Assembly (NCBI GenBank): GCA_938027655.1
Contig: CALJAP010000013.1
Span: 1-44,136 of the forward strand
DNA from: an uncultured bacterium
GTDB lineage: Bacteria > Armatimonadota > HRBIN16
Direction: 5' to 3'
DNA length: 44,136 nt
Shown here: positions 1 to 44,136 of the stretch, one piece after another
Layout of the letters: every line of letters begins with the position of its first letter
How positions within the stretch are numbered: position 1 is the first letter of the stretch
Program-made: the position numbers and the translations under genes
The notes under the pieces: model-generated
Databases searched by the model: none
The model's input: the letters and a program-made list of their open reading frames with translations, nothing else
What the model was told of the DNA's origin: nothing

Positions 1-942
1 GCGCAGGCGGCTGGCTGGGTAGAGGATTACGTGTGGGGATGGGATGGCACGAAATACGTGCTGGTGTACGACAGCAGTGTCATCCCCGGCGTCGCTGCCC
101 GGCTGGAAGCATGGCAAGGTTACTGGATGTATGCGCATCAGGCGTGCAACCTGATACTGGCTTCGCCTTCCGCAGGACGCACGGCAAGAAGCCGTCGCAC
201 CGAGGGGGTTCGCATCGGATGGAGCTTGCCGGTTCGCGTGCAGTTCGGCAATGGGAGCGCGGAGGTGACGGTGGGCGTCTCCACCGGAAGCCGCAGTCTG
301 TCGGTCGGCTTGCCGCCGGAACCGCCGATAACCTCTAGCAGGCGCGTCAATCTCTCCATCCTGCAATCCGGGCAGCCGTATGCGGTGGACGTACGGCGTA
401 GTACGGGCAAGCAGGTGTGGGAACTGCAGGCAGAGTGGTCACCTGTTGAAGAACCGAGCACACCGGTGGTGCTGACCTTCGGCAACGTGGCGAGCGTGCC
501 GCGCGGCACTGCCCTGTGGCTGGTGGACCGCACGACCGGCAAGCGTCACTACCTGCGCACTACCGCCTCGTATCGGTTCACGCCATCGCAGGGCGAGACC
601 ACACGCCAGTTCCATTTGGTGGCAGAGCCGGAGACAGGCGTCGGGTTGAAGATTACAGGTGTTGGCGTCACCCGCACACGGGGCGGTGCGTTCAACGTGA
701 CCTTCCACCTGACAAGCCCGGCAGCGGTAACGGCAGAGCTAGTCAATGCGAATGGCAAGCCAATCGCCCGACTGAACCCGTTCGGCGGTCGCGCCGTAGA
801 GGGCATGCAGTCACTGACCTGGCGAGGCACGGACGACAACGGCATCGCCTTGCCTGCGGGAGCCTACCTGTTGCAGCTGCAAGCCACCGATGACGAAGGG
901 CGCCAGACCCGGGTGAACATCCCTCTGGTGCTGACGCGATAG
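1..942 (+). CDS. C-terminal part of a secreted protein with a FlgD-like Ig domain (partial)
   Basis: The reading frame is open from the first base, so the 5' end lies outside the window and 313 residues are visible. The fragment is rich in beta-strand, Gly and Thr, with no membrane segment. Roughly the last 90 residues (NVTFHLTSPAAV..., DDNGIALPAGAYLLQL...) match the FlgD Ig-like fold often found at the C-terminus of large secreted or surface proteins. The family normally serves as a structural or anchoring module, not an enzyme. The visible N-terminal part (GWVEDYVWGWDG, LEAWQGYWMYA) looks like the tail of another beta-rich domain. A lipoprotein gene follows 10 bases downstream and is probably co-transcribed. 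The exact role cannot be told from the fragment. Confidence 0.75.
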   Translation, partial: AQAAGWVEDYVWGWDGTKYVLVYDSSVIPGVAARLEAWQGYWMYAHQACNLILASPSAGRTARSRRTEGVRIGWSLPVRVQFGNGSAEVTVGVSTGSRSLSVGLPPEPPITSSRRVNLSILQSGQPYAVDVRRSTGKQVWELQAEWSPVEEPSTPVVLTFGNVASVPRGTALWLVDRTTGKRHYLRTTASYRFTPSQGETTRQFHLVAEPETGVGLKITGVGVTRTRGGAFNVTFHLTSPAAVTAELVNANGKPIARLNPFGGRAVEGMQSLTWRGTDDNGIALPAGAYLLQLQATDDEGRQTRVNIPLVLTR

Positions 943-952
943 GAGGAGCACC

Positions 953-1381
953 ATGAAAAGGCGGAAGATCATCTTGCTGGCAGGGCTGTCCGTGTGGACA
1001 CTTACCGCGTGCGGTGGAGGAGGCGAACCGGTAGTGACCGATACCACGCCGCCGACCATCAGCCGGATGGCAGTGGAACCATCGACGCTCATCGTTCCGG
1101 GCACCACTGTGGTGAAGGTGGAGGCGGACGTCAACGATGACAGCTCAGGTGTAGGCGCTGTGAGCGTAACGATTGTCTACCCGGACGGCGGCACGGACAC
1201 GAAGACCTTAACGGTGGGGAGCGGCTCCACATACGCGGTACAGTTCACCCCCACGTGGGGAGGCAATCAGCCGGGAAAAGTTCGCCTCACCGTGTCAGCG
1301 CGGGACGTGGCAGGCAATGCCCAGACGTCCTCTACAGTAGAGGTACGCGCGGCAGCGCCGCCTCCGGGTAGCCCGTGGTAA
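953..1381 (+). CDS. Small Ig-like domain lipoprotein
   Basis: This 142-residue protein starts with a basic n-region, a short hydrophobic stretch and the lipobox LTAC, so Cys20 should be lipidated and the protein anchored on the outside of a membrane. A Gly-rich linker follows (CGGGGEP). The remainder is one Ig-like or cadherin-like beta-sandwich (TPPTISRMAVEP, DSSGVGAVSVTI, VRLTVSARDVAGN), typical of 'Ig-like domain repeat' surface proteins. The start is supported by AGGAGGAG 4-5 bases upstream. It follows the secreted protein above by 10 bases, which suggests one operon. It has no catalytic motif. The C-terminus ends in a Pro/Gly-rich tail (PPPGSPW). Confidence 0.75.
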   Translation: MKRRKIILLAGLSVWTLTACGGGGEPVVTDTTPPTISRMAVEPSTLIVPGTTVVKVEADVNDDSSGVGAVSVTIVYPDGGTDTKTLTVGSGSTYAVQFTPTWGGNQPGKVRLTVSARDVAGNAQTSSTVEVRAAAPPPGSPW

Positions 1382-1420
1382 ACAGGCTGTTTTGACGCAC
1401 TTATAGGTTAAACAGTCAAC

Positions 1421-1499
1421 CTCTCCCCCGGCCCCTCTCCGACGAGGAGAGGGGAGCCGCGCTCCCAACACCCCCTGCCTTTGTTGGGAAGGGGGGAGG
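1421..1499. repeat. G/C-rich compound hairpin between convergent genes
   Basis: Two nested inverted repeats are visible: CCCCTCTCC (1432-1440) with GGAGAGGGG (1446-1454) around a 5-base loop, and TCCCAACA (1463-1470) with TGTTGGGA (1482-1489). Flanking C-runs and G-runs (from 1421 and up to about 1499) could pair around both. The element lies between the lipoprotein gene (+) and the hydrogenase gene (-), where a bidirectional transcription stop would be expected, but there is no clear U-run. Similar C/T-rich and G/A-rich hairpins occur near 16882-16920 and 43146-43169, which suggests a dispersed repeat family. Confidence 0.55.
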
Positions 1500-1518
1500 G
1501 GGATAGGTCGGCTAAACC

Positions 1519-2808
1519 TTACTCTCGCTCCACGTGCAGCTTGAGGAAATGCGTCGCGCAGGAGATGCACGGGTCGTAATTGCGTATCGCCTGCTCGCAG
1601 CGCCATTGTAACTGCTCTGGGGGCAGGTCAGCGTTCGCCTCGATCAGCTCCCACAGGTCTGCCTCGATGCTTTTCTGGTTCTGGGCAGTGGGGGGCACGA
1701 TGCGCGCGTCCAGAATGGTGCCGTACTCGTCCACGCGGTAACGGTGATAGAGGATGCCGCGCGGCGCTTCGGTGCAACCGTGCCCAGTGGCGGCATAGGG
1801 CTGTACCTCTAGGGCTGGCTTGTCGGGTTGGGTGTAGTTCGCGATGAGGCGCAGCGCCTCGTCGCAGGCGTACACGGTTTCGATCGCACGCGCCACGATG
1901 CTCTGGAAGGGGTTGCGGCAGGGTGGGGTCATACCCACCTCTTTTGCCACATCCTGTGCCAGCGACGAGAGCCTGTCGAAGTTCAGGTTGAACCGCGCCA
2001 GCGGTCCCACCAGATAGGCTCCGCGCTCGGCGATGCGCGAATGCAGAGCGTTCGAATACGGCACATGCTCTTCCACAATGTAGGTCTCAAACTGGTCGAT
2101 GGCGATGTCCAGCCCCTTGTTCGACACCAGTCGCCCCTCGTTCAGCGGATACTCCAGCGGGTGGCGCAGAGCAACGAACTCGTAGTCCCGCTCAAAATGG
2201 GGGAAGGGCAGGCTGGCAGTCCACTTCGCTAGCTGGATCGAGGCATCGCGTGCCCATTTCAGGCGTTCCTCTATCTCGTCCAGGTCGCGCCGCCGGGGAA
2301 CTTTGTAGAATCCTCCCACCTTCACATTAATGGGATGTATCTCCCGCCCACCGATGAGGGCAACTAGGTCATTGCCCACCTTTTTGAGCTTCAGCGCAGT
2401 TTGCACCACTTGGGGGTGGTCACGCGCCATCTGGATGGCATCCTCGTAGCCGAGGAAGTCGGGCGCATGGAGCAAGGCGATGTGCAGTACATGGCTTTCT
2501 ATCCACTCCCCGCAGTATATCAGCCGACGCAGGTCGCGGATGGGGGCTTCGACCTTGACCCCGAAGGCGTCCTCCATCGCATGCACCGCGCTCATCTGAT
2601 AGGCAACGGGGCAGATTCCGCAGATTCGGGCGGTGATGTCGGGAGCTTCACGGTAACTGCGTCCGCGCAGGAACGCCTCGAAGAAGCGAGGCGGTTCGAA
2701 AATCTTGAACTGCACCTCTTTGAGTTGACCGCCCCGAAAACGCGCAACCAGAGAGCCTTCGCCCTCCACACGCGCCAGATAGTCTACCTTGATGCTGTTA
2801 CCTTTCAT
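1519..2808 (-). CDS. hydA: [NiFe] hydrogenase large (alpha) subunit, group 3b type
   Basis: This is the catalytic subunit of a cytosolic NAD(P)-linked [NiFe] hydrogenase (sulfhydrogenase type), which carries the Ni-Fe site. Both nickel-binding signatures are present: RICGIC with Cys63 and Cys66, and the C-terminal DPCISCATH with Cys414, Cys417 and His420. Nine residues (FLKLHVERE) follow the His and would be removed by a maturation endopeptidase, which is not encoded in the window. The length of 429 residues is normal. The start at 2808 ([11 protein letters not shown]) is chosen because the conserved VARVEGEG-like segment begins right after it. It overlaps the delta-subunit gene by 11 bases, so translation is probably coupled. 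It is the last gene of a five-gene operon. Confidence 0.93.
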
Positions 2809-3577
2809 GGCTTTCACTCTCTCGGCGGAAAGGCTCGGAATCGGCGTTAAAACTGCGATAAGCACGAATCAGGTCGTCCTCTTTCACGCCCATCTGCTTC
2901 CATCGCTTGCTAAGGGAGGAGGTGTTAGGCGTCTCTTTCGGACCAAAGCAGCCGTAGCACCCTCGTCCGTAGGCGGGACATATCGCCCCGCATCCCGCAT
3001 GGGTGACCGGTCCCAGACACGGCGTGCCCTGCGCTACCATCACGCAGACGATGCCCTGACGTTTGCACTCGGAGCAGACGCTATGGGCAGCGATGTTCGG
3101 CTTGCGCTCGTTGAGCAGGGCGTTGATGACCTCCAGCAGCTGATGTTTGTTGACAGGACAGCCGCGCAGTTCATAGTCCACAAACACATGGTCACGGATG
3201 GGGGTGGATTTGCTCAGGGTCTGAATATACTGTGGCGAGGCGTACACAAGGGAGATAAACTCGCGCACATCCTTGAAGTTGCGCAGCGCCTGAATGCCGC
3301 CCGCGGTGGCACACGCACCAATGGTAATCAAGAAGCGCGAAGCGCGGCGTACCTGATGGATGCGTTCCGCATCGTGCGGCGTAGTGATGGAACCTTCCAC
3401 GAGCGAGATGTCGTAGGGTCCCTTCACCGTGGCACGACTCGCCTCCAGAAAATACGCTATCTCCACCGCTCCGGCAACCTCCAGCAACTCCTCTTCACAA
3501 TCCAGCAGGCTGAGCTGGCAGCCGTCGCACGAGGCAAACTTCCAGACAGCCAGATTCGGTTTGGTTGTGCGCGCCAT
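2798..3577 (-). CDS. hydD: [NiFe] hydrogenase small (delta) subunit
   Basis: This is the electron-transferring small subunit of the group 3b hydrogenase. It passes electrons between the Ni-Fe site and the flavin module through Fe-S clusters. The protein has 259 residues. The proximal cluster motif SCDGCQ (Cys17, Cys20) is at the N-terminus, followed by GACATAGG and RGCPVNK. The C-terminal half has a dense Cys pattern ([32 protein letters not shown]). No Tat signal is present, so the enzyme is cytosolic. The ATG at 3577 is preceded by GGGAGAT at good spacing. An upstream in-frame extension exists but lies inside the gamma-subunit gene and is unlikely. The gap to the gamma gene is 2 bases. Confidence 0.93.
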
Positions 3578-3579
3578 CG

Positions 3580-4395
3580 CTATATCTCCCGTTTTTCGAG
3601 TAGATGCTGCACCTTGTCGTAGGAGAACACAGGACCGTCTTTGCAGACGAAGAACGGTGCCAGCTGACAGTGCCCGCACACGCCCACTCCGCACTTCATA
3701 TTGCGTTCCAGCGAGACGTAGATATGCGAGGGGGGGACTCCTCGCCGTTGTAGCTCCAGCACCGCGAATCGCATCATGATTTCGGGACCGCACACCAGCG
3801 CGACGGTGTTACGAGCGTCGAAGGGGGCGCGGGGGATTAGCGAGGTGACCACGCCCACGTTGCCTCGCCAGCCGCTTAGCGCACGGTCTACGGTGATATG
3901 CACCTCCAGGTCAAACTGGGCACGCCACCGCTGTAGTTCACGCCGGTAAAGGATGTCGCCGGGCGTGCGGGTTCCGTAGAGCAACACGATTTTGCCGTAG
4001 CGGTCGCGTTGCGCCAGCAGATGGTACAGCGCGGAGCGCAGCGGCGCCAGCCCGATCCCTCCCGCCACGATGACCACATCCGCGCCTTCCGCCTGCTCAA
4101 TGGGCCAAGGCGTGCCAAACGGTCCACGTACACCGATGACATCGCCGCGGCGCAGTTTGCCCATCGCTTTGGTCACCGTGCCCACCTCACGGGTGGTATG
4201 CGTCAGCACGCGAGGATTGGCGGGGTTACCGCTGATGGAGATGGGTATCTCGCCCACCCCGAACACATACAGCATGTTGAACTGCCCTGCCCGGAAGCAG
4301 AAACCCTCCGCACTGTCCGCAGGCTCCAGTTCGAGCGTAAAGGTATCGGACGTCTCGCGTCGTACTTGCCGTAATCGAAATGGGCGTGGAACCAT
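3580..4395 (-). CDS. hydG: Hydrogenase gamma subunit, FAD/NAD(P)-binding reductase with [2Fe-2S]
   Basis: This 271-residue flavoprotein resembles ferredoxin-NADP reductase and the dihydroorotate dehydrogenase electron-transfer subunit. It shuttles electrons between NAD(P)H and the Fe-S subunits. In order it has an N-terminal FAD-binding barrel ([13 protein letters not shown]), a nucleotide-binding domain with [16 protein letters not shown] and [13 protein letters not shown], then the C-terminal CGPEIMM and the cluster motif CGVGVCGHC with a later Cys (FFVCKDG). The start at 4395 ([11 protein letters not shown]) fits the family. The longer frame upstream would lie in the preceding gene. It sits 7 bases after the cyclic-nucleotide-binding gene and 2 bases before the delta subunit. 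Confidence 0.92.
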
Positions 4396-4402
4396 TGTCA
4401 GC

Positions 4403-4888
4403 CTATGTCCCCCCTCTGCGTGATGTGTGACCTTCTGCACCGTACACATCCAGCAGCTGTAAGCGGGTCGCCTGGAGCCTCTGGGTGATAATCTCGGCGA
4501 ACCGCTTGAGCAGCTCGTAGCCGAGGTCATGGTCCTCCTCACACTTGCGACGCAGGCATTCCCCATCCAGAGCAATAGCCCGTGTCAGCTCTACCGCTCT
4601 TGCGTCAAAGTGCCACCGGTAGGGAGGCACCAGCCACGACCAGCCCAGAATGTCGCCTGCGTCCAGCGTCTGGATGGTGAGCGTGCCGATGCCGGCTGCG
4701 TGTACCTCCAGCGCCACTCTGCCCTGCCGGATGAGGTAGAACCGGTCTGCCTCTTCACCTTCGCGAAAGATGATTTGCCCTTTCTCGAACACGACATTAG
4801 TAGCGCAGCCAACGATAATCTGCAGGTATCGCTGCTCCAGCCCCGCGAAGAAAGGGTGTTCGGCAAGGACGGTTTCAAGTGTTCGCAT
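4403..4888 (-). CDS. Stand-alone cyclic-nucleotide-binding domain protein in the hydrogenase operon
   Basis: This 161-residue protein consists almost entirely of one CRP/PKA-type cNMP-binding beta-barrel: [37 protein letters not shown] and [21 protein letters not shown], followed by a C-helix region ([21 protein letters not shown]). No helix-turn-helix follows, so it cannot act as a normal CRP/FNR activator. The canonical phosphate-binding Arg region reads [22 protein letters not shown] lies just upstream of the ATG at 4888. It overlaps the beta-subunit gene by 14 bases and precedes the gamma gene by 7, so it is made together with the enzyme. A role as an allosteric or assembly partner is inference. 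Confidence 0.85.
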
Positions 4889-6059
4889 CGCTCTCCTCCT
4901 TTGGTACTGTTGGGGCCACTCTGCCCTCCTCGCTTCGTCGCAAGGCGCGTATCTCCTCGGTGATGTCGATACCCACAGGACACCACGTGATGCACCGTCC
5001 GCACCCGACACAGCCGAGCATGCCAAACTGGTCCTGCCAGGACGCCAGTTTGTGGGTTATCCACTGGCGGTAGCGCGACGCCTCCGAGACACGTACCGGG
5101 CTGCCGTGGATATAGGAGAAGTCGATGTGGAAGCAGGAATCCCACCTGCGCCACCGCTCAGCAACCGTCCCCTGCAGGTTTGTTATGTCCTCTACGGTAT
5201 GGCAGAAGCAAGTAGGGCATACCATTGTACAGTTCGAACAGGTGAGACAGCGTTTCGCTACCGCCTCCCAGTGTGGGCTGTCCAGATGCCGGTAGAGCAG
5301 CTCTTTCAGGTCGGTAGTGTCCAGGCGCTTCAGGATGCGTCTGGTGGCGCTATCCACAGCCTGTTGTGCTTGCTGCCATTGTTCCTCGGTAGCGATCTGC
5401 ACGTCCACGCCTTCCAGCACCGCTGCGCCGCGTTCGCTGCCAACCTCTATCACCAGCAAGTGTGACTTGCCGTTCAGCACTTCCGTTATCGCTAAATCGA
5501 AACCTTCTCGCACGCGTGGACCTGTCCCGACGGAAGAGCAAAAGCAGTTGCCCGCAGGATAGGCACAATTCACTGCAATAAGCAGGGCGCTCTCGCGCCT
5601 GCGCTGGTAGTACTCGTCACGGTATTGCCCGTTCAGAAAAACTTTGTCCTGAATGGCGATGGCTGCCAGTTCGCACGCCCGCACCCCAACGAAAGCGTAA
5701 CGCGGTGTCTGTTCCTGCTCGGGGATAACCCGAAAGCCACCATCGCCGTCACGCTTCGCCTGCCACAGCCGCTGACGAGGGGGGTAAAGGTAGTGCTTCC
5801 ATGAGCGTGGTCCCACCGCGTAGCCGAAAAACGCCCTGTCCCCCCGTCGCTTCAGGCGATACACACCCGCCCGCTGTTCATCGCTGAAGCCAACAGGTAG
5901 TTCATTCACCGATTCCACCCGCTCGTAGACGATAGCACCATCCAGCAGGGTAGGGGCGATAATCTGATAGCCAAGTCGCTTCAGAGCATCAAACAGCTGT
6001 TGAAACTGCGAAGCGAGCAAGACGAATCGTTTCTTGCCTTCAGCACCCGACTGTGGCAT
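4875..6059 (-). CDS. hydB: Hydrogenase beta subunit, 4Fe-4S dicluster protein
   Basis: This 394-residue protein belongs to the sulfhydrogenase beta / anaerobic sulfite reductase A family. It links the reductase module to external electron acceptors. The N-terminal part holds family blocks such as FVGVRACELAAIAIQDKVF and an extra Cys cluster (NCAYPAGNCFC). The C-terminal part has two ferredoxin-like cluster motifs, CSNCTMVCPTCFC and CVGCGRCITWCPVGI. The ATG at 6059 has AGAGGAGAAGG just upstream. It is the first gene of the operon, with a candidate promoter and dyad at 6107-6158. The beta-gamma-delta-alpha order is that of group 3b hydrogenases, with the cyclic-nucleotide-binding gene inserted between beta and gamma. 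Confidence 0.92.
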   Translation of the reverse strand: MPQSGAEGKKRFVLLASQFQQLFDALKRLGYQIIAPTLLDGAIVYERVESVNELPVGFSDEQRAGVYRLKRRGDRAFFGYAVGPRSWKHYLYPPRQRLWQAKRDGDGGFRVIPEQEQTPRYAFVGVRACELAAIAIQDKVFLNGQYRDEYYQRRRESALLIAVNCAYPAGNCFCSSVGTGPRVREGFDLAITEVLNGKSHLLVIEVGSERGAAVLEGVDVQIATEEQWQQAQQAVDSATRRILKRLDTTDLKELLYRHLDSPHWEAVAKRCLTCSNCTMVCPTCFCHTVEDITNLQGTVAERWRRWDSCFHIDFSYIHGSPVRVSEASRYRQWITHKLASWQDQFGMLGCVGCGRCITWCPVGIDITEEIRALRRSEEGRVAPTVPKEESDANT

Positions 6060-6106
6060 GAACCTTCTCCTCTGGTACGATACGCCAAAATCTCAAGCAA
6101 TAGGTT

Positions 6107-6129
6107 TATTCTATCCAACCAATAGAATA
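6107..6129. promoter_or_regulatory. Inverted repeat (possible operator) over the hydrogenase promoter
   Basis: An 8-base perfect inverted repeat, TATTCTAT (6107-6114) and ATAGAATA (6122-6129), is separated by 7 bases. It overlaps the predicted -10 of the minus-strand hydrogenase promoter (TATTCT read on the minus strand, 6124-6129), so a protein bound here would block transcription. No regulator gene is next to it. The symmetry is visible; the operator role is inference. Confidence 0.45.
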
Positions 6130-6152
6130 CCATATCCTTTGGGGAGATGCAA
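6124..6152 (-). promoter_or_regulatory. Candidate promoter of the hydrogenase operon
   Basis: Read on the minus strand there is TTGCAT, a 17-base spacer and TATTCT, upstream of hydB by about 65 bases. The match to consensus is moderate (4 of 6 in each box). The region is AT-rich compared with its surroundings, and the -10 coincides with one arm of an inverted repeat. Confidence 0.45.
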
Positions 6153-6163
6153 CGCTCTGTCAT

Positions 6164-6192
6164 TTGCCCCCCGTCAAACTTAATGGTAAAAT
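6164..6192 (+). promoter_or_regulatory. Promoter of the MFS transporter gene, apparently leaderless
   Basis: TTGCCC (6164-6169), a 17-base spacer and TAAAAT (6187-6192) precede the ATG at 6201 by only 8 bases. Transcription would start at or next to the start codon. No Shine-Dalgarno sequence is present upstream of the ATG, in keeping with a leaderless mRNA. Confidence 0.6.
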
Positions 6193-6200
6193 GGTAACGT

Positions 6201-7448
6201 ATGGGGCAACATCAAGACGATAACATCGGCGGTTCATCTTCTCCTGCTGTTGCGCTGTGGCACAATAGCGTCTATCGTACCTACTGGGTTGGGGCGTTCG
6301 TCTCCTTTCTCGGTAGCTGGATGCAGACGGTTGCCCAAGGATGGGTGGTCTACGAGATTACCAACAGCAAATTGCTTTTAGGGCTTTTGGGGTTTGTGGG
6401 TTCACTCCCAACGACGCTCTTCAGTCTGTTTGGTGGAGTAGTAGCCGACCGTTTTGAAAAGCGCAGGTTGGTGATTGCAACGCAAGCGCTGTTTGCGGTG
6501 AACGCCTTCGTGCTGTCGATACTGGTGCTGACAGAACGGGTAGAGTTCTGGCACATTGCGCTGATTGCTGCCCTGAATGGCTTCATTGTGGCTATTGATG
6601 CGCCTGCACGGCAGGCGATGGTCATGGACCTGGTGGGCGAACAGTTCGTCACGGTGGGAGTAGCGATGAACTCCGCCGCGTTTAACACGGCGCGCATTCT
6701 CGGTCCTGCTATCGCGGGTAAACTGATTGAGGTGGTCAACGCGGGGTGGTGCTTCTTTATCAATGCGGTGAGCTATGTGGGCATTATTGCCGCTCTCTGG
6801 CGTATTCCCGGAACGCCGAATCAGAGCACAGTGGAACGTCTCTCGGTATGGTCGGAACTCAAGGAGGGGGTGGGCTACGTATACCGTGACGGCTTGTTAA
6901 GAACGCTGGTGCTTCTGGACTGCGCACTGAGCATCTTTGCGATGTCGTACACCACTCTGATGCCCGTTTTTGCGCGCGATGTGTTGCAGGTGGGGAAGCA
7001 GGGACTGGGTAATCTGTTTTCGGCAACCGGCTTTGGGGCGTTGATGGGCGCGCTGGTGCTGGCAAAGGTGGCGGGGGGTGTGCCCCGAGGGAAAGTGGTG
7101 ATTACCGCCGCAACAGGGCTGTGCACCGGTTTGTTCCTGTTTGCGCTCTCGCGCAGCTACCTGCTTTCGCTGGGATGCCTGGTGTTGATTGGCGGTTGTG
7201 CGGTGAGCACGCTGGGCTCCATCAACGCGCTGTTGCAGTCGCTTAGCCCGGAGCACCTACGCGGGCGCACGATGTCGTTACATGTGTTCGCGCTGATGGG
7301 GCTGGCGCCTTTTGGGAACTTGCTCATGGGCTGGTTGGCTTCGCACTGGACGGCAACAATAGCGATAGCCACAGGCGCGACGGTGTGCGCGGTTGCCGTG
7401 GGGATTACCGCCTCACGCCATGATGTGCGTCATCTACCGGCTGTGTGA
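6201..7448 (+). CDS. MFS family exporter
   Basis: This 415-residue integral membrane protein has about 12 hydrophobic segments and belongs to the MFS_3/EntS-like group of drug or siderophore exporters. The start of the family pattern is clear: SVYRTYWVGAFVSFLGSWMQ..., then ELKEGVGYVYRDG before the second half. The loop after TM2 has GGVVADRFEKRRL, the MFS motif A. Another conserved block is IDAPARQAMVMDLVG. It exports an unknown small molecule through the inner membrane using the proton gradient. There is no ribosome site, and the start codon sits at the predicted transcription start. It overlaps the longest possible folC frame but not the preferred folC start at 7478. Confidence 0.85.
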   Translation: MGQHQDDNIGGSSSPAVALWHNSVYRTYWVGAFVSFLGSWMQTVAQGWVVYEITNSKLLLGLLGFVGSLPTTLFSLFGGVVADRFEKRRLVIATQALFAVNAFVLSILVLTERVEFWHIALIAALNGFIVAIDAPARQAMVMDLVGEQFVTVGVAMNSAAFNTARILGPAIAGKLIEVVNAGWCFFINAVSYVGIIAALWRIPGTPNQSTVERLSVWSELKEGVGYVYRDGLLRTLVLLDCALSIFAMSYTTLMPVFARDVLQVGKQGLGNLFSATGFGALMGALVLAKVAGGVPRGKVVITAATGLCTGLFLFALSRSYLLSLGCLVLIGGCAVSTLGSINALLQSLSPEHLRGRTMSLHVFALMGLAPFGNLLMGWLASHWTATIAIATGATVCAVAVGITASRHDVRHLPAV

Positions 7449-7477
7449 GCACACACGTTATGAACAGGGAAGGTTCT

Positions 7478-8872
7478 ATGGACTACGCACGCGCTGTACT
7501 GTACATGCAGGGTCTGAAGCGGTTCGGTATCAAGCTGGGTAACGAGCGGTTTGAGGCGTTGCTGGAACGACTGGGCAACCCCCATCACCATCTCCGCGTT
7601 ATCCATGTGGCAGGCACCAACGGCAAAGGTTCTACCAGCACCTTCATTGCCACCATCCTGCAGGCAGCGGGTTATAAAGTGGGGCTGTACCTTTCGCCGT
7701 ACGTGTTCAACTTGCGCGAGCGGATACAGGTCAACGGCTACATGATACCCGAAAGCGACTTCGCCCGGCTGGTGACGTGGATTAAACCGCACATCGAGGA
7801 TTTGGCGCAAACTCCGCTGGGGCAGGTAACGGAGTTCGAACTCAAAACGGCGGTGGGCTTCAGCTGTTTTGCCGAACAAAGGGTGGACTTCGCAGTCGTC
7901 GAAGTGGGGTTGGGCGGCAGGCTGGACGCCACCAACGTGGTGCGTCCGCTGGTGAGCGTGATTACCTCCATCGGCTGGGACCACATGGACAGGTTAGGGG
8001 ATACTCTGGGCAAAATCGCGGCAGAGAAGGCAGGCATCATCAAGCCATACGCGCCGGTGGTGACAGGCGTGACCGACCAGGAACCGCTGGAGACAATCCG
8101 AGAACATGCTCAGCGGGCAGGTGTGCCGCTTACGGAGGTCAAGCCTGAACGCATGGTAATCCCGCCGCCGGTGCGTACGGTACATTGGCAAGACGAAGGG
8201 GTGCATCGAATGCGGCAAAGGGTGTCCGTGCGCACGACCGACGGTGTTTACCGCCACTTGAGCCTGCGCCTGCTGGGGAAACATCAGTGCTCCAATGCGG
8301 CGGTGGCCATTGCTGCCGTTGAGGCGTTGCAACATGCTCATCGAGTGGAGATACCAGAAAGCGCGATCCGCGTGGGGCTGGAATATGCCATCCTGCCGGG
8401 CAGGATGCAGATTGTGCGCCGGTCACCGACGTTACTGCTGGACGGGGCGCACAACGTAGACGCGGCACGCTGTCTGGCACAGGCAATCACCGATACCTTC
8501 CGCTACCGGAGGCTGATACTGGTGCTGGGCATGACCAAGGGGCATGACCCGCAGGGGGTGGTGGATACGCTGGCACCGCTGGCATCACGTATCATCTTCA
8601 CCCAGCCAAAGGAACGTGCGCGCCCTGCAGTGGACCTGCCCGAAGCCTCTTCGTTGTCTCTCCCACCATACGAGATAATTCCGTCTGTACCGGAGGCGGT
8701 GGAGTGTGCGATGAACATAGCACATGCCGATGACCTGGTATGTGTCACAGGCAGCTTTTACGTGGTAGGAGAGGTACCGGTGGAAAAGTGGCAACCTCGT
8801 CAAAACACAAACCCGGAGGAGGGAATGAGCTATGCAGCTTCAGGAGAGAACGCTGGCAATGGGACGCCTTGA
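7478..8872 (+). CDS. folC: Dihydrofolate synthase / folylpolyglutamate synthase
   Basis: This cytosolic ATP-dependent ligase adds glutamate to dihydropteroate or folate. The protein has 464 residues. The P-loop HVAGTNGKGSTSTF is near the N-terminus, followed by LYLSPYVFNLRERIQVNG, the Mur-ligase blocks VVEVGLGGRLDATNVV and ITSIGWDHMDRLG, and the C-terminal domain with GRMQIVRRSPTLLLDGAHN. All are diagnostic of FolC. The ATG at 7478 (MDYARAVLYMQGLKRFGIKLG) has AGGGAAGG just upstream. A longer frame from 7445 is possible but adds 11 residues not seen in the family. The 3' end overlaps the htrA gene by 41 bases, so the two are probably translationally linked. Confidence 0.95.
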   Translation: MDYARAVLYMQGLKRFGIKLGNERFEALLERLGNPHHHLRVIHVAGTNGKGSTSTFIATILQAAGYKVGLYLSPYVFNLRERIQVNGYMIPESDFARLVTWIKPHIEDLAQTPLGQVTEFELKTAVGFSCFAEQRVDFAVVEVGLGGRLDATNVVRPLVSVITSIGWDHMDRLGDTLGKIAAEKAGIIKPYAPVVTGVTDQEPLETIREHAQRAGVPLTEVKPERMVIPPPVRTVHWQDEGVHRMRQRVSVRTTDGVYRHLSLRLLGKHQCSNAAVAIAAVEALQHAHRVEIPESAIRVGLEYAILPGRMQIVRRSPTLLLDGAHNVDAARCLAQAITDTFRYRRLILVLGMTKGHDPQGVVDTLAPLASRIIFTQPKERARPAVDLPEASSLSLPPYEIIPSVPEAVECAMNIAHADDLVCVTGSFYVVGEVPVEKWQPRQNTNPEEGMSYAASGENAGNGTP

Positions 8873-10016
8873 GCGACACCGTATTGTTCCCGTCGTGGCG
8901 ATGGTAGTCATCGCATTGCTGGTGGGATGGTGGCTGGGGGCGCGTACCAAACCGACCCCCATCATACCCGAGCCTCCACCGATGACTTTCGAGCAGGCAT
9001 CTACCCAGCTGAAGACCAGCTCTGAAGCCTTTGCTGCGGTAGCAAGGGCGGCTACACCATCGGTGGTGAACATCAGCGCGGCAACAATCATCCCGGGCAG
9101 GCGTTCCCCCCTGTTCGATGACCCGTTGTTCCGTTACTTCTTTGGCGACGAGGACATCCCGTTCCGCGAGCCGGAGCGAGTGGTGCGCAGTCTGGGCTCA
9201 GGGGTCATCGTCAGCCGCGACGGTTTAATACTCACCAATAATCACGTTATCGCCGGAGCGAGCCGCATTTCGGTAACCCTTGCCGACGGGCGCCGGTTCT
9301 CAGAGGTGCAGGTGGTCGGAACCGACCCAGCGACCGACCTCGCCCTGCTGCGTATTCGCGCGAACGGGCTTCCCGCCATCAAGTGGGGCGATTCGCGTGC
9401 GCTGGAGGTAGGCGAGTGGGTGCTGGCTATCGGCAACCCATACGGGCTGAGCCAGACGGTCACCGCAGGCATCGTCAGCGCAAAAGGAAGGCGGGATGTG
9501 GGCATCTCGGTATACGAAGACTTCATTCAGACGGACGCGGCAATCAACCCCGGCAACTCCGGCGGCGCACTGGTGAACATTCGCGGCGAGCTGGTAGGTA
9601 TCAACACCGCCATCCTGTCGCGGAGCGGCGGCAACGTGGGCATCGGTTTTGCTATTCCGAGCGCGGAGGCGCGGCGGGTCATGGAGCTGCTCCTGCGCGA
9701 AGGCAAAGTCTCGCGCGGATGGCTGGGCATCATTCCCGCCCGCGTAGAGGAAGGAGCGATGCAGGGCATCATCGTTGCCAATCTGTTCCGCAACAGCCCT
9801 GCCGACCTTGCGGGTCTGGATATCGACGACATCATTCTGGAATGTAACGGGAAGCGGGTTACCTCGCCGGGCGAGCTGAAGAACATGATCGCTACCATGC
9901 CCGCCGGCACGGAGGTGACCTTGCTGGTGCAGAGGGGAACCGAGCGAGGCAGGGTTCGTCTGCGCGTCGCCGACCACCCGACCGACCGCTTCGGGCGACC
10001 GGTTCCCGGCATCTAA
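8832..10016 (+). CDS. HtrA/Deg-type serine protease with PDZ domain
   Basis: This 394-residue envelope protease handles misfolded proteins. A single N-terminal hydrophobic segment (residues about 18-36) anchors it or acts as an uncleaved signal. The trypsin-like domain has the triad His138 (TNNHVI), Asp169 (ATDLALL) and Ser243 (GNSGGAL). One PDZ domain follows (about 290-385; GWLGIIPARV, NSPADLAGLDIDDIILECNG). The length and single PDZ fit DegS/HhoA-like members. The chosen ATG at 8832 has GGAGGAGGG about 8 bases upstream. An internal ATG at 8859 is the alternative. The gene begins inside the end of folC. Confidence 0.93.
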   Translation: MQLQERTLAMGRLERHRIVPVVAMVVIALLVGWWLGARTKPTPIIPEPPPMTFEQASTQLKTSSEAFAAVARAATPSVVNISAATIIPGRRSPLFDDPLFRYFFGDEDIPFREPERVVRSLGSGVIVSRDGLILTNNHVIAGASRISVTLADGRRFSEVQVVGTDPATDLALLRIRANGLPAIKWGDSRALEVGEWVLAIGNPYGLSQTVTAGIVSAKGRRDVGISVYEDFIQTDAAINPGNSGGALVNIRGELVGINTAILSRSGGNVGIGFAIPSAEARRVMELLLREGKVSRGWLGIIPARVEEGAMQGIIVANLFRNSPADLAGLDIDDIILECNGKRVTSPGELKNMIATMPAGTEVTLLVQRGTERGRVRLRVADHPTDRFGRPVPGI

Positions 10017-10072
10017 AAGACAGTGCCCTGTCGGTGCGCCCCTTGCCCCTCAGGGCGTCAGAAGGAGCCAGT

Positions 10073-10438
10073 ATGAGCGAGTTAACGAGTGAGCACCCGG
10101 AGGTGCGCCGGGTATTACAGGCGATTATCGAGGACACGCGGGCGGGAATACCTATCCTGCTCAGCAGACGTGAACGCTACGGTACCATCCTTGGCGCCTT
10201 CCGGGTGCAGTTCGAAGGGGAAGACGACCTGCTGCATCTGTCTATCACCCGTGTGGACGGCGGGCGCGTAACGCACGAAGAGGCGCAGCGCGTCGCCGAC
10301 CTGTTCTTTCACGCCGTGCCAAAGGGGTTGATTCAGTGTCGCCCTGCGGAATACTCGGTGCACTACTATATCGCTCACGACCTGCTGGTGGGCTACTTGG
10401 AGGGCAATTCGCATCAGGGGGAAGCTCGCAGGGGCTGA
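10073..10438 (+). CDS. Hypothetical protein, 121 residues
   Basis: I do not recognise this protein. It is a soluble, mixed alpha/beta polypeptide without a signal peptide or membrane segment. It contains HPEVRRVLQAIIEDTRAGIPILLSR near the start, a charged middle (GEDDLLHLSITRVDGG) and an aromatic-rich end (EYSVHYYIAHDLLVGYLEG). The pattern of an N-terminal helix and then antiparallel strands recalls small regulatory or PilZ-like folds, but no diagnostic motif is visible. The ATG at 10073 has GAAGGAG 5 bases upstream. It follows htrA by 56 bases and may be co-transcribed with it. Confidence 0.7.
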   Translation: MSELTSEHPEVRRVLQAIIEDTRAGIPILLSRRERYGTILGAFRVQFEGEDDLLHLSITRVDGGRVTHEEAQRVADLFFHAVPKGLIQCRPAEYSVHYYIAHDLLVGYLEGNSHQGEARRG

Positions 10439-10451
10439 GGGTTAATCTGCT

Positions 10452-10481
10452 TTGACCTTCTCGGGGTGCGTACGGTATACT
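10452..10481 (+). promoter_or_regulatory. Promoter of the DUF104/PIN toxin-antitoxin pair
   Basis: TTGACC (10452-10457), an 18-base spacer and TATACT (10476-10481) lie 17 bases before the antitoxin ATG. AAAGGGTG between the -10 and the start serves as the ribosome site. Both boxes match consensus well. Confidence 0.6.
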
Positions 10482-10498
10482 TGCAAAGGGTGATCCAT

Positions 10499-10744
10499 AT
10501 GACGAGCACGCGGGTTATCGAAGCCGAATACGACGGCAAAGTGTTTGTGCCCAAGCAGCCTGTACCCCTGCCTGCGGGACAGGTTGTGCGTCTATTCATA
10601 CAAGAAGTGACCGCTCATTCTGAAGCAGAGTGGGAAGCGTTTTTCAGGGATTTAGACCGCCGCCCGCCTCGCACCAGCTCTTTTGACTTCGATGCGCTTC
10701 GACGCGAGAATCTGTATGGAGACCGCGATGAGTATTCTCCTTGA
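10499..10744 (+). CDS. DUF104-type antitoxin
   Basis: This 81-residue protein begins with the strand pattern typical of AF2212/DUF104 antitoxins (TRVIEAEYDGKVFVPKQPVPLPAGQ), a short beta-barrel that contributes to DNA or toxin binding. The C-terminal half is acidic and Arg-rich, with FRDLDRRPPRTSSFDFDALRREN, likely the segment that wraps the toxin. It overlaps the PIN gene by 17 bases, the standard arrangement for a VapBC-like module with the antitoxin first. The start at 10499 has AAAGGGTG upstream, and a longer frame from 10466 is not needed. It should neutralise the PIN ribonuclease and repress its own promoter. Confidence 0.8.
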   Translation: MTSTRVIEAEYDGKVFVPKQPVPLPAGQVVRLFIQEVTAHSEAEWEAFFRDLDRRPPRTSSFDFDALRRENLYGDRDEYSP

Positions 10745-11177
10745 TACCTCTGTGCTCGTAGCTCTCAAAGGAGTAAATGCTGACAAGCAGCTGCAGGTGC
10801 AGCAGGCGATTCGTTTGTTGGATGCAAAGGGATGGCAGCTTTGTATCGCACCTCAGATTTTGATGGAGTACTGGAGCGTCGCTACACGTCCAGCAAGTGC
10901 ACGTGGGGGTCTAGGTCTTACTATTAGTGAGGCAAATGAGGACGTTGCAGCTTTTGTGCAACGCTTTCATCTCCTACTTGAAACGGAATCGCTGTTCCCA
11001 ACATGGTGGGGTATCGTTCGGGATTACGATGTCTCTGGTAGGCAGGTATGGGATGCCAGGATAGCTGCCTTAATGAGACAACACAACGTTTTACATTTGC
11101 TTACCTTTAATGTCGGGGACTTCCGCCGTTTCGATTTCCTGTATGCATTGGAGCCGAACGCGCTACCTTTATCTTAA
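10728..11177 (+). CDS. PIN-domain ribonuclease toxin (VapC-like)
   Basis: This 149-residue protein is a PIN-domain metal-dependent RNase that cuts cellular RNA when freed from its antitoxin. The acidic active-site residues are at the expected places: Asp6 (SILLDTSV), Glu47 (QILMEYW), Asp109 (VWDARIAAL) and Asp131 (FNVGDFRRF). The size is normal. The ATG at 10728 lies within the antitoxin gene, with GGAG a few bases upstream. The 3' end overlaps the end of the convergent HprK-like gene by 4 bases. The base composition is a little more AT-rich than in the neighbours, consistent with a mobile module. Confidence 0.87.
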   Translation: MSILLDTSVLVALKGVNADKQLQVQQAIRLLDAKGWQLCIAPQILMEYWSVATRPASARGGLGLTISEANEDVAAFVQRFHLLLETESLFPTWWGIVRDYDVSGRQVWDARIAALMRQHNVLHLLTFNVGDFRRFDFLYALEPNALPLS

Positions 11178-11980
11178 AACACCTCTTGTGTTACTATCTC
11201 CCAGAACCCTATATCCGGCAGAAAATGCAGGCGGTAAACAGGCACATCGCGCGCCAAAGCGGAGGCGACGTTCAGCATCCACTCCGCTACCTGTGCGCCC
11301 TCGGCAAACTGCAGACTGCACTGCAGGATAGCGGTTAGGGCATCGCGTCGGGAAAGTTTCTCCAGACAATGCTGCCTAGCGTGCTGGAGCAGATATATGC
11401 CCTGCAGCGGTGCACTGAGATTGGCCCCGGCGCGGGCGAAGTCGCCCCAGAAGGGCGTCCCGAAAACCTGCCAGCCTTCGGGCATCTGGCGAACCGCTAC
11501 CAGCTCGTCACTCAATACTTCAGCGATGCTGGCAAGGAGACGCGCGACCGTGCTCTTGCCTGTGCCAGAACGCCCCGCGAAGACATAACCTTGCCCCTCA
11601 TGGCGCACTGCGGAGGCATGTAACATCACTCCTCCGTGGTGCGGCAGGTATAGCGCCATCAGCGTACGCAGGAAGGAATCTACCGCGTATGGGCTGCGTA
11701 GGCAGGCGACCTCCGCCTCGTCCACCGCGGGGGTAACATCCGCGACGAAGGTGTCGTACACGAACCGCCAGCCCCCCTCCGCTTGCCGAACTTTCACGCT
11801 CTCCATGCGCGTTCGGGTAGGAGGTGATGACTTCGGTTGCAGTATGATGTGAATATCGGGTTCCGCCCCCGAAGCAACGAATGCCGCGTATCGCTCCTGC
11901 AACAGTTCGCGCAGGAACGCTTCGTCCGTACACTCCAGATTCAAGACAGCGTTGGCAATGGAGATGTTCAGCTTCTTCAT
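11174..11980 (-). CDS. HPr kinase-like P-loop protein (orphan)
   Basis: This 268-residue protein has an N-terminal domain of unknown fold, a segment HHGGVMLHASAVRHEGQGYVFAG and then a P-loop GRSGTGKST (residues 136-144). A second conserved block is LSDELVAV. This arrangement is the C-terminal kinase core of HPr serine kinase and of the 'HprK-related kinase' group seen near PqqD-like peptide modification genes. No HPr, PTS or PqqD gene is nearby, so its substrate is unknown. The start at 11980 (MKKLNISIAN) is chosen by hydrophobic pattern; the longer frame from 12001 is possible. A 269-base gap separates it from dprA upstream. Confidence 0.7.
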   Translation of the reverse strand: MKKLNISIANAVLNLECTDEAFLRELLQERYAAFVASGAEPDIHIILQPKSSPPTRTRMESVKVRQAEGGWRFVYDTFVADVTPAVDEAEVACLRSPYAVDSFLRTLMALYLPHHGGVMLHASAVRHEGQGYVFAGRSGTGKSTVARLLASIAEVLSDELVAVRQMPEGWQVFGTPFWGDFARAGANLSAPLQGIYLLQHARQHCLEKLSRRDALTAILQCSLQFAEGAQVAEWMLNVASALARDVPVYRLHFLPDIGFWEIVTQEVF

Positions 11981-12002
11981 CGCACTACCAGTTCTCCACA
12001 CG

Positions 12003-12182
12003 TGATTATTTGGACGCAGACAAGGCGGTTTTACATCTTCACCACGCTGAACCCCACGTTGAAATCATGGGCTACGAGCTGAGCGTCAGCAAAGCATCTC
12101 ATCCCATCATTAAAACGAGATTCTTCGCTTCGCTTAGAATGACAGGCGCGCGGAACTGCTTCGCTCCGTGTCCAAATAATCA
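12003..12182. repeat. Candidate small mobile repeat bounded by a 13-base inverted repeat
   Basis: TGATTATTTGGAC (12003-12015) recurs as its exact reverse complement, GTCCAAATAATCA (12170-12182). The 154 bases between hold no gene but include a segment (about 12078-12110: GCTGAGCGTCAGCAAAG then ATCTCATCCCATC) that closely resembles 37504-37536. The ends plus a dispersed core fit a miniature inverted-repeat element or an extragenic repeat. The rest of the gap to 12249 shows nothing else. Confidence 0.4.
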
Positions 12183-12249
12183 TAAGACGAACGGCTCGGA
12201 CGAAGCCGCGCCATCCAGAAGGCTGAGATTTGACAGACCATCGCCCTCT

Positions 12250-13332
12250 CTAGGGTACCCGAACATATGTGTTTCCGGGTTGCCGTCGCACGAGGTTGTG
12301 CATTTCCAGTATCAACAGTTCAGCGTTCAGCTGCGCTATGGGCAGATTCAACTCCTCCGCCAGCGCATCGACGTGCCTGGGCGTCAGCGACAGTGCCCGC
12401 AAAACCTCTTGCTGGGTTGGGGTCAACGAAAGTGTCTCTACCATACGCTCCGGAGGCGGTTCGGAGACAATGCCCAACCCGCGCACAATGTCCTCGACGC
12501 TGTCCACCAATGTTGCCCCGTCCTTAATTAACCGGTGACAACCTGCGCTGTGTCCTGTGTCGATGTTGCCCGGCACCGCGAACACCGGCTTACCCTGTTC
12601 CAGTGCATGGGTAGCCGTGATGAGCGCACCGCTGTCGTTAGGAGCCTCCACCACCAGCACGCCCAGCGATAGCGCGCTAACCAAACGGTTGCGGGCGGGG
12701 AATCGCCATGCATCGGGTTGTGTGCCGGGAGGATACTCGGAGAGCACCGCGCCTTGCGTGGCGATGCGTTGGAACAGAGCTGCCGACTCCGCAGGATATG
12801 CCACATCGATGCCGCTTCCCAGCACGGCAATGGTGCGTCCGCCTGCCCGCAGTGCGCCGGTATGCGCAGCGGTATCGATGCCCCTTGCTCCTCCGCTGAC
12901 AATGGTCAAACCGTAACGGCTCAGTTCGCGAGCGAGCCTCTCCGCAACACTGCGCCCGTAATGGGTGGGGTGGCGCGTGCCGACAATGGCGACGGCGAAC
13001 CGGTCGCGCTCCTGCAGACTGCCGCGCACAAACAGCAGGGGTGGGAAGTCCTCGATCTCGCGCAAGGCGGGTGGATAGCCATCGTCGCGCCAGGTCAGCA
13101 GGCGCGCGGAGCTGTTCTGCCACCGTTGCCACTGGTCAGGGGTGAGTTCTGGAGCGTTCAGGATACGGGCAGCAGCGGATTCGGTCATGCCCTCTACGCG
13201 CAGTAAATCGTGGCGGGAGGCGGAGAAGACATCCTCGGGGGTCTGAAAGTGCTCCAGCAAGCTGAGCAAACGACGGGGAGGAAGCTCGAGGTACGCCAGT
13301 CGCAACAGCGCACGGTAGCAAGCTTCCTCCAC
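12250..13332 (-). CDS. dprA: DNA processing protein DprA
   Basis: DprA loads RecA onto incoming single-stranded DNA during natural transformation and acts in the cytosol. The 360-residue protein has an N-terminal helical domain (LLSLLEHFQTPEDVFSAS, VEGMTESAAARIL), the Rossmann-fold core (AIVGTRHPTHYGRSVAERLA, IVSGGARGIDTAAHTGAL, VLGSGIDVAYPAE, FPARNRLVSALS, PGNIDTGHSAGCHRLI) and a C-terminal winged-helix domain (LSLTPTQQEVLRALS). The start is GTG at 13332, preceded by AGAGGGG at good spacing. It lies 18 bases after the PQQ-propeller gene and is probably in its operon. No competence pilus genes other than a distant prepilin are in the window. Confidence 0.96.
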   Translation of the reverse strand: MEEACYRALLRLAYLELPPRRLLSLLEHFQTPEDVFSASRHDLLRVEGMTESAAARILNAPELTPDQWQRWQNSSARLLTWRDDGYPPALREIEDFPPLLFVRGSLQERDRFAVAIVGTRHPTHYGRSVAERLARELSRYGLTIVSGGARGIDTAAHTGALRAGGRTIAVLGSGIDVAYPAESAALFQRIATQGAVLSEYPPGTQPDAWRFPARNRLVSALSLGVLVVEAPNDSGALITATHALEQGKPVFAVPGNIDTGHSAGCHRLIKDGATLVDSVEDIVRGLGIVSEPPPERMVETLSLTPTQQEVLRALSLTPRHVDALAEELNLPIAQLNAELLILEMHNLVRRQPGNTYVRVP

Positions 13333-13350
13333 CGGTTCCCCTCTTTCCGA

Positions 13351-15015
13351 TCAGTAACCGTCGTCGCGACCGCCCGGGAACCCACCGCCACCTCGTCGCC
13401 CACCTATGCCACCCGGCACGCCGGGCGCACCGGGTTGCGTGCGAGGTTGAGTGGTAGCAGGGCGTTTGCGCAGGGTGTTGTCTACGATGAAGCTCCAGGT
13501 GTATTCGGTGCGATTGCCTCGCCAGTCTTCCGCCACCACTTTCACCGTGTGTCGTCCATCCGCAAGGGGTTTCACCGTAGCGGCTCCACCTTCCTGTCCG
13601 GTGGGCGTGGCGGCTGCCTCTTTCATACCCCAGAGATAGGTTATCTCGCCTTTGGCAAGGTCAAACTCGTATTTCACGGGTTTGCCGTCAAGGAAGAACT
13701 GGATGCTGTCCGTCTTGATACCCGAGCCATCGTCGCTGATGAGCGCACGGAAGCGGATGGGAGGTGCGCCCGACATGGCGATGCCACGTGTCGGTTCCAG
13801 TTCGGTAATGGTGGGCGGAATGCTATCCGGCGCGTCGGCACGGAAGGCGGTCAGGCTACCGTCGTCAGACACGATGTACAAGGTGCCGTTCGCCACCACC
13901 GGCGGCGCCGTGATGTCGGTGAAGGTAGGGCGTTCGGGGGTGGAGGACGACGACTGCAGCAGGTACTTCCATAGAACGTTGCCATTAGAGGCATCCAGCC
14001 CGTAGATACCGCCGCGCGTGGTGCCGATGACAAGCACGTTACCTGCCAGAGTGGGCGGAGCAACCACCTGATTCGTAAAGACGGGTTCCTTCGTATTCCA
14101 GAGCAACTTGCCCGTGTTGTCGAACGCCCACACGCGCCCGTCGCGCGTGAGCACATATACCATGCTGTTTCCCGCCACCGGCTCGGTCACGATGTCGTCG
14201 GACAGGGTGCGCGCCCACAACTGGCGTCCGCTTCGCGCCTGCAGCACATACAACACATTGGACGCCACCACATACACATTGCGGTCTGCCACCACAGGCG
14301 ACAGGGCGTACAACGTGCCAGGCAGGCGCATCCGCCACAAAAGCAGTCCGGTGGGGGCTGCAGCGGCGTACAGCGTCTGGTCGGCAGAGATGAAATAGAC
14401 CATATCATCGGCAACGGCTACCGCTCCGTTCACTGCATCCAGCGTTCGGAAGCCTCCGCGCCAGATCGGTTCGCCCGTCTTGGCGTTGATAGCGTATACC
14501 CGCCCATCGGCGGAGCCGAAGTACACCACATCGTTTACCACAGTAGGCGGCGACAGGATAGCACCCTGTGCCCGGAAGGTCCAGAGAACTTTGCCGGTAG
14601 TTGCCGAGAGAGCATAGAGGTTGCTGTCGGTTGCTCCTGCGTAGATGATACCGTCCGCGACGGCTGGTGTTGTGCGAAACTGTGCGTCCAGCGGCTGGTC
14701 GGTAGGGTACCGCCAGATGACGCGCCCGGTCTCTGCGTCCAGAGCATAAAAGCGATCACGGCAGGCATAATAGATAGTGTTGCCGACAATGGCGGGGGCT
14801 GCAGGGTTCTGCGGTGCAGGCGAAGCAGTGTACCGCCAATACATCGCCACAGGCATCTGGATACCCCCCGCTGCGATACCTCCGTGCGTGGGGGAAAACC
14901 GGTACGCCACGACGTCTTGAGCAAGCGCAACGGATGCTATCAGCATCGTCACGGCGCAGAACGATAACACACGGCTCCATCCCGCAAAGATTAAGCCCTT
15001 CAAGCGTGCTTGCAT
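13351..15015 (-). CDS. Secreted PQQ-type beta-propeller protein with a C-terminal Ig-like domain
   Basis: This 554-residue protein starts with a signal peptide (hydrophobic core about residues 18-32, ending SVALAQ). Seven or so PQQ-like repeats follow, each with a VNDVVYFGSADGRVYAINA-type pattern, forming an outer-membrane BamB/pyrrolo-quinoline-like propeller. After about residue 400 comes an Ig-like domain (IPPTITELEPTRG, DGRHTVKVVAEDWRGN). It ends in a Pro/Gly/Arg-rich tail (GAPGVPGGIGGRRGGGGFPGG). No cofactor-binding residues for a dehydrogenase are evident, so a scaffold or assembly role is more likely than an enzyme. The start at 15015 has GAGGAGAGA upstream. dprA follows. Confidence 0.87.
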   Translation of the reverse strand: MQARLKGLIFAGWSRVLSFCAVTMLIASVALAQDVVAYRFSPTHGGIAAGGIQMPVAMYWRYTASPAPQNPAAPAIVGNTIYYACRDRFYALDAETGRVIWRYPTDQPLDAQFRTTPAVADGIIYAGATDSNLYALSATTGKVLWTFRAQGAILSPPTVVNDVVYFGSADGRVYAINAKTGEPIWRGGFRTLDAVNGAVAVADDMVYFISADQTLYAAAAPTGLLLWRMRLPGTLYALSPVVADRNVYVVASNVLYVLQARSGRQLWARTLSDDIVTEPVAGNSMVYVLTRDGRVWAFDNTGKLLWNTKEPVFTNQVVAPPTLAGNVLVIGTTRGGIYGLDASNGNVLWKYLLQSSSSTPERPTFTDITAPPVVANGTLYIVSDDGSLTAFRADAPDSIPPTITELEPTRGIAMSGAPPIRFRALISDDGSGIKTDSIQFFLDGKPVKYEFDLAKGEITYLWGMKEAAATPTGQEGGAATVKPLADGRHTVKVVAEDWRGNRTEYTWSFIVDNTLRKRPATTQPRTQPGAPGVPGGIGGRRGGGGFPGGRDDGY

Positions 15016-15073
15016 CGTCGTCTCTCCTCGCCTCGGGTTTATTTCGGATATTTCGGCACGTGCCTTGGGTTAC

Positions 15074-15082
15074 AGTATATCA
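15074..15082 (-). promoter_or_regulatory. Extended -10 promoter of the PQQ-propeller gene
   Basis: On the minus strand TGATATACT forms an extended -10 (TGn plus TATACT, 15074-15079) about 60 bases before the start at 15015. The -35 region is poor, as is usual for extended -10 promoters. Confidence 0.45.
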
Positions 15083-15267
15083 TACAGCAGGTCTGCTGGA
15101 GATTCCTGCTCACCCACTGCATTTAGACGGGGTTGTGCTCTGCAGGGTTACTCCCTGCGGAACTTTCCGCACCCGCTTTTCGTATTATGTAGTAGCGCAT
15201 GTCCTCCTTTTCACTCTGTCCATCACGTCGATGGAGCCTGCTGTTCAGAGCGTTCGTCCAACCCCGA

Positions 15268-15292
15268 CTGCTCTGAGAGCAGGCGATTTTTT
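15268..15292 (+). terminator. Intrinsic terminator
   Basis: CTGCTC (15268-15273) and GAGCAG (15277-15282) form a 6-base stem with a TGA loop, followed after 4 bases by TTTTTT (15287-15292). No plus-strand gene precedes it, so it may end a small RNA or a leader transcript. Confidence 0.5.
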
Positions 15293-15301
15293 GTGCGAGA
15301 C

Positions 15302-15330
15302 TTGTCTCTTCTTTACTTCCACAGTACAAT
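15302..15330 (+). promoter_or_regulatory. Promoter of the mgtC-like gene
   Basis: TTGTCT (15302-15307), a 17-base spacer and TACAAT (15325-15330) lie upstream of the GTG start at 15364. The ribosome site GGGAGGGG lies between them. Confidence 0.6.
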
Positions 15331-15363
15331 AGAACCATCCTCTTCAGGGAGGGGAAGCGTAAC

Positions 15364-16020
15364 GTGTCTTCTCTATGGGATACTCTGGTGCAGCTGTTGC
15401 TGGCATCTGCGCTGGGGGCGGTGGTCGGTTTCGAGCGCGAGCTGCACGGCAGACCGGCTGGTTTGCGCACGCATATCCTGTTATCGCTGGGCGCGGCGCT
15501 GTTCGGCATCGTGTCGCGCGGCATAACGGCACCCAATGTGGACCCCACGCGCATCGCTGCGCAGGTGGTAACCGGCATCGGGTTCATCGGGGCGGGCACG
15601 ATCATCCACCTGGGCGGCACCGTGCGTGGGCTAACCACCGCTGCAAGCATCTGGACCACCGCCGCAATCGGGCTGGCGGTAGGACTGGACAGACGCTACT
15701 GGGCAACGGCAATTATCGCGACCGCTTTGGTGTTGCTGACGCTTGCGCTGGTGCACCTGCTGGAGAACTTTCTCCGAATCAAGCGACGTGTGAAGGACGT
15801 GGAGATCGTGATGCACGAGGGGACGGATGTGATGAACGCGGTGCTGGGTGCACTTTCCGCGCTTCGCGTGGACATACAATCTATTCGCAATCTGCCCTCG
15901 CTGCAGCCCGGCACCCGCCGATTTGACTTCTCACTGGAACTGCCTTCGCAGGCATCGTCACTGCAGGTTCTGGGTGCACTGGCGCAATGCGAACATGTGG
16001 TGGAGGTGAAGTGGGACTGA
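15364..16020 (+). CDS. MgtC/SapB family membrane protein
   Basis: This 218-residue inner-membrane protein has four or five hydrophobic segments in its first 140 residues with the MgtC signature (GAVVGFERELHGRPAGLRTH, LGAALFGIVSRG, VVTGIGFIGAGTIIHLGG, VRGLTTAASIWTTAAIGLAVG). A soluble C-terminal ACT-like domain follows (VKDVEIVMHEGTDVMNAV). MgtC-like proteins affect magnesium starvation survival and membrane ATP synthase activity in some species. In most bacteria the role is unknown. The start is GTG at 15364 behind GGGAGGGG. The stop codon shares a base with the nadC start (TGATG), so the two are translationally coupled. Confidence 0.88.
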   Translation: MSSLWDTLVQLLLASALGAVVGFERELHGRPAGLRTHILLSLGAALFGIVSRGITAPNVDPTRIAAQVVTGIGFIGAGTIIHLGGTVRGLTTAASIWTTAAIGLAVGLDRRYWATAIIATALVLLTLALVHLLENFLRIKRRVKDVEIVMHEGTDVMNAVLGALSALRVDIQSIRNLPSLQPGTRRFDFSLELPSQASSLQVLGALAQCEHVVEVKWD

Positions 16021-16868
16021 TGGCGATGTTGCTGGACATACAACTCATCGATGAGATAGTACGGCGCGCGCTGCTGGAAGATGTCGGCACGGGGGACGTA
16101 ACCACTCTGCTCGCCGTACCCGAAGGGGTAGAAGCAATAGGTGAGTTTATCGCCACCCAGCCGGGCGTGCTGGCGGGAATGCCTGTGGTGGAGCGCGTCT
16201 TTTATCAGATAAATTCCAGAGTGCGTCTGGAGCGCATGGTGAAAGAGGGACAGCACTTCGACGCGGGCGCTGTGCTGGCACAGGCGCATGGCGAAGCGAG
16301 AGCCTTACTGACCGGGGAGCGTGTCGCCCTGAACTTCCTGCAGAGGCTGAGCGGAATCGCCACCCTGACCGCACGTTTTGTGGAAACGGTGAAGGACCTG
16401 CCCGTACGCATCTGCGACACACGCAAAACCACGCCGGGTTTGCGCTATCTGGAGCGCTATGCGGTGCGTGTGGGAGGCGGCTACAATCACCGCTTTGGGC
16501 TGTATGACGCCGTGCTGATTAAGGATAACCACATTGCGGTATGCGAAGGTATTACGCAAGCGGTGCATCGTGTGCGACGCGCGTTGCCACACACGATGAA
16601 GGTAGAGGTGGAGTGCGCTACACTGGAGCAGGTTCAGGAAGCGCTGGAGGTAGGGGTAGATGTCATCATGCTGGACAACATGACCGTCGATGAGTTGCGT
16701 GAGGCGGTGCGCATTGCAAAAGGACGTGTGTTTGTAGAGGCATCCGGCGGAGTACGTCTCGATACTGTGCGCCAGATTGCGGAAACCGGGGTAGATGCTA
16801 TTTCCGCAGGCGCGTTAACGCACTCCGCACCCGCCATCGACATCAAGCTGGAGTTACGGTTAAAGTAA
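16020..16868 (+). CDS. nadC: Nicotinate-nucleotide pyrophosphorylase (quinolinate phosphoribosyltransferase)
   Basis: NadC makes nicotinate mononucleotide from quinolinate and PRPP in de novo NAD synthesis. The 282-residue protein carries the family blocks in order: EDVGTGDVTT, GVLAGMPVVERVF, GERVALNFLQRLSGIATLT, CDTRKTTPGLRYLERYAV, GGGYNHRFGLYDAVLIKDNH, VEVECATLEQVQEAL, DVIMLDNM and FVEASGGV. All active-site residues known for the family (Arg and Lys of DTRKT, Lys and His of IKDNH, Glu of VEVE) are there. The ATG at 16020 overlaps the mgtC-like stop. GGAGGTG lies 11 bases upstream, and the ATG at 16026 is an alternative. nadA and nadB are not in the window. Confidence 0.96.
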   Translation: MAMLLDIQLIDEIVRRALLEDVGTGDVTTLLAVPEGVEAIGEFIATQPGVLAGMPVVERVFYQINSRVRLERMVKEGQHFDAGAVLAQAHGEARALLTGERVALNFLQRLSGIATLTARFVETVKDLPVRICDTRKTTPGLRYLERYAVRVGGGYNHRFGLYDAVLIKDNHIAVCEGITQAVHRVRRALPHTMKVEVECATLEQVQEALEVGVDVIMLDNMTVDELREAVRIAKGRVFVEASGGVRLDTVRQIAETGVDAISAGALTHSAPAIDIKLELRLK

Positions 16869-16881
16869 CCGGCTTTGCCAT

Positions 16882-16920
16882 CCCTTTCCCCCCCTGCGTG
16901 CGGAGGAGGGGGTAGGGGAG
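16882..16920. repeat. C-run/G-run imperfect inverted repeat after nadC
   Basis: A run of C and T (CCCTTTCCCCCCCT) is followed after about 8 bases by a G/A-rich run (AGGAGGGGGTAGGGG), giving an imperfect stem. It sits between nadC and a small minus-strand ORF and may stop transcription from either side. It resembles the element at 1421-1499. Confidence 0.45.
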
Positions 16921-16927
16921 GCTTCCC

Positions 16928-17029
16928 TTACACCCGCTTTGCTCGCATTCGCGCTTCGCGCCGGGCAGCTTTCTGCTTCTCTTCTTTACGCTTGCGCCGT
17001 TGACGCAGCTCCTTCTGTCGTATGCGCAT
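16928..17029 (-). CDS. 33-residue highly basic small protein
   Basis: This short ORF encodes MRIRQKELRQRRKRKEEKQK followed by 13 residues ending ARMRAKRV. About half of the residues are Arg or Lys, with a helical, heptad-free charge pattern. The ATG at 17029 has a strong GGAGAAGGAGG ribosome site upstream with 7 bases of spacing, which is the best argument that it is translated. Such small basic proteins usually bind nucleic acid, often rRNA, but no family was recognised. It stands alone on the minus strand between nadC and the tricorn-like gene. The strong ribosome site and clean stop argue for a real gene. Confidence 0.55.
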   Translation of the reverse strand: MRIRQKELRQRRKRKEEKQKAARREARMRAKRV

Positions 17030-17144
17030 GGCATCGCCTCCTTCTCCGTTTTTACCAACAGCAGATTCTACAAGCAGAGGGGAAGAAAGTCAAATCCGTT
17101 GAGCAAGACAGGAATCCTGCCAGCGATAATCTAACCCTTGTAGC

Positions 17145-20100
17145 ATGAGACGAGCGTATCTTGTTTTGTGGTGGGTGGTTTGCGCGTTTACCGCGCAAGG
17201 AGAGGTCACGGTGTGGGCACAGCTGCCTGTGCCTCCGATTAAGCCGATCGTCGGGGCGCGAATGCCTGCCCTGAGCCCCGATGGCAAACGAATCGCCTTC
17301 GTGTATCGTGGGGACGTATGGATTGCTCCCGCCACCGGTGGGCAGGCAACGCCTCTCACGCGCCACGTGGAGATGGACGCCTTTCCGCTCTTTTCGCCCG
17401 ACGGCAGATGGATTGCCTTCTCCAGCCTGCGCAACGGAAACTGGGACATTTTTGTGGTGCCGACAGACGGAGGAGAAGTGCGTCAACTGACCTATCACGC
17501 GAACAGCGAGATTGCGTACGGCTGGAGCCCCGATGGCAAGTATCTGCTGTTCTCCTCGGTGCGGGATACCACCAACAACACCCTTTTCGCGCTGGACGTG
17601 CGCACGTTGCGCTTCAAGAAGTTAGCCGAAGATTACGCTCCCCTCAACTATCCCAGCTACTCGCCCGACGGGAAGATGGTGGTGTACGGGCGATATGGCT
17701 TCCACTGGACCCGTCCGCGCTATGTGGGTTCGGCGGCGGCGCAAATCTGGTTGCTTGACCTTACCAGAAACACGCGCCGCGCCCTGACAAACAACAACCG
17801 CCAGCACCTGTGGACGAAGTTCCTGCCCGACGGCAAAAGCCTGTTGACCGTTACCGTTGGCGAGGAGACGCCGTCGGTTAGCAAGCTGGGCACTACTATT
17901 CCCAAGATTGTGGACAGTCCCAGCCGTACTCCGAACCTGTGGGTGTTCGACCTGGAAGGGCGGGGCAGGCAATTGACGTTCTTCACCGGGGGGGCGGTAC
18001 GCTTCCCGACGGTGGCGTGGCGTACGGGCGACATCGCCTTCGAGTACGAACACGACCTATGGCTCCTTCCCGCCGGTTCACGCAACCCACAGAAAATCGT
18101 ATTGTACGCCGCCGAGGACGAGAAACAGAACACCCGCCGGCGCGAGGTGCTGACCTCCGGCGTTACCGAAGCGGAGCCTTCGCCCGATGGCAAGACCTTT
18201 GCCTTCGGGTTGCGCGGCGACATCTGGACGGTGCTTATCGAAAAGCCGAAGGGGGTAGCAGGGCGCAGTGCCGAGATCGCCCGACGCCTCACCGACTGGG
18301 CAGGGGACGATTCGGATTTCGTGTGGTCGGCGGACGGCAAGAAGATATACTTTACCTCCGACCGTGAGTTCAATACCCGCCTGTATGAACTGGACATCGA
18401 AACGCTGCAGGTCAAACCTCTCTGGAACCGTTCCGAAGATGTAACCGGTCCGCGTCTTTCTCCCGACGGCAAGCAGCTGGCTTTCTGGGTATCGGGCAGC
18501 GAAGGTGGTTTGTATGTGCTAACTCTGGAGACGGGCGAGGTCAAACGCCTGGCGAAGGTGCCCGGCACGCACTGGTATGGGCTGGGCGGAGGACAGTTCG
18601 CGTGGTCGCCCGATATGCGCTGGATGGCGTTTACCTACCGTGGGGAAGACCTCGCATGGAACATCTGGATTATGCCAGCCGCCGGCGGTGACCCGGTGAA
18701 TGTCACACGCCTTAACGCCTACCACAGCCAGCCGGCCTGGTCGCCCGACGGAAAATATCTGTTCTTCCAGAGTGACCGTGACGGCAACGGGCTGTACGTG
18801 CTGCCCCTGCAGGAAGAACCCGCTCGTAGCGTAGACACCGACCTGAAGTACGAAAAACCCAAAGAGAAGGTGCTGGTGGAGATCGATTTTCAGGACATTC
18901 ACCGGCGTATTCGCAAGATGGTCAACCAGAATCCACAAGCCGACCTGACGGTCAGTGTTGAGGGACTCATCCTCTTCCTATCGGAAGGTGACATCTGGTC
19001 GGTATCGTACGACGGCAAGGAGACCAAACGTCTGACCACGGGCGGAGGTGTATCCAGCCTGCGGGTGTCAGCGGACGGCAAACGGCTCTTCTTCATCCGC
19101 AACGGCGAGCTGTGGACGATGAAGCTGGAGGGCAGTAACCCGCAGGAGAAGGTAACCTTCACCGCCGATTGGGAGCGCGACGTACGCGCCGAACGCAGGG
19201 CGGCGTTCACGCAGTTCTGGCGAAGCTACCACCGGGGTTTCTACGACGCGAACTTTCACGGCAGGGACTGGGAAGCCATTCGCAAGCGCTATGAGCCTCT
19301 GCTGGACGCGGTGGAAACGCGCGAGGAGTTCGCCACCCTGCTTCAGATGATGGTCGGTGAGCTGGAAGCCTCGCACTCGGAAGTATCCCCTGCGCCCGGG
19401 GGCAATCCCAGTCCGGTAACCCCCCATCTGGGATTTACCTTTGACTACAGCTACGAAGGTGCGGGCATTAAGGTCGGCAAAGTGCCGCAGGGTGCGCCCG
19501 GTTCCTACCCACAGACGCGCATCCGCGAAGGCGAGTACGTGCTGGCGATTAACGGACAGGATGTTACCCTCGACGAGAACCTGTGGAAGCTGATTAACGA
19601 CAAGCAGGAGCGCGAGTTCGAGTTTCTGGTCAACTCCAGGCCCAGTAAGGACGGTGCGCGCGTGGTGAAGTACCGCGTGCTGAGCGGTGGCGAGTGGAGT
19701 AATCTTATCTACCGCAACCGCATCGAGCGCCTGCGCAAATACACCGACGACAAGAGCGGGGGAAAAATCGGATACGTGCACATCTCGGGTATGGGGTTTG
19801 GCAATCAGGTGCAGTTCGAGCGCGAGGTGTACGAGCAGGTAGTCGGTAAGCAGGCGATGATTATCGACGTGCGCTTCAACGGGGGCGGTAACATCTCCGA
19901 CACGCTGGTAGACTGGTTGGAGCGCAAGCCTCACGGTTTCTACCGCCCACGTGACAGCGCCATTGAACCTGCTCCAAGCCGCGCGTGGGATAAGCCTATC
20001 ATCGTGCTGATGAACGAACACAGCTACTCCAACGCTGAGATGTTTCCCTACGCCATGCGCGCCAAGGGACTGGCAAAGCTGGTGGGTATGCCCACGCCGG

Positions 20101-20303
20101 GCTACGTTATCTGGACATGGGGGCTGCAGCTGGTGGACGGCACAGGAGCGCGGATGCCCCAGAGCGGCGTCTACCGTCTGGACGGCACGCCGATGGAGAA
20201 CATTGGCGAAAAGCCGGACGTGCAGGTGTGGATGACCCCCGACGACTGGCTGGAGGAGCGCGACCCCCAGCTGGACAAGGCGATAGAGATGCTGATGAGG
20301 TAG
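17145..20303 (+). CDS. Tricorn-like S41 protease with TolB-type propellers and PDZ domain
   Basis: This 1052-residue secreted protease has a signal peptide of about 25 residues. Two beta-propellers of TolB/WD40-like blades follow (repeated LSPDGKRIAF, FSPDGRWIAF, WSPDGKYLFFQSDRDGN). Next are a tail-specific protease helical region (about 685-760), a PDZ domain (GFTFDYSYEGAGIKVG, GEYVLAINGQDV) and an S41 catalytic domain (KIGYVHISGMGFGNQ, IIDVRFNGGGNISD, VLMNEHSYSNAEMF). Ser962 in HSYSNAE is the probable nucleophile by alignment with tricorn. The build matches tricorn, which trims oligopeptides from larger proteases. The upstream GATAAT hexamer (17125-17130) is a possible -10, and no Shine-Dalgarno is evident. 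Confidence 0.92.
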   Translation: MRRAYLVLWWVVCAFTAQGEVTVWAQLPVPPIKPIVGARMPALSPDGKRIAFVYRGDVWIAPATGGQATPLTRHVEMDAFPLFSPDGRWIAFSSLRNGNWDIFVVPTDGGEVRQLTYHANSEIAYGWSPDGKYLLFSSVRDTTNNTLFALDVRTLRFKKLAEDYAPLNYPSYSPDGKMVVYGRYGFHWTRPRYVGSAAAQIWLLDLTRNTRRALTNNNRQHLWTKFLPDGKSLLTVTVGEETPSVSKLGTTIPKIVDSPSRTPNLWVFDLEGRGRQLTFFTGGAVRFPTVAWRTGDIAFEYEHDLWLLPAGSRNPQKIVLYAAEDEKQNTRRREVLTSGVTEAEPSPDGKTFAFGLRGDIWTVLIEKPKGVAGRSAEIARRLTDWAGDDSDFVWSADGKKIYFTSDREFNTRLYELDIETLQVKPLWNRSEDVTGPRLSPDGKQLAFWVSGSEGGLYVLTLETGEVKRLAKVPGTHWYGLGGGQFAWSPDMRWMAFTYRGEDLAWNIWIMPAAGGDPVNVTRLNAYHSQPAWSPDGKYLFFQSDRDGNGLYVLPLQEEPARSVDTDLKYEKPKEKVLVEIDFQDIHRRIRKMVNQNPQADLTVSVEGLILFLSEGDIWSVSYDGKETKRLTTGGGVSSLRVSADGKRLFFIRNGELWTMKLEGSNPQEKVTFTADWERDVRAERRAAFTQFWRSYHRGFYDANFHGRDWEAIRKRYEPLLDAVETREEFATLLQMMVGELEASHSEVSPAPGGNPSPVTPHLGFTFDYSYEGAGIKVGKVPQGAPGSYPQTRIREGEYVLAINGQDVTLDENLWKLINDKQEREFEFLVNSRPSKDGARVVKYRVLSGGEWSNLIYRNRIERLRKYTDDKSGGKIGYVHISGMGFGNQVQFEREVYEQVVGKQAMIIDVRFNGGGNISDTLVDWLERKPHGFYRPRDSAIEPAPSRAWDKPIIVLMNEHSYSNAEMFPYAMRAKGLAKLVGMPTPGYVIWTWGLQLVDGTGARMPQSGVYRLDGTPMENIGEKPDVQVWMTPDDWLEERDPQLDKAIEMLMR

Positions 20304-20315
20304 GCGCTGGTAGAC

Positions 20316-20344
20316 TTGAAAAATCTGCAAAGGCGAGGTAGAAA
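20316..20344 (+). promoter_or_regulatory. Possible promoter of the GT-C gene
   Basis: TTGAAA (20316-20321), a 17-base spacer and TAGAAA (20339-20344) lie after the protease stop, about 107 bases before the next start. The match is moderate. Confidence 0.35.
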
Positions 20345-20450
20345 ATATCCCTGCGCATATCCTGTGTGAAATAGCGCCGGAAGTGTTTGCGCGACTGCAA
20401 TCATACCGCCCGCCGAGCGTTTTCCGACGACAACACGATGAAGAGGCAGG

Positions 20451-22058
20451 ATGCAGGTGAGGCAGGAACTATCCCAAAAGCACGGAAGGGGGCTGGCTCC
20501 AGCTGGCGATGTGATAGTCATCACTGGTACGATGCTCATCGGCATCAGCGCGCTGGTGTTTCTGTGTGTGCTCTGCGCGTTTCTGGTGCTGCCATCAGAG
20601 GCTATCGCGAGCTTCTTGCCCGATGATGCTTTTTACTACTTCAAAATCGCCCGCAACGTTGCGAACGGATATGGTTTCTCGTTTGATACCATCAATCCGA
20701 CGAACGGCTACCAGCCGCTGTGGATGTATCTGCTGTTAGTACCCGCTTACATTACCCGGCAGATGCATGTGGAGGTCTTTCCTCGCGTTGCCCTCGTGTA
20801 CCAGGCGATGCTGTTACTGGTGGCTGTTGCGCTGCTGCACAAAGCGTTGATTCGAAGTTGCAACCTCCCTGCCGTGTTGATGGGAGACGCCTTTGCCCTT
20901 GTATTGGGCTTGCGGGTGTTCGTGAATGGTATGGAGAGCACAACGGTTTTTCTCGTCTTCGCGGGCATCGTCTGGTATCTATCTCGCCAAGCCGGTGATT
21001 CACAGGACGCGGCGTACTTTGCCCTTGTCGGGCTGTTGTCCGGGGTGCTCTTTCTGGCGCGATTAGATAACATCTTTATCGTTCTGGCGTGGACGGTCGG
21101 TCACGCTTTGCTGAGAAATCAGGCGCGTATGCGCTGGAGCCATCTGCTACTGATGGCTGGGGCGGTGGGATTGGTAGCCGTGCCTTATCTGCTATACAAC
21201 TACGTGGCGTTCGGTGACCTGGTGCCGATTAGCGGTAAGTTGAAAAGTTCGTTTCCGCGTGTGGAGCACCCCGACTTGTCCCGTATACCTTTGCACTCCT
21301 ATTTTGTGCTGGTTATCTGCCTGTTCGCGGTGCTCTGGCTGTGGCGCAAGATGGAGCAGCCACGAATGCTTCTCCTTTTCCTGTCGGCATGGAGTGCGGG
21401 AATCTGGCTACATGCTCTGCATACCGTCCTGTTTATGAAATGGGCGGTGTTCAAGTGGCACTTTGCCTCCTACTGGATACCCCTGACGGTGATCGTGCCT
21501 CTGCTACTGACACGTTGGCAGCAGTCTCGCTACGCCACCCCTGCGTACCTAGCAGGAGTGGTGGTATGGGGATCGCTCGTGCTATCGTTAGGGCAGTTTT
21601 TCTGGCAAGCGTGGCGTGGAAAAGAGTTGCCGGACTGGCATCGGGTGGGTTATCGTGCTGCTGTATGGGCACGACAGAATACGCCTCCGCAGGCGGTATT
21701 TGCGATGAAAGATTGCGGGGTTTTCGGCTATTACTCCGACCGCCGTGTGGTGAACCTGGACGGGGTGGTAAACAACACCGAGCTGCAGACGTATCTCCAT
21801 CGGCAGCAGCTGGGTCGGTATCTCGCCCGAAAGGGTGTGAGGTTTCTGGTGCAGCATGCCGTGCATGAACGCTCCACAGCAGTGGAGAACGCTCCTGCGG
21901 TTGCCAGCGGCGTATACGAGCAGACCACCATCCGTTACGTTAGCCAGTTGTACGGCACGGTAAGCGACGCCATTCCCCTTCGACGGAAACAGGAGCGGTT
22001 CCGCCAGCGGGCGCGAGAAGGAGTATATCTTATCTGGGACCTGGCGAGTACGCCCTAG
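20451..22058 (+). CDS. GT-C-fold membrane glycosyltransferase
   Basis: This 535-residue polytopic membrane protein has roughly ten hydrophobic helices. It carries the GT-C signature in the first outer loop: FLPDDAFYYFKIARNVANGYG then NPTNGYQPLW. This pattern, an acidic pair and a later NGY.PLW, resembles polyprenyl-phosphate-sugar dependent transferases such as AftB-like arabinosyltransferases. The C-terminal 140 residues form a soluble domain (DCGVFGYYSDRRVVNLDGVVNN). It probably moves a sugar from a lipid carrier onto a polysaccharide or protein outside the inner membrane. The gene converges on epsI with a 4-base overlap. The start ATG has GAAGAGGCAGG upstream. The substrate is inferred only. 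Confidence 0.8.
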   Translation: MQVRQELSQKHGRGLAPAGDVIVITGTMLIGISALVFLCVLCAFLVLPSEAIASFLPDDAFYYFKIARNVANGYGFSFDTINPTNGYQPLWMYLLLVPAYITRQMHVEVFPRVALVYQAMLLLVAVALLHKALIRSCNLPAVLMGDAFALVLGLRVFVNGMESTTVFLVFAGIVWYLSRQAGDSQDAAYFALVGLLSGVLFLARLDNIFIVLAWTVGHALLRNQARMRWSHLLLMAGAVGLVAVPYLLYNYVAFGDLVPISGKLKSSFPRVEHPDLSRIPLHSYFVLVICLFAVLWLWRKMEQPRMLLLFLSAWSAGIWLHALHTVLFMKWAVFKWHFASYWIPLTVIVPLLLTRWQQSRYATPAYLAGVVVWGSLVLSLGQFFWQAWRGKELPDWHRVGYRAAVWARQNTPPQAVFAMKDCGVFGYYSDRRVVNLDGVVNNTELQTYLHRQQLGRYLARKGVRFLVQHAVHERSTAVENAPAVASGVYEQTTIRYVSQLYGTVSDAIPLRRKQERFRQRAREGVYLIWDLASTP

Positions 22059-22732
22059 ATAACCTCAGGCAAACTCTGCTCGAGCGCGGAGAGCATTTGC
22101 CCGGCGAACTCGCGAACCACGTTCAGGTCCTTCTCCTCATTGTCCGAGGAGGGAATAATGAAGCGCATGAAGAAAGTCTGTTGACGTTGCATTCCCAGCA
22201 GGCGCGCTATATAGGTGGAGATTCGCGCAACGGCGGCCGAGCCGGTTGACCCAAGAGGCGAGCGATACCAGTACACAACCGTTGCTTTCCGCCCGTTATT
22301 GTCTACCAGCATTAGGCGTGCATGGTACGATTTGCCCACGCTGGGTATCCGAAACTCTACCTGACGGTCGTTCTGAATTTTCCATCCCTGGTCGGGGAAA
22401 CACAGGTGGGGATTGTGGAAAGCGTCTGAGTGCGTACCGGCGAGCAAGACAAAATCGATTTGCCGTCCTTCGGGGTTGATGTATATTCGCGAGATGATAG
22501 CATCAGGGCGGAGAGCCTGGTAAACCAACGCTCCCATTTCGTAGCGTCGTCCCTGCCATTCGCCCACCTGCACAGGGATACGTTCATCGGTGATTTCCAC
22601 GGTGACCTTGCCCTGCCCCGGGCGGGTAACCAGTACGACGATCGCTGTTGCCACGCTAAGCGCGAAGAGTACCCACAGGTTGCGCAGCGAGTATTTCGGG
22701 TAGCCGTTAGAAACAGAAGTTAACGACGCCAT
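22055..22732 (-). CDS. epsI: EpsI family exosortase-associated protein
   Basis: EpsI proteins are partners of exosortases in exopolysaccharide clusters. This 225-residue protein has one N-terminal hydrophobic helix (LWVLFALSVATAIVVLV) and an extracytoplasmic domain with the family pattern GEWQGRRYEMG, GTHSDAFHNPHLCFPDQGW (the usual H-x-P-x-x-C motif), YHARLMLVDN and VVYWYRSP. The C-terminus is acidic with FAGQMLSALEQSLPEVI. The start at 22732 (MASLTSVS) is backed by GGGAGGTTACTGGG. It overlaps the exosortase by 13 bases and is the last gene of the operon. The function in the family is unknown beyond co-occurrence. Confidence 0.9.
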   Translation of the reverse strand: MASLTSVSNGYPKYSLRNLWVLFALSVATAIVVLVTRPGQGKVTVEITDERIPVQVGEWQGRRYEMGALVYQALRPDAIISRIYINPEGRQIDFVLLAGTHSDAFHNPHLCFPDQGWKIQNDRQVEFRIPSVGKSYHARLMLVDNNGRKATVVYWYRSPLGSTGSAAVARISTYIARLLGMQRQQTFFMRFIIPSSDNEEKDLNVVREFAGQMLSALEQSLPEVI

Positions 22733-23589
22733 CCCAGTAACCTCCCTACTTGAAACAATGCGGCGAAGGCAACCACCAGCACGAGGTAGCCGCTCCAATC
22801 GTGAAAGTTGTAGCCCGCTTCCTCACCGAACTTCGTGCCAACGATGCCGATAAGGGCAATTCGCAAACCGTTGATGAAAATCGCTAGAGGCAGTGCGGTT
22901 ATCACCAGCACCACCTGCCGCCAGATGCTGGTGCCGATGTAGTAGGCAAAGAAGGCGGCAAAAGTTGCCATCGAAATAAGCATTTTGAACCCGCTACAGG
23001 GCACTCCTACATCCAGATCGAACCCACCCGGGATATAGATGAAGTTGCCTACCCGACGGGTTTCGTAGCCGATGGTTTTGAGAATAGCGTCAGCAACGCT
23101 GGTGGACCACGCCTGTGCGGGTTGGGAAATCTCATCGAAGAGAACCCCGGGCAGGGGCATCATGAACAGAAGAAACAGCAGAGGAAACCAGAGAATGCGC
23201 ACATAATTCCACCCGAGAAGCGCAGCCGTCATGCCGTACAGCAGCATCAGGAAAGAGACGGAGGATAACGTAGTGGACGGCGCGAGATGCCCCAGTATGC
23301 GCAGGAGCAACGCAGGCACAATGAGCCAGAAACCGTGACCGCTAGGAGCAGGTGACTCTCTGCGCAGCTCCTCGCGACGCATCCATACCATATACGCTGC
23401 CAGAAAAGGTACAAGCACACCGTGCGAGTAGTAACCCGTCCACTCGAACCATTTGCCCTTCCAGTCAACGAACATCGAGTAGTAAGCCACAAAGACCGTT
23501 ATTGCCAGCCCGATGCCCAGCCAGAAGGCACGCTGGGGTAACCACTGCTTAATCGCCCAGCGATAAGGTTTGCGGATTGCTTCGTTCAT
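22720..23589 (-). CDS. xrt: Exosortase (Xrt)
   Basis: This 289-residue membrane protease/transpeptidase sorts proteins with C-terminal signals such as PEP-CTERM. It has about eight hydrophobic segments and the catalytic triad in the usual context: Cys198 (GVPCSGFKML), Arg243 (NGLRIALIG) and His263 (FHDWSGY). Its gene overlaps gtrA by the ATGA tetranucleotide and epsI by 13 bases. No neighbouring gene carries an obvious PEP-CTERM tail, so its substrates must lie elsewhere. The subtype cannot be set by eye; the EpsI partner and polysaccharide context suggest an EPS-associated exosortase. Confidence 0.93.
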   Translation of the reverse strand: MNEAIRKPYRWAIKQWLPQRAFWLGIGLAITVFVAYYSMFVDWKGKWFEWTGYYSHGVLVPFLAAYMVWMRREELRRESPAPSGHGFWLIVPALLLRILGHLAPSTTLSSVSFLMLLYGMTAALLGWNYVRILWFPLLFLLFMMPLPGVLFDEISQPAQAWSTSVADAILKTIGYETRRVGNFIYIPGGFDLDVGVPCSGFKMLISMATFAAFFAYYIGTSIWRQVVLVITALPLAIFINGLRIALIGIVGTKFGEEAGYNFHDWSGYLVLVVAFAALFQVGRLLGWRR

Positions 23590-24059
23590 TGTGTCCGTAC
23601 CGCTCCTTTCCGATGACCGAAAGTCCAGCGTCTATTGGCAAAGAAGTTCCAGAACACCACGATGCCCGTTGCCAGTATCTTGGCGCCGTTAAACACCAGT
23701 TTCGGGTGCGGGTCGTGCTTATCGAATAATAATACGAAACTTACGATACTGTAGTTCAGCAACGCTCCAACGATGTTTACCACCACAAAGCGGATAAACT
23801 CCTCATGCACCGCACGCCGCTCACGGTCGCGGAACGTCCAGCGACTGTTCCAGAAATAGCCGTTGACCACCGCCACGCAAAACCCCATCACACTCGCCAG
23901 CGCCGCCGGACGCACATGGAGCAGATAGTAGGCGATGTTCGCCACCGAAAAGTCGATCACTGTGCTGCTTGCACCGACAATGCAGAACTTAATGAACTGC
24001 CGTACGCCTTTCCGCTGTAGCTGCGTCGTTACCCAATTGCTAACAGAAGCACCGTTCAT
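23586..24059 (-). CDS. GtrA family membrane protein
   Basis: This 157-residue protein has four hydrophobic helices and the GtrA pattern: RQFIKFCIVGASSTVIDF, MGFCVAVVNGYFWNSRWTF and FFANRRWTFG at the end. GtrA proteins flip or help to flip lipid-linked sugars. The mycobacterial member Rv3789 is linked to decaprenyl-phosphoarabinose handling. The gene follows DPPR synthase by 9 bases and overlaps the exosortase, so it belongs to the operon. AGGAG lies just ahead of its ATG. Confidence 0.88.
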   Translation of the reverse strand: MNGASVSNWVTTQLQRKGVRQFIKFCIVGASSTVIDFSVANIAYYLLHVRPAALASVMGFCVAVVNGYFWNSRWTFRDRERRAVHEEFIRFVVVNIVGALLNYSIVSFVLLFDKHDPHPKLVFNGAKILATGIVVFWNFFANRRWTFGHRKGAVRTQ

Positions 24060-24068
24060 TCACTGCTC

Positions 24069-24986
24069 CTATTGTACGATTGCCCAGACCGCCACAACTA
24101 TCCACAATAGTATTGTGGCTTGGATGCCTCGGTCCTCCAGTAGTACCTGCTCGGGAGCGCCGCCCAGGTCTTTGCGATGCACCAGATACAGATACCTGAA
24201 GATACCGTACATCACCAGGGGAATAGTATACTTCAAGTTCTCGTGTTGTGTTGCAGTTGCGCTCTGGATGGTGTAGAGCGCGTACGTAATGATCGTGGCG
24301 GAGCTGACTATGGCAATGAACTGGTCCAGCAAACCGACACTGTATTCCCCCAGCGTCACCCGGTGATTGGGTGCCTCCTCGCCAAGCGTAACGAGCTCGT
24401 GCCTGCGTTTGCAGAACCCCAAAAAGAGCGACAGCAATGTGGTGCACGCCAGCAGCCAGCCCGAGATGCTGACGTCGATAGCCACTGCCCCTGCCAGCGC
24501 GCGCAGCACAAACCCTGCGGCAATCAAGAACACGTCCAGAATGACAATGTGCTTTGCGCCCAGCGAATACGCCAGCGAAAGCAATATGTAAAGCACCGCC
24601 AGCCAGCCAAAGGCAGAGCGTATCCAGAACGCCAGCACCAGACCGACCAGCATCGCACCGACCATAAACCAGCTGGCGACCATTACCGGCAACTTGCCGG
24701 AGGCGATCGGACGCAATCGCTTCTGGGGGTGCAGACGGTCCTCTTCCACGTCCTGCAGGTCGTTGTAAATGTACACGGCACCCGAAATCAAGCAGAAGCT
24801 GAGGAACGCCAGCACATTGAGCCACACCCTGGTGGCATCTCCCAGCTTCTCGGCGAAGAGCAGTCCTGCAAACAGCAGCAGATTCTTACTCCACTGGCGT
24901 GGTCGCATCGCGACCACGCCCCATCTTATCCATTCTATCGGGCTTGCCTGCTGCAAGGAGAACCCGTTTTGCCTCGACCACTTCAT
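24069..24986 (-). CDS. Decaprenyl-phosphate phosphoribosyltransferase (DPPR synthase, UbiA family)
   Basis: This 305-residue, roughly nine-helix UbiA-type prenyltransferase joins phosphoribose to a polyprenyl phosphate. Diagnostic features are MRPRQWSKNLLLFAGLLFAEKLG at the start, the first Asp-rich motif NDLQDVEEDRLHP (Asn75, Asp76, Asp79, Asp83), the phrase RLRPIASGKLP and the second loop DVFLIAAGFVLRALAGA. The family provides the ribose/arabinose lipid donor (mycobacterial Rv3806c). It lies 27 bases after the ExoY-like gene and 9 before gtrA. The epimerase that would turn ribose into arabinose (DprE1/E2) is not in the window. No clear ribosome site precedes the ATG. Confidence 0.9.
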   Translation of the reverse strand: MKWSRQNGFSLQQASPIEWIRWGVVAMRPRQWSKNLLLFAGLLFAEKLGDATRVWLNVLAFLSFCLISGAVYIYNDLQDVEEDRLHPQKRLRPIASGKLPVMVASWFMVGAMLVGLVLAFWIRSAFGWLAVLYILLSLAYSLGAKHIVILDVFLIAAGFVLRALAGAVAIDVSISGWLLACTTLLSLFLGFCKRRHELVTLGEEAPNHRVTLGEYSVGLLDQFIAIVSSATIITYALYTIQSATATQHENLKYTIPLVMYGIFRYLYLVHRKDLGGAPEQVLLEDRGIQATILLWIVVAVWAIVQ

Positions 24987-25013
24987 GCGTTCATTCCATC
25001 CACTGCTGCTTTT

Positions 25014-25721
25014 TTAACAGGCGCCTTTGCCGGTAATCACCGCAGGAACGGTAAACAGCAAAATCTTCAAGTCCGTCCAGAAGCTCATGGTATCGATATA
25101 GATATGGTCCAGTTCTACCCACTCGCGGAACCCGATGTTGCTGCGCCCGCTAATTTGCCACAAGCAGGTCAAGCCGGGGGGCACACTGAGTCGACGCATC
25201 TCCCACTCGCCGTAGCTTGCCACCTCCGATGGCAGAGGCGGGCGCGGACCCACCAGACTCATCTCGCCATGCAACACATGAATGAGCTGGGGCAGCTCAT
25301 CCAGGCTATAACGCCGCAGGAACCTGCCGACGCGCGTTACCCGCGGGTCGTTGCGCATCTTAAAAACCGGACCTCCACGCACCTCGTTTTTGGGTATCAG
25401 GTCGCGCTTAATCTGTTCAGCGTTTTTCACCATCGAACGAAACTTGATGAACCAGAACGGCTTCCCACCTTTGCCAATCCGTACCTGCCGGAAAAGCACC
25501 GGTCCCGGCGAGTCCAGCTTAATCGCTATCGCGATGAGCAGCATCAACGGCGCCAGCAACACCAGCCCAACGCTCGCTACCACTATGTCCAGGATGCGCT
25601 TGGCGATGCGGTAGCCTCTGGGCAGCTCAAGTACGGGCACGGTTATCCGCAGGTCCGGCATCTCTGCCTCCCCCACCGCAGGAGGAGCAACACCGGGCAA
25701 TGGTGTTTGTGCGTGTGCCAT
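25014..25721 (-). CDS. Undecaprenyl-phosphate sugar phosphotransferase (ExoY/WcaJ type)
   Basis: This 235-residue enzyme transfers the first sugar phosphate onto the lipid carrier and starts polysaccharide repeat-unit assembly. One hydrophobic segment (residues about 43-63, ILDIVVASVGLVLLAPLM) is followed by the family motifs GPVLFRQVRIGKGGKPF, FIKFRSMV, VGRFLRRYSLDELPQL, LVGPRPPLPSEV and PPGLTCLWQISGR. It lacks the multi-helix N-terminal half of full-length WcaJ, like ExoY or RfbP catalytic domains. It follows the Wzc-like gene by 109 bases. The RBS is GAAGGGAG. It is the third gene in the polysaccharide operon. Confidence 0.93.
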   Translation of the reverse strand: MAHAQTPLPGVAPPAVGEAEMPDLRITVPVLELPRGYRIAKRILDIVVASVGLVLLAPLMLLIAIAIKLDSPGPVLFRQVRIGKGGKPFWFIKFRSMVKNAEQIKRDLIPKNEVRGGPVFKMRNDPRVTRVGRFLRRYSLDELPQLIHVLHGEMSLVGPRPPLPSEVASYGEWEMRRLSVPPGLTCLWQISGRSNIGFREWVELDHIYIDTMSFWTDLKILLFTVPAVITGKGAC

Positions 25722-25830
25722 CGCCTCTCAAACTCCCTTCCTCTAAAAAATACCATAGATTAGCGGCCAGGGTCCGAACACCTCCATCTTTCTGTCTGTC
25801 GCGAGCCGAGACGAACCGAGTTCACCCATC

Positions 25831-27951
25831 CTATCCTCGGGGCAGCGCACGCGCCGACGGCTGACGCAACGCCAGCTCGCGATACGCTCTCCTGTAGTAG
25901 TAAACGCCCCGGCTATCCTCCGGACGCACCTTGTTCAATACCGCGCCAATCAGGTTTGCTCCCACCTGTTCTAGACGAGTGTGGAACTCAGCTTCTGCCC
26001 CCCGCGACGGTTGCCCGGCTGCGTGCACAATCACCACGTTCTTCACGTGGGCTGCAATGAGCACGCTGTCCGCGAAAATGGCTCCTGCAGGCGAGTCGAA
26101 TATCACAAAGTCCGCTAGTCGGGTAGTGCGTTCGACAAATTGCTCCATCATCGGTGAGCGCAGGAGACGGACAGGGTTGCTCGCCGACGATCCCGCCGGT
26201 ATGAGCACCAGTCCTTCAATCATCGTGGGCACAGCAACGTCTTCGATAGATTTCTCACCGGCGAGCACATCCGCCAGTCCCAGCGAGTTATCCACGCCGA
26301 AGCGGGTGTGCAGGGTGGGCTGGCGCATGTCACCATCTACTAACAGCACTCGTGCCCCGTCACGGGCAAGCGTAATGGCAAGGTTCGCTGCGGTCGTGCT
26401 GCGCCCGACGTTCGGCTCCGCGCTAGCGATAACGACAGCAGAGCCCTGCATCTGCCGACTGGCGTACCACAGGTTGGTGGAGAGTATCTGGTACGATGCG
26501 CCGATTGGCGTAAAACCGTCCTGCTTGTCCAGCGCATTGGGCTTCATCAGCGGTATCACGGCGAAGACCGGCAGCTTGAGCAGTCGCTCGGCTTCCTCTG
26601 GTGTACGCACAGAGGTATCCAGTTGCCCCAGCAGCAATACCACACTGCTCGCCAGAAGGAGCGACAACAGCAACGCCAGCGCGACCTTCAGCCCCGTCTG
26701 CTTGGGAACCAGAAACACCTGTGGCGGATCCAGCAGCACCAGTGTGGCGGTTTGAGCGCCTCGTTCCTTCGCGCGCGCTTCGTCCAGTTTCTGCAGGTAG
26801 AGGTTGTACGTCTGTTCGGCGGTACGCGCCGCCAACTCGAGCCGGGCAACACCTGCCTCTTTGCGCGGCATGTCGGACAGCTCAGCAAGCGCCCGGCGCA
26901 GGGGTTCTGCATACGCCTGTGCGCGTTTGGCAGCAGCCTCTTCAGCCACTCGCGCTGTGATGTACGCTTGCAGCGTCGCATCGCGGATGGGGTTGCGCGC
27001 ACGCGTTTGCGAGTTCAAAATCTGCTCGCTCTCCAGTCGCATGCGTGCCTCAATCTCCGCAATCTGCGCCTTGAGCGCGACCACGTCCGGGTGACGTTCG
27101 GCTTTGGTTTGCAGTTCCTTCTGCAGCTGCGCCTGTGTGCGAGCCAGATCGACACGCAGTTGCTCCAGCACCGGGTTGGTTGCCATCACGCGCTGGAACT
27201 CTTCATACTCGTTTTTAGCGTACTGACTTTTGAGCTCCTGTTCTGCTGCGATGCGCCGTGCCCGTGCCTCTTCCATCTCCACCGTCGCCTGGTCCAGGTT
27301 GGCACGATATTGCGCCGCGCGCTGCACCAGTACCTGCGTCTGGAAAGTTAAATCGCCGCTGATGCGGTTCGCCAGCTTGTAGTCGGCAAGAGCTTTGCGC
27401 TTGGCGTCCAGCTCTGCCTTCGCCGCAGGCAACAGCTCGTTCTCGATGCGTTCGCGCTCCGACCGAACGGTTCCCTGTGTCAGCTCGTTGTAGCGTTCGG
27501 TGGCTTTCGCTACGAGCACACTGAGCGCGGTTAGCGCGTTCTGGGGGTCGGGGTCACGCAGGCGCACGCGCAGGAACTCGGTATTGGGTATCGGCTCCAC
27601 ACGCACGTTCCCACCGAAGGCTACAACGCGCTCGGCGGGAGTATTGCCCTCCAGCATACCCGGGCGCAATACCTGCAGGTCCTCAACGGTTTTGCTAATC
27701 ACGGTGTTGCTGGATACGAGTTGCGCTAAGTTCTGTAGGCGCAGCACTGGGTCGTTAATCAGAGCGCGAACAGGGTAAATCTCGGTTGCCATTTCACCGA
27801 CGGGACGCTGTTCGCGCAGCACGGCGACCGCCTCATACTGCTGTGGGGCGGTGCGCGACCACACCAGCACCGCGCTGGCGCACAACACCACCACCAGCGC
27901 GATGAGGCGCCATCGCCGCTTCAAAATCATATAGTGACGCCAGAACTCCAC
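25831..27951 (-). CDS. Polysaccharide chain-length regulator fused to a BY-type tyrosine kinase (Wzc-like)
   Basis: This 706-residue protein has an N-terminal Wzz domain with two membrane helices (RRWRLIALVVVLCASAVLVW and VALALLLSLLLASSVVLLL) flanking a long coiled-coil periplasmic part rich in Arg, Glu and Ala. A C-terminal tyrosine autokinase follows: Walker A region SAEPNVGRSTTAANLA, Walker A' VLLVDGDMRQP and Walker B FVIFDSPAG, ending with a Tyr cluster (GVYYYRRAYREL). The Walker A lysine expected in GKS/T is Arg517. The partner export protein lies 17 bases upstream. It would set polymer length and control export by phosphorylation, if the kinase is active. Confidence 0.93.
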   Translation of the reverse strand: MEFWRHYMILKRRWRLIALVVVLCASAVLVWSRTAPQQYEAVAVLREQRPVGEMATEIYPVRALINDPVLRLQNLAQLVSSNTVISKTVEDLQVLRPGMLEGNTPAERVVAFGGNVRVEPIPNTEFLRVRLRDPDPQNALTALSVLVAKATERYNELTQGTVRSERERIENELLPAAKAELDAKRKALADYKLANRISGDLTFQTQVLVQRAAQYRANLDQATVEMEEARARRIAAEQELKSQYAKNEYEEFQRVMATNPVLEQLRVDLARTQAQLQKELQTKAERHPDVVALKAQIAEIEARMRLESEQILNSQTRARNPIRDATLQAYITARVAEEAAAKRAQAYAEPLRRALAELSDMPRKEAGVARLELAARTAEQTYNLYLQKLDEARAKERGAQTATLVLLDPPQVFLVPKQTGLKVALALLLSLLLASSVVLLLGQLDTSVRTPEEAERLLKLPVFAVIPLMKPNALDKQDGFTPIGASYQILSTNLWYASRQMQGSAVVIASAEPNVGRSTTAANLAITLARDGARVLLVDGDMRQPTLHTRFGVDNSLGLADVLAGEKSIEDVAVPTMIEGLVLIPAGSSASNPVRLLRSPMMEQFVERTTRLADFVIFDSPAGAIFADSVLIAAHVKNVVIVHAAGQPSRGAEAEFHTRLEQVGANLIGAVLNKVRPEDSRGVYYYRRAYRELALRQPSARALPRG

Positions 27952-27968
27952 GTATGAATCGCCTCCTT

Positions 27969-28889
27969 TTAGTATCGATAAAATGCCCTGTTCAAAATCA
28001 TGTTGCGGGTTAGCGCAACGGTCGCGACGATGCTGTATATCTGGTTCCAGTCGGGCTTTTTCACCTCCGGCACGTACACCGTGTCGCCCGGCTGGAGCGG
28101 AATATCCTGAGAGAGGTCTCCCTTATCGATCAGTTTAAGCAGGTTCACCACGATGCGCTGCGGTTTGTCCGGCGCGTCAAGGTTAGGGCGGATGACGTAC
28201 ACCTTGCTCAGGGTACCCTTATCCAGCTGACCGCCGGCGCGGTTGATGGCTTCCAGCACGGTGGTGCTGTTTTTCCACGGGTAGAGCCCCGGACGCTGCA
28301 CCTTGCCCAGAACGTATATCCGGTTCACCACGTCCTCGGGGATATATATCACATCGTCGGGTTGCAGGCGGTAGTTCTGGCTCAGGTCGCCCTTGAAGAA
28401 CATCTTCTCAAGGTCTAATGGGATGACCTCTTCGGTGCCATCCGCTCGTTTGCGACGGAGCAGGGCATCCTTCAGCAACGCGCGGTCGGGGTCGAAGCTG
28501 CCCGCCATCGAAATAGCGTGCATGACGGTCTCCCCCTCCTTGAATTCGTAAGAGCCGGGGCGCTGAACCATACCCAGCACCGCTACGCGCGGGCGGTTAA
28601 TCACGCGAATGCTAACGCTGACATGCGGGTCGCGCAGGAATTGTGCTTCAATCAGCGCAAGGCGAATCTTTTCCGCTACCTCGCCAGCGGTCAGCCCACG
28701 CACGGTGATGGTTCCCACCACCGGCAGGTTAATGGTTCCGTCCTGCGCCACCACCATCTCGCGGGTCAGATTCGGGTCTTCCACCACAGTGATCTGCAAA
28801 ACGTCGTCACGCTGTATGCGATAGGTATCGTCCGCTATCGCCAACGCGCTAACGGTTAGCAGCAGGAGTGCTATCCACACAGCTCTCAT
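27969..28889 (-). CDS. Polysaccharide export protein (Wza-like, SLBB domains)
   Basis: This 306-residue periplasmic/outer-membrane protein forms the export channel for the polysaccharide. It has a signal peptide (LLLLTVSALAIA) without a lipobox Cys. The Poly_export domain follows (YRIQRDDVLQITVVEDPNLTRE, PVVGTITVRGLTAGEVAEKI), then two SLBB domains (RVAVLGMVQRPGSYEFKEG and RIYVLGKVQRPGLYPWKNS) and a C-terminal segment with IPLQPGDTVYVPEVKK. It is the first gene of the operon. GAAGGAGG precedes the ATG by about 9 bases. The absence of a lipid anchor is a small difference from Wza. Confidence 0.92.
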   Translation of the reverse strand: MRAVWIALLLLTVSALAIADDTYRIQRDDVLQITVVEDPNLTREMVVAQDGTINLPVVGTITVRGLTAGEVAEKIRLALIEAQFLRDPHVSVSIRVINRPRVAVLGMVQRPGSYEFKEGETVMHAISMAGSFDPDRALLKDALLRRKRADGTEEVIPLDLEKMFFKGDLSQNYRLQPDDVIYIPEDVVNRIYVLGKVQRPGLYPWKNSTTVLEAINRAGGQLDKGTLSKVYVIRPNLDAPDKPQRIVVNLLKLIDKGDLSQDIPLQPGDTVYVPEVKKPDWNQIYSIVATVALTRNMILNRAFYRY

Positions 28890-28977
28890 ACGCTTGGTTA
28901 CCTCCTTCTATCGGGGGAACGGTATCCCGTATTTCTCCCCATTCATTAGTAGATGCAAGATTCGTACCAAAACCGCC

Positions 28978-30855
28978 CTACGGGCTGGTAACAGGCACTA
29001 AAATTCCACTGCTTGCCAGGGCAAACGGCTCGGTAAGATACTGGTCAAAGGCACTGGTTGCCTCCACTTTGACCAATACCCTTGAATACGCTTGGGGCAC
29101 TACCACTTGTTGCACGTTGTCGATGGTGGAGGCAGATGTGCCAATCACGTTGCCGGTGCTCTCGTCTATCAGGGTAAGTTTCAGGTTCGCCAGCGCACGC
29201 AGATAGGTATACCCCGAAGAGGGTGAGAAGCCGGCGTGTCGGTGCCAGACCAGGGTCACCTTGCCGCCCGCAGGCAGCCGGGTGCGGAAATAGGCAACAC
29301 TGCCCGACATCCCTGCAGGCTTCACCGAACCGGTTGCGTACTGGCGGTTTACAATATGCTGCATGGCAGACCGCAGGTCTGCATACCCCCAGCCCCATTC
29401 CTTGTCCCAGCCGACAGCGCCACGGTCTTCCGCACTGTTAATCAGCACCGCCTTCAGCAGCAGCGGGTCATGGATGCCTGCATCATGCAACAGAGCCAGG
29501 GCGCCTGCCACGTGTGGCGCAGCAAGGCTGGTGCCGCTGACAGTGGTGAAACTGCTACCGGAACCGGACGTTGTGGTGATACCTGCGCCCGGTACCGTTA
29601 CGTCGGGTTTTTTACGTCCGGCGATGGTTGGTCCGCGGCTGCTGAAACTGGCTATCACGTCGTCACTGCGGGTGCGCGTGTTCCTGTCGTCCGATGCGGC
29701 AACTGCGATGCCGTTGTACGCAGGTGCGGGAGTGAATAGCTTCTTGTCCGGTCCACCTCCGTTGCCTGCGGCTATCGAGAGCGGTATCTGATACGTGTAG
29801 ATGAAAGCATCGAACGCCTGCGTCAGGATGTCGTCGTCCAGATTGGTGGGACCGCCGAAGCTGAAATTGATACCTGCAATGCCCACCCCTTGTGGCAGGG
29901 GGGCTTCGCGAGCTGCCCAGTCCAGGGCGATTAGCGCATCTGCCGCGTTCATGGAACCGCCGCCTGTCTTGGTTCGGTAGCCTGCCTTCAGGATCATCCC
30001 ATAACCGGCGAAGGGCGCTACCCCTTTGCGCGTCGCACTGTTGGCTAACGCTGCACCCGACACCCAAGTGCCGTGTCCTTGCAGGTCGCCCGCGGTCATA
30101 TAGTCATCGTTGTAGACAGGGTTGCCGCTGGAGTCGGTGTCCAACCTGCCGTAGTCGTGAAATGCCTGAATGCCGCTGCCCAGCCCGGGCACCGTACGGT
30201 TGGGGATAATCCATCTGCGGGTATTGAGGGCGGTGTGCATATAGTTTACGCCTGTATCCATAATCGCTACTGCCCACGTGGGCGCAGTGTAGCCCTCGTC
30301 CCACACCGCAGGGGCGAACAGCGTGGGCGTAGAAACGTCCAGCTGCGGCTGCAGGACGGGGGGGTACCATACCGCGGCTACGCCCGGTATCCTCAGCAGG
30401 TCGCGCACACGCTGCGCAGGCACACTAACCGCGAAGCTGTTCAGGTAGAGAAGATGCGTTAACACCCTCCCTCCAAGCCGGGACACCTGTGAGGTCAGCT
30501 TTGCCCTGGAGAGCATCAGCGGGCGGGCAGAGTCCACGTAAACCATCAAGCGATAGGTGTTCAACGCCTCTGCGCTTTGTATTTGCGCTGCGATGTGTGC
30601 TCCGGCAAGCACATCCGGCGTGACCGCAGGGTTACCGGCGAACGCCCGGAGGGTCAGGTCTATCTCTTCCAGCCTCTGACGCAACGCAGGCTGCCAGCGT
30701 TCCGCCGCTTCCGCCATCGGCTGCTCTTTCAGAATGACCCAGACGATATGGTGTGGCTTCGGCTCAGGCGCGGGTGTTCTTACCGGCTTCTGAGCAAGCG
30801 CACCCGTAGCCAGCAGCCAAATCGCCAGAGAGAATATTGCAATGTCGCGACGCAT
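28978..30855 (-). CDS. Secreted subtilisin-like S8 protease
   Basis: This 625-residue secreted serine protease has a signal peptide (IAIFSLAIWLLATGALAQ) and an N-terminal propeptide of I9 type (about residues 35-165). The catalytic domain has the triad Asp200 (VAIMDTGVN), His261 (GHGTWVSG) and Ser443 (SGTSLAAPHVAG), with the oxyanion Asn365 (AAGNGGG). A C-terminal beta-sandwich follows (about 535-625). The start ATG at 30855 has GGAGAGAGG upstream; an upstream frame extension from 30972 is unlikely. It precedes the polysaccharide operon by 88 bases on the same strand, so read-through is possible. No sorting signal like PEP-CTERM is visible at the C-terminus, which ends ILVPVTSP. Confidence 0.93.
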   Translation of the reverse strand: MRRDIAIFSLAIWLLATGALAQKPVRTPAPEPKPHHIVWVILKEQPMAEAAERWQPALRQRLEEIDLTLRAFAGNPAVTPDVLAGAHIAAQIQSAEALNTYRLMVYVDSARPLMLSRAKLTSQVSRLGGRVLTHLLYLNSFAVSVPAQRVRDLLRIPGVAAVWYPPVLQPQLDVSTPTLFAPAVWDEGYTAPTWAVAIMDTGVNYMHTALNTRRWIIPNRTVPGLGSGIQAFHDYGRLDTDSSGNPVYNDDYMTAGDLQGHGTWVSGAALANSATRKGVAPFAGYGMILKAGYRTKTGGGSMNAADALIALDWAAREAPLPQGVGIAGINFSFGGPTNLDDDILTQAFDAFIYTYQIPLSIAAGNGGGPDKKLFTPAPAYNGIAVAASDDRNTRTRSDDVIASFSSRGPTIAGRKKPDVTVPGAGITTTSGSGSSFTTVSGTSLAAPHVAGALALLHDAGIHDPLLLKAVLINSAEDRGAVGWDKEWGWGYADLRSAMQHIVNRQYATGSVKPAGMSGSVAYFRTRLPAGGKVTLVWHRHAGFSPSSGYTYLRALANLKLTLIDESTGNVIGTSASTIDNVQQVVVPQAYSRVLVKVEATSAFDQYLTEPFALASSGILVPVTSP

Positions 30856-31020
30856 TTCGCCTCTCTCCTTTTCCCCCAAACACATCGGGTAGTCTATTTT
30901 CGCACATTTGCGCAATTTTGGCAAGATGCTCATGCCGGTAAAGTTAGCGGTTTTCACCCGTTCGAAAAGCACAGGACAACCTGCGTGGTGCAGATTGCCC
31001 TGTACATTCGGGGGCTGTTG

Positions 31021-31980
31021 CTATACAGCAGCGCTCTGTCGCATGTTGACCAGAGCCAGCGCCTCGCGAGCGATGTCGTCTGCCGTTAAGCGGTATTTCC
31101 GCATCAGCGCGTCCGGTGCACCGGACTCGGCGTAGTCGTACAACCCGATGAAGCGCATCGGCACTGGATAACGCTTTGCCGCCGCCATCGCCACCTGTGA
31201 CGCGAGACCGGTGTAGAGCAGGTGCTCTTCTGCCACCACGATGGCTCCCGTCTCGCGGGCTGCCTTTTCAATCGCTTCTTCGTCCAGCGGGCGCACGGTA
31301 TGCATGTCCAGCACTCGAGCCGAGACCCCTTGCTGTTCCAGCAGGTCGGCGGCATCCAGCGCGGCTGCCACCATCAACCCGTTGGCAACGAGCGTGACAT
31401 CATGCCCATTGCGCAGGGTAATGGCTCTGCCGATTTGAAAATCAGGGCATCCGTTTTCGTACACCACAGGTGCTTTGGGACGCCCAACACGAATGTAAAC
31501 CGGTCCAACGTGCGCTGCAGCCGCCCGTACCGCCGCCCGGGTTTCCGCACCGTCGGCGGGGACCATCACCACAAAGCCGGGCAGGGACAGCGCCAGCCCG
31601 ATGTCTTCATGCCCCATCTGCGACACGCCGTCCTCGCCGATGGAGATACCCCCATGTGAACCGACTATCTTCACGTTGTTTCCGCTGTACGCCACCGCCA
31701 GACGCATCTGGTCAAACGCTTTGCACATCACAAAACAGGCAAAGCTGGACGCAAAGGCGATTTTGCCCGATGCTGCCAGCCCCGCCGCGATGCCCACCAT
31801 GTTCGCCTCAGCGATGCCCACGTTGAAGAAGCGGTCGGGGAATTCCTGTGCAAAGTACTTGGTCATCGTGGACTTGGAGAGGTCGCCGTCCAGCACCACG
31901 ATGTTTGGGTTCTCTCGCCCCAGTTCTGCCAGCGCTTTACCGTACGCTTCACGGGTGGCTTCACCCAGTGGTCTTGCCAT
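31021..31980 (-). CDS. Transketolase, C-terminal subunit
   Basis: This 319-residue protein is the C-terminal half (pyrimidine-binding and C domains) of a split transketolase, which moves two-carbon units in the pentose phosphate pathway in the cytosol. Motifs include GDLSKSTMTKYFAQ, FFNVGIAEANMVGIAAGLA, VKIVGSHGGISIGEDGVSQMGHEDIG and VVAEEHLLYTGLA. Such halves (transketolase-like C-terminal) are common in bacteria and archaea that lack the fused form. The ATG at 31980 is 8 bases behind AGGAGG. The GTG at 31986 would be too close. It lies 29 bases after the N-terminal half. The gap to the protease (30856-31020) shows no convincing feature. Confidence 0.93.
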   Translation of the reverse strand: MARPLGEATREAYGKALAELGRENPNIVVLDGDLSKSTMTKYFAQEFPDRFFNVGIAEANMVGIAAGLAASGKIAFASSFACFVMCKAFDQMRLAVAYSGNNVKIVGSHGGISIGEDGVSQMGHEDIGLALSLPGFVVMVPADGAETRAAVRAAAAHVGPVYIRVGRPKAPVVYENGCPDFQIGRAITLRNGHDVTLVANGLMVAAALDAADLLEQQGVSARVLDMHTVRPLDEEAIEKAARETGAIVVAEEHLLYTGLASQVAMAAAKRYPVPMRFIGLYDYAESGAPDALMRKYRLTADDIAREALALVNMRQSAAV

Positions 31981-32009
31981 TGCCACTTCCTCCTATCTCC
32001 TCCTGCTCA

Positions 32010-32840
32010 TCAGTCGGCGAGTTCCGCCAGCGCTTGTTCCAGTTCAGCCTGCGTCGGCGCCTTGCCGTGAAACTCGTTGTTGTTTTCCATGAACGAGACG
32101 CCCTTGCCCTTGACGGTGTGCGCCACGATGATAGAGGGCTGTTGGCGCGGCTCCCTGGCCCAGCGCAGGGCATCCAGAATCTGGCGCATATCGTGTCCGT
32201 CGATCTCACGTACCGTCCAGCCGAAAGCCTCCCATTTGGCGACGACCGGCTCAATGCTCATAATCTCGCCGATGGCGCCGTCCAGCTGATACCGGTTATA
32301 GTCCAGAATAGCGGTCAGGTTGCCCACGCGAAAGTGCGAGGCTGCCATCGCCGCCTCCCAAACCTGCCCTTCTTCCGATTCACCGTCGCCAATCATGACG
32401 TACACGTGATACCTTCTGTTGTCTAGCCGCGCTGCCAACGCCATGCCCAGACCGATGCTCAACCCCTGTCCCAAACTGCCGGTAGAGGCTTCCAGCGCAG
32501 GGATGTCTTTGACGGAGGGGTGCCCCTGCATGGGGGTATCGATTTTGCGCAGTTGCCACAACCATTCTTCGGGAATGAACCCCGCCTCGGCAAGCACCGC
32601 GTAGAGCGCGGGAACCGCGTGTCCCTTGCTGAGGATAAAACGGTCGCGGTCTTCCCAGCGCGGATTGCGAGGGTTATACCGCATCACGTTGCCGAAGAAG
32701 AGCGCGGTGAGGATGTCTATGGCGGAAAGGGAACCGCCGGGGTGCCCGCTCCCTGCGATTGCCAGCATCTTCACAATGTGCCGACGCAGCTTGCGAGCGG
32801 TTCGTTCCAGCTGTTCGAGAGAAACGTCCGTTGTAACCAA
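32010..32840 (-). CDS. Transketolase, N-terminal subunit
   Basis: This 276-residue thiamine-diphosphate-binding half of the split transketolase has the key motifs AGSGHPGGSLSAIDILTALFF, LSKGHAVPALYAVLAEAG, HPSVKDIPALEASTGSLGQGLS and the ThDP motif GDGESEEGQVWEAAMAA...NRYQLDG. The start is put at TTG 32840 because AGGAGG (plus-strand 32849-32854) stands 8 bases upstream and the predicted transcription start is near 32867. The longer GTG start at 32858 has no ribosome site. It is the first gene of the pair. The promoter is part of the symmetric arrangement with the HAD gene. Confidence 0.93.
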   Translation of the reverse strand: MVTTDVSLEQLERTARKLRRHIVKMLAIAGSGHPGGSLSAIDILTALFFGNVMRYNPRNPRWEDRDRFILSKGHAVPALYAVLAEAGFIPEEWLWQLRKIDTPMQGHPSVKDIPALEASTGSLGQGLSIGLGMALAARLDNRRYHVYVMIGDGESEEGQVWEAAMAASHFRVGNLTAILDYNRYQLDGAIGEIMSIEPVVAKWEAFGWTVREIDGHDMRQILDALRWAREPRQQPSIIVAHTVKGKGVSFMENNNEFHGKAPTQAELEQALAELAD

Positions 32841-32873
32841 CGCACCGACCTCCTGCACAAAGGTTCGAAGGTT

Positions 32874-32903
32874 ATTCTATCCCGACAGGGGCGGTGTTGT
32901 CAA
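32874..32903 (-). promoter_or_regulatory. Promoter of the transketolase genes
   Basis: On the minus strand, TTGACA (32898-32903), an 18-base spacer and TAGAAT (32874-32879) give a near-consensus sigma-70 promoter. Predicted transcription begins near 32867, 27 bases before the TTG start and just ahead of its AGGAGG. Confidence 0.75.
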
Positions 32904-32918
32904 ACGTGCAGTTGACAA
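32897..32918. promoter_or_regulatory. Palindrome spanning the two divergent -35 boxes
   Basis: TTGTCAA (32897-32903) and TTGACAA (32912-32918) are exact inverted copies with 8 bases between. The arms contain the -35 boxes of the transketolase and HAD promoters, read in opposite directions. One regulator bound here, or mutual interference between polymerases, could coordinate the two transcripts. Confidence 0.6.
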
Positions 32919-32941
32919 CGCACCGCTTTTGCCCGTATAAT
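32912..32941 (+). promoter_or_regulatory. Consensus promoter of the HAD phosphatase gene
   Basis: TTGACA (32912-32917), an 18-base spacer and TATAAT (32936-32941) match both boxes exactly. The ATG at 32981 is about 33 bases past the predicted start. It is the strongest promoter seen in the window. Confidence 0.8.
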
Positions 32942-32980
32942 GCACAAGGGAAAAGCTTTCTCACCATCATTTTTTCAGTC

Positions 32981-33721
32981 ATGAGGAGTGCATTGACAGC
33001 GACACAGCCACCTTTTCGTTGCGCGCTGTTCGATATAGACGGTACTCTGGTCGACACCGTGGAGTTAATCGTCCGCGCTTTAGACCATACTTTCCGCAAA
33101 CATCTGGGAGTACAGATTTCGAGAGACGAGTTGCGTCGAACGATCGGGCTTCCGTTGCACAAGCAAGTGCGCCTGTTCGACCACCTGGTGGACTTTGCGC
33201 CGGACCACCGCGCGATGGAAGAGGACGAAATCGCCTATTATGAGGCGCACAAGCATCTGGAAGAGGTGATTCCTGAGGCAGTGGATGCGCTCAAGGAGGC
33301 GAAACGCGCGGGGTTGCGAACGGCTCTGGTGACCTCGAAGAACAGGATAGAGCTGGACACGTTCCTGCCACGTTTGAACGTGAACGGCTGGGTAGATGTA
33401 GTAGTCAGCGCATCCGACGTAGCTCGTCCGAAACCTGCGCCCGATCCGGTGCTGGTAGCTCTGCAGAGGCTGGGCGCGCTACCACAGGAAGCAGTTTTCG
33501 TGGGCGATACGGTGTACGACATCCAGTGTGCCCGAGAGGCTGGAGTGAAGGTGATAGCGGTCGGTTGGGGCGCACACCCGATAGAGGTGTTGCGTGCAGA
33601 ATCGCCCGACTGGCTGTTTGAGGAACCTGCTCAGCTCCGGGAGTTTTTCCGGTTGCTCGCACAGCGCGCCGAGCCGGAGGTGGCACGTGTCGGCATCCCC
33701 ACGGCGAACGAAATGCCGTGA
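32981..33721 (+). CDS. HAD-family phosphatase (phosphoglycolate phosphatase/PpaX-like)
   Basis: This 246-residue HAD-superfamily hydrolase has motif I FDIDGTLVDT (Asp18, Asp20), a helical cap (HTFRKHLGVQIS through ALKEAKRAG), motif II ALVTSKN, motif III (RPKPAPDPVL) and motif IV (VFVGDTVYDIQCA). The pattern matches phosphoglycolate phosphatase and PpaX/Gph-type enzymes that act on small phosphates; the exact substrate is open. The ATG at 32981 is used; TTG at 32993 is a rival because AGGAG lies just before it. The next gene starts 24 bases after its stop, so both share the strong promoter. Confidence 0.87.
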   Translation: MRSALTATQPPFRCALFDIDGTLVDTVELIVRALDHTFRKHLGVQISRDELRRTIGLPLHKQVRLFDHLVDFAPDHRAMEEDEIAYYEAHKHLEEVIPEAVDALKEAKRAGLRTALVTSKNRIELDTFLPRLNVNGWVDVVVSASDVARPKPAPDPVLVALQRLGALPQEAVFVGDTVYDIQCAREAGVKVIAVGWGAHPIEVLRAESPDWLFEEPAQLREFFRLLAQRAEPEVARVGIPTANEMP

Positions 33722-33745
33722 GAACCAAGGAGGCTATTCAGCAAG

Positions 33746-36466
33746 ATGCCACCACGTCGACGTCGCTCCGCGCCGGAGAGCGCAGAGTTATCGGCTGAAT
33801 CATCGCAAACGCCAGAAACAACCAGCCAGCCAGGCGACAGCACTGCTGTCTCTCCAGAAGAGGTTTTATCTGAGCCGGCGCCCGCCGAGCAACCTGCAAC
33901 CGCCACACGCCGCCGCCGCAGCTCTACCCGCAGACGGGCAAAGCGGAAGGAGGCGGCGGCAGAAACGGCTGCCGAACCACCTGTGGAACCTTCAGATGAG
34001 GCGGCAGGGGCTGTTACAGAAGCTCCCATCGAAGAGACACCTGCCTCGACACCGCCCGACGAGGCTGTGGAGCAGGGAACCCTTCTCGAACCGGTGTTGC
34101 ACGAGGTAGAGGTAGTCGAGCGGGAAGAAGTGGTGGAACCCGAAGTGCCTCAGCCTGCGCCGGGCGAGGTTGTCACGCCTCCCACCCGTCGTCGGCGGCG
34201 CGCTCGCCGCGCAGCAACGGTGGAAACCGCTGCCGAAGAGGAGGTCGCGGAACAACGCAGGCGCAAACGCGAGGGGGTTCGCCTCGGAATCCGGCAGGGT
34301 CACCCGGAGATAATTATCGATGCCGAGCCGGTCGTGCCCCTTTTCTTCTTTGGCAACATCGACTCGGCTGCGGCGGAGCGCAGGGTATGCGAGCAAATTC
34401 GGCAGGCGGCATCCGCGGGCGTGCATCTGCATGCCCTGTTGCTGGAGCTGCCCGTGTCCGTTGCGATGGTCTCCTCCAGCGTTAACGAGGCATTGCGCCT
34501 CTTGCATCTGGTGCGCCAGCATGACCCGCAGGGCTACGTGATGTTTCGGGTGGTATTCAGTCCGCCGCCCGACTGGCAGAAGATGTACCCCGAAGCGATG
34601 ACCACCTACGCCGATGGCTCCACCGGTGATCCCTCGTTCGCTTCCGACCGCTACTGGCAGGAGGCAGAAGCCGCTTTGACCCTGCTGGTGCGCCAGCTGG
34701 AGGCAGCAGAGGAATCGCGCACCATCCTGGGGTACCATCTGGACTGCCGTGAGTGGTTCACCGAGTACCAGCGTGGCTACGACTACAGCCCGGCAGCACA
34801 AGAGGCGTTCCGGCAATGGCTGCGCGGGCGGTACAAAAACGACGTGGTCGCGCTTCGTGCGGCGTGGCATGATGGCTCTGTGACGTTCGCCAGCGCCAGC
34901 GTGCCCACCTACAAAGGCGATTCCATCCCTGCTACGGTGCTATACGAACACCGTAAGGGGCAGAGATATGTAGATTATCTACGCTTTGCCTCCGAGACCA
35001 TCGCCCGGCGGATCGTCGCCCTCTCGCGTAGCGTGAAGAAGAACTGCGAAAACCGTCGCCTGGTGGCGGTGTCGTACGGCTATATCATGGACTTTCCGGT
35101 GCCCCATAGCGGACACCTCGCACTATCGGAGGTGTTATCGGCACAAAGCATTGACCTGATATGCGCACCGGTGTCGTATCGCGACCGGCGCCCTGCACAG
35201 CCGGGGAGCGTGCCTGTGCCGGTAGCTTCGGTGCGCCTGCACGGCAAACTGTTTGTACTGGAGGACGACACCAAACCCCACAACGCGCACACTGATACTC
35301 CTGACGATTATAACCCCCGCTGCCCAGACGCCGAGTCGACACACCACGTGCGTCTGCGCAACGCAACGACCGCTCTCGTACACCATGCTGGCATCTCCTG
35401 GATGGACCTGTGGGGCGAAGGATGGGTCAGCAGTAGGGAAATCTGGCAACAGGCGCAGAAACTATCCGCCCTCTACCTAGCGCACATTCGCCAACGATTA
35501 CCTGAGGCTCCCGAAGTGGCGGTGATTGTGGATGAGCGAAGCCTCACACGCATCCAGTCACCCAAGGCACTGCTGGAACCGTTGCTGATACAACAGCAAG
35601 AGGTGCTTGCACGAGCGGGTATGCATTACGGCATCTACCTGCAGAGTGACCTGGTGCGCAAAGCATTTCCCGACGCGAAGATGTACCTCTTCCTCAACCC
35701 AATACAGGTGGACTCTGAGGTGCGTGAGGCGATTCGCGAACGACTCCAGCGCGATGGAAAGACGCTGGTTTGGCTGTACGCGGCGGCGCTGTACGACGAA
35801 AACGGCTACACCCCTGACGGACCGCGCGATGTGGCGGGAATAGCCATCAAGACACAACCATGGAACAGCGAAATGGGCTCTATCATTAGCAACGACCGAC
35901 ACCCCATTTCGGAGCGGTTGCGCAATAAGCAGGTGGGCGTGCGTGAGCGGGTAAATCCCTCGTTCTACGTGCTGGACGAAAAAGCGGTTGTACTGGGTGA
36001 GTACATCCAGACCGGCTTGCCGTCTATAGCGGTCAGAGATATGGGCACGTGGCGTTCGGTGTTCATCGGGGAACGCCAGCTGAACATCGACCTGCTTCGT
36101 GGCTTATGTCGGTATGCCGGGGTGCATGTGTGGTCGCAAAGTAGCGACGTGGTACGGGTGGCGCCGCCTTTTCTAGCGATACACTCGGTGGGTGACGGTG
36201 TGGTGCACCTGCAGTTTCCCCAGAGACAGGTGGTTTACGACCTCACAGAGGAGCGATTACTTGCGGAGGACGCCGGCGGTCTGCGCCTGAACATGCGCAT
36301 GGGGCAGAGTGGGTTGTACGCGGTGGGCACATATGAGCAGCTCACCGCGTTGGGTATTCCGCTGCCCGAGCGAAGCGCGGAGACGACACCGGAATCTGCC
36401 TCTGGGACAACAGGCAAGAGGCGGCGCAGGCGCGGCGGGAAGAAACACCGCAAACGCAAGGAGTAG
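33746..36466 (+). CDS. Large glycosidase-like (GH42-type) protein with arginine-rich tails
   Basis: This 906-residue protein is unusual. The first about 185 residues are disordered and alternate acidic/Pro/Ala stretches with Arg clusters (PPRRRRSAP, TRRRRSSTRRRAKRK, TRRRRRARRA, QRRRKREG). The middle (about 190-620) looks like the TIM barrel of GH42/beta-galactosidase-like proteins (VVPLFFFGNIDS, ILGYHLDCREWFTEYQ, ISWMDLWGEGW). The C-terminal part resembles the beta-galactosidase trimerisation region (GTWRSVFIGERQLNIDLLRGL, YAGVHVWSQ). The end is polybasic (GKRRRRRGGKKHRKRKE). There is no signal peptide, so it is cytosolic. It may bind RNA or DNA through the tails. Catalytic activity is unproven. 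Confidence 0.75.
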   Translation: MPPRRRRSAPESAELSAESSQTPETTSQPGDSTAVSPEEVLSEPAPAEQPATATRRRRSSTRRRAKRKEAAAETAAEPPVEPSDEAAGAVTEAPIEETPASTPPDEAVEQGTLLEPVLHEVEVVEREEVVEPEVPQPAPGEVVTPPTRRRRRARRAATVETAAEEEVAEQRRRKREGVRLGIRQGHPEIIIDAEPVVPLFFFGNIDSAAAERRVCEQIRQAASAGVHLHALLLELPVSVAMVSSSVNEALRLLHLVRQHDPQGYVMFRVVFSPPPDWQKMYPEAMTTYADGSTGDPSFASDRYWQEAEAALTLLVRQLEAAEESRTILGYHLDCREWFTEYQRGYDYSPAAQEAFRQWLRGRYKNDVVALRAAWHDGSVTFASASVPTYKGDSIPATVLYEHRKGQRYVDYLRFASETIARRIVALSRSVKKNCENRRLVAVSYGYIMDFPVPHSGHLALSEVLSAQSIDLICAPVSYRDRRPAQPGSVPVPVASVRLHGKLFVLEDDTKPHNAHTDTPDDYNPRCPDAESTHHVRLRNATTALVHHAGISWMDLWGEGWVSSREIWQQAQKLSALYLAHIRQRLPEAPEVAVIVDERSLTRIQSPKALLEPLLIQQQEVLARAGMHYGIYLQSDLVRKAFPDAKMYLFLNPIQVDSEVREAIRERLQRDGKTLVWLYAAALYDENGYTPDGPRDVAGIAIKTQPWNSEMGSIISNDRHPISERLRNKQVGVRERVNPSFYVLDEKAVVLGEYIQTGLPSIAVRDMGTWRSVFIGERQLNIDLLRGLCRYAGVHVWSQSSDVVRVAPPFLAIHSVGDGVVHLQFPQRQVVYDLTEERLLAEDAGGLRLNMRMGQSGLYAVGTYEQLTALGIPLPERSAETTPESASGTTGKRRRRRGGKKHRKRKE

Positions 36467-36470
36467 AGCG

Positions 36471-36495
36471 GTGCAGGGGGACCTGCCCCCTGCAC
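36471..36495. terminator. Perfect 10-base-stem hairpin between convergent genes
   Basis: GTGCAGGGGG (36471-36480) and CCCCCTGCAC (36486-36495) pair perfectly around a 5-base loop, right after the glycosidase-like stop codon and just before the end of the opposite prepilin gene. The stem is very stable. U-runs are weak on both sides, so this is a probable but not certain bidirectional terminator. Confidence 0.55.
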
Positions 36496-36502
36496 AAGAT
36501 GT

Positions 36503-37252
36503 TTAAGGGTTCGGGTCCGGGTAACGCCCGTTCCACCAACGGTTATCCGCATCCAGCTCAGCAGTTCTCATCCATCTGGCGTGCCCGTCCACAAAAGCGA
36601 TGTTTGCACCTCCGTTGTGACGAGGCGCAAGCGGTGCCCGCACGCCGGGTGTTCCTCCAGCGGAGTAGCGGTTGGGTCCGCCTCCTGCTCGGCACGGAGG
36701 TAATACCGGTGGATCGATGCTGTAGCCATGGTTACCCAAACATTGTATGTTGGTGTAGTCGGCGTCTGTTGGCTCATCATTATCGCACCATTTTGTGCCC
36801 GTGCCCTGGCTGTCGGCAACTGCGATGGTGGAAGCCGGTGTTTCTATCTGCGACTCGGTCACCGGCACGTTGTAGCAGTTAGCGCGCGAGTTCCCCAGAT
36901 ACTGGTAGTTGTAGCCGTAGCCCATATTACGCCCCGGTTTTAAGTGGGATGCGGAAGGGCAAACAAGCAGCGGCTGGCTGCGTGTATACGGCTCCAGCAG
37001 ATTGAACCACCTCAGCTGGACACCTGCAGTGACATACGAGAAAGCGGGGAACGCTTCGTAATCCTGCGCGTAGAGCGCAATGGCAAGGCCAATCTGCCTC
37101 AGGTTGCTCAGGCAGGCGGTTTGCCTCGCCTTCTCGCGCGCCTGCGCGAAGACCGGAAAGAGTATCGCTGCCAGTATCGCGATGATCGCGATAACGACGA
37201 GCAGTTCAATAAGCGTAAACGCGAGCTTGTTTGCAACGCGCGTGGTTCGCAT
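36503..37252 (-). CDS. Type IV-like prepilin with DUF1559 / H-X9-DG domain
   Basis: This 249-residue exported protein carries a type IV prepilin leader ([21 protein letters not shown]) with a long hydrophobic helix. The position before the cleavage site is Ala (LA/FTLIE) where Gly is usual. The C-terminal domain has the H-X9-DG signature ([12 protein letters not shown]) and the DUF1559 pattern ([23 protein letters not shown]), typical of Planctomycetota and Armatimonadota. These pseudopilins are thought to form surface or secretion filaments. The ATG at 37252 has AAAGGAGG upstream. A good promoter (37286-37314) precedes it. Confidence 0.92.
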
Positions 37253-37569
37253 CACTGTCCTCCTTTTAGGATGATTTTTGATGTGATTATACATCACGAG
37301 AAAATAATTTTCAATATCCTAAAACAAAATTTTCACTATAATTAAAAATTGATAATGAATCTTATTCTTACTAGATAACCCAGTAGCACGTCAAACTTCG
37401 ATCTCTGGATATGCATCACTTCGCCACACCTGTTTCTCCTCTCCCATACCCGCCATTTCAATCATGAGGAGACGACACGAACGCTTTTCACTCTATCTTG
37501 TCACGCTGAGCGTCAGCAAAACGGATCATCCCATCGGTGCATCGAGTTCGGTCGCGACATATCACCAGG
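37253..37569. other. AT-rich gap with the prepilin promoter and a repeat
   Basis: The first part (37260-37370) is much more AT-rich than the rest of the window and holds the prepilin promoter. The second part carries a segment, about 37504-37536 (GCTGAGCGTCAGCAAAA then ATCATCCCATC), that resembles 12078-12110 and is a dispersed repeat. No gene of its own was seen apart from unconvincing short frames. Confidence 0.5.
37286..37314 (-). promoter_or_regulatory. Promoter of the prepilin gene
   Basis: Read on the minus strand, TTGAAA (37309-37314), a 17-base spacer and a perfect TATAAT (37286-37291) stand about 34 bases before the start at 37252. The flanks are AT-rich, like an UP element. Confidence 0.7.
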
Positions 37570-38034
37570 TTGACTCCGCAAGCGGAATGGTGTATTCTAC
37601 ACGAGGGGGGGACAGGCAGGACGAGCACGCACGATGCTCGGTGGATACAAAGGCTTAGTCACTTTTCGAAGGCACTATCCCAGCTGAGCAGGTTTATCGA
37701 GAAAGGCGAACTGAACGAGTTTGAAAAGCAGGGGCTTATCAAAGCCTTCGAGTATACCGACGAGCTGGCATGGAATGTGCTGAAGGACTACCTAGAAGCG
37801 CAGGGCGAAACGAGCATCCATGGCAGCCGCGATGCCTTTCGCCTGGCGTTCCAGCGCGGCATTATCGAGGACGGCGATATCTGGATGGATATGGTGCGCA
37901 GCCGAACGCTCACAGCACACACCCACAACGAGGACACTGCTGAACAGGTCGTCCGCGACATCGTTGGACGGTATTATGGCATGTTCGTCAGCCTGTTTCG
38001 CACAATGGACACGCTGAGAGAAGAGCAGAAGTGA
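37570..38034 (+). CDS. HI0074-type HEPN toxin-like protein of an MNT/HEPN module
   Basis: HEPN proteins of this group (nucleotidyltransferase substrate-binding, HI0074 family) are toxins or partners paired with a minimal nucleotidyltransferase. The conserved part begins with DARWIQRLSHFSKALSQL at 37633 and is all-helical, with FEYTDELAWNVLKDYLEAQG and the HEPN active-site motif R-X4-H (RTLTAH). It lacks a good start codon: no ATG is in frame near the conserved beginning. The best in-frame upstream start is TTG at 37570. A run of seven G (37605-37611) could hide a frameshift, since ATG 37587 in another frame would join the gene if one base were removed. The following MNT gene overlaps it by GTGA. 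Confidence 0.75.
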   Translation: MTPQAEWCILHEGGTGRTSTHDARWIQRLSHFSKALSQLSRFIEKGELNEFEKQGLIKAFEYTDELAWNVLKDYLEAQGETSIHGSRDAFRLAFQRGIIEDGDIWMDMVRSRTLTAHTHNEDTAEQVVRDIVGRYYGMFVSLFRTMDTLREEQK

Positions 38035-38363
38035 GCGCCCGTTTTGGCTTGCAAGAGTCGGTTATCCAACAAATTTGTGCGGTGCTCGCGAAGTATCCGC
38101 AGGTGCAAAAGGCGGTGCTGTATGGCTCGCGGGCGAAGGGGACATACAAAAACGGTTCCGATATCGACCTGACACTGGTCGGTGGTGAGGACCTGAGCCT
38201 GCACATACTTTACCGCATCGCCGACGAGCTAGACGACCTGTTGTTACCCTACACGTTCGACCTCTCCATTTTCAGCCACATCAGCGACCCCGATGTGGTA
38301 GAGCACATCCGGCGTGTCGGCGTAACCCTCTACGAAAGGGCAGAGGCTCACCCCTCTGCGTGA
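38031..38363 (+). CDS. MNT-type minimal nucleotidyltransferase antitoxin
   Basis: This 110-residue protein is a minimal nucleotidyltransferase of the pol-beta superfamily. The signature YGSRAKG (Ser33) and the acidic residues Asp44 and Asp46 (GSDIDL) and Asp77 (FDLSIF) are complete. In HEPN/MNT modules the MNT protein modifies the HEPN partner, for example by AMPylation, and neutralises it. The start is GTG at 38031, overlapping the HEPN stop as GTGA. A helical segment (LSLHILYRIADELDDLL) connects the motifs. The C-terminal codons overlap an 11-base inverted repeat. Confidence 0.87.
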   Translation: MSARFGLQESVIQQICAVLAKYPQVQKAVLYGSRAKGTYKNGSDIDLTLVGGEDLSLHILYRIADELDDLLLPYTFDLSIFSHISDPDVVEHIRRVGVTLYERAEAHPSA

Positions 38364-38371
38364 GCCTCTGC
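38340..38371. terminator. 11-base-stem hairpin at the end of the MNT gene
   Basis: GCAGAGGCTCA (38340-38350) and TGAGCCTCTGC (38361-38371) form a perfect stem with a 10-base loop. It spans the stop codon of the MNT gene and lies 9 bases before the stop of the convergent lipoprotein gene. No U-run is present, so it is a probable bidirectional transcript end or processing stem. Confidence 0.5.
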
Positions 38372-38379
38372 ACAACGGG

Positions 38380-39450
38380 CTACAGGTCAACTATCCGTCT
38401 CTGGGAGCCGTCGGGGCGTGCGACCCGAAGGCGCCAGCGGGTTTCTTCTTTCTGCTTGTGCTTTTCTCCCCAGAGTGTTAGGAACGCCATCCGCTCCGAG
38501 TTGGGGGACCATGCCATACCCACCACGACCTCGTCACGCATCGCGCTGAGCACGTTGGTGGCTTTTCCCCCGGACAGAGGCAGCACGAAAACCCTGCTGT
38601 AGTAGATCAGCGGTTCCTTCTCTTTGAAGTCTGCGATCATCAGGGCTACCGACTTTCCGTCTGATGAGAACTCCGCCCTGGTAGAGGTTTTCGCACCGCG
38701 GGGCAAGGTTATACGTGCTAAGTCGCGCACCGACACCTGCAGGGGCAGCTTTTGTGCGGTGCGGGTGTCCAGGTCGTAGGCGAAGGCGGTCACGGTAGCG
38801 TTCGCGTCGTACCCTGTTTGCCGTGCCCAAAGCAGTTGCTTGCCGTCCGGTGATAGTCCCAGGCCTATCACATCGCCGGTCGTACTGATGCGGTACACTT
38901 TGCCTGCCTCCACCGTATACACATCTGTGCCTTCTTTTTCGCTCTGCCCCAAAAAGGCAACCCCGTATCGGTCAGGCAACCAGCGTAGCCGGGTGTCCGT
39001 CAGGGTCGCGGCGCAAGGCACCTCCAACAGCCGTTCACCTGAAGCCACATCTAGCCAGACGAGACAGCCCTTCTGCTTATCCCATGCTACCACCTGTCTT
39101 CCGTCATCACTGAAGGTGTAGGGCGCGCAGAGGTATCCTGGGAAAGCGCGTGCAGATTTGTTTCGCAAGTCGTAGAGAAGCACTCTCGAGCGCTCGCGGT
39201 TGCCCATCCAGTCTGGATGTTCGTACAAGATGTAGCGCCCGTCGGGGCTCCAGCGGGCAAAGGCGGCTTCCTCTGTGTTTGGCAAGAGCTGGCGTCCTGA
39301 ACCGTCTGCGTCAATCAGCACGAGCCCCTTTTCGCCCCCGCTGACCAACAACTTCTTGCCGTCGGGAGAGAACTCCACGTTAACACCGCATCCCGACAGC
39401 ATGGCTACCGCGAGGAGGACCACCACTACCCTCATCGTTCGAGCAAACAC
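38380..39450 (-). CDS. Lipoprotein with TolB/WD40-like propeller repeats
   Basis: The protein has a lipoprotein signal (VVVVLLAVAMLSGC) with the lipobox LSGC. It then has repeated propeller blades like VEFSPDGKKLLVSG, FARWSPDGRYILYEHP and LGLSPDGKQLLWAR, typical of TolB-type WD propellers. The propeller would sit on the periplasmic side and may bind proteins. The start is put at GTG 39450 because AAGGAGG is 8 bases upstream of it; an in-frame ATG at 39456 is only 2 bases from the same site. It is the last gene of the minus-strand operon and follows mqnD by 38 bases. A substrate or partner was not recognised. Confidence 0.85.
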   Translation of the reverse strand: MFARTMRVVVVLLAVAMLSGCGVNVEFSPDGKKLLVSGGEKGLVLIDADGSGRQLLPNTEEAAFARWSPDGRYILYEHPDWMGNRERSRVLLYDLRNKSARAFPGYLCAPYTFSDDGRQVVAWDKQKGCLVWLDVASGERLLEVPCAATLTDTRLRWLPDRYGVAFLGQSEKEGTDVYTVEAGKVYRISTTGDVIGLGLSPDGKQLLWARQTGYDANATVTAFAYDLDTRTAQKLPLQVSVRDLARITLPRGAKTSTRAEFSSDGKSVALMIADFKEKEPLIYYSRVFVLPLSGGKATNVLSAMRDEVVVGMAWSPNSERMAFLTLWGEKHKQKEETRWRLRVARPDGSQRRIVDL

Positions 39451-39488
39451 GGTCATCGCCTCCTTGTGTTGAGAAGACGAAGTTCGCT

Positions 39489-40325
39489 TTACTCTATGAA
39501 CTCAACCTCCCCCACGGGAGGAGTTATCCCTGCCTCTGCGCCCCTCGCGAGGAACAGCCGGATTGCCCCCTTGCCCGCTTCACCCATATCCACCGTCCAC
39601 TCATTCACATACATGCCCACGAAGCGGTCGGCGACTTCCTGTCCAATGCCGCGCCCGAAGTCCAGAGCATACCGCAGAGCGTCTTGCCGGTGTTCCAGCG
39701 AATATTCGATGCTCCGTCTCAGAATACGAGCGATGCGCCGTTGCAGTTCCGGTGGCAGGTCACGACGCACCGCGTTCACCCCTAGCGGCAGAGGCAAGCC
39801 GGTCTGCTCTTTCCACCACGCGCCGAGGTCTACCACGCTATGCACGCCCGCCTCGCGGTGCGTGAGCTGTCCTTCATGAATCAGTAGACCCGCTAGCACC
39901 CGTTTTTGTTGCACTGCGGGCAGGATTTGGTCGAAGTTCATCACGATGGTGCGTGCTTCGGGCAGATACAGCTTGAGGGCAAGGTAGGCACTGGTCAACA
40001 AACCGGGCACAGCGATAGTCACCTGGTGCAGGTCACCGGGGTTCATCGGCTCCGCACTGACAATCAGGGGACCGTAGCCGTCACCCATGCTTGCCCCGGA
40101 GGTGAGGATAGCGTATTTATCGCGCACGGTGGCGTAGGCGTGCACCGAGATGGCTGTGACCTCCATTCTGCCCTCGCGCGCCCACTCGTTCAGCGTCTGG
40201 ATGTCGCGTAGCACGTGTTCAAAGCGAAGCCCTTCGGTGTCGATGAGCTCCTTCGCGAGGGCATAAAACATGAAAGCATCGTCCGCATCGGGACTGTGGG
40301 CAAGGTGGATGGTGGTCGGATTCAT
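39489..40325 (-). CDS. mqnD: 1,4-dihydroxy-6-naphthoate synthase (futalosine pathway)
   Basis: MqnD converts cyclic dehypoxanthinylfutalosine to 1,4-dihydroxy-6-naphthoate in the futalosine route to menaquinone. The 278-residue protein belongs to the periplasmic-binding-like MqnA/MqnD superfamily and carries the signature AHSPDADDAFMFYALA, then ITSGASMGDGYGPLIVS, AVPGLLTSAYLALKLY, FDQILPAVQ and the Gly/His-rich LLIHEGQLTH. The later LGVNAVRRDL matches the family. It shares ATGA with the Uma2 gene, so translation is coupled. Menaquinone would serve the respiratory chain. The other mqn genes are outside the window. Confidence 0.93.
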   Translation of the reverse strand: MNPTTIHLAHSPDADDAFMFYALAKELIDTEGLRFEHVLRDIQTLNEWAREGRMEVTAISVHAYATVRDKYAILTSGASMGDGYGPLIVSAEPMNPGDLHQVTIAVPGLLTSAYLALKLYLPEARTIVMNFDQILPAVQQKRVLAGLLIHEGQLTHREAGVHSVVDLGAWWKEQTGLPLPLGVNAVRRDLPPELQRRIARILRRSIEYSLEHRQDALRYALDFGRGIGQEVADRFVGMYVNEWTVDMGEAGKGAIRLFLARGAEAGITPPVGEVEFIE

Positions 40326-40957
40326 CCGCTCATCTCCTTCAGCACCTCATGCACCGGTGGTCTCTCGTCGCTCAGAAGCCACTGTACCCGCAGGCGAAGC
40401 CCCGGCAGTATGACACTCTCTATTTCGCCCTCGCCAAACTCCTGCTCTTCGTAGTGGTCCTCCTGTTTGCATACAACGCGCACCCGTCCGCGCGGACGGT
40501 CAATCAGCCATATCTCCTGCACGCCGACCGTTCGGTAGTCTGCCTCACGCTGGATAATGTCCGAACGACGCTCACCCGGAGAGATAATCTCCAGAACAAG
40601 GTCTGGCACGCCGTAGATAGCCTTCTGCTGCACAATGTGCATCCGTTCCGCACGCACAAACAGCAGGTCGGGCAGGCGTCCGCGAAAGTCGCTAATCCTC
40701 ACCGCCGCGCGCGAACCCAGCACAATGCCCAGCTGACGCCGCTCCACAAACTGCCCGAAAAGCGTGAGCAGCCATGCAAACAGTCTCTCATGGTCGACTT
40801 CGGCAGACATCCTTTCCACCGCCACTCCGTCGATGAGTTCATAGTCGTCATCCTCTCCGAACATGTCCAGAAACTGCTCGAAGGTGATAGGCGCAGTGTC
40901 CGCCAGCGCCTCGGTGTATTCTTGCAGACGCTGCAATTTCTCAGGAGCCAGTAGCAT
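40322..40957 (-). CDS. Uma2 family (DUF820) restriction-like endonuclease
   Basis: This 211-residue protein has the Uma2/DUF820 PD-(D/E)XK fold: an N-terminal helix (APITFEQFLDMFGEDDDYELIDGVAVERM), a middle section (GSRAAVRISDFRGRLPDLLFVRAER) and the catalytic strand PDLVLEIISPGERRSD followed by READYRTVGVQEIWLID. Asp (PDL), Glu (LEI) and the later part fit the nuclease active site. The family is expanded in Cyanobacteria and some other groups. Its cellular role is unclear, although a link to restriction or transposons has been proposed. The ATG has GGAGGTGG upstream. It overlaps mqnD by 4 bases and follows the PIG-L gene by 22. Confidence 0.9.
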   Translation of the reverse strand: MLLAPEKLQRLQEYTEALADTAPITFEQFLDMFGEDDDYELIDGVAVERMSAEVDHERLFAWLLTLFGQFVERRQLGIVLGSRAAVRISDFRGRLPDLLFVRAERMHIVQQKAIYGVPDLVLEIISPGERRSDIIQREADYRTVGVQEIWLIDRPRGRVRVVCKQEDHYEEQEFGEGEIESVILPGLRLRVQWLLSDERPPVHEVLKEMSG

Positions 40958-40979
40958 CTAATCCACCTCCTGCCCTATT

Positions 40980-41687
40980 TTACCCCAACAGGCTGCTCAC
41001 GCGCCGACGACGTGCGCCCGGAGGCACGGCAAACGCCACCGCATACTGGCAGCCGATTTCCGCCCCACGCACCCGCGCCAGCGCCTTGTAATACTCCACA
41101 TAGGGAAAGCGTGACACGCCGCCCCGGAACAGCTCCAGCTTCTCCGCCGCCGCTTGCCACATCGCTATATCCTCGTCGGTTACCTCGAGGAAGATTTCAG
41201 GTTGGAACCCCTCGCGGTCTTCCCAGTTCTCGGCGAAGTAGAGGCGAGGAACCCAGTGTGCGGGCTCTTTGCGCACAAAGCCTTTAATTGCTGCATAGAA
41301 GATGGCGTTGGGAATGTTGAGAGCGCAGGCGGTATGGTCTTTGTGAATACTGCCCTGCCAATGTGTGAGGATGGCTTGCGGACGGCAGGCGCGAATCAGG
41401 TCGCAAATCTGGAACTGCACTTCGTCATTCACAGGTAGCTCGCCGTCGCGATAGTCCAGAAAGTACACCTGCGCTCCGTATACCGCTGCCGCCTCATGCG
41501 CCTCGGCAATTTTCTGTTTCGCGTAGTCTTCAGGGGGCAGGGTAGGGTGTCCTTTCTCACCGGGGGTGAGGTGCAGTATCGCCACCTTTTTGCCCTGGCG
41601 CACATGCGCCGCTAAAGCCATCCCGCAAGCAATCTCCACGTCGCCGATGTGCGCCCCGATTGCCAGAACGTCTACACTCTCAGCCAT
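40980..41687 (-). CDS. PIG-L family deacetylase with altered AHPDD motif
   Basis: The 235-residue protein has the PIG-L/LmbE fold, whose members deacetylate N-acetylglucosamine derivatives (bacillithiol BshB, mycothiol MshB and lipid sugars) using zinc. Here the signature AHPDDxE reads GAHIGDVEIACG: the His and the second Asp (zinc ligand) remain, but the first Asp, the general base in MshB, is Gly. The second zinc motif HKDH is intact, and ILHLTPGEKGH and LTHWQGSIHKDH are recognised. The start at 41687 (MAESVDVLAIG) has AAGGAG 8 bases upstream; the much longer frame from 42002 overlaps the GNAT gene and is rejected. The next gene (Uma2) is 22 bases away. Confidence 0.85.
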   Translation of the reverse strand: MAESVDVLAIGAHIGDVEIACGMALAAHVRQGKKVAILHLTPGEKGHPTLPPEDYAKQKIAEAHEAAAVYGAQVYFLDYRDGELPVNDEVQFQICDLIRACRPQAILTHWQGSIHKDHTACALNIPNAIFYAAIKGFVRKEPAHWVPRLYFAENWEDREGFQPEIFLEVTDEDIAMWQAAAEKLELFRGGVSRFPYVEYYKALARVRGAEIGCQYAVAFAVPPGARRRRVSSLLG

Positions 41688-41688
41688 C

Positions 41689-42633
41689 TCACAGCTCCTT
41701 GCGCAAGAGCGCGAACCGTCGTGTTTCCGTAAATCCCGCCGCGTTGTATAAACGCTCGGCGGTGCGGTCGTCCGACCACAGGAAGAAGGCGGTATGCAGT
41801 CCCTGCAGGCGCATGGCTTGTAAGGTCCTATACATAAGCACCTGCCCGATGCCTCGCCCCCTCTGCGATTGCGCGACGCCGATGGGTCCAAAACGCTCGC
41901 CCTCGAAGTGACTGTAGCCGACCACCTCGCCCTTCTCGTGGGCAACCCACAGGCGGGTGGGGGTATCACCCTGCTCGATGCGAGCAATCGCCTCGCGGGC
42001 AAACCGTTGCCAGTCGCCGGGAAACTCCGCGCGCAGAAAACGGAAGAGGGCGGGTATCAGCTGGGGGCAGTAGGGTTCAACAGTGACCCCCTCCTGCAGC
42101 AGGGTCTGCTCCCGCTGTTGTACCCACTCTGGCACACGCAGGTTTAGCAGGTTACAATCCATCGAGATAGGGCGGTATACCTCCCGATAGCCGTGCTTGA
42201 GGAAGAATCGGAGCCCGCCCGCATAAGCGTTCACGTCCACGCCGGGCGTGAAGTAGTTGGGCGCGTAGGGCGAAACGAGCACCAGTTTCCTCTCGCGTGA
42301 GCGTAGGTAATCTTCCATGTGCTGTAGCAGCGCTGTGCCGATGCCCTGTCGTTGATGCTGGGGATGCACCGCCAGCAGGGTGATATACCCCCTATCCCAA
42401 TCGGGCGGGGCATCTTCCAGCGGCAGGCGGCGAGCAACGCTTAGCCCAAAGCCCACAATCCGTCCGTTCACTATCGCCACAGGTGCGCCATCGGGGTCAA
42501 AGTTGGGGTCGATCAGCACCTTGCGCACGAACAGACTGCGCGAGATAGGGTCGGCGTGCAACGTTTGCTGGAGCAACAATACTACCTGGTCCAGCAGGTC
42601 ACCAGAGAACGGAGTAATCTGTACCTTGTTCAT
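41689..42633 (-). CDS. Double GNAT-domain acetyltransferase
   Basis: This 314-residue cytosolic protein has two GNAT domains. The N-terminal one has LLAVHPQHQRQGIGTALLQHMEDYL with the acetyl-CoA loop QRQGIG and GLRFFLKHGYREVYRPISMDC. The C-terminal one has VAQSQRGRGIGQVLMYRTLQAM (RGRGIG) and TAERLYNAAGFTE. Tandem GNAT proteins are often mycothiol-like or ribosome-associated acetyltransferases; the substrate here is unknown. The ATG at 42633 lies at the predicted transcription start, so the mRNA may be leaderless, and no ribosome site is present. It starts a five-gene operon with the PIG-L, Uma2, mqnD and lipoprotein genes. Confidence 0.87.
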   Translation of the reverse strand: MNKVQITPFSGDLLDQVVLLLQQTLHADPISRSLFVRKVLIDPNFDPDGAPVAIVNGRIVGFGLSVARRLPLEDAPPDWDRGYITLLAVHPQHQRQGIGTALLQHMEDYLRSRERKLVLVSPYAPNYFTPGVDVNAYAGGLRFFLKHGYREVYRPISMDCNLLNLRVPEWVQQREQTLLQEGVTVEPYCPQLIPALFRFLRAEFPGDWQRFAREAIARIEQGDTPTRLWVAHEKGEVVGYSHFEGERFGPIGVAQSQRGRGIGQVLMYRTLQAMRLQGLHTAFFLWSDDRTAERLYNAAGFTETRRFALLRKEL

Positions 42634-42639
42634 GGCTCT

Positions 42640-42669
42640 ATTGTATCGGCGAGAGGGCAGGGGAGTCAA
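42640..42669 (-). promoter_or_regulatory. Near-consensus, apparently leaderless promoter of the GNAT operon
   Basis: On the minus strand, TTGACT (42664-42669), an 18-base spacer and TACAAT (42640-42645) are followed by only 6 bases before the ATG at 42633. The start codon would be at the very 5' end of the mRNA. Confidence 0.65.
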
Positions 42670-42679
42670 CACAAGGCAG

Positions 42680-42943
42680 ATGCGGGCACCGTGGCTTGAA
42701 CAGGACGAACCAATCTGCGCGGTGCTCAATCCAGTTCAGCGTGCGAACCTGCTGCGCAGAGGCTTGCTGACCCCGGACACGCTATCCGTTTCCCAGCAGC
42801 GCGCCTTCTGGCGGTCTGCGTGGCTGGGGATGCTGAGCAGTCATTATCACGGCTTCGAGTCGCCTGAGGAACCAAATGACCTGCCCATACCGCGCCTTGA
42901 ATTGTCGACCAACGCGGGAGAGCAGTATGCGATTAACCGATAA
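42680..42943 (+). CDS. Small hypothetical protein, 87 residues
   Basis: I do not recognise this protein. It reads MRAPWLEQDEPICAVLNPVQ onwards, continues with a helical middle (LTPDTLSVSQQRAFWRSAWLG) and ends NAGEQYAINR. It has three or four Trp residues in conserved-looking surroundings and no membrane segment. The start ATG at 42680 has only a weak AAGGCAG upstream. The next ORF starts inside its last 17 bases behind GGGAGAG, which suggests that both belong to one operon. The pair could be a remnant of a larger gene or a two-gene module. Confidence 0.5.
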   Translation: MRAPWLEQDEPICAVLNPVQRANLLRRGLLTPDTLSVSQQRAFWRSAWLGMLSSHYHGFESPEEPNDLPIPRLELSTNAGEQYAINR

Positions 42944-43277
42944 TGACCTGAACAGGGTCAGGGAGTTTGCACGGCAGCAGTTCACTCAGGGCACCCTAGA
43001 CGCGGATTACCAGAATTCAAGGCTACCGCGCAGAAACCTGTACGATGCGTTATTCTCTATACCCAGGCGTGCGGCATTCTACGCAGATTGTGCTGAGGAG
43101 AGAAATCCCGTTGCCGCAGGAGCAAAGCAGATAGGAGCAATAACTGCCCTCTCCCGAGGGGAGAGGGGCAAAGGTGAGGTTCCCTTCGCCGTTTTCTCTT
43201 GCGAACTGGCATTACTGCCCTTTCGCGCCGGCGGGCGGTATCCACTCCGGCACTTCGTTTTTAATGGGGGGCAGTGA
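42927..43277 (+). CDS. Small hypothetical protein with a repeat-derived C-terminus
   Basis: This 116-residue ORF starts at ATG 42927 behind GGGAGAGCAGT. The first about 65 residues are soluble and helical (RLTDNDLNRVREFARQQFTQ, then RRNLYDALFSIPRRAAFYADC). From about residue 73 the frame runs through a GC-rich hairpin (43146-43169) and then opposite to the cytochrome gene, where it overlaps by 66 bases. The tail therefore looks like accidental sequence, so the natural end is probably lost or the gene is decaying. No family was recognised. Confidence 0.4.
   Translation: MRLTDNDLNRVREFARQQFTQGTLDADYQNSRLPRRNLYDALFSIPRRAAFYADCAEERNPVAAGAKQIGAITALSRGERGKGEVPFAVFSCELALLPFRAGGRYPLRHFVFNGGQ
43146..43169. 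repeat. C/T-G/A hairpin inside the small ORF
   Basis: CCCTCTCCC (43147-43155) and GGGAGAGGG (43159-43167) form a perfect 9-base stem with a 3-base loop. It resembles the stem at 1432-1454 and is probably one copy of a dispersed intergenic repeat. Confidence 0.5.
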
Positions 43278-43826
43278 CTTCAGGAAGGCAAAAATCGCCT
43301 TCAGGTCTTCGTCGCTCATCTGGGCGTAATTGTGCCAGGGCATGATGCGCGCGATGGGGCGTCCCTGTCCCCAGTGCTTACCAGAGCGCATGGTGTTAAT
43401 AAACATCTGCTCATCCCAGACACCGATGCCTGTTTCCTCGTCCGGCGTGAGGTTCGCGGCAAAAGCAACACCCCACGGACCCGCGAAAGCGGTACCCGAT
43501 GCCGAAACAGCCACCTCCCACACCCGGGACAGATTGGGTGGGGTTACCTTGTCCGAAGCGGGGTGCCCGGATAGTCGACGGCTCATGTCGCGCTCGGGAC
43601 CATTGGCTCCCATTTTAAAGGGGGTATGACATTCATCGCACACGCCAACAGTCACCAGATACTTACCACGCTCCACGAGATTCGCCGGGGATTGCACCTG
43701 CGTGCTGCTACTTGTCTGTGCCTCTTTTGGCGGCCGTGCAGATTGGCATCCTGCTATCCATAGCATCGTACACATCGTTCCTGTCGTAGCCAGCGCGAGC
43801 CACCAGTTTCTTCTTGGGATTCCCAT
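43212..43826 (-). CDS. Mono-heme cytochrome c lipoprotein
   Basis: This 204-residue exported protein has a lipoprotein signal ending in the lipobox IAGC, a Ser/Thr/Pro linker and one c-type cytochrome domain. The heme site is CDECH (VCDECHTPF), and the candidate distal ligand Met lies in RIMPWHNYAQM near the end, followed by the class I-type helix DEDLKAIFAFLKSL. It would carry electrons at the outer face of the cytoplasmic membrane. The ATG at 43826 has AGGAGG about 13 bases upstream and AGAAGAG nearer. A promoter with an extended -10 lies at 43887-43914. Confidence 0.9.
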   Translation of the reverse strand: MGIPRRNWWLALATTGTMCTMLWIAGCQSARPPKEAQTSSSTQVQSPANLVERGKYLVTVGVCDECHTPFKMGANGPERDMSRRLSGHPASDKVTPPNLSRVWEVAVSASGTAFAGPWGVAFAANLTPDEETGIGVWDEQMFINTMRSGKHWGQGRPIARIMPWHNYAQMSDEDLKAIFAFLKSLPPIKNEVPEWIPPAGAKGQ

Positions 43827-43886
43827 CGCTCTTCTATAACCTCCTGTTTGTCTTGGTTTCTTGCGAAAAAGCGAATTTCATCGTTT

Positions 43887-43914
43887 AGTATATCAAAATA
43901 ATTGAAAAAATCAA
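43887..43914 (-). promoter_or_regulatory. Promoter of the cytochrome c gene
   Basis: On the minus strand, TTGATT (43909-43914), a 16-base spacer and TATACT (43887-43892), with a TGA extension, stand about 60 bases before the start. The -35 box ends a few bases from the presumed IS end at about 43920. Confidence 0.5.
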
Positions 43915-43919
43915 GAGCC

Positions 43920-44136
43920 GTTGAGGCTGTTCGAAAAATCGTAGGATATGGGGTATCATTATTGCCATGACACGCGGTCACACTAAACGCAGTCTCATGC
44001 GTCAAGTCACCGCTCACCACTGTGTCTGCCAAGACTATCCTGTCAATCATGCAACGCTTCTGCCAACTTCATCCCCTGCCCAAAACGCGCGGACGACCAC
44101 GCCTCTACCCCGAAGCGCTCATCCTCACCCTCGCCC
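43920..44136 (+). mobile_element. Left end of an insertion sequence (partial)
   Basis: The sequence starting about 43920 (TTGAGGCTGTTCGAAAAATC) has the look of an IS terminal inverted repeat. It is followed by an open frame with transposase-like N-terminal sequence that is cut by the window end. The other end and target duplication are not visible, so the boundary is a guess. Confidence 0.55.
44022..44136 (+). CDS. Transposase, N-terminal fragment (partial)
   Basis: In the frame from GTG 44022 the translation includes QRFCQLHPLPKTRGRPRLYP followed by EALILTLA. This has the RGRPxxYP-ALILTL pattern that begins many IS4/IS5/IS982-type DDE transposases. The true start is uncertain: ATG 44049 is also in this frame, while ATG 43967 is in a different frame that reads unlike a transposase. 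The catalytic domain lies outside the window. The frame stays open to the window end. Confidence 0.5.
   Translation, partial: MSAKTILSIMQRFCQLHPLPKTRGRPRLYPEALILTLA

Follow-up and report, generated by a model that had tools for sequence, protein, structure and literature searches.

Arabinose is an unusual wall sugar of the tuberculosis bacteria, in which the decaprenyl-phosphoarabinose pathway comprises Rv3806c, Rv3807c, DprE1/DprE2, Rv3789 and AftB/Emb. Exopolysaccharide operons of the XrtA/EpsH exosortase type encode Wza, a Wzc/kinase, a sugar transferase, an exosortase and EpsI. A third relevant system has been described in Gram-negative bacteria, where pentofuranoses are transferred from polyprenyl-phosphate donors (Kelly et al. 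2024; PMC11127046). According to that paper, DprE1/E2 homologues occur where arabinofuranose is the added sugar, and three-component extracytoplasmic pentofuranosylation is represented by ORF12-ORF15 of Citrobacter youngae O1/O2, with GT136 as the three-component pentofuranosyltransferase family of ORF12. The chemistry is thus already known outside the relatives of the tuberculosis bacteria, and the view in a preliminary description of the present locus that arabinofuranosyl decoration outside Actinobacteria would be notable was too strong.

The window (the whole stretch of DNA analysed, 44,136 nucleotides) comes from a hot-spring bacterium of the HRBIN16 lineage of Armatimonadota. It holds a tightly spaced exopolysaccharide/exosortase operon on the minus strand, which opens with a Wza-type outer-membrane polysaccharide export protein (27969..28889; PF02563 and SLBB), a Wzc-type chain-length determinant fused to a tyrosine autokinase (25831..27951; TIGR01007, 140.5 bits, above 108.05; AAA_31 and Wzz) and a polyprenyl-phosphate sugar-1-phosphate transferase (Bac_transf) predicted to start the polymer (25014..25721; PF02397; TIGR03025, 308 bits, above 295.55). 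These are followed by a polyprenyl-phosphate 5-phosphoribosyltransferase of the UbiA fold (DPPRS; 24069..24986; 305 aa; PF01040), a small GtrA-family membrane protein, candidate flippase for a lipid-linked sugar (23586..24059; PF04138, E=9.2e-28), an exosortase of the EpsH/Xrt family (22720..23589; PF09721, E=3.3e-61) and the exosortase-associated protein EpsI (22055..22798; PF11984; TIGR02914, 72.5 against 42.8 bits). GtrA starts 10 bases past the DPPRS stop, and the first 4 bases of the exosortase gene are shared with the end of the GtrA gene. EpsI is listed with a TTG start; its real start is probably more internal. A 535-residue predicted GT-C glycosyltransferase, encoded on the plus strand (20451..22058), converges on the EpsI end. 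Every gene named in the preliminary description lies where it had been reported, with DPPRS and GtrA inside the operon. The operon departs from the XrtA/EpsH type in its extra DPPRS-GtrA pair and in its exosortase, which exceeds the cut-offs of the general NCBIfam models TIGR02602 (159 bits; cut-off 105.55) and TIGR04178 but reaches that of none of the named exosortase types. The gene-neighbourhood comparison proposed in the preliminary description showed that the Wza-to-EpsI order is identical at 9/9 loci of the genus (the window and eight others), and the arrangement is therefore not due to chance.

The family memberships of DPPRS and GtrA are real. DPPRS scores 284.6 bits against the curated family NF008977 (cut-off 234) and matches the solved DPPR synthase (PDB 8j8j) with E=6e-35. 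Its cytoplasmic-loop motifs, ND..D...D (N75, D76, D79 and D83) and R..E (R194/E197), are present, with the spacing of the residues reported as required for activity in PMC11127046, as judged by motif rather than by alignment to that protein. Its predicted activity is to move a phosphoribosyl group from PRPP onto polyprenyl phosphate. DPPRS is the sole match to its family in the genome, so that nothing else in this organism evidently supplies a DprE1 with substrate.

DprE1 and DprE2 are missing from the window, as the preliminary description had it, and the genome search that it suggested found homologues of both elsewhere. Their absence from the genome, which it had taken as grounds for abandoning the idea, is rejected: PF01565 matches at five places, two of which are halves of one dprE1. 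The other three look by sequence like a GlcE-like oxidase and what we take to be a GlcD-type oxidase and MurB. The dprE1 gene is split by the break between contigs C77, which carries its first part, and C156; the contig ends share 141 identical bases, and dprE2 directly follows dprE1. In genome G006 dprE1 is intact and DprE2 is again encoded immediately after it. The C156 portion of DprE1 (382 residues) scores 432 bits against NF053785 (cut-off 500), the gene being cut by the contig ends; copies from the genus that span the model score 466-497 bits, all below 500, and 0/201 phylum genomes pass this cut-off (best 497.3). DprE1 matches PDB 4g3t with E=1e-90, every one of its nine top PDB matches is a DprE1, and it retains the flavin-oxidase active-site motifs HGKN and K-D. 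The best PDB match of DprE2, and the only one at E<=1e-20, is the DprE2 chain of 21gq (E=1.6e-28). We call it a homologue rather than a member because it scores 169.8 bits against NF053786, below the cut-off of 250; its best model is a general SDR family. Hence, the genome has a clear DprE1 homologue together with a DprE2 homologue. DPPRS, DprE1 and DprE2 form one operon in other, related Armatimonadota families, where they occur together in seven fetched loci. These operons, with the presence of DprE1/DprE2 in the same genome, indicate that the host probably makes a polyprenyl-phosphate-D-arabinofuranose donor.

We propose, with a probability of roughly 0.55, that the window encodes the start of a pathway to a lipid-linked pentofuranose donor and the flipping of that donor, both integrated into an exopolysaccharide operon of the exosortase type, with DprE1/DprE2 acting from elsewhere in the genome to give D-arabinofuranose, and the pentofuranose ending on the operon's polymer or on an exosortase-processed protein. 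Following DPPRS, a phosphatase would remove the 5-phosphate from the lipid-linked ribose; Pfam scans of 20 other open reading frames of the window for a dedicated enzyme found just a general HAD hydrolase (32894-33721). DprE1/DprE2 would convert the ribofuranose to D-arabinofuranose, GtrA would flip the donor, and a GT-C enzyme, perhaps the convergent one, would add the pentofuranose outside the membrane to the surface polymer or the processed protein. The mycobacterial pathway shares with the host the DPPRS, DprE1 and DprE2 homologues, a small flippase-like membrane protein and a GT-C enzyme to which that of the window is remotely similar (AftB); in the host, however, the genes are split between two loci, and its genome has no match to Emb (PF04602) or AftB (NF041481; profile search, E<=10). 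The Citrobacter O1/O2 system, as presented in PMC11127046, likewise combines a UbiA/DPPRS-type polyprenyl phosphoribose synthase, a flippase and a GT-C enzyme (a candidate in our case), with epimerases (SDR, or DprE1/E2) changing the pentose. It differs in having a MATE flippase where the window has GtrA, whereas the window synthase lacks a HAD domain and the Armatimonadota host has unlinked DprE1/E2 and an exosortase operon. Of the three components, synthase and GtrA are adjacent here, and the GT-C gene is nearby but convergent, adjoining the operon at only 5/9 loci of the genus.

The GT-C enzyme is a remote relative of AftB but not an AftB. The motifs that led to its being called AftB-like, PDDAFYYFKIARN and TNGYQPLW, are present (residues 57-91). 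That label was an impression from motifs, since Pfam and NCBIfam hold no model that the protein hits at E<=0.001, and PDB searches with its sequence or profile gave nothing at E<=10. Its AlphaFold model (mean pLDDT 91.9) has a GT-C fold, with structural Z scores (VIA) of 19.3 to ArnT and 16.0 to AftB; PDB neighbours include ArnT, OST/Pmt, AftB, AftA and Emb, singling out no one donor. An acidic pair after the first helix, D58-D59, is conserved. HHalign against Nocardia AftB gave a probability of 90.8 (E 1.2e-6, 217 columns), as against 0.2 and 0.1 for the controls, two unrelated membrane proteins. Membership of the AftB family is rejected (no NF041481 match at E<=1). What survives of the label is the fold and the remote profile similarity; the family assignment and co-distribution with DPPRS do not. 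A plasmid tblastn search with the protein returned one weak record.

The distribution of the GT-C enzyme bears on whether it belongs to the pathway at all. It is found in 8/201 phylum genomes, as against 199/201 for DPPRS (E<=1e-3), and is thus no obligate partner of the synthase. Within the genus it accompanies one exosortase/EpsI type and is missing with the other; a branch of 0.04 separates these two sets of loci in the Wza-to-GtrA tree, and one of 0.46 in the exosortase-EpsI tree. The GT-C enzyme has changed along with exosortase/EpsI and not with DPPRS/GtrA. In a GT-C tree, which leaves out the GT-C of locus L107, it falls outside the DprE1-linked clade; its closest relatives form a 98% clade of 17 rows, and those from other genera lack both DPPRS and DprE1 in the roughly 10 kb around them. 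It could thus be part of the exosortase/EpsI cassette and move another polyprenyl-phosphate sugar, an alternative that we rate at somewhat short of even odds. Against it, more distant GT-Cs of the superfamily lie directly beside DPPRS-DprE1-DprE2, as in a Pleurocapsales cyanobacterium, and in genome G165 a superfamily GT-C overlaps the DPPRS start (L107).

The sugar and the setting can also be read otherwise. DPPRS alone does not mean arabinose, given that it is near-universal in the phylum whereas a DprE1 homologue (about 125 bits or more) is listed for 95/201 genomes. The operon might instead yield polyprenyl-phospho-ribofuranose and place ribose on its polymer, with DprE1/E2 using the same donor for another glycan; in Citrobacter O1 a polyprenyl-phospho-ribose donor is used directly, as described in PMC11127046. 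The dprE1E2 pair is unlinked to the operon throughout the genus, and family f42 keeps the DPPRS-GtrA-exosortase-EpsI block while its genomes show no DprE1 that rises above generic FAD oxidases (E values of 7e-12, 3e-9, 2e-9, 1e-9 and 7e-10 in five genomes), so that ribose may be the sugar there. For the genus we regard this as unlikely: 7/8 of its genomes in the phylum sample have a strong DprE1 (the exception is 89% complete), and DPPRS lies beside an exosortase in 6/8 genomes of family f12 with strong DprE1. The breadth of DPPRS would also suit a donor that serves some envelope glycan, or a pilin, general to the phylum, its position in an exosortase operon being incidental. By profile searches of fetched loci, 1/40 DPPRS loci collected regardless of exosortase has one, and 39 have none near. 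That explanation is nevertheless improbable in view of the tight spacing in the window and of the block, which has the same order in three families (f1, f40 and f42), with one f40 locus and four f42 loci outside the genus.

We found no description of this recurrent block in the open-access literature searched, within which the stable pairing of pentofuranose-lipid genes with an exosortase is apparently new. The DprE1 count shows that the DprE1/DprE2 step, at which drugs against tuberculosis are aimed, is common in this environmental phylum. The DprE1 of the genus has alanine at the position aligned to a cysteine of 4g3t, the residue bound by benzothiazinones in mycobacteria. Tentatively, and with more doubt than confidence, we suggest that DPPRS-GtrA-exosortase-EpsI is a dedicated Armatimonadota module coupling exosortase sorting to pentofuranosylation, in which a polyprenyl-phosphate donor would supply D-arabinofuranose (HRBIN16 and some of f12) or ribofuranose (f42) to the polymer or sorted surface protein that the exosortase handles. 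If true, such an exosortase-linked lipid-pentofuranose module would offer a first guess at which sugar is borne by exosortase-associated polymers or proteins.

The window is contig C13 of an assembly of 219 contigs and 3.53 Mb, with an estimated completeness of 99%. Its order, HRBIN16, comprises one genus and ten genomes in the genome set used, and appears as a clade of Armatimonadota in passages of published hot-spring surveys (PMC11788075, PMC9671151, PMC11071339). The genes named in the preliminary description are present. On the minus strand, in order of transcription, Wza is followed by a Wzc/tyrosine kinase, a sugar-1-phosphate transferase, a DPPR-synthase-family UbiA protein (DPPRS), GtrA, an exosortase and the exosortase-associated protein EpsI; 10 bases lie between the DPPRS stop and the GtrA start, and the GtrA stop is overlapped by the exosortase start. 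The GT-C gene (20451–22058, plus strand) approaches the EpsI end from the opposite side. It is adjoined by a gene for a Tricorn-protease-like protein (17145–20303, plus strand; PD40 repeats, Tricorn_C1, peptidase S41), whose best match in the stretch from genome G007 is only 37% identical.

DprE1/DprE2, the epimerase pair missing from the window, is the predicted missing step, and homologues of both are found elsewhere in the genome, on contigs C77 and C156. A PF01565 profile search of the genome gave matches at five places, two of which, C77:4–297 (minus strand) and C156:1–240 (plus strand), are pieces of one dprE1 gene; the two contig ends have 141 identical bases in common. All 382 residues of the DprE1 part on C156 are covered by its matches to solved DprE1 structures (E about 1e-90). 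The next gene encodes an SDR protein. DprE2 alone among PDB entries matches it at E≤1e-20 (E=1.6e-28), and its score against the NCBIfam DprE2 model, 169.8 bits, is below the cut-off of 250. Both genes are adjacent and intact in genome G006. The pair's neighbours have no evident glycan link, so that it is unlinked to the exosortase operon. At the place where the solved DprE1 reads NVCVDF in the alignment, DprE1 of the source genome (G000:C156:1–1149) and of locus L085 (9599–10969) reads TIALDF, with alanine for cysteine, and alanine also occupies this position in several other DprE1s examined; the exchange would predict resistance to covalent benzothiazinones.

Linkage of DPPRS to an exosortase is complete within the genus (9/9 loci); outside it, among 40 loci picked regardless of exosortase, one has an exosortase nearby (L234, family f42). 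Loci fetched with other aims add L103, L114, L115, L116, L118 and L121 among 19 usable ones (L105, its exosortase 15 kb off, was left out of this count) and L256, L258, L259 and L262 among 12 more. The order DPPRS-GtrA-exosortase-EpsI occurs in families f1, f40 (one genome examined) and f42 (4/5; in the exception, G189, DPPRS is located at a contig end). In f12, DPPRS adjoins sugar-1-phosphate transferase, exosortase and EpsI, with no GtrA match, in six of the eight genomes with strong DprE1 homologues (not G172 or G195); five others examined (G153, G119, G202, G109, G181) have a DPPRS-DprE1-DprE2 operon, and G174 has DPPRS alone. The association is real and confined to some lineages. In f42 it occurs without DprE1, and such a block points to decoration with ribose or another pentose. 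The f42 genomes G178 (L121), G187 (L114), G191 (L262) and G200 (L234) keep the four-gene block, with no DprE1 homologue found. The source genome has a second exosortase (G000:C187:833–1585), and each of eight genus genomes sampled has two exosortase matches.

Among 201 phylum genomes of 85% or more completeness, DPPRS-family matches were found at E≤1e-3 in 199 and above the family cut-off in 135. Counted among the matches listed, 17 genomes have strong DprE1 homologues (426–497 bits) and 78 have middle ones (about 125–305 bits); none of the 201 passed the DprE1 family cut-off of 500 bits. DPPRS thus stands without DprE1 in about half of the genomes, so that either it has a use independent of arabinose, most simply in making a ribose donor, or the family name spans more than one activity. 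DPPRS, DprE1 and DprE2 are adjacent in seven fetched loci of other families (L089, L090, L091, L105, L242, L264, L266). Haloarchaeal plasmids (records H1, H3, H4, H5) also encode DPPRS-family proteins, 39–43% identical to that of the window.

The GT-C had been described as AftB-like. Its predicted structure is confident (pLDDT 91.9) and has a GT-C fold, with Z scores of 19.3 to ArnT, 16.0 to AftB, 15.8 to AftA and 14.6 to Emb; 406 residues superpose on AftB at 4.4 Å. A 32-row GT-C profile aligned with the AftB of a Nocardia in 217 columns, at 22% identity, with a probability of 90.8 and an E value of 1.2e-6, with nothing matched for two unrelated membrane proteins used as controls, and BLASTP against the same AftB gave E=0.005. 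The likeness therefore holds as that of a remote relative within a broad superfamily, and the protein is not AftB itself. A GT-C of the window's clade from Mycolicibacterium sp. CH28 (L136; 33% identical) has no DPPRS match in its stretch, which also speaks against AftB identity.

Its distribution speaks against a fixed partnership with DPPRS, since the GT-C is present in 8/201 phylum genomes and beside the operon in 5/9 genus loci, a profile search of the remaining genus genomes giving at most 39 bits. Within the genus its presence tracks exosortase/EpsI type, and the branch splitting genomes with and without it measures 0.04 in a tree of five upstream genes versus 0.46 in an exosortase plus EpsI tree, as if exosortase, EpsI and GT-C had been switched as a unit. 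In a 100-row GT-C tree the window protein falls in a 17-row clade without DprE1 linkage (SH-aLRT 98), and another branch, with support 87, has all 18 DprE1-linked rows on a single side. Among 79 GT-C loci, DPPRS lies within about 10 kb in 12, three of them from the HRBIN16 genus itself, and DprE1 in 10; the clearest is L148, from a Pleurocapsales cyanobacterium, with consecutive DPPRS-DprE1-DprE2-GT-C. Such neighbours make use of a pentofuranose donor possible for the superfamily, and a candidate role for the window GT-C. In G165, which has no DprE1, the DPPRS start is overlapped by the ORF of a superfamily GT-C (L107:6498–9412), and this DPPRS match contains one TGA by the count of the family search. 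Large, highly similar GT-C genes (about 750–1270 aa; L152, L155, L157, L158, L159, L177, L185, L189 and other OY282xxx/CATQH loci), often accompanied by DPPRS, DprE1 and DprE2, occur in MAGs of Gammaproteobacteria, Entotheonella, Acidobacteriota, Latescibacterota and Dehalococcoidia; their short tree branches across phyla suggest a D-arabinofuranose cluster passed horizontally, perhaps carried by sponge symbionts.

In the passages of Kelly et al. 2024 (PMC11127046) used here, alpha-pentofuranoses are attached outside the membrane by a system made up of a polyprenyl phosphoribose synthase, a MATE flippase and a GT-C enzyme. Homologues of DprE1/E2 are present where the sugar is arabinofuranose, and the paper cites proposals of arabinofuranose donors for the pilin of Pseudomonas. 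The window system is, by comparison with those passages, of the same kind, but HRBIN16 differs in its candidate GtrA flippase, unlinked epimerase, phylum and exosortase operon. The literature searches made found no exosortase link to such a pathway in print. Judged from gene content, the HRBIN16 genome probably makes an arabinose donor. The convergent GT-C is a candidate enzyme for its use and may equally well serve something else. It is the DPPRS-GtrA-exosortase-EpsI block that deserves a test.

What the first reader, a model, noticed from the sequence alone, without database searches (positions are those of the whole stretch)
33746..36466. Cytosolic glycosidase-like protein with repeated arginine clusters at both ends
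A TIM-barrel/trimerisation-like core of GH42 type is flanked by about 185 residues of acidic/Pro/Ala sequence with at least four RRRR-type clusters, and by a polybasic C-terminal tail. There is no signal peptide. Basic low-complexity tails of this kind are known from RNA-binding proteins such as RNase E, not from beta-galactosidases. It might be an RNA- or nucleoid-associated protein that reuses a glycosidase scaffold. It shares a consensus promoter with a HAD phosphatase.
Basis: partly seen in the sequence, partly recalled or inferred. Interest (0 to 1): 0.6.

Follow-up and report, generated by a model that had tools for sequence, protein, structure and literature searches.

The report
Glycosidase wearing RNase E-like tails
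A bacterial gene encodes a sugar-cutting-type enzyme with intact catalytic residues, flanked at both ends by floppy arginine-studded tails of the sort seen on RNA-degrading enzymes; the combination is old, single-copy and conserved across a large part of one bacterial phylum, which suggests an enzyme tethered to RNA, DNA or another polyanion inside the cell.

Summary
The 906-aa ORF has a disordered acidic/Pro/Ala N-tail (aa 1-176) with six R/K clusters (0.5 expected in shuffles), a folded core (aa 176-870, pLDDT 91) and a polybasic C-tail. The core is a complete GH42-like three-domain fold. Both putative catalytic glutamates are conserved (E336 57/57, E506 56/57), so it looks like an enzyme, not a dead scaffold. 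The tails are no local oddity: 57 orthologue cores sit on tailed proteins, form one clade (support 100), and belong to a single-copy gene found in about 158 of 291 Armatimonadota genomes, some only 1.5 Mb. Twenty-two untailed relatives fall outside; many have signal peptides. No ORF in 0.8 Mb sampled from a relative has such a tail. The tails resemble RNase E scaffold tails in make-up and charge-block order. RNase E/G of this genus has no tail, while several lineages without the tailed glycosidase put such tails on RNase E/G; this complementarity is suggestive, not significant at family level. Best reading: a cytosolic GH42-like glycosidase tethered to RNA/nucleoid or a condensate. Substrate and RNA binding are untested. 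The HAD link is a shared promoter and old adjacency, not strict co-occurrence.

The parts
33746..34273 (+). N-terminal disordered tail, aa 1-176: acidic/Pro/Ala spacers with six R/K clusters
34271..36355 (+). Folded core, aa 176-870: GH42-like TIM barrel, trimerisation-type Rossmann domain, C-terminal beta domain
34751..34753 (+). E336, putative acid/base after barrel strand 4 (followed by invariant W337), 57/57 conserved
35261..35263 (+). E506, putative nucleophile at the end of barrel strand 7 (motif E-[DE]-D), 56/57 conserved
36377..36463 (+). C-terminal disordered polybasic tail, aa 878-906 (...GKRRRRRGGKKHRKRKE)
32981..33721 (+). HAD-superfamily phosphatase (PpaX/Gph-like), probable start ATG 32981; probably the same transcription unit
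32912..32941 (+). Consensus sigma-70 promoter TTGACA-18-TATAAT ahead of HAD and the tailed glycosidase

Best explanation
It is an active, probably homotrimeric, cytosolic glycosidase or transglycosidase of the GH42-type fold. Two intrinsically disordered, arginine-cluster, alternating-charge tails hold it on an intracellular polyanion, most likely RNA (transcripts, ribosomes) or the nucleoid, or concentrate it in a condensate. Shown here: the (predicted) fold, conserved catalytic residues, predicted disorder and charge-block order of the tails, conservation and single origin of tails plus core, rarity of such tails in a relative's proteome, tail resemblance to RNase E tails in the same phylum. 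Inferred: that the enzyme is active, that it trimerises (six tails and some twenty or more basic clusters per particle), that the tails bind nucleic acid, and that localisation matters for a housekeeping role. The substrate is unknown.
For: Full-length GH42 fold match, TM 0.66-0.72; model pLDDT 91 and pTM 0.92. E336 57/57, E506 56/57; W337, H457, D508, D554 invariant. 57 cores belong to tailed proteins, one clade, SH-aLRT 100; 22 untailed relatives outside. Single copy in about 158 of 291 genomes, including 1.5-Mb genomes. Tail disorder. Charge blocks above shuffles in all 54 N-tails measured, z 3.5-13.5, similar to RNase E tails of the phylum. RRRR 167 observed against 3.2 expected in the tails. 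No comparable tail among about 650 ORFs in 0.8 Mb of a relative. Alternating charge patches in the Caulobacter RNase E tail are described as enabling multivalent interactions with RNA (PMC12510024); an Arg-run nonapeptide of cyanobacterial RNase E binds PNPase (cited in PMC12489471).
Against: No direct evidence of RNA or DNA binding. The N-tail is near neutral or slightly acidic overall. The Asn that precedes the acid/base in clan GH-A (N140 in 1kwg) is missing, so activity or substrate may differ from GH42. Conserved neighbours (HAD, panD, hisF, fabF, metK) are metabolic rather than RNA genes.
Confidence: 0.5

Rival explanations
1. It is primarily an RNA-decay or ribonucleoprotein scaffold: the tails took over the RNase E scaffold role (PNPase/RNA recruitment, condensate formation) in lineages whose RNase E/G is tail-less, and the trimeric glycosidase core mainly provides oligomerisation or a metabolic input.
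For: RNase E/G of the window genus ends right after its catalytic/S1 core. Of 34 genomes with the tailed glycosidase none has a long (80 aa or more) Arg-cluster RNase E tail; 10 of 35 without it do. Arg runs bind PNPase in cyanobacteria, and PNPase is present.
Against: At family level 0 of 7 against 6 of about 22 is not significant (own arithmetic, one-sided p about 0.16). Many lineages have neither tail. f13 has both a tailed glycosidase and a short Arg-rich RNase E tail. The genome also has RNase Y. Catalytic residues are conserved.
Confidence: 0.17
2. The tails bind a non-nucleic polyanion (polyphosphate, an anionic polymer or acidic glycan, inner-membrane lipid head groups) and bring the glycosidase to its substrate.
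For: Arg clusters are generic polyanion binders (general knowledge); the core is a carbohydrate enzyme; no nucleic-acid domain in Pfam.
Against: No signal peptide or membrane segment, so only cytosolic partners are reachable; the closest look-alikes are RNase E tails.
Confidence: 0.2
3. The tails are solubility or entropic-bristle appendages, or drifting low complexity, without a specific partner.
For: Primary sequence of the tails diverges quickly and is hardly alignable between families.
Against: Kept throughout a deep clade, at both ends, with Arg clusters far above shuffles and a recurring RRRRGGRGR-type C-terminal block; absent from paralogues in the same genomes; rare in the proteome; extra C-terminal [VI]x[FW]R[KR] motif in Fimbriimonadia.
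Confidence: 0.08

Closest known systems
GH42 beta-galactosidases (1kwg, 3tts, 4uoz, 8ibr)
   Same: Three-domain fold over the whole core; Glu after strand 4 and Glu at strand 7
   Different: About 15% identity; no Asn before the acid/base; long disordered charged tails at both ends; housekeeping-like distribution
Untailed GH42-like paralogues of Armatimonadota and Verrucomicrobia (e.g. G000:C183, L193, L204)
   Same: About 30% identity over the whole core, same GEW and E-D-D motifs
   Different: No tails; often signal peptides or extra N-terminal domains; motif GQNTGEW with three more residues
RNase E C-terminal scaffold regions (Caulobacter, cyanobacteria, and Armatimonadota lineages f3, f19, f29, f31)
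   Same: Disordered, Pro/Ala/Glu-rich, alternating charge blocks, Arg runs incl. RRRRRGGR
   Different: Attached to a ribonuclease, C-terminal only; no homology to the core here
Ignavibacterium album beta-1,2-glucosyltransferase (7vkw)
   Same: Similar overall fold (TM 0.66)
   Different: About 11% identity; tails not compared

Membership tests
GH42 (PF02449) | Profile match above curated cut-off | tested here: met
   38.2 bits against 21, but only aa 272-439; 29 of 54 members match at E 0.01
GH42 (PF02449) | TIM barrel + trimerisation domain + C-terminal beta domain | tested here: met
   Foldseek, TM 0.66-0.72 over about 750 columns
GH42 (PF02449) | Acid/base Glu after strand 4 and nucleophile Glu at strand 7 | tested here: met
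   E336 57/57 and E506 56/57, placed by the model's strands; geometry not measured
GH42 (PF02449) | Asn directly before the acid/base (clan GH-A, N140 of 1kwg) | tested here: not met
   Residue 335 is mostly G/R/A (N in one of 57), 334 is mostly R/H/C/Y; no NE motif as a rule
GH42 (PF02449) | Beta-galactosidase activity, homotrimer | not testable with these tools
   needs biochemistry
RNase E/G | Catalytic RNase E/G domain | tested here: not met
   No match in Pfam or NCBIfam; the genome's RNase E/G is another gene
RNase E-type condensate scaffold (works like) | Disordered region with alternating charge blocks and Arg runs | tested here: met
   compared with PMC12510024
RNase E-type condensate scaffold (works like) | RNA binding, condensate formation, PNPase recruitment | not testable with these tools
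   needs experiment

The most novel reading that the evidence does not exclude
In a large clade of Armatimonadota a conserved glycoside hydrolase, not RNase E, is the tail-bearing organiser of a ribonucleoprotein or nucleoid-associated body, joining an intact sugar-active site (perhaps acting on glycosylated RNA or a nucleotide-linked glycan) to an RNase E-like charge-block scaffold.
Probability: 0.15. Interest if true: 0.9.

Novelty: new variant of a known kind. Interest (0 to 1): 0.62.

Why it matters
Glycosidases are normally exported or plain soluble sugar-metabolism enzymes. A single-copy, phylum-deep, cytosolic one that always carries RNase E-like tails would be a conserved link between carbohydrate chemistry and RNA/nucleoid organisation, or a new kind of bacterial condensate component. 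It also gives a natural system for asking whether charge-block tails move between unrelated enzymes while keeping their scaffold role.

Tried and rejected
(1) Chance low complexity or frame error: rejected (shuffles, mixed codons, conservation in orthologues). (2) Dead glycosidase scaffold: not supported given invariant catalytic residues; one member (L025) has Leu at 506. (3) A common tail type in these genomes: not found in 0.8 Mb of G029, and the only in-frame RRRRGG[KR] in a long ORF of the own genome is this gene. (4) HAD as obligate partner: HAD orthologues (E below 1e-40) also occur without the tailed gene (G014, G025, G028, G041) and unlinked in several lineages; adjacency holds in 18 of 57 loci. 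(5) Viral relatives: none. (7) No paper found on Armatimonadota RNase E or on a glycosidase with such tails in the held library.

Full report
Check of the observation. The ORF at 33746-36466 encodes 906 aa behind a good ribosome-binding site. Residues 1-176 are acidic/Pro/Ala-rich with six clusters of three or more R/K, against 0.5 expected when the same residues are shuffled (z 7.8); the C-terminus is GKRRRRRGGKKHRKRKE. The clusters are written with mixed Arg codons. AlphaFold2 on the full-length alignment leaves 1-174 and 878-906 below pLDDT 50 without secondary structure and folds the rest. A perfect 12/12 sigma-70 consensus with 18-nt spacing lies at 32912-32941 ahead of the HAD gene; the HAD probably starts at ATG 32981, 24 nt separate its stop from the ORF's start, and no terminator-like site lies between.

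What the core is. Pfam gives GH42 for aa 272-439 only (38.2 bits, cut-off 21); NCBIfam gives nothing. The AF2 model of the core from 54 relatives has pLDDT 91.2 and pTM 0.92. Foldseek against the PDB places it on whole GH42 beta-galactosidases (E 2.7e-26, TM 0.66-0.72 over about 750 columns, about 15% identity), then on the Ignavibacterium beta-1,2-glucosyltransferase and GH164. E336-W337, three residues after barrel strand 4, is invariant in 57 tailed relatives; E506, at the end of strand 7, is conserved in 56 of 57 (Leu in L025); H457, D508, D554 and others are invariant, and untailed relatives share them. The Asn before the acid/base of clan GH-A enzymes is absent as a rule. I conclude a probably active, divergent GH42-like enzyme of unknown substrate; the carboxylate geometry was not measured.

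How old and how specific the tails are. In 101 related genomes and one GTDB-wide contig scan the near relatives (35-96% identity) carry an N-tail (about 100-450 aa where held) and a C-tail, usually with a block such as RRRRRGGRGR, while the tail sequences themselves hardly align. On a tree the 57 tailed cores form one group with support 100 and the 22 untailed relatives lie outside, so the tails need only one gain. The 20 untailed Armatimonadota paralogues examined, including copies in the window genus, have no basic tails; many have signal peptides (judged by eye) or extra N-terminal domains. The tailed gene is single-copy and present in about 158 of 291 genomes of the phylum (160 pass the threshold, of which at least one, G067, has only an untailed relative), with open frames of about 840-1470 aa where complete, and remains in 1.5-Mb genomes. 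In 0.8 Mb sampled evenly from a relative with a single contig (G029) no ORF of about 650 has a comparable tail, and in the own genome the RRRRGG[KR] motif occurs in frame in a long ORF only here.

What the tails resemble. All 54 N-tails measured have charge segregated into blocks beyond shuffles (z 3.5-13.5), with values for Arg content, P/A content and cluster density overlapping those of RNase E tails in the same phylum. RNase E of Caulobacter has such alternating charge patches that allow multivalent contacts with RNA clients (PMC12510024), and the cyanobacterial RNase E binds PNPase through RRRRRRSSA (stated in PMC12489471). In the window genus RNase E/G has no tail at all. Among 34 genomes with the tailed glycosidase none has a long Arg-cluster RNase E tail; among 35 without it, 10 do (families f3, f5, f19, f28, f29, f31). 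By family this is 0 of 7 against 6 of about 22, p about 0.16 by my own arithmetic, so it is a lead, not a result. Family f13 has both a tailed glycosidase and a short (43-60 aa) Arg-rich RNase E tail. In Fimbriimonadia the C-tails end in a further motif [VI]x[FW]R[KR] ([VIL]x[FW]R: 21 found, 3.8 expected in all tails), the kind of short motif that could recruit a partner.

Surroundings. The HAD phosphatase (PpaX/Gph-like) lies directly upstream in 18 of 57 loci, in the window genus and in Fimbriimonadia (there panD-HAD-this gene-hisF), but elsewhere the two are unlinked and the HAD also exists without the glycosidase. The other neighbours are housekeeping genes that change between lineages (fabF/fabG/metK, MtaB-like, era, polyprenyl synthase; named by eye from their sequences). 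PNPase and RNase Y are encoded in the own genome.

Mechanism. The parsimonious reading is an active cytosolic glycosidase held on RNA, nucleoid or another polyanion, or concentrated in a condensate, by multivalent tails (GH42 enzymes are typically trimers, so up to six tails per particle; established for the family, not tested here). The scaffold-takeover reading (RNA-decay body organised by a glycosidase) is more novel but rests on a non-significant pattern. Polyphosphate, other anionic polymers or lipids remain possible partners. A purely passive tail is unlikely given the conservation.

Verdict.

Noticed in passing
G011, G013, G030, G038, G043, G053, G062, G071, G079, G084 (RNase E/G loci): RNase E/G of several Armatimonadota lineages carries 80-330 aa Arg-cluster tails, while most others, including the window genus, have none: repeated gain or loss of the RNase E scaffold tail within a phylum.
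   Followed up: partly
L040, L043, L046, L048, L049, L052, L026, L030, L025 (C-termini): Conserved short motif [VI]x[FW]R[KR] at the extreme C-terminus of tailed glycosidases of Fimbriimonadia, sometimes repeated in the N-tail.
   Followed up: partly
window 37537-38363: Two short overlapping ORFs look by eye like a HEPN/MNT pair (a GSRAKG..SDIDL nucleotidyltransferase motif in the second).
   Followed up: no
window 32874-32941: Back-to-back near-perfect promoters drive the HAD gene (12/12) and the divergent transketolase N-half (11/12).
   Followed up: no
window 31021-32858 (-): Transketolase N-terminal domain is a separate ORF (32010-32858), followed by a 321-aa ORF at 31021-31986 that may be the other half (not searched).
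   Followed up: no
window 36503-37297 (-): DUF1559/pilin-like protein (N-methylation motif) convergent with the tailed glycosidase.
   Followed up: no
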